Shown here in pieces: positions 1-34,981 of a stretch of DNA of 34,981 bases (the stretch's first letter is position 1; each line of letters begins with the position of its first letter). Under the pieces are notes generated by a model, which did not search any database, was not told the DNA's origin, and saw only the letters and a program-made list of their open reading frames with translations. This DNA comes from Methyloceanibacter sp. GTDB taxonomy: Bacteria > Pseudomonadota > Alphaproteobacteria > Rhizobiales > Methyloligellaceae. The position numbers were made by a program, and so were the translations under genes. The DNA lies in contig JAGPVD010000054.1 in assembly GCA_018067145.1 (NCBI GenBank), positions 1 to 34,981 of the forward strand, in the 5' to 3' direction.

Positions 1-555
1 CCAAATGTCGAGGCGGCCCGTCAGCGCCACTGAGAGGTCATTCGGGCCGAAGCAAACCATGTCCACCCCGTCTAGCCCGAGAATGTCATCGAGCTGGTCG
101 AGCGCGCCTTTGGTCTCAATCTGGGGACAGGCAATTGTGAGATCGTTGGCGATGGTGAAATAGTCGCCGCCGTGGCCGAGCTTCGCTCGATATGGGCCCC
201 AACTCCGAGTGCCGCGCGGCGGATATTTCACGGCCCGGACGAAAGCCTCAGCATCGTCTACGCCGTTAATCAGCGGGCACACAACGCCCTCAGCACCAGC
301 GTCGAGCGCCCGGCCAACCAGGCCAGGATCGTTATTGGCCACGCGAACGAGAGCGGGCAGACCGGCAGCTTTCGCCGCCGTCAGACAGGCGACAAGCGCC
401 TCGTTGTCCCCAAGCCCATGCTGCTGGTCGATGGCAACACAGTCCCAGCCCGCCTCTCCCGCCAGCTCGATGACGAAGGGCGAATTCAGCGTGAGCCACG
501 CTATGAATAGCGGGCGACGCTCACGGGCGGCTTGGCGGAACCGGTCCTCCGGCAT
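1..555 (-). CDS. HpcH/HpaI-family aldolase/lyase, 3' end outside window
   Basis: The frame is open from an ATG at 555 to the window edge and gives 185 residues without a stop. They fit the HpcH/HpaI aldolase (phosphoenolpyruvate-like TIM barrel) family, which cleaves or forms 2-oxo acid aldol products with a divalent metal. Visible family marks are an AIDQQHG segment near residue 43 (the position of the usual DxEHG with its catalytic His), a RGTRSWGP arginine-rich loop, and a metal-site-like FGPNDLS near the end. The ATG lies 8 bp after the stop of the ATPase zeta-like gene, so the two are probably co-transcribed. The substrate cannot be told from sequence; a citrate-lyase-beta-like role is less likely given the HpaI-type motifs. 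Confidence 0.85.
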   Translation of the reverse strand, partial: MPEDRFRQAARERRPLFIAWLTLNSPFVIELAGEAGWDCVAIDQQHGLGDNEALVACLTAAKAAGLPALVRVANNDPGLVGRALDAGAEGVVCPLINGVDDAEAFVRAVKYPPRGTRSWGPYRAKLGHGGDYFTIANDLTIACPQIETKGALDQLDDILGLDGVDMVCFGPNDLSVALTGRLDIW

Positions 556-563
556 GACGAGGC

Positions 564-893
564 TTAAGCCTTGCCTTCGGTTTCGATTTGGCTGACCGCC
601 TCGGCCATGGTTTCAGCCATGGCGCGACGGATCTGATGGTCCGACTGATCAATGCTTTTGGCATCGAAATCTCCCCTGATCTTACGGAAGACATCCTCCT
701 CGCCGGGCTCCTCAAGGTCGGCCTTGACTACCTCGCGCGCATAGCCTTGCGCATCGTCGCCCGACAGACCCATTTTCTCGGCTGCCCAAAGCCCGAGCAA
801 TTTGTTGCGTCTGGCGGCGGATTTGAACATCAACTCTTCATCGAGGGCGAATTTCTTCTCAAAGCCCTTCTCGCGATCATCAAAACTCGTCAT
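564..893 (-). CDS. DUF1476 protein, F1-ATPase zeta-type inhibitory subunit
   Basis: A 109-residue soluble, charged, mostly helical protein starting MTSFDDREKGFEKKFALDEE. This start is characteristic of DUF1476, the family that includes the zeta subunit of the Paracoccus denitrificans F1FO-ATP synthase, where the N-terminal region blocks rotation in the ATP-hydrolysis direction. The length matches the family (about 105-110 residues). A GGAGG ribosome binding site lies about 10 bases before the ATG. No other ATP synthase genes are in the window, so the zeta role is inferred from family membership. Inhibitory potency differs among alphaproteobacteria, and some homologues inhibit only weakly. Confidence 0.88.
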   Translation of the reverse strand: MTSFDDREKGFEKKFALDEELMFKSAARRNKLLGLWAAEKMGLSGDDAQGYAREVVKADLEEPGEEDVFRKIRGDFDAKSIDQSDHQIRRAMAETMAEAVSQIETEGKA

Positions 894-1056
894 CGGCCCA
901 AAACCTCCAAATCGCCCCCGAAAAGCCAGGGGCTGAGCACTTAGAACTTGTGGGGAAAATCCCCCTTCTCAAGGCGCGTGATAGCGCTGAAACGCCTGGA
1001 AATCAACAATTCCCGGGGCAGAACCCACGTCTTTAGGGCCCGTTGTCTGCCCCCTT

Positions 1057-1155
1057 ACCTTACGCTAAGGTCGCTTCAGAATTCTTGATCCGATTCCTTC
1101 GATGGTGACTTTTTTCATAGCGCGCGGCCTGGGATACCCCAATCCCCGCGCGCTA
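1057..1155 (+). promoter_or_regulatory. purC leader region with strong inverted repeats
   Basis: The 305 bp between the zeta-type gene (start 893) and purC (start 1199) contain no gene. Two inverted repeats stand out. One is ACCTTA/TAAGGT at 1057-1071 with a 3-base loop. The other is a perfect 10-bp arm pair TAGCGCGCGG (1118-1127) and CCGCGCGCTA (1146-1155), with a nested TGGG/CCCA stem at 1130-1141. The second would form a very stable hairpin ending 43 bases before the purC ATG. It has no T-run, so it is not a classic terminator; leader structure or a protein-binding site are both possible. I found no convincing -35/-10 pair. Confidence 0.45.
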
Positions 1156-1198
1156 GGCGTTTGTTAGTCGTTAGAGCCGAGTGAGTGAGGAACTAAAT

Positions 1199-1969
1199 AT
1201 GAACCGCCGCCGGAAGGTTTACGAAGGCAAGGCTAAGATCCTCTATGAGGGGCCCGAGCCCGGCACGCTCGTCCAGCATTTCAAGGACGACGCGACCGCC
1301 TTCAATAATAAGAAGCATGACCGCGTCGAGGGTAAAGGCGTCCTCAACAATCGCATCTCCGAGTATCTCTTCAATAAGCTCGGCGATGTCGGCGTGCCCA
1401 CGCATTTCATCAAGCGGCTCAATATGCGCGAGCAGCTGATCCGCGAAGTCGAAATCATTCCGATCGAGGTGGTGATCCGCAATGTCGCCGCCGGCTCGCT
1501 GTCGACCCGGCTCGGACTTGACGAGGGCACGACCCTGCCCCGCTCGATCGTCGAGTTCTATTACAAGTCCGACGAACTCGACGACCCGATGGTCACCGAA
1601 GAGCACATCACCGCTTTTGGCTGGGCCACGCCGCAAGAGCTGGACGACATCATGTCCCTGGCGCTTCGTATCAACGACTTCCTGTCGGGGTTGTTTCTCG
1701 GAGTTGGGATCCGGCTCGTGGACTTCAAGGTCGAGTTCGGCCGGCTTTGGGAAGGCGAGCAAATGCGCGTTGTCCTCGCCGACGAGATTTCGCCGGACTG
1801 CTGCCGGTTGTGGGATATCGAGACTCACGACAAGCTCGACAAGGATCGTTTCCGCCGCGACATGGGCGGCCTTGTCGAAGCCTACCAAGAAGTGGCGCGC
1901 CGGCTGGGCTTGCACGTTGGCAATCCTGGGCAGGCGCAGAGTGGCCCTGTGCTCGTGCAGTCTAAATAG
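1199..1969 (+). CDS. purC: Phosphoribosylaminoimidazole-succinocarboxamide synthase PurC
   Basis: PurC (SAICAR synthetase) joins CAIR and aspartate using ATP in de novo purine synthesis. The 256-residue product opens [18 protein letters not shown], the nucleotide-binding beta start typical of alphaproteobacterial PurC, and carries the signature around [14 protein letters not shown]. An in-frame GTG at 1181 would add six residues, but GAGG at 1187-1190 sits correctly for the ATG at 1199 and homologues begin at MNRR, so the ATG was chosen. It is first in a purC-purS-purQ-purL run, with purS following after 21 bp. Confidence 0.97.
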
Positions 1970-1990
1970 GCGGAAGTTGAAGAGAGCGGC

Positions 1991-2236
1991 ATGAAGGCGC
2001 GCATTACCATCACCCTGAAGCCGGGCGTGCTCGATCCGCAAGGCAAGGCGATCGAGGGCGCACTACACGCGCTAGGCTTCGGCTCGGTGGATGGCGTCCG
2101 TCAGGGAAAATATATCGAGGTCGAGGTCGCGGAGAGCGATCCGGCCCGCGCCAGTGCCGAAATCGAGCGCATGTGCGAACAGCTTCTCGCCAACACCATC
2201 ATCGAGAATTACGCCTATGAGCTCGACGCGGCCTAA
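1991..2236 (+). CDS. purS: Phosphoribosylformylglycinamidine synthase subunit PurS
   Basis: An 81-residue protein starting MKARITITLKPGVLDPQGKA, the standard PurS opening. PurS is the small structural subunit of the three-part FGAM synthase (PurS-PurQ-PurL) found in many bacteria other than gammaproteobacteria; it bridges the glutaminase PurQ and the synthase PurL. Its position between purC and purQ and its length (family about 80 residues) agree. An AGAG ribosome-binding stretch precedes the ATG. Nothing is unusual. Confidence 0.96.
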   Translation: MKARITITLKPGVLDPQGKAIEGALHALGFGSVDGVRQGKYIEVEVAESDPARASAEIERMCEQLLANTIIENYAYELDAA

Positions 2237-2266
2237 CCGAGCCTCGCCCAACGGGGCTCGAAAAGC

Positions 2267-2952
2267 ATGAAAGCCAGCGTCATCGTTTTCCCTGGTTCGA
2301 ATTGCGACCGCGATGCTGCGGTCGTGCTCAAATCCGTCATGGGCCATGCGCCCGCCATGGTGTGGCACGGCGATTCCGAGCTGCCGAAGTCAGACCTCAT
2401 CGTGTTGCCCGGTGGCTTCTCCTACGGCGACTATCTGCGCTCCGGCGCCATGGCCGCCCATTCGCCGGTAATGCGCGAAGTGGTCAGCCGCGCCCGTGCC
2501 GGAACCCCGGTGCTTGGCATCTGCAACGGTTTCCAGGTGCTGACCGAGGCTGGGCTGCTTCCTGGCGTCCTCATGCGCAACGCGACGCTGCGCTTCATCT
2601 GCAAGGACGTGCTGCTCAAAGTCGAGCGCAACGACACAGGCTTCGCCCGGCACTATCAAGAAGGCGAAGTCGTACGTTTTCCCGTCGCCAACAAGGACGG
2701 CAGCTATTTCGCCGACGACGCCACACTCGACCGGCTGGAAGGCGAGAACCGCGTTGCTTTCCGTTATTGCGACGCCTCAGGCGCGGTCACCGCGGACGCC
2801 AACACCAACGGCTCGTGCCGCAACATCGCCGGCATCTATAACAAAACGGGAACAGTGCTTGGCTTAATGCCGCATCCGGAGCGCCTAGCGGACGCGGCCC
2901 TCAGCGGCACTGACGGGACCAAGATGTTCGCCTCTTTGGTGGAGGCTATCCA

Positions 2953-2956
<4 letters not shown>
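2267..2956 (+). CDS. purQ: Phosphoribosylformylglycinamidine synthase, glutaminase subunit PurQ
   Basis: PurQ hydrolyses glutamine and passes ammonia to PurL for conversion of FGAR to FGAM. The 229-residue product is a class I (triad) glutamine amidotransferase. The nucleophile Cys86 lies in GICNGFQ, the oxyanion region is [12 protein letters not shown] at about 47-58, and the catalytic His is in LMPHPER near the C-terminus. The start [16 protein letters not shown] matches other PurQ proteins. The last four bases overlap the purL start, indicating translational coupling. Confidence 0.97.
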
Positions 2957-5178
<2,222 letters not shown>

Positions 5179-5206
5179 GATCGCGCGAGACAAGGAACTA
5201 TAGACT

Positions 5207-5437
5207 ATGGCAATGGCAGCAGCCGACATTGAGCGCCTGATCAAAGAGCGCTTCCCCGACGCCGAAATCCAGATCGAGGATCTCGCTGGCGACGGCGACC
5301 ACTATTCGGCGAGCGTCGTGTCAGAGGACTTTCGCGGGAAGTCGCGCGTCCAGCAGCATCAGATGGTCTATGAAGCCCTTCAAGGCAATATGGGCGGCGT
5401 GTTACACGCGCTGGCTCTGAAGACCGCGGCACCTTAG
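5207..5437 (+). CDS. BolA/IbaG family protein
   Basis: A 76-residue BolA-like protein. The fold's signature is visible as DHYSASVVSEDFRGKSRVQQHQ, here split as strands around residues 27-45, with the conserved metal-ligand His in VQQHQMVY. BolA proteins form [2Fe-2S]-bridged heterodimers with CGFS glutaredoxins. The very next gene, 24 bp downstream, is exactly such a glutaredoxin, so a physical partnership is likely. The short length and IERLIKERFPDAEI start are closer to the IbaG/BolA2 subgroup than to E. coli BolA (105 residues). Confidence 0.92.
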   Translation: MAMAAADIERLIKERFPDAEIQIEDLAGDGDHYSASVVSEDFRGKSRVQQHQMVYEALQGNMGGVLHALALKTAAP

Positions 5438-5461
5438 AGCCCGCGCAGAAAGGATCGAGAT

Positions 5462-5812
5462 ATGAGTGAGCAAGACGTTCAGGACTGGATTGGCAAGCAG
5501 ATCGCGGCCAACGATGTGGTGCTGTTCATGAAGGGCACCAGCGAGATGCCCCAATGCGGCTTCTCCATGCAGGTCGCCCAGATTCTTGGCCATCTCGGCG
5601 TGGACTACGAAGACATCAACGTGCTCGACGACATGTCAGTGCGCGAGGGCGTCAAGGCCTTCTCAAATTGGCCGACGGTTCCGCAGCTCTATGTCAAAGG
5701 CGAGTTTGTTGGCGGCTGCGATATCGTGCGCGAGATGTTCCAGGCTGGCGAGCTTCAGGGGATGCTGAAGGCCAAGGGCATCGCCAACAACGCGCAGACG
5801 GAAACAGCCTGA
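5462..5812 (+). CDS. grxD: Monothiol CGFS glutaredoxin (Grx4/GrxD type)
   Basis: A 116-residue single-domain monothiol glutaredoxin. The active site is CGFS with Cys32, after MKGTSEMPQ; WPTVPQLYV carries the cis-Pro loop and GGCDIVREM is the glutathione-binding end. This class carries glutathione-coordinated [2Fe-2S] clusters and delivers them to apo-proteins or to BolA partners. It follows the BolA gene by 24 bp with an AGAAAGGA ribosome-binding stretch. A hairpin overlaps its stop codon. Confidence 0.96.
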   Translation: MSEQDVQDWIGKQIAANDVVLFMKGTSEMPQCGFSMQVAQILGHLGVDYEDINVLDDMSVREGVKAFSNWPTVPQLYVKGEFVGGCDIVREMFQAGELQGMLKAKGIANNAQTETA

Positions 5813-5828
5813 GCGCCTCGGCGCTCAG
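5809..5828. terminator. Hairpin overlapping the grxD stop codon
   Basis: CTGAGCGCC (5809-5817) and GGCGCTCAG (5820-5828) are perfect complements around a two-base gap, folding in practice as an 8-bp stem with a tight loop. It lies at the end of the purC-to-grxD run and 49 bp before the convergent end of rpsD. No T-run follows on either strand, so it is a weak or factor-assisted terminator candidate. Confidence 0.4.
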
Positions 5829-5876
5829 CATCCGCCTCATAATCTTCGAAAGACTAGTGCGAGAGTTCGCGCGGGA

Positions 5877-6494
5877 TTAGCGCGAATAGAACTCGATGAC
5901 GAGGTTCGGCTCCATCACGACAGGATACGGAACGTCCGCCAGTGCGGGGATGCGCGTGAACTTCGCGGTCATCTTACCGTGGTCGACATCGACATAGTCA
6001 GGCACATCGCGCTCGGGGCTCTGGGCCGCCTCAAGCACGAGGCCCGCTTCCTTGGACTTGTCCCGCACCTCGACCACATCGCCTTCACGGCAACGATAGC
6101 TAGGAATGTTGACGCGCTTGCCGTTAACCTTCACGTGGCCGTGGGAGATAAACTGGCGCGCGGCAAACACTGTCGGGACGAACTTGGCGCGATAGACCAC
6201 AGCATCTAGGCGGCGCTCTAGAAGGCCGATCAGCCTTTCCGACGTATCGCCCTTGAGGCGCGAGGCCTCGTGGTAGATGGCCTTGAACTGCTTCTCGGTG
6301 ATGTTGCCGTAATAGCCTTTGAGCTTCTGCTTGGCCCTGAGCTGCTGGCCATAGTCAGAAAGCTTGCCGCGACGGCGCTGGCCATGCTCGCCAGGTCCGT
6401 ATTCGCGCTTGTTTTGGGGGCTCTTAGGCCGGCCCCAGATATTCTCGCCGAGCCTCCGGTCAATCTTGTGCTTGGCGTGAATGCGTTTCGTCAT
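5877..6494 (-). CDS. rpsD: 30S ribosomal protein S4
   Basis: A 205-residue S4, a primary 16S rRNA-binding protein that nucleates 30S assembly. It starts [20 protein letters not shown] as in alphaproteobacterial S4. The S4 RNA-binding domain is at about residues 95-160, with [20 protein letters not shown] and the HGHVKVNG-like segment [20 protein letters not shown]. The C-terminus NLVIEFYSR is standard. It is monocistronic here, transcribed toward grxD, with a clear promoter about 150 bp upstream. Confidence 0.98.
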
Positions 6495-6643
6495 ACCCTA
6501 AGACTCCAAAGCAAAATCAAGCTTTCCGCGGGCGGTTTCGTCCCCGCGTCTGCCGCAAAAACCCATGGATGGTGGTGGTATTGGACCGCCAGAGTCGTCC
6601 CGGCGATCCCCAAGGCCCAAATCGTTAGAACCTTGACCGTTCT

Positions 6644-6671
6644 GTTACACGCAATGCTTGGAAACTGTCAA
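6644..6671 (-). promoter_or_regulatory. Putative sigma-70 promoter of rpsD
   Basis: On the minus strand, a perfect -35 TTGACA (6671-6666) and a TGTAAC -10-like element (6649-6644) are separated by 16 bp. Transcription from here would give a leader of roughly 140 bases before the rpsD ATG at 6494. The leader has a CGCGGG/CCCGCG arm pair at about 6527-6549. Hexamer identity and spacing are good, and no other gene start lies downstream on this strand before rpsD. Confidence 0.6.
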
Positions 6672-6719
6672 TTGCAGCTTCAAAAATGTCCAAGTGCCAA
6701 TGAGCGCCCAAAACGGCCT

Positions 6720-7394
6720 TTATGGCTTGACCGGGGCCGTTTTTGACCCCTGAACATAGGCGTTGATGGCGTTGATGACCTTCTGTTTCTGCGCCGGCGG
6801 GCATTTGGGCGCCTCTGCGGAGATGATCGTCTCCGCAGCAGCCTCGGCCGGGGCGCCGTCAGCAGGCGGATCGGCAGGCTCTTCCTTGGCTGTGATCTTA
6901 ATGTTGCCAGTGAAATAGGAGACCGAGAACACATACAGCGCATTGATCATCTGAATCTGCTCTGGGCTCCATGACGCCCGCGCCTCTTCGCCCTTGATCA
7001 GGGTATCGAAATTCGCCCGTCCAAGTTCAGGAACTTCGCAGACCTCCGCATAGGCCGAACGAGTAGCGGCGCGAATCACACGCCGGGCATCATCGCTCGG
7101 GATGAGATACGGCTTGGGGTCGGACCTGTCGATCTTGATCGGCTTACCGTCGGGGCCCTTGGCATCGTCCGGGATGATCGAAAACGCATAGGTCATGAGC
7201 ACGCGCACGGCGCTGTCGCTCATCCCCTTTGACTGGCCAGGCGCGCCCGCGGCTTGCTTGCTGCGCTTATCGAGCTCATCGGCGGCAATCAAAGCCGTGC
7301 CAGCCGTCTCGGCGGCTCCCGCAGCGGCACTCATCAGCAATGCCATGATTGCGGCGCTTATAGCCCCGCCCAACTGACTCCAAACAAATTTCAT
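6720..7394 (-). CDS. Secreted protein of unknown function
   Basis: A 224-residue protein I do not recognise. Residues about 8-28 form a hydrophobic signal peptide ending in SAAAGAAETAG, consistent with Sec export and signal peptidase I cleavage. The mature part is mixed charged with two Cys (CEVPELGR and KCPPAQK) that could form a disulfide, and an alanine/proline-rich low-complexity stretch at about 173-190 (DPPADGAPAEAAAE). A helical C-terminus follows. No catalytic motif is evident. It lies between rpsD and trmJ on the same strand, but gaps of about 75 and 225 bp give no strong operon link. A periplasmic location is an inference from the signal peptide. Confidence 0.7.
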   Translation of the reverse strand: MKFVWSQLGGAISAAIMALLMSAAAGAAETAGTALIAADELDKRSKQAAGAPGQSKGMSDSAVRVLMTYAFSIIPDDAKGPDGKPIKIDRSDPKPYLIPSDDARRVIRAATRSAYAEVCEVPELGRANFDTLIKGEEARASWSPEQIQMINALYVFSVSYFTGNIKITAKEEPADPPADGAPAEAAAETIISAEAPKCPPAQKQKVINAINAYVQGSKTAPVKP

Positions 7395-7469
7395 CGTTCA
7401 CCCTCTTCTTCAACTGGCGGAAGCTCTAGCACCGTTGGTGGGCATCGCAATAGGACAAACGGGGCCTAA

Positions 7470-8300
7470 CTATGACACCTTATCCCCTTGGCGGGGCTTA
7501 TCCCTTGTGAGCGCTGCCACAACCCCGCGCCAGGTCCGCACATCCTGCTCTGTCGTTCCCATACGATGAAACATGTTGCGAATCGAGCGCACCATGGAGG
7601 GGCGCTTCTCCACCGGCCGCAGGAAGCCCGCCCGGTCGAGTTCATCCTCTAAATGCCCAAACAGCCCGAACAGCTCGGCCCGGGTCGCCGGTCTCGTCGC
7701 AGGTGCCGGCGTGCCCTCTGTGGCGGGACCATCATATGTGGTGATGCGGCCCAACGCCTCGGGCCGTTGGCATTTCAGCCATTCATAGGAAAACAGGAGC
7801 ACGGCCTGCGGCAGGCTGAGAGAAGCAAACTCAGGGGCGACAGGCGCGGTGATGATCCCATCGGCGAGCGCCAGAGCGTCATTGTCGAGCCCGCTCCGCT
7901 CAGGTCCGAACATGACCCCGGTGCGCTCCGTGGCGGTCGCCCGCCCGTAAAGCGCCGACGCGGCCGTCTCTGGGCTCAGCACCAGCTTCACCAGGTCCCG
8001 GGGGCGTGCGGTGGTGGCGAGCACATAATTCAGTCCGCCGAGCGCCTCCTCAAGGCTGTCATAGACCCTCGCCCCATCGACTATATTGGCAGCTCCTGCT
8101 GCCGCCGCCCTCGCCTTCTCGTTGGGCCAACCGTCGCGCGGGGCAACGAGCCGCAGGTCGCTAAGCCCGAAATTGGCCATGGCCCTGGCGGCAAAGCCGA
8201 TGTTCTCGCCGAGCTGCGGCATAACAAGGACAATGGCCGGCGCGACCAGAGACGTTTCCGCTCCAGTTTGCTTGCCGCTATCCGCATTTGCTTTCATCAT
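7470..8300 (-). CDS. trmJ: TrmJ-type SPOUT RNA methyltransferase
   Basis: A 276-residue SPOUT-class methyltransferase of the TrmH/TrmJ group, which 2'-O-methylates tRNA at position 32 (TrmJ) using S-adenosylmethionine. Motif 1 is [18 protein letters not shown] (about 29-46) with the catalytic Arg in the NIGFAARA part, motif 2 [12 protein letters not shown], and motif 3 [17 protein letters not shown] forming the knotted cofactor site. The C-terminal extension of about 90 residues, with [15 protein letters not shown], is typical of TrmJ. Two adjacent ATG codons (8300 and 8297) could start it. It is divergent from icd with an 88-bp gap. The exact tRNA target is inferred from the family. Confidence 0.85.
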
Positions 8301-8388
8301 GGCGGCACGATGCTATAGGGGACGGCCTCCCGCAATGGGGCGGCACAGTCTTTCCCGCCCGGCCATTCCCCTTCTCTGGAGATTTCGC

Positions 8389-9615
8389 GTGGACAAAATC
8401 AAGGTGCAGAACCCGATCGCCGATCTCAACGGCGACGAGATGACCCGCGTCATCTGGCAGATGATCAAAGAGAAGCTGATCGAGCCCCATCTCGACCTGC
8501 CTCTGATTGAGTTCGATCTCAGCATCGAGAATCGCGATTCGACTGACGATCAAGTGACGGTCGATGCCGCGCGCGCCATCCAGGAACACGGCGTCGGTGT
8601 CAAATGCGCGACCATCACACCCGATGAGGCGCGGGTCGAAGAGTTTGGCCTAAAGAAGATGTGGCGGTCGCCGAACGGCACGATCCGCAACATTCTCGGC
8701 GGGGTGATCTTCCGCGAGCCGATCATCTGCAGGAATGTGCCGCGACTCGTGCCGGGCTGGACCAAGCCCATCATCATCGGCCGCCACGCTTATGGTGATA
8801 TCTACCGAGCCGTCGATTTTCTCGTACCGGGTAAAGGCAAGCTCACTGTCACGTTTGAGGGCGAAGATGGCACGCGCATTGAGCAGGAGGTCCATGCCTT
8901 CGAGGGGTCGGGCATCGCGCTCGGCATGTTCAATCTCGACAGTTCAATCCGCGATTTCGCGCGGGCATCGCTCCGATATGGGCTCAACCGGAACATGCCA
9001 GTCTATCTCTCCACCAAGAACACGATCCTCAAAGCCTATGACGGCCGCTTCAAAGATATCTTCGCGGAGATTTACGAGGACGAATTCAAGACCGAATTCG
9101 AAGAGCGCGGGCTCACCTATGAGCACCGGCTGATCGACGACATGGTCGCCGCCGCACTCAAATGGTCGGGCGGTTATGTGTGGGCCTGCAAAAACTATGA
9201 CGGCGATGTACAGTCAGACACGGTGGCACAAGGCTTCGGTTCACTCGGACTGATGACCAGCGTGCTGATGACGCCCGATGGTACGACTGTACTGGCTGAG
9301 GCGGCGCATGGCACCGTGACCCGCCACTTCCGCCAACATGAGCAGGGCCGCGCGACGTCCACGAACTCCACGGCGTCGATCTTCGCTTGGAGCGGCGCGC
9401 TGAAACACCGCGCCAAGCTCGACAAGGATGACGAGCTGCTACGTTTTGCCGAGACGCTGGAAAAAATTGTGGTCTCGACCATCGAGACGGGCTTCATGAC
9501 CAAGGATCTTGCTTTGCTGGTCGGCGCCGAACAGGCGTGGTTGTCGACCGGCGGATTCATCGACAAGATCGGCGAGAATCTCAAAGCAGCGATGGCTGAA
9601 CGCAACGCCGCCTGA
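8389..9615 (+). CDS. icd: NADP-dependent isocitrate dehydrogenase
   Basis: A 408-residue isocitrate dehydrogenase of the eukaryote-like dimeric NADP type common in alphaproteobacteria, converting isocitrate to 2-oxoglutarate in the TCA cycle. Visible are the substrate loop [12 protein letters not shown], the [13 protein letters not shown] segment, [12 protein letters not shown], and the NADP-site segment [16 protein letters not shown]. The frame is open about 300 bp further upstream, but GTG at 8389 gives the conserved start [20 protein letters not shown] and has GGAGA six bases before it, so it was chosen. It converges with the channel gene, leaving 12 bp. Confidence 0.95.
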
Positions 9616-9627
9616 ACGCGGCATAAC

Positions 9628-10854
9628 TCAGGTCTTTTTCTTGACCTGCCGGCTCCGGGCGCGCTGTTTCCGTGGCGGCTTCTTGTTCAGCACGGCATCA
9701 TATTCACGCCGGACCTCCGCCACCTTTCGGATGCGGTCGATGATCTCCGGGTGACGCCGGCTTAGGCGCGCAAGCGACTGGCTGTCCAGGACATAAACCC
9801 GGCACTTGGTCTTGGCGATGACATCGTGAGTGTGACGCCGGCGCTCAAGCAACGCCATCTCGCCAAAGAAATCGCCCGCTTTCAGGACGATTTGCTTGCC
9901 GCCTGTGAGATCGACAAACGCCTCACCGCTGGCAATCAAAAACATCTCGTCGCCGGTATCGCCAACCCGCACCATGGGAACACCAGGCAGATAATTCCGC
10001 GTATAGAGCAGCTTAGTGATCTCGGCGACCTCGGTCTCGTCCATCCCAGCGAAGAGCGGCACGCGAGCGACCATGCTCCAGGTCACCACGAATTGGTGGC
10101 GGTTCGACTCTTGGGAGAAGCCCGTGGCGATGATGGCGACCGGTAGCGCAAACATGCAGACGCCGAGCAGCATGACAACGCCGCCAAGCACCTTGCCCCA
10201 GGGCGTGATAGGAACCACGTCGCCATAGCCCACGGTCGTCAGGGTAGCGAGCGCCCACCACGCCGCCGCGGGGATAGAACCAAAGGAATCCGGCTGCACC
10301 TCGCGCTCAAGGAAATAGGCGCCGGTCGAGGCGAATAACAGCAGCACGAGAATGACCAACAGCGCGCCAATCAGCGCGCGGTACTCGTCCGCCACGACGC
10401 GCGCCAATGTTTGCAGAGCAGGCGAGTAGCGCACAAGCTTGAGCAGCCGGAACAGGCGAAGCACCCGCAGGATGCGCAAGTCGAACGGTAAAATCCAATG
10501 CAGGTACCAGGGCGCGAATGCGAGCAAGTCGATCAGCATCAGCGGGCGCGCGGCAAATCGGAGCCGTGCCCGCCACGGCTTCATGCGGCTCAACATCGGA
10601 ATATCGACAGCGCTCCAAATCCGGAGCGCGTACTCCACCGTGAACACCAGCACGGAAAAAACATTGAAAGCCCGGAAGGCGTCGTCGTATTTGGCGGAGA
10701 GGCTACCGACAGTCTCCGCCGCGAAGGCGATGGCATTCAGGAAGATAAGGGTAACGATGAATGCGTTGACCACGCGTCCGGCAGGATGCGCGTCGCCGCC
10801 GACTTCTAAGATATCGTGGACTTTTCTCCGCCAGCTTCTCCAGGCGGTGGTCAT
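9628..10854 (-). CDS. Six-TM potassium channel with C-terminal cyclic-nucleotide-binding domain
   Basis: A 408-residue voltage-gated-like K+ channel. Hydrophobic segments span about residues 28-50 (S1) to 222-246 (S6). S4 has regularly spaced Arg in LRILRVLRLFRLLKLVR (126-142), and the selectivity filter is TTVGYGD (206-212). After S6 a linker leads to a cyclic-nucleotide-binding fold at about 265-385, with GDFFGEMALLERRRHTH as the phosphate-binding cassette. The cassette lacks the exact RTA triad, so ligand binding is uncertain. The architecture resembles MlotiK1-type bacterial channels. The basic C-terminal tail (KKPPRKQRARSRQVKKKT) is notable. Its ATG is 3 bp after the alaS stop. Confidence 0.9.
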   Translation of the reverse strand: MTTAWRSWRRKVHDILEVGGDAHPAGRVVNAFIVTLIFLNAIAFAAETVGSLSAKYDDAFRAFNVFSVLVFTVEYALRIWSAVDIPMLSRMKPWRARLRFAARPLMLIDLLAFAPWYLHWILPFDLRILRVLRLFRLLKLVRYSPALQTLARVVADEYRALIGALLVILVLLLFASTGAYFLEREVQPDSFGSIPAAAWWALATLTTVGYGDVVPITPWGKVLGGVVMLLGVCMFALPVAIIATGFSQESNRHQFVVTWSMVARVPLFAGMDETEVAEITKLLYTRNYLPGVPMVRVGDTGDEMFLIASGEAFVDLTGGKQIVLKAGDFFGEMALLERRRHTHDVIAKTKCRVYVLDSQSLARLSRRHPEIIDRIRKVAEVRREYDAVLNKKPPRKQRARSRQVKKKT

Positions 10855-10857
10855 GGC

Positions 10858-13626
<2,769 letters not shown>

Positions 13627-13840
13627 AGCGTTTTGGCTGGACCTTAAGGTTCTCGCGCAAAGGGCAATTCACGCCTTCCGCCACCCTAGCCGATTCGGCG
13701 GGCGCCGATGCGTGACTGCGCTGCTCGCCGTGAGACATAAAGTCTGGCGCGAACCCTGTCCAGCCAGGAGAAAACCGCACGCAGGAGCTTAAAAAGCCTT
13801 GGTTGCCCAGGAGAGGCTATGACGTGGGAAGACGGCGCTA

Positions 13841-13861
13841 CGGGCCCCGCTCAGGGGCCCG
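13841..13861. terminator. Hairpin downstream of recA
   Basis: CGGGCCCC (13841-13848) pairs perfectly with GGGGCCCG (13854-13861) around a 5-base loop, 16 bp after the recA stop on the minus strand. The stem is very stable but has no following T-run in the recA direction. It is a likely 3'-end or processing hairpin separating recA from alaS rather than a textbook intrinsic terminator. The rest of 13627-13876 shows no gene. Confidence 0.45.
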
Positions 13862-13876
13862 TCACCAAATAATGGG

Positions 13877-15052
13877 CTAGCCGTCCAGCCCCGAACTGCC
13901 ACGCTTGCCCCGCCGGCCACCGCCAGCGATGGCTGCCACGGGCGCCACATCCTCGTTAAGGCCGCTGGCAGCTTCACTCTCACTTGTGGCCGCACTGTCC
14001 TCAGCCATCTCATCGAGGATCTTCCCACCATCGAGCCCCGCGCTCTGGCGCACGGCGCTCTCGATCTTGGCAGCCATGGCGGGATGCTCCCGCAAATAGG
14101 TCTTGGCGTTTTCACGGCCCTGGCCGATGCGCTCGCTGTCGTAGGAGAACCACGACCCGGACTTCTCGACGATGCCAGCCTTCACCCCAAGATCGACAAG
14201 CTCGCCCATCTTGGAGACTCCCTCACCATACATGATGTCGAACTCAACCTGCTTGAAAGGCGGCGCCACTTTGTTCTTCACCACCTTGACGCGGGTCTGA
14301 TTGCCGACAACCTCGTCACGATCCTTGATGGCGCCAATACGGCGAATGTCGAGGCGGACAGAGGCATAGAATTTCAAGGCGTTGCCGCCGCTCGTGGTTT
14401 CGGGTGAGCCGAACATCACGCCGATCTTCATGCGGATCTGATTGATGAAGATGACCATGCATTTGGACTTAGAGATGGAGCCGGTGAGCTTCCGCAGCGC
14501 CTGGCTCATCAGCCGCGCCTGGGCGCCCATCTGAAAGTCGCCCATCTCGCCTTCGAGTTCGGCTTTCGGCGTCAGTGCCGCCACCGAGTCGACCACCAAC
14601 ACGTCGATGGCGCCGGAGCGCACCAAGGTGTCGCCAATCTCAAGTGCTTGTTCTCCGGTATCCGGCTGGGAAATCAGCACCTGCTCCAGATCGACGCCAA
14701 GCTTGCGCGCATAGATGGTGTCGAGAGCATGTTCCGCATCGACAAAGGCGCAAACGCCGCCCTTCTTCTGGGCCTCGGCGATGACGTGCAAAGCCAGCGT
14801 AGTCTTGCCGGAGGATTCCGGTCCATAGATCTCAACGACGCGGCCGCGAGGCAGCCCACCAATGCCGAGCGCGATATCGAGGCCCAACGAGCCCGTCGGG
14901 ATCGATTCAATCTCGACCACGCTCTCATTCTGGCCAAGGCGCATGATCGAGCCTTTGCCGCAATTTCGCTCGATCTGGGAGATCGCCGCCTCAAGAGCCT
15001 TCTCTTTGTCCATCTCTCCCCCTTCGACAAGGCGCAATGCAGCGTTCGACAT
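13877..15052 (-). CDS. recA: Recombinase RecA with extended C-terminus
   Basis: A 391-residue RecA, the ATP-dependent strand-exchange protein and LexA coprotease. Walker A is GPESSGKTT (77-85), Walker B lies in [12 protein letters not shown], and the DNA-binding loop L2 region is [21 protein letters not shown]. The start [20 protein letters not shown] is preceded by GGGAGAAGA. The acidic tail ([19 protein letters not shown]) is followed by about 20 more residues ending in a basic [15 protein letters not shown]. That is about 30 residues longer than most rhizobial RecA proteins. The promoter overlaps an SOS box. Confidence 0.97.
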
Positions 15053-15172
15053 GAGTCTTCTCCCTTATTTCATAGCCCCATGGGGCGCGTAAATGGCAGT
15101 GCTCGGTCTATCCCGTGCCTTCCCATTGCGCGCGCCTTGGGATGAAGCAACGCTTGGAAGGCTGTGGGGACC

Positions 15173-15201
15173 AGTGTACATGCTTTGTTCTTTGTTCGCA
15201 A
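15173..15201 (-). promoter_or_regulatory. Putative recA promoter
   Basis: On the minus strand, TTGCGA (15201-15196) and TACACT (15178-15173) are spaced exactly 17 bp, giving a leader of about 115 bases before the recA ATG at 15052. The -35 lies inside the SOS box, so LexA binding there would block RNA polymerase directly. In the 315 bp from 15053 to the end of the S74 remnant at 15368, this promoter, the SOS box and a small GAAGG/CCTTC hairpin near 15239-15251 are all I see. Confidence 0.65.
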
Positions 15202-15208
15202 TATGTTC
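15194..15208. promoter_or_regulatory. Alphaproteobacterial SOS box (LexA site) of recA
   Basis: GTTC (15194-15197), seven bases, then GTTC (15205-15208). This direct repeat is the LexA recognition pattern described for Rhizobiales and other alphaproteobacteria (GTTC-N7-GTTC, read GAAC-N7-GAAC on the other strand), unlike the palindromic E. coli box. It lies 142 bp upstream of recA, overlapping its -35 hexamer. Confidence 0.8.
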
Positions 15209-15367
15209 TCATGCTGTTGACTAAGAAAATGACAGCCCGAAGGGGTCCTTCGCTCGGAACATTTTGTTGAGGGTCGTGATTATGGCACGGCTGGTCGCGC
15301 GCTGGTTCGTGCCGAGGTGGGCGTTGCCCTCGGTGGTCAGCCCGCCGCGTCCAGTACTTCGCACGCC

Positions 15368-15637
15368 TCAGTGATCCGCAAAAACGGCCCCGCGCGTATG
15401 CTTCACTGGCATTGGGCCAGCAGGAGGCTGGGTTGCATTGAGCTGCACCGAGGCCGGACCGCTCGCTTGCCATTCCGCGAAGCTCGCCATCCTTAGGCCA
15501 AGGCTTGCATAGTCGACCGCGTAATAGCCGTCGGGCTGCAGGATCACCGCCCCTCGCCGCACCGGGTCGTTCAGCAAATCCTGCGCCATCACGCCGACCT
15601 GCACCGTCTCCGACCATAGATAGCGGAAGCGGTAAAA
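15368..15637 (-). pseudogene. Remnant of a peptidase S74 / intramolecular chaperone domain
   Basis: Reading from about 15637 to a stop at 15368 gives FYRFRYLWSETVQVGVMAQD, then DGYYAVDYASLGLRMASFAEW. This is the C-terminal half of the endosialidase-type intramolecular chaperone domain (peptidase S74) found at the ends of rhizobial surface and tail-fibre proteins. The upstream half, with the self-cleavage Ser-Asp and Lys region, is missing. Before residue FYRF the frame runs into the 3' end of the sulfotransferase gene. It has no start codon or ribosome binding site of its own, so it is a truncated leftover. The overlapping join suggests the rearrangement that placed the sulfotransferase gene here removed the rest. 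Confidence 0.7.
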
Positions 15638-15638
15638 A

Positions 15639-16880
15639 CTATCCCCGCCCGTCGGCCGCAGGCTCGGCCTTGAGGACTGCATCCACCGCGTCGCGATAAC
15701 CGTAGCGGTCGATGAAGGGGCCAAGGCGCTCAGCGATCCTCCGGGCAACGGGCCGCGGCAGTGAGTAGGACGACACCCGATGGTCGGAGCGGTCGGAGAA
15801 GATCGCGCGCATCGGGCCTTCGGCCTCATCGAACTTTGCAATGCCAAGCTTCTCATAAATGCCGCGCATGGCGCCGACCGGGTCCTTCACGAGATCCTCA
15901 TAGCGGATCTCATAAAGACGGTCCTTGGAGATCAGGTGGCGGTCTTCCTCATAGGCCTCGGTGAACCGGGCGAAGGTGTCGAGCACATAGTCGTCGAGCC
16001 AAGGCTCCAGATATGGTGGATTGTGCAGTCCTTGGGTGGAATAGAGCGCGCGCCACAGCTTGACCGTAGACGGGAACACGTCGAGCGGGTTCCGGGCAAT
16101 GAAGACAAAGCGGGCGTCGGGAAAAAGCTTGGTGAGTATTTTGAGGCGCGCAGCGTTGCCCGGCGTCTTCATGACGAGGCGCTTACCGTGCTTGAGGTTG
16201 AGCCGGCGGTAGAACCACATGAACGTGTCGGCCCAGCTTTTCTTCTGCTTCTCGGTCAGTCCCTTGAAGTCGAGATAGTCCGTGTCGGCCGGGCCGCGCC
16301 GGGGCCACGCCATGGTGTTGTAGGGCGATCCCTCCCCCAACATGATCATGGCGAATTCCTCTTCCTGGGGGCGGTCGAAGCCCACCGGCACGTCGTCCTG
16401 AGGACGCCGCTTGGGCAGCAGCACCTTGAACACATGATCGAGCTTCCCCTCGGTCAGAAGGAAGTGGTGCGGGAAGAAGCACTCATAGGTCGTGGGATAA
16501 GCGAGGTCCGGATCCTCGGAGAACAGATCGTGGAGCAGCGTGGTGCCACTCCGCCAATGGCCAATGACAAAGATCGGCGGCTCACCGAGCGGCAGCGTGT
16601 CGGCCTGCTTGCCGTATTTCCACTCGGAGATCCATCTGAGCGGCGTGTTCCACGGCACCCAGAGAAACAGCGCCAGCGTGTCGGGGATGCAGTTGAGCGT
16701 GAACGAGAAACGGCCCCGCCAAAACAGGCGGATCAGGGTCGAGAAACGCATGCCGAACCAGACATAGAGCAAGCGCCCGCCATAGCGCTCAATGGTGAGC
16801 GACGGCATTTTTGGCTTTTTTCGCTGTCTCCGCGAAGGCTCGCCGTCTTCTTCTTCCGGCAGGACCTCGTAATCGGGCAC
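15639..16880 (-). CDS. Sulfotransferase family protein
   Basis: A 413-residue PAPS-dependent sulfotransferase-like protein, which would move a sulfuryl group onto a hydroxyl or amine of an acceptor. The 5'-phosphosulfate loop is FVIGHWRSGTTLLHDLF (104-120) and the 3'-phosphate-binding segment is RFVFIARNPLDVFPST (257-272) with Arg263 and Ser271. The N-terminal 30 residues are charged and poorly conserved. It begins at GTG 16880 with GGAG about 12 bases upstream. It belongs to the large bacterial branch whose acceptors (glycolipids, peptides, polysaccharides) are mostly unknown. It sits between cckA and recA and abuts an S74 domain remnant, suggesting later insertion. No PAPS synthesis genes are nearby. 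Confidence 0.88.
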   Translation of the reverse strand: MPDYEVLPEEEDGEPSRRQRKKPKMPSLTIERYGGRLLYVWFGMRFSTLIRLFWRGRFSFTLNCIPDTLALFLWVPWNTPLRWISEWKYGKQADTLPLGEPPIFVIGHWRSGTTLLHDLFSEDPDLAYPTTYECFFPHHFLLTEGKLDHVFKVLLPKRRPQDDVPVGFDRPQEEEFAMIMLGEGSPYNTMAWPRRGPADTDYLDFKGLTEKQKKSWADTFMWFYRRLNLKHGKRLVMKTPGNAARLKILTKLFPDARFVFIARNPLDVFPSTVKLWRALYSTQGLHNPPYLEPWLDDYVLDTFARFTEAYEEDRHLISKDRLYEIRYEDLVKDPVGAMRGIYEKLGIAKFDEAEGPMRAIFSDRSDHRVSSYSLPRPVARRIAERLGPFIDRYGYRDAVDAVLKAEPAADGRG

Positions 16881-16998
16881 GCGGGAACTCCAAGCTTGGA
16901 ATGGAATAGGGGCTGGTTTCTTGGCCCCGCATTAGACGCGATCGACGCTCAAGGGAAGCCCAAAGGGACTTTGCGGACAAGCGTGCACCGGCGCTTGC

Positions 16999-19542
16999 CT
17001 AGTCCTCCAGCGCGGCCTTCACCGCGGCGGCGAGCTGCTTCAGATCGAATGGCTTTTGCAAGAACATGAATTCCTCGTTCTCAGCCAGATTGCGGCGGAA
17101 CGCGTCCTCGGCATAGCCCGACATGAAGATGATCTTGATGTCGGGGTGATCGCGGCGCAGCTCGTTCATCAGGGTCGGACCATCCATCTCAGGCATCACC
17201 ACGTCGCTCACCACGAGGTCGACATCGCCTTCGTGGTCTTCGAAGACCTCCAGCGCCTCCGCGCCGGTCGATGCCTCAAGCACTTTGTAACCACGCTGGC
17301 CGAGCGCGCGGGCAGCGAAGGCTCTGACCGCGTCTTCGTCTTCGACGAGAAGCACGGTACCGCGCCCGGTCAGGTCTTTTGGCTTCTCGGGCATGCGCTC
17401 GAGCTTCTCCGGCTCCTGATCCACTTCGGCCGCCCCTGCCTCGTAGCGCGGCAGGTAGACCCGCATGGCAGTGCCTTTGCCCTCCTCGCTATCGACGAAG
17501 ATGTAGCCGCCCGTCTGTTTGACGATGCCGTAGACGGTGGACAGGCCAAGCCCAGTCCCCCGGCCGATCTCCTTGGTCGAGAAGAACGGCTCGAAGACCT
17601 TCGCCTGTACTTCATCGCTCATGCCACAGCCGCTATCGCGCACTTCGATCATCACATAATCCGCGGGCGGCAAATCGCTTAAGCCCAGCTCGCGCGACTG
17701 AAGCTCTGTCACATTGGCGGTGCGGATGGAGAGTTTGCCGCCATCCTCCATGGCATCGCGCGCGTTCACGGCAAGATTGATGACAACCTGCTCGAATTGG
17801 TGAAGGTCGGCTTTGACCGGCCAGAGATCGGTTGCCTGCTCTAGACTGAGTTCCACATTCTCGCCGAGCAGGCGGCCAAGTAGAATGGACAGTTCCGACA
17901 ACACCTCGCCGAGCTTGAGCACTTGCGGGCGCAAGGTCTGCTGGCGCGAGAAGGCAAGCAGTTGGCGCACGAGCCCCGCGGCCCGGTTGGCGTTCTGCTT
18001 GATGTTCATAATGTCCTGGAAGGCCGGGTCGGTGGGCCGGTGGTTCATCAGGAGGAAGTCGGAGAAGCCAATAATTGCCGTCAGCATGTTGTTGAAGTCA
18101 TGGGCGATGCCGCCAGCGAGCTGACCGACCGCCTGCATCTTTTGGCTCTGGGCGATCTGCATCTCAAGCGCCCGCTGCTCGGTCGTGTCGATCGCATAAG
18201 CAATCGTCGCCTCGCTCTCGCCTTCCGCCTTCTCGACCGGGCTCAAATAGATCCTGCCGCTACGTTCATCGGCGCCGGCAAAGGTGACATCGACGGGCTC
18301 GATCAGGCTTTGGCTCGCGGTCGCCGCCTCGAGCGCACGGCGCAAATCCTGGTGGCTGGCGGGCTCGACCAGGCTTTCGAGGCTCTCTTTGCTGCCGCCA
18401 TCAGCGTCGGCACCAAACATCCGGACGAAGGCAGCGTTGTTGGCGCTGACAACGCCATCCGCATCCACCGTGGCGATCGCGATGGGCGCGGAATGGAACA
18501 GGCGGGCAAATCGGAGTTCGGCATCACCCGCCTCCTCCGCCTCGCCCGGTCCGCGATTGAGGATCAAGACATGAGCCAAGCCGCTGGCCCGCGGGAGCCG
18601 ATGTAAAATGCGGACAGGCAGGTTCTTGCCGTCAGCTTTGACCAAGTCGACGTCGAAATGCCGCGTCGTCCCCTGCGTCTCGCCACGGCCGGCGCCGGCG
18701 ATAAGCGAGGCGTTGTCGTCCGACATGATCTGGCCGAGTTTCAGCGGCCGGTCGGCGACCTCCGACAGGTCGAGCCCGAGCCACTGAGCGAGTGTGGCAT
18801 TCAGATACTCAATGCTGCCGTCGGCGTCGGCGGTGAAGAACCCGGCGGGCGCGTTGTCGAGATAATCGATGGCCGCCTGCACCTTGGCGAAGCTCGTCTC
18901 TTCGCGGGCACGGTCTTGCGTGATCTCATCGACCTGCCAGACCACCAGCGCCCCTTTACGCCCCGACTGCGGATCGGGCGGCATGGGCTGAACAGAGATG
19001 CGGAACCAGCGTGGGCTGACGCCTGAATCATCCGGAACCTCACCTTGAGGCGGCAGCCGGAACTCCTCCCGCAAAGTGCCCCCCTGCTGCGCGGCGCGGG
19101 CCAGCCGGAAGATCGCCTCAGCGAGATGGGGGTTGCCACCAAATGCACGGTCGGGCGGCGGCACGGCGGCGTCAGGTTCGATCCCCAGTAAGTCGCGATA
19201 GGAACGGTTGGCGTAGAGCACGCGGCCCGTACCATCGGCGATCAGCGCGCCATGGGGAAGATTGTCGACAAACGCCTTGGTCAGATCGTTGCGGGCGTGG
19301 CGCTGGCCGAAATAGAGGATGCCGACGGCACCGGCGAACAGGCAGAACACGCCGACCACGGCAAGGCCAGCCAGGATCGCGAGTACGAATGGCTCGGCCA
19401 TCTCGCGCGACACCATCGCAAGCCCGACGGCGGCCATGGCAAGCACGAGGGCGAGAACCACGACAAGCCCCATACTGCCTTCGCGTTCGACACGGTCGGC
19501 GGCTGGCTCAGCATAGCGCATCGGCGCATCGGCATCTGTCAT
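16999..19542 (-). CDS. cckA: Cell-cycle hybrid histidine kinase CckA
   Basis: An 847-residue membrane-bound hybrid kinase/phosphatase. Two transmembrane helices lie at about 25-44 and 52-77. PAS-like domains follow at about 88-200, 225-325 and 345-455, then the H box VGQLAGGIAHDFNNML with phospho-acceptor His481. The ATPase domain has an N box (INLAVNARDAM) and G boxes (DSGCGMS, GRGTGLGLST). The receiver has acidic DED and phospho-acceptor Asp780 (SDVVMPEMDG). This layout and the H box are those of CckA, which phosphorylates ChpT and so CtrA and CpdR in alphaproteobacteria. ATG 19542 (MTDADAPMRY) was chosen; the open frame extends 32 codons further without family similarity. Confidence 0.95.
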   Translation of the reverse strand: MTDADAPMRYAEPAADRVEREGSMGLVVVLALVLAMAAVGLAMVSREMAEPFVLAILAGLAVVGVFCLFAGAVGILYFGQRHARNDLTKAFVDNLPHGALIADGTGRVLYANRSYRDLLGIEPDAAVPPPDRAFGGNPHLAEAIFRLARAAQQGGTLREEFRLPPQGEVPDDSGVSPRWFRISVQPMPPDPQSGRKGALVVWQVDEITQDRAREETSFAKVQAAIDYLDNAPAGFFTADADGSIEYLNATLAQWLGLDLSEVADRPLKLGQIMSDDNASLIAGAGRGETQGTTRHFDVDLVKADGKNLPVRILHRLPRASGLAHVLILNRGPGEAEEAGDAELRFARLFHSAPIAIATVDADGVVSANNAAFVRMFGADADGGSKESLESLVEPASHQDLRRALEAATASQSLIEPVDVTFAGADERSGRIYLSPVEKAEGESEATIAYAIDTTEQRALEMQIAQSQKMQAVGQLAGGIAHDFNNMLTAIIGFSDFLLMNHRPTDPAFQDIMNIKQNANRAAGLVRQLLAFSRQQTLRPQVLKLGEVLSELSILLGRLLGENVELSLEQATDLWPVKADLHQFEQVVINLAVNARDAMEDGGKLSIRTANVTELQSRELGLSDLPPADYVMIEVRDSGCGMSDEVQAKVFEPFFSTKEIGRGTGLGLSTVYGIVKQTGGYIFVDSEEGKGTAMRVYLPRYEAGAAEVDQEPEKLERMPEKPKDLTGRGTVLLVEDEDAVRAFAARALGQRGYKVLEASTGAEALEVFEDHEGDVDLVVSDVVMPEMDGPTLMNELRRDHPDIKIIFMSGYAEDAFRRNLAENEEFMFLQKPFDLKQLAAAVKAALED

Positions 19543-19690
19543 GGCCGAGAAACTACCCGATTCGACTTGTCTTGGCCGGAGATTGTCGTGGCAGCGTCGC
19601 GGCAGTATTCCACGCCCGCCAGCGTCCAAGCGCGCCAAACAGCGAGTTGATCATCGCCAGGCCGGAAACCCGGACGACCACCCATTACAG

Positions 19691-19705
19691 CCAAAAAATG
19701 GTTAA
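19691..19705 (-). promoter_or_regulatory. Possible CtrA half-site upstream of cckA
   Basis: On the minus strand 19705-19691 reads TTAACCATTTTTTGG. TTAACCAT is a known CtrA half-site and TTAA-N7-TTAA the full site; here the second half is TTGG, so the match is partial. It lies about 150 bp before the cckA ATG. Binding is a guess from pattern and context only. Confidence 0.3.
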
Positions 19706-19753
19706 TGAGCGAGATAAGAGTTGACCGTTGCAAAAATACGATGGTGGTTTTGC

Positions 19754-19782
19754 TTGTGGCTGACCCCGAATTGGGGTAGATA
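19754..19782 (+). promoter_or_regulatory. Putative promoter of the small RNA at 19789
   Basis: TTGTGG (19754-19759), a 17-bp spacer and TAGATA (19777-19782) form a moderate sigma-70-like pair. Predicted initiation near A19789 falls just before the first paired stem of the candidate RNA. A stand-alone perfect TTGACC at 19721 has no matching -10. Confidence 0.45.
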
Positions 19783-19788
19783 TTGAAC

Positions 19789-19962
19789 ACGATCTTACGA
19801 TGGCCCTGATGGGCAACGGATGGAGTGACGCCGGTAATTTCAACCGCTTGTATCGTAAGGACGCCGGCAGTTCCCTGCTAATGGTCCGACAGCGACTGGT
19901 TCGCCAGTCATGTCAGTCCCCCAAACCTCTCCACTCCCCGCCCTCCAGCGGGGAGTTTTTTT
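19789..19962 (+). ncRNA. Candidate trans-acting small RNA, about 174 nt
   Basis: This stretch has no credible ORF but shows three paired elements in order. A long-range stem joins CTTACGAT (19794-19801) and ATCGTAAG (19852-19859). A perfect 6-bp hairpin GACTGG-TTCG-CCAGTC (19894-19909) has a UUCG tetraloop and an outer GACA/TGTC stem. A 9-bp terminator hairpin ends in seven T (19933-19962). A GACGCCGG octamer occurs twice (19827 and 19860). The terminator loop carries CCTCCA, complementary to a Shine-Dalgarno sequence, as in several rhizobial regulatory RNAs. It shows no 4.5S, 6S, tmRNA or riboswitch signature that I know. With the possible CtrA half-site it accounts for most of the 483 bp between cckA and the VanX-type gene. 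Confidence 0.6.
19933..19962 (+). terminator. Rho-independent terminator of the candidate small RNA
   Basis: ACTCCCCGC (19933-19941) pairs with GCGGGGAGT (19948-19956) around loop CCTCCA, directly followed by T through 19962. This is a textbook intrinsic terminator on the plus strand. It cannot serve cckA, whose transcript leaves in the opposite direction, so it implies a transcript of its own. Confidence 0.88.
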
Positions 19963-20025
19963 GTGGCCTTAGTTGACTGCGAAGACCGTCTCCAAGGGTT
20001 ACACTCAGCAAGAGTCGCACTCATC

Positions 20026-20796
20026 ATGTCGTGTGGAATCATTCGCATAAGCCGGGCCGCGTTGGTCGCAGGCCTATACACTTTGGCAACATCCCCGCTG
20101 AGCGCCGCAAACATGCCCAAGGACTTCGTCTACCTGCGAGATGTCGATCCCTCGATCGAGCAGGACATGCGCTACGCGGGCGCCGACAATTTCACGGCTG
20201 AGCCAGTGCCGGGCTACGACGCAGCAGAATGCGTGTTGGTGCGCGAAGTTGCCGAAGCATTGAAGGCGGCGCAAGCCACGCTTAAGCCGATGGGGCTTTC
20301 TCTGAAAGTCTACGATTGCTATCGCCCAGCCCAGGCCGTGGCCGCGTTCGTTGCGTGGGCTAGGAAGCCGGTCAGCCCGCAAGCCAAGCTCGCCTATTAT
20401 CCCGAGCTGCCGAAGAGCGACCTCTTCCCCGACTATATCGCCACCAAGTCGGGCCATTCGCGCGGCGCTACCGTCGACCTCACCCTGGTGAAGCTGGGAT
20501 CATCACCCGAGACGGATGGCGCTGCCGACAGTGTCGCCTGCAACGCGGAGCCCTCCGGTAACGACCTCGACATGGGAGTAGGCTTCGACTGCTTCGACCC
20601 GAAGGCCAACACCGACGCGCCGAACCTCGCCCCGGGTCAGCGACGCAATCGGGAGCTGCTGCTCGAAGTCATGAGCCCGCACGGCTTTAAAAATTATCCG
20701 AAAGAAATCTGGCACTACACGTTTCAGCCAGAGCCCTACCCCGACACCTACTTCGACTTCCCCATTCGCCCTCGGTCGACAGACGGCAAAAGGTAA
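20026..20796 (+). CDS. D-Ala-D-Ala dipeptidase (VanX/DdpX family), exported
   Basis: A 256-residue zinc peptidase of family M15D, which hydrolyses D-alanyl-D-alanine. Zinc ligands are His144 and Asp151 (SGHSRGATVD) and His230; catalytic Glu227 is in KEIWHY, and substrate Arg100 is in YDCYRPAQA. Residues 1-28 form a signal peptide ending in SPLSAA, so it acts in the periplasm, probably recycling or trimming wall peptides rather than giving vancomycin resistance. ATG 20026 was chosen because it starts the signal peptide. Extra Cys (98, 172, 189) suggest a disulfide. No van regulatory or ligase genes are near. Confidence 0.9.
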   Translation: MSCGIIRISRAALVAGLYTLATSPLSAANMPKDFVYLRDVDPSIEQDMRYAGADNFTAEPVPGYDAAECVLVREVAEALKAAQATLKPMGLSLKVYDCYRPAQAVAAFVAWARKPVSPQAKLAYYPELPKSDLFPDYIATKSGHSRGATVDLTLVKLGSSPETDGAADSVACNAEPSGNDLDMGVGFDCFDPKANTDAPNLAPGQRRNRELLLEVMSPHGFKNYPKEIWHYTFQPEPYPDTYFDFPIRPRSTDGKR

Positions 20797-20816
20797 GGCT
20801 CGCCGACGAGTGCTGA

Positions 20817-21254
20817 TTATTCGTCGCGGTAGACGCGCTCGCGCCGCTCGTGGCGTTCTTGCGCCTCGACGCTCAAAGTGGCGATGGGGCGCGCATCAAG
20901 CCTGTTCAGGCTGATGGGTTCGCCAGTGTCTTCGCAATAGCCGTAGGAGCCGTCGTCAAGGCGCAACAGCGCCGCGTCGATCTTAGCGATCAATTTGCGC
21001 TGACGATCCCGCGCCCGAAGCTCAAGCGCCCGCTCGCTCTCCGACGACGCGCGGTCGGCGATATCGGCATGCTGCTCGGAGTCGTTTTGCAGATGCTCCA
21101 ATGTCTCCTTGGTGGAGCGGAGAATCTCGTCGCGCCAGTCTTGGAGCTTGAGGCGGAAATAGGCCCGCTGTTTATCGCCCATGAACGGCTCACCTTTCGA
21201 TGGCCGATAATTCTCGGGGACAGTTTTTTTCTTCGCAGTCGCCATCAGTTTCAT
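20817..21254 (-). CDS. dksA: RNA polymerase-binding transcription factor DksA, zinc-cysteine-poor
   Basis: A 145-residue DksA, which enters the RNA polymerase secondary channel and, with ppGpp, adjusts rRNA and amino-acid promoters. The coiled-coil tip keeps the active acidic residues (ADIADRASSESERALE, Asp64, Asp67, Ala69). The zinc-finger region retains only Cys107 (YGYCEDTGEPI); the other three Cys positions of E. coli DksA are Thr110, Ser128 and Ala131. Alphaproteobacterial DksA proteins often show this loss, so the fold is probably zinc-free. The start is ATG 21254; MATAKKK at 21245 is an alternative. Confidence 0.95.
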   Translation of the reverse strand: MKLMATAKKKTVPENYRPSKGEPFMGDKQRAYFRLKLQDWRDEILRSTKETLEHLQNDSEQHADIADRASSESERALELRARDRQRKLIAKIDAALLRLDDGSYGYCEDTGEPISLNRLDARPIATLSVEAQERHERRERVYRDE

Positions 21255-21332
21255 GATCCAGTCGTCGTTGGGCTCGTCGTCTACTTACTTGTCCGGCTCG
21301 CATCGTCAGCGACCCCCCACCGGGCTGCCCCG

Positions 21333-21360
21333 TATTTACGGAAGCGAGTTGACAAGTCAA
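21333..21360 (-). promoter_or_regulatory. Putative dksA promoter with inverted repeat over the -35
   Basis: On the minus strand TTGACT (21360-21355), a 16-bp spacer and TAAATA (21338-21333) lie about 80 bp before the dksA ATG. The -35 is half of a perfect inverted repeat TTGAC-TT-GTCAA (21349-21360), a possible repressor site. The remaining 304 bp between dksA and ycjX hold no gene; a lone TTGACA at 21375-21380 on the plus strand has no clear -10. Confidence 0.5.
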
Positions 21361-21558
21361 GACACCACGCGGGCTTGACAAATGCGTGAAACGTCCTCTT
21401 TGCGAAGATTGCAAATCCTTCATATTTTCTAGGCAGTGCCGCGACTTAAGATGCAGTCTTGTTGTGCAGTGCGGGAGCCCCCTGCTCTTCCTTCTAAGGC
21501 CCCGGCGCGCTATGTGGCTCATGGCACGGGGGCACTGAAGCAAAGGACTTGGTGAAGC

Positions 21559-23016
21559 GTGCCGATTTCTACCTACACTGATGCCGCCGGCGATGCCGTT
21601 CGTAATATCGGCGACGTTGCATCCGGCCTTGTTACGCCAACGGTGAGGCTTGGCGTGACCGGCCTCGCCCGCTCCGGCAAGACCGTGTTCATCACCGCGC
21701 TCGTGCACAATCTCATCGCTGGCGGGCGCCTGCCCTTCTTCGATGCCGCGGCGCAAGGGCGCCTGTTGCGCGCCTATCTCGAACCGCAGCCCGACGAGAT
21801 CATTCCCCGCTTCGAATACGAAAAGCACTTGGGCGATCTCACCGGCGAGCCGCCGCGCTGGCCACAGAGCACGCGGCGCATCAGCCAGCTCAGACTCACC
21901 CTCGAATACGCCTCGACCAAGTTTTGGAAAAGACGGCTGGGGCACGAGCGCCTGCATATTGACATTGTCGACTATCCCGGCGAGTGGCTTCTCGATCTGC
22001 CGCTGCTCCGTCTCGACTACGCCGCGTGGTCGCGCGAAGCCGTCGAGCAAAGCCACTCACCAGACCGCAAGGACGCAGCGAAGACCTGGCACCGGGCTCT
22101 TGCAGCCACGGATCCCAGTGGCCCCGCCGACGAAGCCTATGCGGCGAAGCTGTCAGATCTGTTCAAGAAATATCTGAGCGACGCGCGTTCCGATCAATAC
22201 ACGCTGTCGACGTTACCGCCCGGCCGCTTCCTCATGCCGGGCGATCTCGAAGGCTCGCCCGCGCTGACCTTCGCGCCACTCGACGCGAAAGGTGACGCGC
22301 GGCTGCCGCGCGGTTCGCTATGGGCGCTGATGGAGCGGCGCTACGAGGCCTACAAAACCTACGTCGTGCGCCCGTTCTTTCGTGATCATTTTGCGCGTCT
22401 CGATCGCCAGATCGTGCTGATCGACGTGCTCGCCGCGCTGAATGGCGGGGCCACGGCGGTCACCGATCTCGAACGCGCCATGATCGAGATTCTGGAATGC
22501 TACCGCACCGGCTCCAACTCTCTGTGGTCGAGCCTGTTCACGCCGCGCATTGACCGCATCGTGCTGGCCGCCACCAAGGCCGACCATCTGCATCATGAGA
22601 GCCATGACCGGCTCGAAGCGATTCTTTCGCTCCTCACCGACAAAGCGATGGAAAAAGCCCGCTATGCCGGCGCCGAAGTGAAAGTTATGGCGCTCGCCGC
22701 CGTGCGTGCCACCCGCGAAGGGCAAGCCAAGCGGAACGGCGAGACGTTGCCTTGCATCGTTGGCTATCCCCTTGACGGTGAAACCATCGGGCAGCGCACA
22801 TTCGACGGCAACGAGGCCTTCGCCATTTTTCCTGGCGACCTTCCCGCCGACCCAAAGAAGGCCCTGAAAGGTTGGCACACCGAGGACGGTGACATGCGTT
22901 TCGTGCGCTTCCGTCCGCCGGACCCCGTGGCGCTCCCGTCCGGAGGCTTTGCGCCCTTCCCAAATATCCGGCTCGACCGTGCCATACAGGCCCTGATCGG
23001 AGACCGCCTCAAATGA
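21559..23016 (+). CDS. ycjX: YcjX/DUF463 family P-loop protein
   Basis: A 485-residue YcjX-type protein with an N-terminal Walker A, GLARSGKT (35-42), followed by FITALVHNLIAGGRLPFFDA, hallmark of DUF463. These are predicted GTPase-like stress proteins (the E. coli homologue is linked to the phage-shock operon). Further family segments are DIVDYPGEWLLDLPLL and IVLAATKADHLH, the latter the base-specificity-like motif. It begins at GTG 21559 with AAAGGA upstream and overlaps ycjF by four bases, so they are translated together. Cellular role is not well defined. Confidence 0.9.
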   Translation: MPISTYTDAAGDAVRNIGDVASGLVTPTVRLGVTGLARSGKTVFITALVHNLIAGGRLPFFDAAAQGRLLRAYLEPQPDEIIPRFEYEKHLGDLTGEPPRWPQSTRRISQLRLTLEYASTKFWKRRLGHERLHIDIVDYPGEWLLDLPLLRLDYAAWSREAVEQSHSPDRKDAAKTWHRALAATDPSGPADEAYAAKLSDLFKKYLSDARSDQYTLSTLPPGRFLMPGDLEGSPALTFAPLDAKGDARLPRGSLWALMERRYEAYKTYVVRPFFRDHFARLDRQIVLIDVLAALNGGATAVTDLERAMIEILECYRTGSNSLWSSLFTPRIDRIVLAATKADHLHHESHDRLEAILSLLTDKAMEKARYAGAEVKVMALAAVRATREGQAKRNGETLPCIVGYPLDGETIGQRTFDGNEAFAIFPGDLPADPKKALKGWHTEDGDMRFVRFRPPDPVALPSGGFAPFPNIRLDRAIQALIGDRLK

Positions 23017-23993
23017 ACAACAATACGCGCCGGCAGCCCGCCGCGTTCCGGGTCGAAGAGGTCGAGGTGTTCGTACCGCCAGAGCCGCCACTCTCTGAAG
23101 AGCGGCCGCTGCCAGCACCGCAGGTCCGGGCGATGCCCGACCTCAAGCGCGGCTTAGAATGGGGCAGCATCTTTTTCGGCGCACTCGGCGGGCTGGTCAG
23201 TCTCATCGCCTCGCTATGGCTCTACGACTGGGTGCTTTCACTCATCGCGCGGGACGACTGGATCGGCTGGGCGGCGGTCATCCTGCTCGGCCTCGTGCTC
23301 TTCGCCCTACTCATGATCGTCATTCGCGAGGCGGCGGGTCTCGTTCGTCTCGGACGCTTAGGGAAAATCCGCCACGAAGCCGATAGCGCCGCGCGGCAAA
23401 ATGACAAGGCGCTGGCTATCGACGTCACACGCCGCCTCAAAAGCTTTTACGCAGGACGTGAGGATCTCACTTGGGGGCTGGAGCGGCTGGCCGAGCACGA
23501 ACACGACATCATGAACGCGGAGGAGCTGTTGCGCCTCGATGAACGCACGCTCATCGCGCCGCTCGACCCCGTCGCCCGCAGCCTCGTCGCCGCCTCGGCC
23601 AAGCGCGTGTCAGTGGTGACGGCCGTCAGCCCGAACGCCGTAGTCGACATGCTGTTCGTCGCCACACAAAACTTGCGCATGCTGCGCAAGCTCGCGACGC
23701 TTTATGGCGCGCGGCCCGGCGCGCTGTCGCTGCTCAAACTCGCACGCATGGTGGTGACGCATATCGTGCTGACCGGCGGTATTGCGCTCGGGGACGACGT
23801 GCTTCAGCAAGTGATTGGCCACGGGCTCACCGCCAAGCTCTCGGCACGGCTCGGCGAAGGGCTATTCAACGGGGCCCTCACCACACGCATCGGCATAGCC
23901 ACAATCGATGTGTGCCGGCCCCTGCCCTATATGGAACAGCAGCGCCCGCGCTTCCGCGAACTCGTCGCCGAGGTGGCGGGGCTTGGGCAGTAA
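23013..23993 (+). CDS. ycjF: YcjF/UPF0283 family membrane protein
   Basis: A 326-residue inner-membrane protein of the TIGR01620/UPF0283 family that is genetically paired with YcjX. After a proline-rich N-terminus (residues 1-45) come two transmembrane helices, about 51-75 and 84-105, then a large cytosolic part with the conserved DUF697-like region (LSLLKLARMVVTHIVLTGG, about 236-254) and a C-terminal RPLPYMEQQRPRFRELV. The ATG overlaps the ycjX stop (ATGA). The two-gene arrangement and overlap support a joint membrane-stress role. Confidence 0.9.
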   Translation: MNNNTRRQPAAFRVEEVEVFVPPEPPLSEERPLPAPQVRAMPDLKRGLEWGSIFFGALGGLVSLIASLWLYDWVLSLIARDDWIGWAAVILLGLVLFALLMIVIREAAGLVRLGRLGKIRHEADSAARQNDKALAIDVTRRLKSFYAGREDLTWGLERLAEHEHDIMNAEELLRLDERTLIAPLDPVARSLVAASAKRVSVVTAVSPNAVVDMLFVATQNLRMLRKLATLYGARPGALSLLKLARMVVTHIVLTGGIALGDDVLQQVIGHGLTAKLSARLGEGLFNGALTTRIGIATIDVCRPLPYMEQQRPRFRELVAEVAGLGQ

Positions 23994-24013
23994 AATTGGG
24001 CAGTGGCCTTAGA

Positions 24014-24961
24014 TCAGTTTAAGAGCTTGCAGCCGTCCACGGCGACCTTGTGTACGCTGCCGTCGTCAAAACGCAGCATCATCTCGATCTCGTCGGCACA
24101 GGCTAACCCGCCCGCGCTCACGCGGAAGCCGCTCGTCCGGTCGCTTGAAGCTTGTGACTGCGGCCGGATCGCCGGTGTACTGAAATCGTAAGCAACGCCG
24201 ACCAATCGTCGTTTCATCGCGGCGGGCGGCTCCAGCCAAAGCTCGAAATGGTAGAGCGGCCGGCTGCGATCGGCGCCCTTGATCTCGGTGACTTTAGCCT
24301 TCAGCCAGCCCCCGACATCACTGCTATCGGGGAGACGCAACGGTGTCAGCGAGGCCGCCACCGGCTTCGCCCCGCCTGCGCGAGCCGCCACGGGCGTAGG
24401 CTTCAGTGGCGCAAACGGAACTGGCTCGACCGCATCCCAGGGGAGTTGCTCGCGGGCCTTGGAGAATTCCGCAAAGGCTTTCGGCTTGGCCCTTTTCTTA
24501 TCGTTGGGCGATCGGTTCCAAATCAGCTCCGGGGGAATCTCGCTCAAGCCAGCGAGGTTCGGTTCCTCATCGCGTGGTGGGGCCTTGGCAAGCACCGGCG
24601 CAAGCATCGTCGCCAAATGGCGTGGTGTGGAACCGGCTTTGGCAAGTGACGCGGTTGCGGCCTGGGCAAGATTTACGTGATCCAACTTTGCCTGGTCGAG
24701 TTTAGCCTGGTCGAGCTTAGCAATGATGGTCTCGCCGCCAGGTTTCGTTTGCTGGCTCACTTCGGGCGCGGTCAGCGTCTGGCCGTTCACGTCCGAACTA
24801 TGGATATCTTCGGTCGCAAAGAGATGCGCGGCGGACAATGCCACAATGCAGAACACGGCCAGACCGGCAAGCGAGGCGAAGCGGACGGTGCGGGCTCCAA
24901 AAACGCCGACCACATCAAGCAGTGCCTTAGCCGCAAGCGCCTTAGCCACAAGTGTCCGCAT
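24014..24961 (-). CDS. Membrane-anchored protein, possible YEATS-like C-terminus
   Basis: A 315-residue protein I cannot name. A single hydrophobic segment at about 28-47 probably anchors it, leaving most of it outside the cytosol. Then come four five-residue repeats of type AKLDQ (81-100), a long Pro/Ala-rich linker, and an ordered C-terminal domain (about 235-312) with YHFELWLEPP, VGVAYDF, SGFRVSAGG and LRFDDGSVHKV. The order of strands and the KDG-like turn recall the prokaryotic YEATS (pYEATS) immunoglobulin-like fold; that assignment is tentative. Two Cys (288, 311) in this domain could form a disulfide. ATG 24961 was chosen over a TTG nine bases upstream because GAGGGG spacing fits it better. 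Confidence 0.65.
   Translation of the reverse strand: MRTLVAKALAAKALLDVVGVFGARTVRFASLAGLAVFCIVALSAAHLFATEDIHSSDVNGQTLTAPEVSQQTKPGGETIIAKLDQAKLDQAKLDHVNLAQAATASLAKAGSTPRHLATMLAPVLAKAPPRDEEPNLAGLSEIPPELIWNRSPNDKKRAKPKAFAEFSKAREQLPWDAVEPVPFAPLKPTPVAARAGGAKPVAASLTPLRLPDSSDVGGWLKAKVTEIKGADRSRPLYHFELWLEPPAAMKRRLVGVAYDFSTPAIRPQSQASSDRTSGFRVSAGGLACADEIEMMLRFDDGSVHKVAVDGCKLLN
24662..24721 (-). repeat. 15-bp tandem repeat encoding AKLDQ units
   Basis: Four consecutive 15-bp units encode AKLDQ, AKLDQ, AKLDH and VNLAQ. The first two differ by one or two bases, the later ones are more diverged. Such repeats spread the helical surface in the extracytoplasmic linker and may vary in copy number by slippage. 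Confidence 0.7.
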
Positions 24962-25108
24962 GACGCGCAAAGTCCCCTCTTTGGAAAATCATATCACGCC
25001 GGCCCGGCGGCGCCAGAGAAACGCCACGCCGGCTTGAAATCACGCACGTTTTTTTCAGGAACGAGCTCAGTCTTTGAGCAGTTTCGTGGCTCTGTGCAGC
25101 AACCGGTT

Positions 25109-25138
25109 TTGTATGCTGCGGTGGATAGCGGGGATAAT
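25109..25138 (+). promoter_or_regulatory. Putative promoter of the longer candidate RNA
   Basis: TTGTAT (25109-25114), an 18-bp spacer and GATAAT (25133-25138) form a good sigma-70-like pair. Predicted start is near 25145. No coding gene begins downstream before the terminator at 25594. Confidence 0.5.
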
Positions 25139-25144
25139 CGTCTT

Positions 25145-25627
25145 GTTTTCGATGCGCGCCCGGCGCGCTGGGCTATCCTCCTAATTGTGAGTTGGCTGGT
25201 TGTAGAAGGTGCTGGCGGAGAGATCTGAAGGTGCCGGGAAACAGTCGGAAGGCTCGCTAGGGTAAGGCAAGCCCGAGGTCGTCCAGAGCCATGGACGGCT
25301 CAAGGCGGAGGGAAGTTAAACGCGAAGTGCCACGGTCTGTTGAAGTCGTCGCCGTACCGTGAGGCGAACTCGGCAGGGTAGTTTGCGCCACCGCAGCCCC
25401 CCGCTAACCCGGTTCCAGCCCGGCCAGGGCAAGGACCGCGTCGTAGCAACGCGACGGAAAACAAGGGCCGAGGTCAGGTCGCCGTGCCGCTTTATGGGCA
25501 ACCATGGAGCCGCATACGTGGCCAGGGACCGAGAGGTCTCGCGGCGCCGACTGATCGTCCCGAACGGGCGTGAGGGCGACATCGCAACAGGGAGGCGGGG
25601 CCCCAAAGCCCCGCCTTTCTTTGTTTT
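25145..25627 (+). ncRNA. Candidate structured RNA of unknown class, about 480 nt
   Basis: Most of the 725 bp from 24971 to 25695 has no plausible gene but behaves like one RNA gene: a promoter-like pair before it, an intrinsic terminator after it, and many local stems. Examples are CGTCCA/TGGACG at 25270-25287, a CGCGT/ACGCG pair around 25437-25453, and GGGACC-GAGA-GGTCTC near 25525-25540, with a GNRA tetraloop. Short open frames on both strands here lack coding character. I looked for RNase P RNA (GAGGAAAGTCC block), tmRNA (tag-coding ANDN, T-loop), 4.5S RNA and cobalamin riboswitch signatures and found none. It may also be a long 5' leader partly read into the lipoprotein gene at 25696. Confidence 0.5.
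25594..25627 (+). terminator. Rho-independent terminator before the lipoprotein gene
   Basis: GGCGGGGC (25594-25601) pairs with GCCCCGCC (25608-25615) around a 6-base loop, followed by a T-rich run (TTTCTTTGTTTT) to 25627. It points in the plus direction and ends 69 bp before the lipoprotein ATG, so it ends an upstream plus-strand transcript. Confidence 0.85.
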
Positions 25628-25695
25628 GCGCTTCCCAACAACTTCCTCACACACCCCTTTAGCTGACGGCGCCACGTCGATAAGATCGCGCGCCC

Positions 25696-26151
25696 ATGAG
25701 AACCCCTCGCCCAAGTTCCGCGTCTTATGCCGCCATCGCAGCCGCGCTGATCATGCTCCCCGCATTGTCAGCCTGCAGCACGGTGAGTGGCGTTAAAGGT
25801 CACGAGGGCGGCACTTCGAGCGAGCGAACCGCACGCGCCATCGAACCCAGCGATCCCTTGGCGCGGCCGACGCAAATTGGTTGGAATTCCGCGCGCGCGA
25901 CACGGTGCGGCTTCATCTTCAACCCAACCCAACTGCGATCAAATTATCTCGCCGCGGAAAGAACCGCGGGGCGCACACCAGCCGAAATGCGAAAGATCGA
26001 GAGAGCCTACGACTACACCCATGAGTCCGTGACCGGAATCGTCAATGACAATCCCAGCTACTGTAACAAAGAGCGGACCGACGCGATCAGGGTGGATCTC
26101 AATCGCTATCTCTCTGGCGACTACCGGGCCAAGGCGCGCATGCCGCGCTAA
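25696..26151 (+). CDS. Small lipoprotein of unknown function
   Basis: A 151-residue protein with a lipoprotein signal peptide: a hydrophobic stretch at 11-22 and lipobox LSAC with Cys27, so it is probably lipidated and membrane-anchored. The mature part has GWNSARATRCGFIFNPTQLR, followed by a helical RTPAEMRKIERAYDY segment. Two Cys (near residues 73 and 125) may be linked. I do not recognise the family, although similar small lipoproteins are common in Hyphomicrobiales. The last codons are duplicated just past the stop codon. Confidence 0.72.
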   Translation: MRTPRPSSASYAAIAAALIMLPALSACSTVSGVKGHEGGTSSERTARAIEPSDPLARPTQIGWNSARATRCGFIFNPTQLRSNYLAAERTAGRTPAEMRKIERAYDYTHESVTGIVNDNPSYCNKERTDAIRVDLNRYLSGDYRAKARMPR

Positions 26152-26187
26152 CAATCTCTAAAGCCGCGCATGGCGCGTTAGCGATCT
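26133..26187. repeat. 30-bp imperfect tandem duplication at convergent gene ends
   Basis: GCGCGCATGCCGCGCTAA around 26134-26151 recurs 30 bp later as CCGCGCATGGCGCGTTAG (26164-26181); over 25 bases, 20 match. The copy keeps frame and again ends in a stop (KARMPR-stop versus KPRMAR-stop). It supplies the very end of the anti-sigma gene on the other strand. Confidence 0.6.
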
Positions 26188-27047
26188 GTGTTCATAGCGC
26201 CGTTGACCGACGTCTGCGCCTTGGGCGCGGAACGTAGTGGCGACGCCGGCTCAAGCTTGATCTTGGTGGCGATACGCATCAGCAGACCGTCCTCTGCCTC
26301 GCCGGCAAGCAGATAGGCAACACCCTCTTCCGCCCAACCCACCGTGCCGATCGCCCCGTAGTGTTTCGGGGTCAGCGTACCCGAGCCCTCACCCTTCTTG
26401 GCGTATAACGCGAGCGGTGCGCCACTCGAGCCGAGAAACAAAATCTGGGTGAGCGGCTCGCCGCCGGAACGCAGAACTTGCGCGCGAACAAAACGGAATC
26501 CCTGCGGTTCGAGATTGGGAAGCTTGACGTCGGTGCCAAGAATTCGCCCGAGCTGGAAGGCAACGAAGTCCGGATTGCTCTGGCTCTTGAGCCCGACCTC
26601 CACACTTGCTCGGCTTAAGAGCGCATGCGCGCGTGCTGCCTCTTCCTGCCAGCCTGATGTAACCGGTGCCGTCTGCACCGGGAGCGTGACACCTTGTGCG
26701 CCGGGAGTGAGACCCGGGAAGGAAAGCGGCCAGCCATAGCCGACCGCCGCGAGGACGAGCGCCACGGCAATGCCAACCCCTGCAAGCGCAACCTTGGTGA
26801 TGCTCTGCTCATTAAGGCTGCTCTCCTGCACCTGCACCGACACCGATACGGCAGAGACGTCCATCTCCTCACCGGCCAAGATCGCTTCGAAAGCTGCCTC
26901 AAGACGGTTATGGGCTTGCTTCAAGGCTTCGACACGGGCGGCAATAAAGTCGTCCTGGTCGAGAACCTTCTCCACCGCGCGCGTCTGTTTGCGTGCGAGT
27001 TGTCCATCGACATACGCCACAAGAAGTTCGTCGCTGAGTTCGGTCAT
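26178..27047 (-). CDS. Transmembrane anti-sigma factor-like protein
   Basis: A 289-residue protein encoded 3' of and overlapping a sigma factor gene. The N-terminus MTELSDELLVAYVDGQLARK has the ELLxAYVDGxL start common to alphaproteobacterial anti-sigma domains, without the zinc-site HxxxCxxC. A transmembrane helix lies at about 84-105, placing the C-terminal 180 residues in the periplasm; that part has strands such as GFRFVRAQVLRSGGE and GAIGTVGWAEEGVAYLLAGE. It would hold the sigma factor at the membrane until a signal is sensed. The partner assignment rests on the four-base ATGA overlap. Confidence 0.82.
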   Translation of the reverse strand: MTELSDELLVAYVDGQLARKQTRAVEKVLDQDDFIAARVEALKQAHNRLEAAFEAILAGEEMDVSAVSVSVQVQESSLNEQSITKVALAGVGIAVALVLAAVGYGWPLSFPGLTPGAQGVTLPVQTAPVTSGWQEEAARAHALLSRASVEVGLKSQSNPDFVAFQLGRILGTDVKLPNLEPQGFRFVRAQVLRSGGEPLTQILFLGSSGAPLALYAKKGEGSGTLTPKHYGAIGTVGWAEEGVAYLLAGEAEDGLLMRIATKIKLEPASPLRSAPKAQTSVNGAMNTDR

Positions 27048-27604
27048 GGTGAACCTCTGAACCCTTCGGGATAGAGGGTTTCGACAATCGCCGCAGCCGG
27101 TGCGGGTGGCCGGGCACTCAACCGGTCGGCAAGAGCCGCACTAACGCGCACAAGCCGAGCGGCGATGATGTCGGTGCCGACGTCGAGTACGCGTCCCGCG
27201 TCTTCATGGTCGAACCCTTCGCCGTAGACGAGGAGAAGCGTGAGACGCTGTTGCGCGGGCAGTCCGCTGAGAAAGCCAACGACCGGCGTATCCAAGTAGC
27301 CGTCGACCTCCTGATAGAAGAGTTCTTCGAAACCGGCGTCAGCAATCTTGGCTTGCGTGACCGGATTGGCATGGCCGCGAAGCTCATGCAGCCAGTTCCG
27401 GTAGATCTCGCCGAAGGCCCACACATCGAGCGCCGTACCAACTTGGTAACGGTACTGTTCAGCCAACATGCAATGCAGCGCGCGGCTGAGCAGGACGGTG
27501 CCTTCACCGCGCTCGCCAACCAAAACATCGGCAAAACGCATCAGTCTCGGCAACATGGCAACAAGGCCTGGCCGTACGGAGTGCTGATAATCTTCTGCCT
27601 GCAC
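27044..27604 (-). CDS. ECF-type sigma factor
   Basis: A 186-residue extracytoplasmic-function-like sigma factor. Region 4 is clear at about 108-162 (FLSGLPAQQRLTLLLVYGEG, then DHEDAGRVLDVGTDIIAARL) with a helix-turn-helix. Region 2 at about 12-75 is diverged, with WAFGEIYRNWLHELR matching the region 2.4 end. It starts at GTG 27604, preceded by GGGGGA eight bases upstream. The anti-sigma gene follows with a four-base overlap. It is not EcfG, which pairs with small soluble NepR. Target promoters are unknown. Confidence 0.82.
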   Translation of the reverse strand: MQAEDYQHSVRPGLVAMLPRLMRFADVLVGERGEGTVLLSRALHCMLAEQYRYQVGTALDVWAFGEIYRNWLHELRGHANPVTQAKIADAGFEELFYQEVDGYLDTPVVGFLSGLPAQQRLTLLLVYGEGFDHEDAGRVLDVGTDIIAARLVRVSAALADRLSARPPAPAAAIVETLYPEGFRGSP

Positions 27605-27637
27605 GCCTTGTCCCCCGTCGCTTGGGTTAGTGCTGGC

Positions 27638-27647
27638 TTCGTACGAA
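27638..27647. promoter_or_regulatory. Palindrome between the sigma factor and methyltransferase genes
   Basis: TTCGTACGAA is a perfect 10-bp palindrome 34 bp upstream of the sigma factor start, within the 178-bp divergent intergenic space. It could be an operator for autoregulation. A possible extended -10 TGCTATTCT faces the sigma gene further upstream, around 27661-27675; no convincing ECF-type -35 was found. Confidence 0.3.
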
Positions 27648-27782
27648 TTTCCCCTAGCGAATCAGTAGAATAGCACAATTCGGCGAACGCTCATGGGATA
27701 GCCCCAGCCGATGCATTGCCTAAAAAGCGCTTGCTTCGCAGTGCTCGCGTGCTCAATCTTTATGCATGAGGGGGAATTTCCA

Positions 27783-28718
27783 ATGACGGTCGCACCGCCC
27801 GACCCGGGTCATCCGGAGACGCAGGCGGACGCTGTTTCCGGAACAACGGACGCGACACCGAGCGCGACCGCAACAGCGCGTGGCGCGTGGCAAAACCGTC
27901 TCGCCGGGCGCATCGCCAAACTCGCAGACAAGACTTGGAGCCAAACCAATCGGCTTACCAAGGAACGCATCGCGCACGCCGCCGAGAATGTGCTGCCCGA
28001 GATCGAACGCACTAGCGCCAAGCTCAAAGAGCATGCGCGACCGGAACGAATGAAGCAGGATTATCGTGAGATACTCCATTGGCTTCATGAGCGCGTGCTC
28101 GATCCGCCGAAAGAGCAATTGTTCTTCGCGCAAACAAAAGACCCTGTTGCGCTTTCAGGGCTCACGATCAACGCCATAACCCGCGAGTACGGCCACGATT
28201 ACCGGCCGACGCCTTGCCAGTTGTTTGAGTGGACGCTGGCCGCCATCGACTACGATCTGTCAAAGCTGACCTTCGTCGATCACGGCGCCGGTAAAGGGCG
28301 TGTAATGCTGCTCGCTTCGGAACATCCGTTCGCGGCCATCGCGGGCGTTGAGTTTGCCGAGGAACTGCACGACGCTGCCACGATGAACATCCAGCAATAT
28401 CCGCGCTCGCGCATGCATTGCCGTAATGTGGAATGTATTTTGGAAGATGCGTGTCAGGTTGGGCCGCTGGAGGGCGAGGCCGTCCACTATTTCTTCAACC
28501 CGTTCTCACGCGAGGTCTTCGCGGAAGTCTTAAATAATCTCGTGGTGTCGTACCGCCAAAGGCCGCGGCGGCTTTACCTGATCCTCGTCGATCCAGTGGC
28601 GACTGATCTTGTTGACGAGAGCGGCGTGTTCGCGCGCATGGAACTTCCGACGCAAGAACGCCTCAAGGTCCGGCTGTTCAGCCCCTACGAGATTGCGATC
28701 TACCGTTCGTTAGCCTGA
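27783..28718 (+). CDS. Class I SAM-dependent methyltransferase, DOT1-like
   Basis: A 311-residue protein with a class I methyltransferase core in its second half. The cofactor motif is FVDHGAGKGRVMLLA (164-178), followed by GVEFAEEL for the acidic ribose-binding Glu and FFNPF (237-241) as motif IV. Preceding helices (HDYRPTPCQLFEWTLAAI) resemble the DOT1/histone-methyltransferase-like fold. The N-terminal 100 residues are Ala/Thr-rich and charged, probably disordered or coiled. The ATG at 27783 was preferred over an upstream one because GAGGGGGA stands before it. Substrate unknown. Confidence 0.82.
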   Translation: MTVAPPDPGHPETQADAVSGTTDATPSATATARGAWQNRLAGRIAKLADKTWSQTNRLTKERIAHAAENVLPEIERTSAKLKEHARPERMKQDYREILHWLHERVLDPPKEQLFFAQTKDPVALSGLTINAITREYGHDYRPTPCQLFEWTLAAIDYDLSKLTFVDHGAGKGRVMLLASEHPFAAIAGVEFAEELHDAATMNIQQYPRSRMHCRNVECILEDACQVGPLEGEAVHYFFNPFSREVFAEVLNNLVVSYRQRPRRLYLILVDPVATDLVDESGVFARMELPTQERLKVRLFSPYEIAIYRSLA

Positions 28719-28727
28719 CCGCCAGCC

Positions 28728-29762
<1,035 letters not shown>

Positions 29763-30083
29763 TCAGAACTGTTTTTCGGGAATCCGAACCTTGAGGCCGT
29801 CGAGGGCCTCGGACATTTTGATCTGACAGCTCAGCCGGCTCGACGGTTGAATGTCGAAGGCAAAATCGAGCATGTCTTCTTCCATCTGCTCCGGTTGGCC
29901 CGTCGCCTCGCGCCAAGCCTCTTCCACATAGACATGACATGTCGCGCAAGCGCAGGCACCGCCGCATTCCGCCGCAATGCCACGGACCGAATTCTTCACC
30001 GCGGCTTCCATCACCGTCATGCCGAGTTCCGCGTCGACCACATTCTCGGTCCCGTCGGGTTGAATAAAGGTAATGCTGGCCAT
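29763..30083 (-). CDS. Adrenodoxin-type [2Fe-2S] ferredoxin
   Basis: A 106-residue ferredoxin. Cluster ligands are Cys40, Cys46, Cys49 ([13 protein letters not shown], pattern C-x5-C-x2-C) and Cys86 (RLSCQIKM). This is the vertebrate adrenodoxin / bacterial FdxB arrangement used in Fe-S assembly and P450 electron supply. An additional Cys44 lies inside the loop. It is the first gene of a two-gene unit with its reductase. A weak -10-like TATAGA on the minus strand at 30195-30190 could begin its transcript. Confidence 0.94.
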
Positions 30084-30714
30084 GAGGTTGGCGGGCTCTA
30101 AGCTTGATCCATCTTGGGAGCTGGGCGGCGGGGAAAGCGCACGCCCGAGGGGTACGCGCGAGAAGGCAGTGCCCGCTCGCGGTTGGTGCTCTATAGGGCA
30201 ATTGAAACTGAGATTCCAGCGCCCTGCGGCGCTTTATCTCGAAGTGGGGCGGTCAACGATCCTTAACTGCCGCGACGAAATTGGGTCAGGCTATCTCTCT
30301 CTTCAGCCCGATCGCAGGCATGCCCCAGGGTTCGACCGGGATGGTTCTTAGGGGTGCCTTGAACTCACCCCAGCCGGTAATATGGTGGGTCTACAACCAG
30401 AGGAAGCGGCCACTGGCCGCCGGACGGCCTTCCGGGCAACCAATCCCGGCGGGGATGCCAGAGATTTTCCGATGCATTTTCAATCCCTTGTTGGGCATTA
30501 ACCCAAGCATTCGAATCAGCTTTTTTTAGTCCTAAAAATTCGTTAACGATGTTGGGAGAGGGGGAAAAGCGTTGGGGGCTCTTCCGGTTAGTATACGATA
30601 CCGGAGAGGTTGATGCGGGGTCCCGCAAGATCACAACACGCCGATTGGCGAGTTAGGTCTGGAACGGCGTAGAATTCTCCGATTTTTTTAGTTGAGTGCT
30701 GTGAGGAACGCGTT
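30084..30714. other. 631-bp gene-free stretch with clustered stem-loops
   Basis: No convincing gene lies between the ferredoxin and the GPR-like gene. Short frames on both strands lack ribosome binding sites. Stem-loops cluster: AGCGCC/GGCGCT (about 30218-30233); GGGGTG/CACCCC (30351-30371), which competes with an alternative GGCATGCCCC/GGGGTGCC pairing; and three back-to-back hairpins, GCGGCC/GGCCGC (30406-30420), CCGGA/TCCGG (30420-30435) and ATCCC/GGGAT (30443-30456). TTGGG/CCCAA and a T-run (30521-30527) follow. Whether this is one RNA, and on which strand, cannot be told; no known RNA signature was found. Confidence 0.45.
30572..30604 (+). promoter_or_regulatory. Putative promoter and interrupted palindrome of the GPR-like gene
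   Basis: TTGGGG (30572-30577), 16 bp, and TACGAT (30594-30599) form a weak promoter. The -10 lies in an interrupted palindrome with arms CCGGT (30584-30588) and ACCGG (30600-30604) around GTATAC, so a repressor could overlap it. Downstream, TGCGGG/CCCGCA (30613-30626) forms a small leader hairpin, and GAGGA precedes the gene's ATG. Confidence 0.35.
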
Positions 30715-33700
30715 ATGGCGCAGGAACGAGCAAAGTCGCCGTCCACGAAAGCGACGCCGGAAGCCAAAGATGAAGCCAAAGACGAGGCCAAAGGCCTTCT
30801 GGACGCGATGACGGCGAGTGACAAAAACAAGGGAAAGTCGGAAGAGACCTCCAAGCCAGAGCGCAGCTCCGAACTGCCGAGTCGTTCCACCCTGGCCGAT
30901 CGGCTCAAGGCAGAGCAGCGCAAACGCGAAGAGCCGAAGTCACGCGAATTCAAGCGTGAAGAGGCAAAGCCACACGATTTGAAGAGCGAAGAGCCGAAGC
31001 CACAGTCCTTCAAACGCGAAGAGGAAGCCAAGCCCGCCGAAGTTACCGAAGCTCCCGCTGGCGCGCCCTCTCCTAATAGTAATATGTCGAAGACGCGCCG
31101 TCCTGCCGGCCCGCCGCCCCAGCGCCGTCTCGCGGCGCCCGCCAATGACGACGTCCCGTCAATCGGCGGTCTGATCTTCGCCCTTCAGCAGAGACCGTCG
31201 CGCACGCCATTCCTCGTGGCGCTGGCAGCCTCCGCCGTTTGGTTCATTGTCGGCGGCTTCTTTGCTTACGGCGTCATTGCGAACCAGACCTCCGGCAACG
31301 GGCTCCTCAGCGCGTCGGCTCTGTCGGCGACCGCTGCCATTCTCGTTCCCATCGTCGTTTTCTGGTTCCTCGCCCTTCTCGTGTGGCGCGCCCAAGAGCT
31401 ACGCCTCATGGCCTCGGCCATGACCGAGGTCGCCGTTAGGCTCGCCGAGCCCGACAAGCTGGCCGAGCAGTCTGTGGCCTCCGTGGGTCAGACCATCCGG
31501 CGCCAGGTGGCAGCCATGAACGACGCCATCTCTCGCGCCATTGGCCGGGCGAGCGAGCTTGAGTCCATGGTGCATAGTGAAGTCGCTGCGCTCGAACGCT
31601 CTTATGGCGAGAACGAGCTTCGCGTCCGGAACTTGATCAACGAGCTCGCCACCGAGCGCGAGGCCCTTACCAACAACAGCCAGCGGGTCAGCGAGGCATT
31701 GAAGGGCGTGGGCGTGCAAGTGGCGCGTGACCTCTCCAACGCCAGCGGCTTGATCGACAAGAAGCTTTCCGAGCGGGGCACGCAGCTCACCGAGCTTCTC
31801 GTCTCACGTTCCAGCGAGGCCGCCGAGCAGGTGCACAAGGCGCAATCCAAGGTCACGGAAGCGGTGCCGGGCCTGCTTGAACGTTTGACCAAGGAGCAAG
31901 GGCGCCTCACCAAAGTCATCGACGGCGCAGCGCAGAACCTCTCCTCGCTTGAGACCGTGGTGGCCGAACGGACCACTGTCCTCGACAAGACCATGAAGGA
32001 GCGGACCGAGGCACTCCAGAGCTCGCTCGTCGAGCGCATCAAGGGGATGGAAAGCACGGTCGCCCAGGGCGCAATTGTCCTCGACAAGACGCTTAAGGAA
32101 CGTTCCGAGACGTTCATGGCCGAAATCGGCAAGAGCACGACGACGCTCGGCAAGACCCTTACGGAGCGTACCGACACGTTCACCGGCCTCGTCGCCGAAA
32201 GCGCGGTCACTCTCGACAAAACACTCACGGACCGTACGGCCGGTCTCACCAACGTGGTCGCCGAGAGCGCCGTCATCCTGGACGAGACGCTCACGGAGCG
32301 TACGAACGCCTTCACTAATGTCGTCGCCGAGAGTGCTGTCACGCTCGACAAGACGCTTGCTGATCGCACGAACGCCTTCACAGGCGTCGTTGCCGAGGGT
32401 GCCGCTACTCTCGACAAGACGCTTTCAGATCATACCAACGCCTTCACCAATGTGGTCGCCGAGGGTGCCGTTACTCTCGACAAGACGCTTACGGACCGCA
32501 CCGACGCCTTTACCGGCGTGGTGTCGCAAGGCGTCGTCGCCTTCGACAAGACCCTTACGGAGCGTACCGACGCGCTGGGCACAGTGATCGACGATCGGGC
32601 CAGCGCGGTGGACAAGACGCTTGCCGATCGCACGGCCCAGTTCACCTCGGCGGTTAACCAGGGCGCTATCGCGCTCGACCAGACACTCGCCGAACGCGCC
32701 GACACCTTCACCAAGTCGCTGCTTGATCGGGTTAAGGGATTAGAGGCTGCCATCACGGAGCAGACCGCATCGCTCGACAAGACCATGAGCGAGCGGGCAC
32801 AGCTCGTGATCGCCTCGCTAACCGCGCGGCTAGGTGACATTGACGGAACCTTCGGTGAGCGCACAGCCGAGACCAACACCATGCTTGGCGAGCACACGCG
32901 CATGGCCGAGGAAACTTTTGGCAAGCAGACAGCGCAACTCAACGAAGTTCTCGCCAACAACTCGCAGATGATGCAGCAGACGGCGGAGCAGGTTGGCGCC
33001 CAGTCCAAGGAGGCGGTGGGCATCCTCACCAGCCAGACCGGCAATCTGCGCGACGTCTCACGTGGACTGCTCGATCAAATTCATGGTCTTACCCAGCGCT
33101 TTGAGAGCCAGGGCCAAGCCATCCTGACCGCGGCCAAGGCGCTCGATTCTTCAAACGCCAAGATCGACTCGATCCTCGAAGGCCGCCATAAGTCCATCAT
33201 TTCTCTCCTGCACACGGTCAACTCCAAGGCGCAGGAACTTGACGGCAAGATGGGTAACTATGCGGGCATCGTCGAAGGCGCGCTGAACCACGCCGAGACC
33301 CGGGCGAAGCAGGTGACCGCAGCGCTTGGCCGCGACACCACCGGTCAGGCCCAGCAGGCCCTCGCCCAGATCGAGAAGCTCCGCCAGGACGCACAGGCTC
33401 ATACCGCCGGCGCCGTCGCCGACCTCAAGGGTAACTTCGAGACGGTCATCACTCAGGTCGGTAAGCAGCTTGAGCAAATGCGTGGGCAGTTCGACAACAC
33501 CTCACGCGGCATGCGCGACACGGCCCGGAAGACCGCAGGCGATCTCGACGCCCTGCGCCAGGAAATGCAAAAGCGGATGGACGTGCTGCCCGAGCAGACT
33601 GCGAAGGCGACAGCCTCAATCCGCAAGGTAATGACTGAGCAGTTCCAGGAAATCGAGGCACTTGCCCCCACCCTGCCGGCGCATGCTCCTATTCCTGCTG

Positions 33701-34455
33701 CGGCGCCCGCTCCGGTTCCTGCTGCGGCGCCCGCTCCGGTTCCTGCTGCGGCGCCCGCTCCGGTTCCCGCAGCCAATATCGGCGGTGTGGATCCTTACCA
33801 GCAGCAGCCCCAGCAGTTACCGCCGCGCGCCGACGAAGGCCGTCCGGCAGGCGATTACGGTCTGCCGCCAATGCCGAGATTTGATGCGCGAGGGCGGCAG
33901 GTTTCGCCGCAGGAGGCAACCGATCTCGACCAGACGGCAGGGCTCGCACAGCAGCTGTCCAGCGCGTCCGGCCAAGGCAATCGGCCGATAGGCGACCTGC
34001 TCGCGCGGACCCCGGACCAGCCTGATCAGGCTTACGACGGTCAGGGTTACGGTGGCGCCCAAAACTTGCGCGGCGGCCAGCCCCAAGGTGGCATGGCTCA
34101 AGACGGCATGGCGCCTTCGATTGCCAGCCAGCTGCGCATCGACGAGCTAGCACGGGCGATTGATCCCCGTACGGCCACCGATGTCTGGCACCGCATGCGG
34201 GCAGGCGAGCGTGGCGTACTCGGACGGCACATCTATAGCTATGAGGGTCAGGCGACGTTCGAGGAGGTCTCGACCCGCTACGATCGCGACGGCGAGTTCC
34301 GCAACACAGTCGACCGCTATATCGGTGACTTTGAGCGGTTGCTGGCGGAGGCGGAACAGTCCGACCCGGCTGGCCAGATGCTCCAGAACTACCTGGCATC
34401 GGAAACCGGCCGCGTTTACCTGCTGCTGGCCCATGCCAGCGGACGGCTACGCTAG
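30715..34455 (+). CDS. GPR-like apolipoprotein-repeat coiled-coil protein (polar growth)
   Basis: A 1246-residue protein. A charged, Lys/Glu/Pro-rich N-terminus (1-145) is followed by two transmembrane helices (about 165-188 and 202-224). A very long helical region then carries 22-residue repeats of the form VVAEGAVTLDKTLTDRT plus five residues (clearest at 493-624, weaker flanking copies), a Pro/Ala linker (about 984-1022), and a conserved C-terminal domain (about 1135-1246; DVWHRMRAGERGVLGRHIYS, FRNTVDRYIGDFERLL, GRVYLLLAHASGRLR). That C-terminus and the 22-mer, apolipoprotein-A-like repeats match GPR of Agrobacterium, a large ring-forming protein at the growth pole; the copy here is much shorter. 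Function is inferred by similarity. Confidence 0.8.
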   Translation: MAQERAKSPSTKATPEAKDEAKDEAKGLLDAMTASDKNKGKSEETSKPERSSELPSRSTLADRLKAEQRKREEPKSREFKREEAKPHDLKSEEPKPQSFKREEEAKPAEVTEAPAGAPSPNSNMSKTRRPAGPPPQRRLAAPANDDVPSIGGLIFALQQRPSRTPFLVALAASAVWFIVGGFFAYGVIANQTSGNGLLSASALSATAAILVPIVVFWFLALLVWRAQELRLMASAMTEVAVRLAEPDKLAEQSVASVGQTIRRQVAAMNDAISRAIGRASELESMVHSEVAALERSYGENELRVRNLINELATEREALTNNSQRVSEALKGVGVQVARDLSNASGLIDKKLSERGTQLTELLVSRSSEAAEQVHKAQSKVTEAVPGLLERLTKEQGRLTKVIDGAAQNLSSLETVVAERTTVLDKTMKERTEALQSSLVERIKGMESTVAQGAIVLDKTLKERSETFMAEIGKSTTTLGKTLTERTDTFTGLVAESAVTLDKTLTDRTAGLTNVVAESAVILDETLTERTNAFTNVVAESAVTLDKTLADRTNAFTGVVAEGAATLDKTLSDHTNAFTNVVAEGAVTLDKTLTDRTDAFTGVVSQGVVAFDKTLTERTDALGTVIDDRASAVDKTLADRTAQFTSAVNQGAIALDQTLAERADTFTKSLLDRVKGLEAAITEQTASLDKTMSERAQLVIASLTARLGDIDGTFGERTAETNTMLGEHTRMAEETFGKQTAQLNEVLANNSQMMQQTAEQVGAQSKEAVGILTSQTGNLRDVSRGLLDQIHGLTQRFESQGQAILTAAKALDSSNAKIDSILEGRHKSIISLLHTVNSKAQELDGKMGNYAGIVEGALNHAETRAKQVTAALGRDTTGQAQQALAQIEKLRQDAQAHTAGAVADLKGNFETVITQVGKQLEQMRGQFDNTSRGMRDTARKTAGDLDALRQEMQKRMDVLPEQTAKATASIRKVMTEQFQEIEALAPTLPAHAPIPAAAPAPVPAAAPAPVPAAAPAPVPAANIGGVDPYQQQPQQLPPRADEGRPAGDYGLPPMPRFDARGRQVSPQEATDLDQTAGLAQQLSSASGQGNRPIGDLLARTPDQPDQAYDGQGYGGAQNLRGGQPQGGMAQDGMAPSIASQLRIDELARAIDPRTATDVWHRMRAGERGVLGRHIYSYEGQATFEEVSTRYDRDGEFRNTVDRYIGDFERLLAEAEQSDPAGQMLQNYLASETGRVYLLLAHASGRLR
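32191..32586 (+). repeat. Six 66-bp tandem repeats in the GPR-like gene
   Basis: Units begin at 32191, 32257, 32323, 32389, 32455 and 32521, exactly 66 bp apart, each encoding 22 residues with LDKTL or a variant. More diverged units extend to about 31960 and 32850. The strict period shows recent expansion and a regular amphipathic helix. Confidence 0.88.
33697..33768 (+). repeat. Three 24-bp repeats encoding a Pro/Ala linker
   Basis: Copies at 33697, 33721 and 33745 are identical except for the last base of the third. Each encodes AAAPAPVP. This perfect short repeat is prone to slippage and joins the coiled-coil to the C-terminal domain. Confidence 0.92.
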
Positions 34456-34486
34456 CCTAAACGTCTCAAAGGCTCCCCCGAGCCAT

Positions 34487-34530
34487 GGCCCCCTTCTCCT
34501 CCTAAGGAGTGAGGGGGCCTTTTGCTTTTT
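34487..34530 (+). terminator. Rho-independent terminator of the GPR-like gene
   Basis: GGCCCCCT (34487-34494) pairs with AGGGGGCC (34512-34519), with an inner CTCCT/AGGAG stem, followed by TTTTGCTTTTT to 34530. It stands 31 bp after the stop codon and is directed plus only. Confidence 0.9.
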
Positions 34531-34605
34531 GGGATTCGTTTCAGCGCAATGACACGCCGGGCTGATGCGCCCATGCCGATTATCGCTTGAAAAAATCAGG
34601 AACAC

Positions 34606-34980
34606 CTAGCGGCGCGCGCTCACCCAGCTGGTGATGTCCTGCAGCACCTCGGTGAAGGCTTGGTTCAGCGCGGCGATGACATCTTCTGGCTTGTCGGTCG
34701 TGGCCGGCACCCGGGCGCTGAAGCCTCGGGTAGAAACCACTCTGCGCGACGTGGTGTTGACCAGCTTAGCGAAGATATCGACCTCGACCGCGGCCTTGCC
34801 GGTCGTGACATCGACCTGGAAGGAACGCAGCTCTGTAACCAGACCGAACTGTCCGGAGGTGGCACTCACCGCTTTAACTGCGCCGGAATTCTGGAAACTC
34901 TCAATCATACGCGCCTGCACCAGACGCGGCAGCCGGTCACTCCACGCGACATCTTTGTAGTAGGAGACTTGCCCGGCCCG
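34606..34980 (-). CDS. ABC-type transport auxiliary lipoprotein, 5' end outside window
   Basis: The C-terminal 124 residues of a protein resembling the ABC transport auxiliary component (DUF330/PqiC-like) family that works with MlaD/Mce-type lipid transport systems. Matching segments are VSYYKDVAWSDRLPRLVQARMIESF, given here in part, then ELRSFQVDVTTGKAAVEVDI and ALNQAFTEVLQDITSWV at the end. The signal peptide and lipobox would lie beyond the window. Genes for an ATPase, permease and MlaD-like protein are expected upstream on the minus strand. Confidence 0.82.
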   Translation of the reverse strand, partial: RAGQVSYYKDVAWSDRLPRLVQARMIESFQNSGAVKAVSATSGQFGLVTELRSFQVDVTTGKAAVEVDIFAKLVNTTSRRVVSTRGFSARVPATTDKPEDVIAALNQAFTEVLQDITSWVSARR

Positions 34981-34981
34981 G

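Follow-up and report, generated by a model that had tools for sequence, protein, structure and literature searches.

A conserved structured RNA gene of Methyloceanibacter and its apparent relatives in viral contigs

The RNA gene and its neighbours

The window, by which we mean the whole stretch of 34,981 nucleotides analysed, comes from a 2.34 Mb draft genome (G000) of Methyloceanibacter (Hyphomicrobiales). Its housekeeping genes include those for PurL (2953-5178, plus strand), AlaS (10858-13626, minus), RecA (13877-15052, minus) and CckA (16999-19638, minus). A sigma-factor-like gene (27044-27604) adjoins an anti-sigma-like gene (26178-27047, minus strand), both scoring under the curated cut-offs, and the frame at 30715-34455 (plus) specifies a protein of 1246 residues with relatives in Hyphomicrobiales, no NCBIfam match at 1e-10 and Pfam matches below the cut-off only.

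Positions 25187 to approximately 25625 of the plus strand are occupied by a gene for a conserved structured RNA of about 439 nt, which is undescribed; the titles and beginnings of abstracts of the literature covered, a scope that leaves out bioRxiv and most subscription journals and is therefore weak evidence of absence, hold no account of it. The gene is flanked upstream by the divergent up1 (24014-24970, minus strand), which has no assigned family, and downstream by dn1 (25696-26151, plus strand), which is lipoprotein-like by eye and matches nothing in Pfam at 0.001 or in NCBIfam at 0.01.

A near-invariant element, GTGGATNNNGGGGA(T/A)AA, precedes the RNA in all 16 loci with a complete upstream region. 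In the window it reads GTGGATAGCGGGGATAA (25121-25137, plus strand) and holds two GGATA half-sites 9 bases apart; written as GTGGATANNGGGGATAA it occurs in 6 of 21 genomes, in one copy each, and the reversed control is found in none. This is probably an activator-type binding site for a putative factor, through which the RNA gene would be switched on. Its likeness by eye to tandem DnaA boxes led us to consider a replication origin, but dnaA lies approximately 1 Mb away in G004 and G014, and also in G018 if that record is circular, so that an origin does not explain the element.

Conservation points to the hexamer TATCCT at 25174-25179 (plus strand), which is aligned with TATGCT, TATAGT and similar sequences in the relatives, as the likely -10 element, with the RNA likely starting near 25187; the length of about 439 nt follows from this placement. 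A consensus scan of positions 22000-29000 for sigma-70-type promoters found none, where 1.2 are expected by chance. The original prediction had put the -10 element at about 25132 (GATAAT), inside the near-invariant element, where the relatives mostly have GATAAG, and its promoter must be moved approximately 40 bases downstream. The strong intrinsic terminator that it described is well founded: it spans 25589-25626 on the plus strand, with a stem of 13 pairs (25589-25620) followed by a T-rich tail, and all 18 loci have it at the corresponding position. A scan of the whole region gave 10 terminator-like sites against 7.5 (sd 3.0) in shuffled sequences, which makes the number of sites uninformative; the stem at 25589-25620 is the longest of the ten.

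Between this terminator and dn1 there is a promoter-like element, TTTAGC-N15-GATAAGA (25658-25685, plus strand), present in 12 of the 18 loci and missed by that pattern in L004, L006, L012, L015, L017 and L018. The related form TTTAGC-N15-G(A/C)TAAGA is closely trailed by an ATG in 12 of 18 loci, and the dn1 mRNA may have a very short leader.

Conservation, coding potential and fold

A DNA search of 101 genomes gave a match in 19, one of which (G089) comprises the terminator only and was left out. Homologues are thus found in 16 of 17 genomes of the genus and in both genomes of the sister genus g3, the sole genus genome without a match being G007, which is 80% complete; the search gave nothing in the family's 11 remaining genomes. 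The 5′ domain was also searched as a covariance model, with ten candidates per genome scored, so that diverged copies could be missed; it picks out 9 of the 297 genomes searched in the order, each belonging to one of the two genera. When the pattern of the invariant hairpin described below was searched with up to two mismatches, 18 of 151 relatives matched, every one at this locus, and the reversed control gave 1 match. The records of M. superfactus and M. methanicus also carry the hairpin with the same neighbour genes.

Gene dn1 is found beside the RNA in all 18 loci and up1 is matched in 15; two of the three loci without up1 (L002 and L016) begin within the RNA. Two outgroup loci, L043 and L052, have both neighbours with no recognisable RNA in between. 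The restriction of the homologues to one lineage, their fixed synteny and the RNA-less outgroup loci show that the RNA is a fixed gene of that lineage.

No protein frame is open across the set of 16 full-length sequences, and single-base insertions or deletions part the window sequence from each of the 15 others. Two frames of the window, 25316-25714 (minus strand) and 25359-25796 (plus strand), were rejected as genes: their similarity in the relatives is fragmented, mostly by stops or frame shifts, and neither is open in all 16. Some stop-free pieces occur, for instance of 104 residues in L011 and L014 (minus strand) and 131 residues in L007 (plus strand), as GC-rich DNA allows. A tmRNA-like tag reading through the hairpin (GCA ACG CGA ..., seen by eye) was likewise dismissed, its stop codon varying among the chromosomal copies.

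The plus strand folds strongly (z -4.33, with 0 of 100 shuffles as stable), whereas the minus strand does not (z +0.58, 73 of 100). The consensus structure was built from the 16 full-length sequences, with L002 and L016, which are cut by contig ends, and L019, which has the terminator only, excluded. Thirty-three of its 113 predicted pairs have changed on both sides, compared to 15.1 (sd 2.4) in shuffled alignments, none of 500 shuffles reaching 33, and the cell count is 81 compared to 24.6. Slid versions of the structure yield 7 to 14 double-change pairs; since the real structure was taken from the same alignment it is favoured in this comparison, and the shuffles ignore relatedness. Despite both reservations a real fold is very likely, because with measures that count pairs or types such a result arises in 0 to 1% of the tool's own structure-free trials.

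On the plus strand the fold includes a 5′ hairpin, GGGTAAGGCAAGCCC (helix 6, 25260-25274), and a conserved stem, GGUCGUCCA/UGGACGGCU, followed by CAAGG (helix 7, 25277-25300), which bears a weak resemblance to the phage module GGUGGC..GCUGCUCAAUGGG. Compensatory changes are richest in the central long-range domain (helices 8-10, 25304-25405), where 16 of 30 pairs show a double change. Helix 12 (25439-25456) is the invariant hairpin, CGUCGUAGCAACGCGACG, and is followed by the A-rich tail GAAAACAAG (25457-25465; consensus NNAAANAAG). All six of its pairs are constant in the 16 sequences, against a mean column identity of 73%. Pairs that never vary give no evidence for the pairing itself, and such constancy points to sequence-specific recognition rather than to folding alone. 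A candidate pseudoknot between a loop and the 5′-end, GCAAC with GUUGU, was noted by eye.

Rfam 15 at its gathering cut-offs gives no match in the window, in L070-L072 and L019, or in the eight viral loci described in the next section. The best match below the cut-off is to ar35 (RF02346) at 25503-25625, with 21.8 bits against 45 and an E-value of 0.095, the alignment being best over the terminator. RNase P RNA type A (RF00010) and alpha-tmRNA (RF01849), whose motifs the original prediction did not see, are excluded because the genome has its own copies on other contigs, C126 (312.1 bits) and C140 (280 bits), respectively. Of the checks that had been proposed, a search of Rfam, conservation in relatives, covariation among homologues and the test for a conserved frame were run, and their results support the view that the unit is self-contained and gives rise to an RNA outside the known classes.

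Relatives in viral contigs and one other draft genome

The hairpin with its tail is shared with eight viral contigs (L075-L082) and one other alphaproteobacterial draft genome (G321). Among 385 genomes searched in the class the exact pattern is found in two (the source genome and G321), and among 398 in the phylum in one (the source genome); a looser form, with 18 bases fixed, recovers these eight viral contigs again, and two other forms find 3 and 5 of those eight and no further ones. Viral L075 and chromosomal L013 share an identical run of 28 bases, from CGTCGT to AAGG (L055, also in that comparison, is a named record of the same contig). The hairpin match exceeds chance.

A model of the 3′ domain (R1), searched against 289 genomes of the class, finds the source genome and three weak matches. 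Two of these, L070 and L072, lie inside or over coding frames and were set aside as chance. The third, L071 in G321, carries the hairpin as GCGTCGTAGCAACGTGACGTTAAATAA, matches the chromosomal 5′ model (R2) weakly upstream, in the right order (13.2 bits, E 0.074), and directly follows a transposase gene of the IS1595 family; the G321 draft is 7% contaminated, and the contig that bears the element has 5785 bases. In locus L209 (contig C606 of G321) the RNA relative stands between the transposase gene and a frame of 215 residues that has no assigned family, with a HEAT-repeat gene beyond, and it may be a mobile unit.

In six of the eight viral contigs (L075, L076, L078, L080, L081 and L082) a gene for a Q-like antiterminator, an endolysin or a spanin lies nearby, on the opposite strand from the RNA. 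Of the L079 neighbours scanned, those matched are a methyltransferase and a tail protein, and L077, of 1119 bases only, was left out of the neighbour scan. Hosts were looked up for two of the eight contigs with one protein each: the nearest annotated phage infects Pseudomonas for the L081 terminase (68.6%) and Stenotrophomonas for the L080 resolvase (56.7%). Three of the mobile RNAs were folded, giving z-values of -2.19, -2.66 and -4.78, with 3, 0 and 1 of 100 shuffles as stable; L071 and L079 were left out of the phage-only fold, and L078, a near-copy of L077, out of the alignment (A4). Neither the window RNA nor the L080 RNA has a match in phage and plasmid records. A second viral pattern, made for the 5′ modules, finds at least 120 stretches, and the hairpin follows it in 7 of 122 loci, all among the first eight contigs.

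All nine mobile copies, that is the eight viral ones and L071, have an ATG frame for a hydrophobic peptide of 27-28 residues beginning approximately 51-64 nt past the hairpin pattern; a purine-rich, Shine-Dalgarno-like stretch stands ahead of it in L071, L076 and L082. Among the 16 chromosomal copies, no frame of 18-45 residues within 130 bases of the hairpin tail reaches the same hydrophobicity threshold. A VDL core is seen in the 28-residue frame, approximately 58-64 nt after the pattern, in each viral contig (L075-L082). The peptides have no family match in PHROGs (four tried) or Pfam (two tried). Differences among seven of the mobile frames, L078 and the 27-residue L071 being omitted, number 259/161/213 on codon positions 1, 2 and 3, and 326 of 374 differing codons alter the residue; as position 3 is not the most variable, what speaks for selection on the peptide is its length, start and hydrophobicity, not a pattern of codon change.

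Beyond the hairpin, hardly any alignment is seen between phage and chromosomal RNAs. A descriptor comprising a GGU-stem and an NAA, composed after both groups had been viewed, fits 9 of 9 mobile copies, ending 119-136 nt before the hairpin in eight and 190 nt before it in L079, and 10 of 16 chromosomal copies, at 130-133 nt; in shuffled upstream regions a fit at 110-145 nt occurs in 6 of 8000 chromosomal and 0 of 4500 mobile ones. A model of the mobile 5′ modules (R3) places its best match where expected at one of the 16 chromosomal loci (L015; 12.3 bits, E 0.86) and gives seven weaker chromosomal matches elsewhere and none in the window. Of 20 viral loci selected with the 5′-module pattern and lacking the hairpin, three give this model higher scores, 14.8-18.7 bits, at the pattern sites, so that it is not specific. 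In the reverse direction R2 detects nothing next to the hairpin of the eight viral loci, and the eight viral matches to R1 are not independent, as the loci were chosen by the hairpin. The kinship outside the hairpin is suggestive only; given this weak similarity and the unspecific R3, we grade shared descent of the whole RNA as no more than likely.

Proposed role and comparison with known systems

We surmise, with slightly better than an even chance of being correct, that the window holds a gene with its own terminator for a trans-acting RNA that has kin among phage RNA genes and was kept without the peptide. The RNA would act in trans, as a structured RNA or as part of a ribonucleoprotein, and at the invariant hairpin with its A-rich tail a partner shared by alpha- and gammaproteobacteria would dock in a sequence-specific manner, the nature of this partner being a guess. 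In the related phage gene, placed like an independently expressed accessory gene, the same hairpin lies approximately 60 nt ahead of the frame for the 28-residue hydrophobic peptide, which could act at the membrane, e.g. in exclusion or in the timing of lysis. The ancestor of Methyloceanibacter and its sister genus would have retained the RNA at one chromosomal locus, minus the peptide; this may be a viral RNA that the bacteria retained for some purpose, or alternatively phages may have acquired it from bacteria. A bolder version, which we put forward tentatively and at appreciably less than an even chance, is that these genes form a new class of large phage RNA near the late-gene switch, on the opposite strand, in which a structured RNA is combined with a membrane peptide of 28 residues, and that the RNA alone was domesticated in a methylotrophic lineage of Hyphomicrobiales as a fixed, vertically inherited regulator or ribonucleoprotein core.

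Several other explanations have to be weighed. The RNA could be a cis-acting leader, such as a long riboswitch or attenuator, whose terminator controls dn1, and the constant presence of that gene on the same strand, 75 bases past the terminator stem, speaks for such a leader. However, a promoter-like element intervenes in two-thirds of the loci, no RNA is recognisable beside the dn1 of outgroup loci L043 and L052, and no relative of dn1 occurs in the nine mobile loci, where the sole match at E ≤ 0.1 (0.052, L081) is inside the terminase gene. The upstream element, the invariably present terminator and dn1's own promoter-like element favour a separate unit, without proving it, and a leader seems unlikely to us. 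The resemblance between phage and chromosome might also be confined to the hairpin, an element that binds a common host factor and either originated in or was transferred to two RNAs with no other kinship. The weak similarity outside the hairpin and tail is as expected from this, but the GGU-stem and NAA module lies at similar spacing in both groups and is rare in shuffles, and the 5′ match of L071 is in the right order; we think it rather unlikely.

It is quite improbable that the chromosomal RNA, like the mobile copies with their peptide frame and occasional Shine-Dalgarno-like stretch, is a structured mRNA for a small membrane peptide of the kind known from type I toxin-antitoxin mRNAs, for none of the 16 chromosomal copies has a comparable frame, single-base insertions or deletions break the frames that exist, and even the mobile frames lack a codon signature. 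The least probable alternative by our estimate, and a very improbable one, is a diverged member of a known family (ar35, tmRNA or RNase P) or a functionless remnant. The ar35 (alpha-r35) sRNA is also an alphaproteobacterial RNA, and the two resemble each other weakly at the 3′-end, but its model has 144 positions compared to about 439 nt here and the score is less than half of the cut-off, with the terminator aligning best; tmRNA and RNase P RNA are encoded elsewhere in the genome, and compensatory changes speak against a remnant. We retain the trans-acting RNA related to a phage gene as the preferred reading.

The RNA has covariation support, its locus is single and fixed in a genus of which some members are in culture, and phages carry apparent relatives with an extra peptide frame. 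RNAs with and without the peptide offer a natural comparison from which to learn how a host takes over a phage RNA and to which partner the invariant hairpin binds.

Large structured RNAs are rare in bacteria, and some have proved to be ribozymes or the cores of ribonucleoproteins. GOLLD, ROOL and OLE are taken to be Rfam families, the first two being often phage-borne, and none of the three is matched at the gathering cut-off in the window or in the eight viral loci. As a kind, the RNA belongs with these large structured bacterial RNAs, but it has no match to any tested family. It shares with GOLLD, ROOL and OLE that it is a large bacterial RNA with an intricate fold; some such RNAs form nanocages (PMC12286853). 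It differs from them in its length of about 440 nt and in its phage copies, which have a peptide frame after the RNA and Q or lysis genes near it in six of eight contigs. The mobile copies, with a structured RNA and a small hydrophobic peptide frame on phage DNA, recall prophage type I toxin mRNAs, hokW-sokW for example (PMC8621323); unlike these, the chromosomal copies have no such frame (0 of 16, against 9 of 9 mobile ones). In the make-up of the locus they are also comparable to dicBF of the Qin prophage, a prophage locus that yields both a small RNA and a small protein (PMC10448788).
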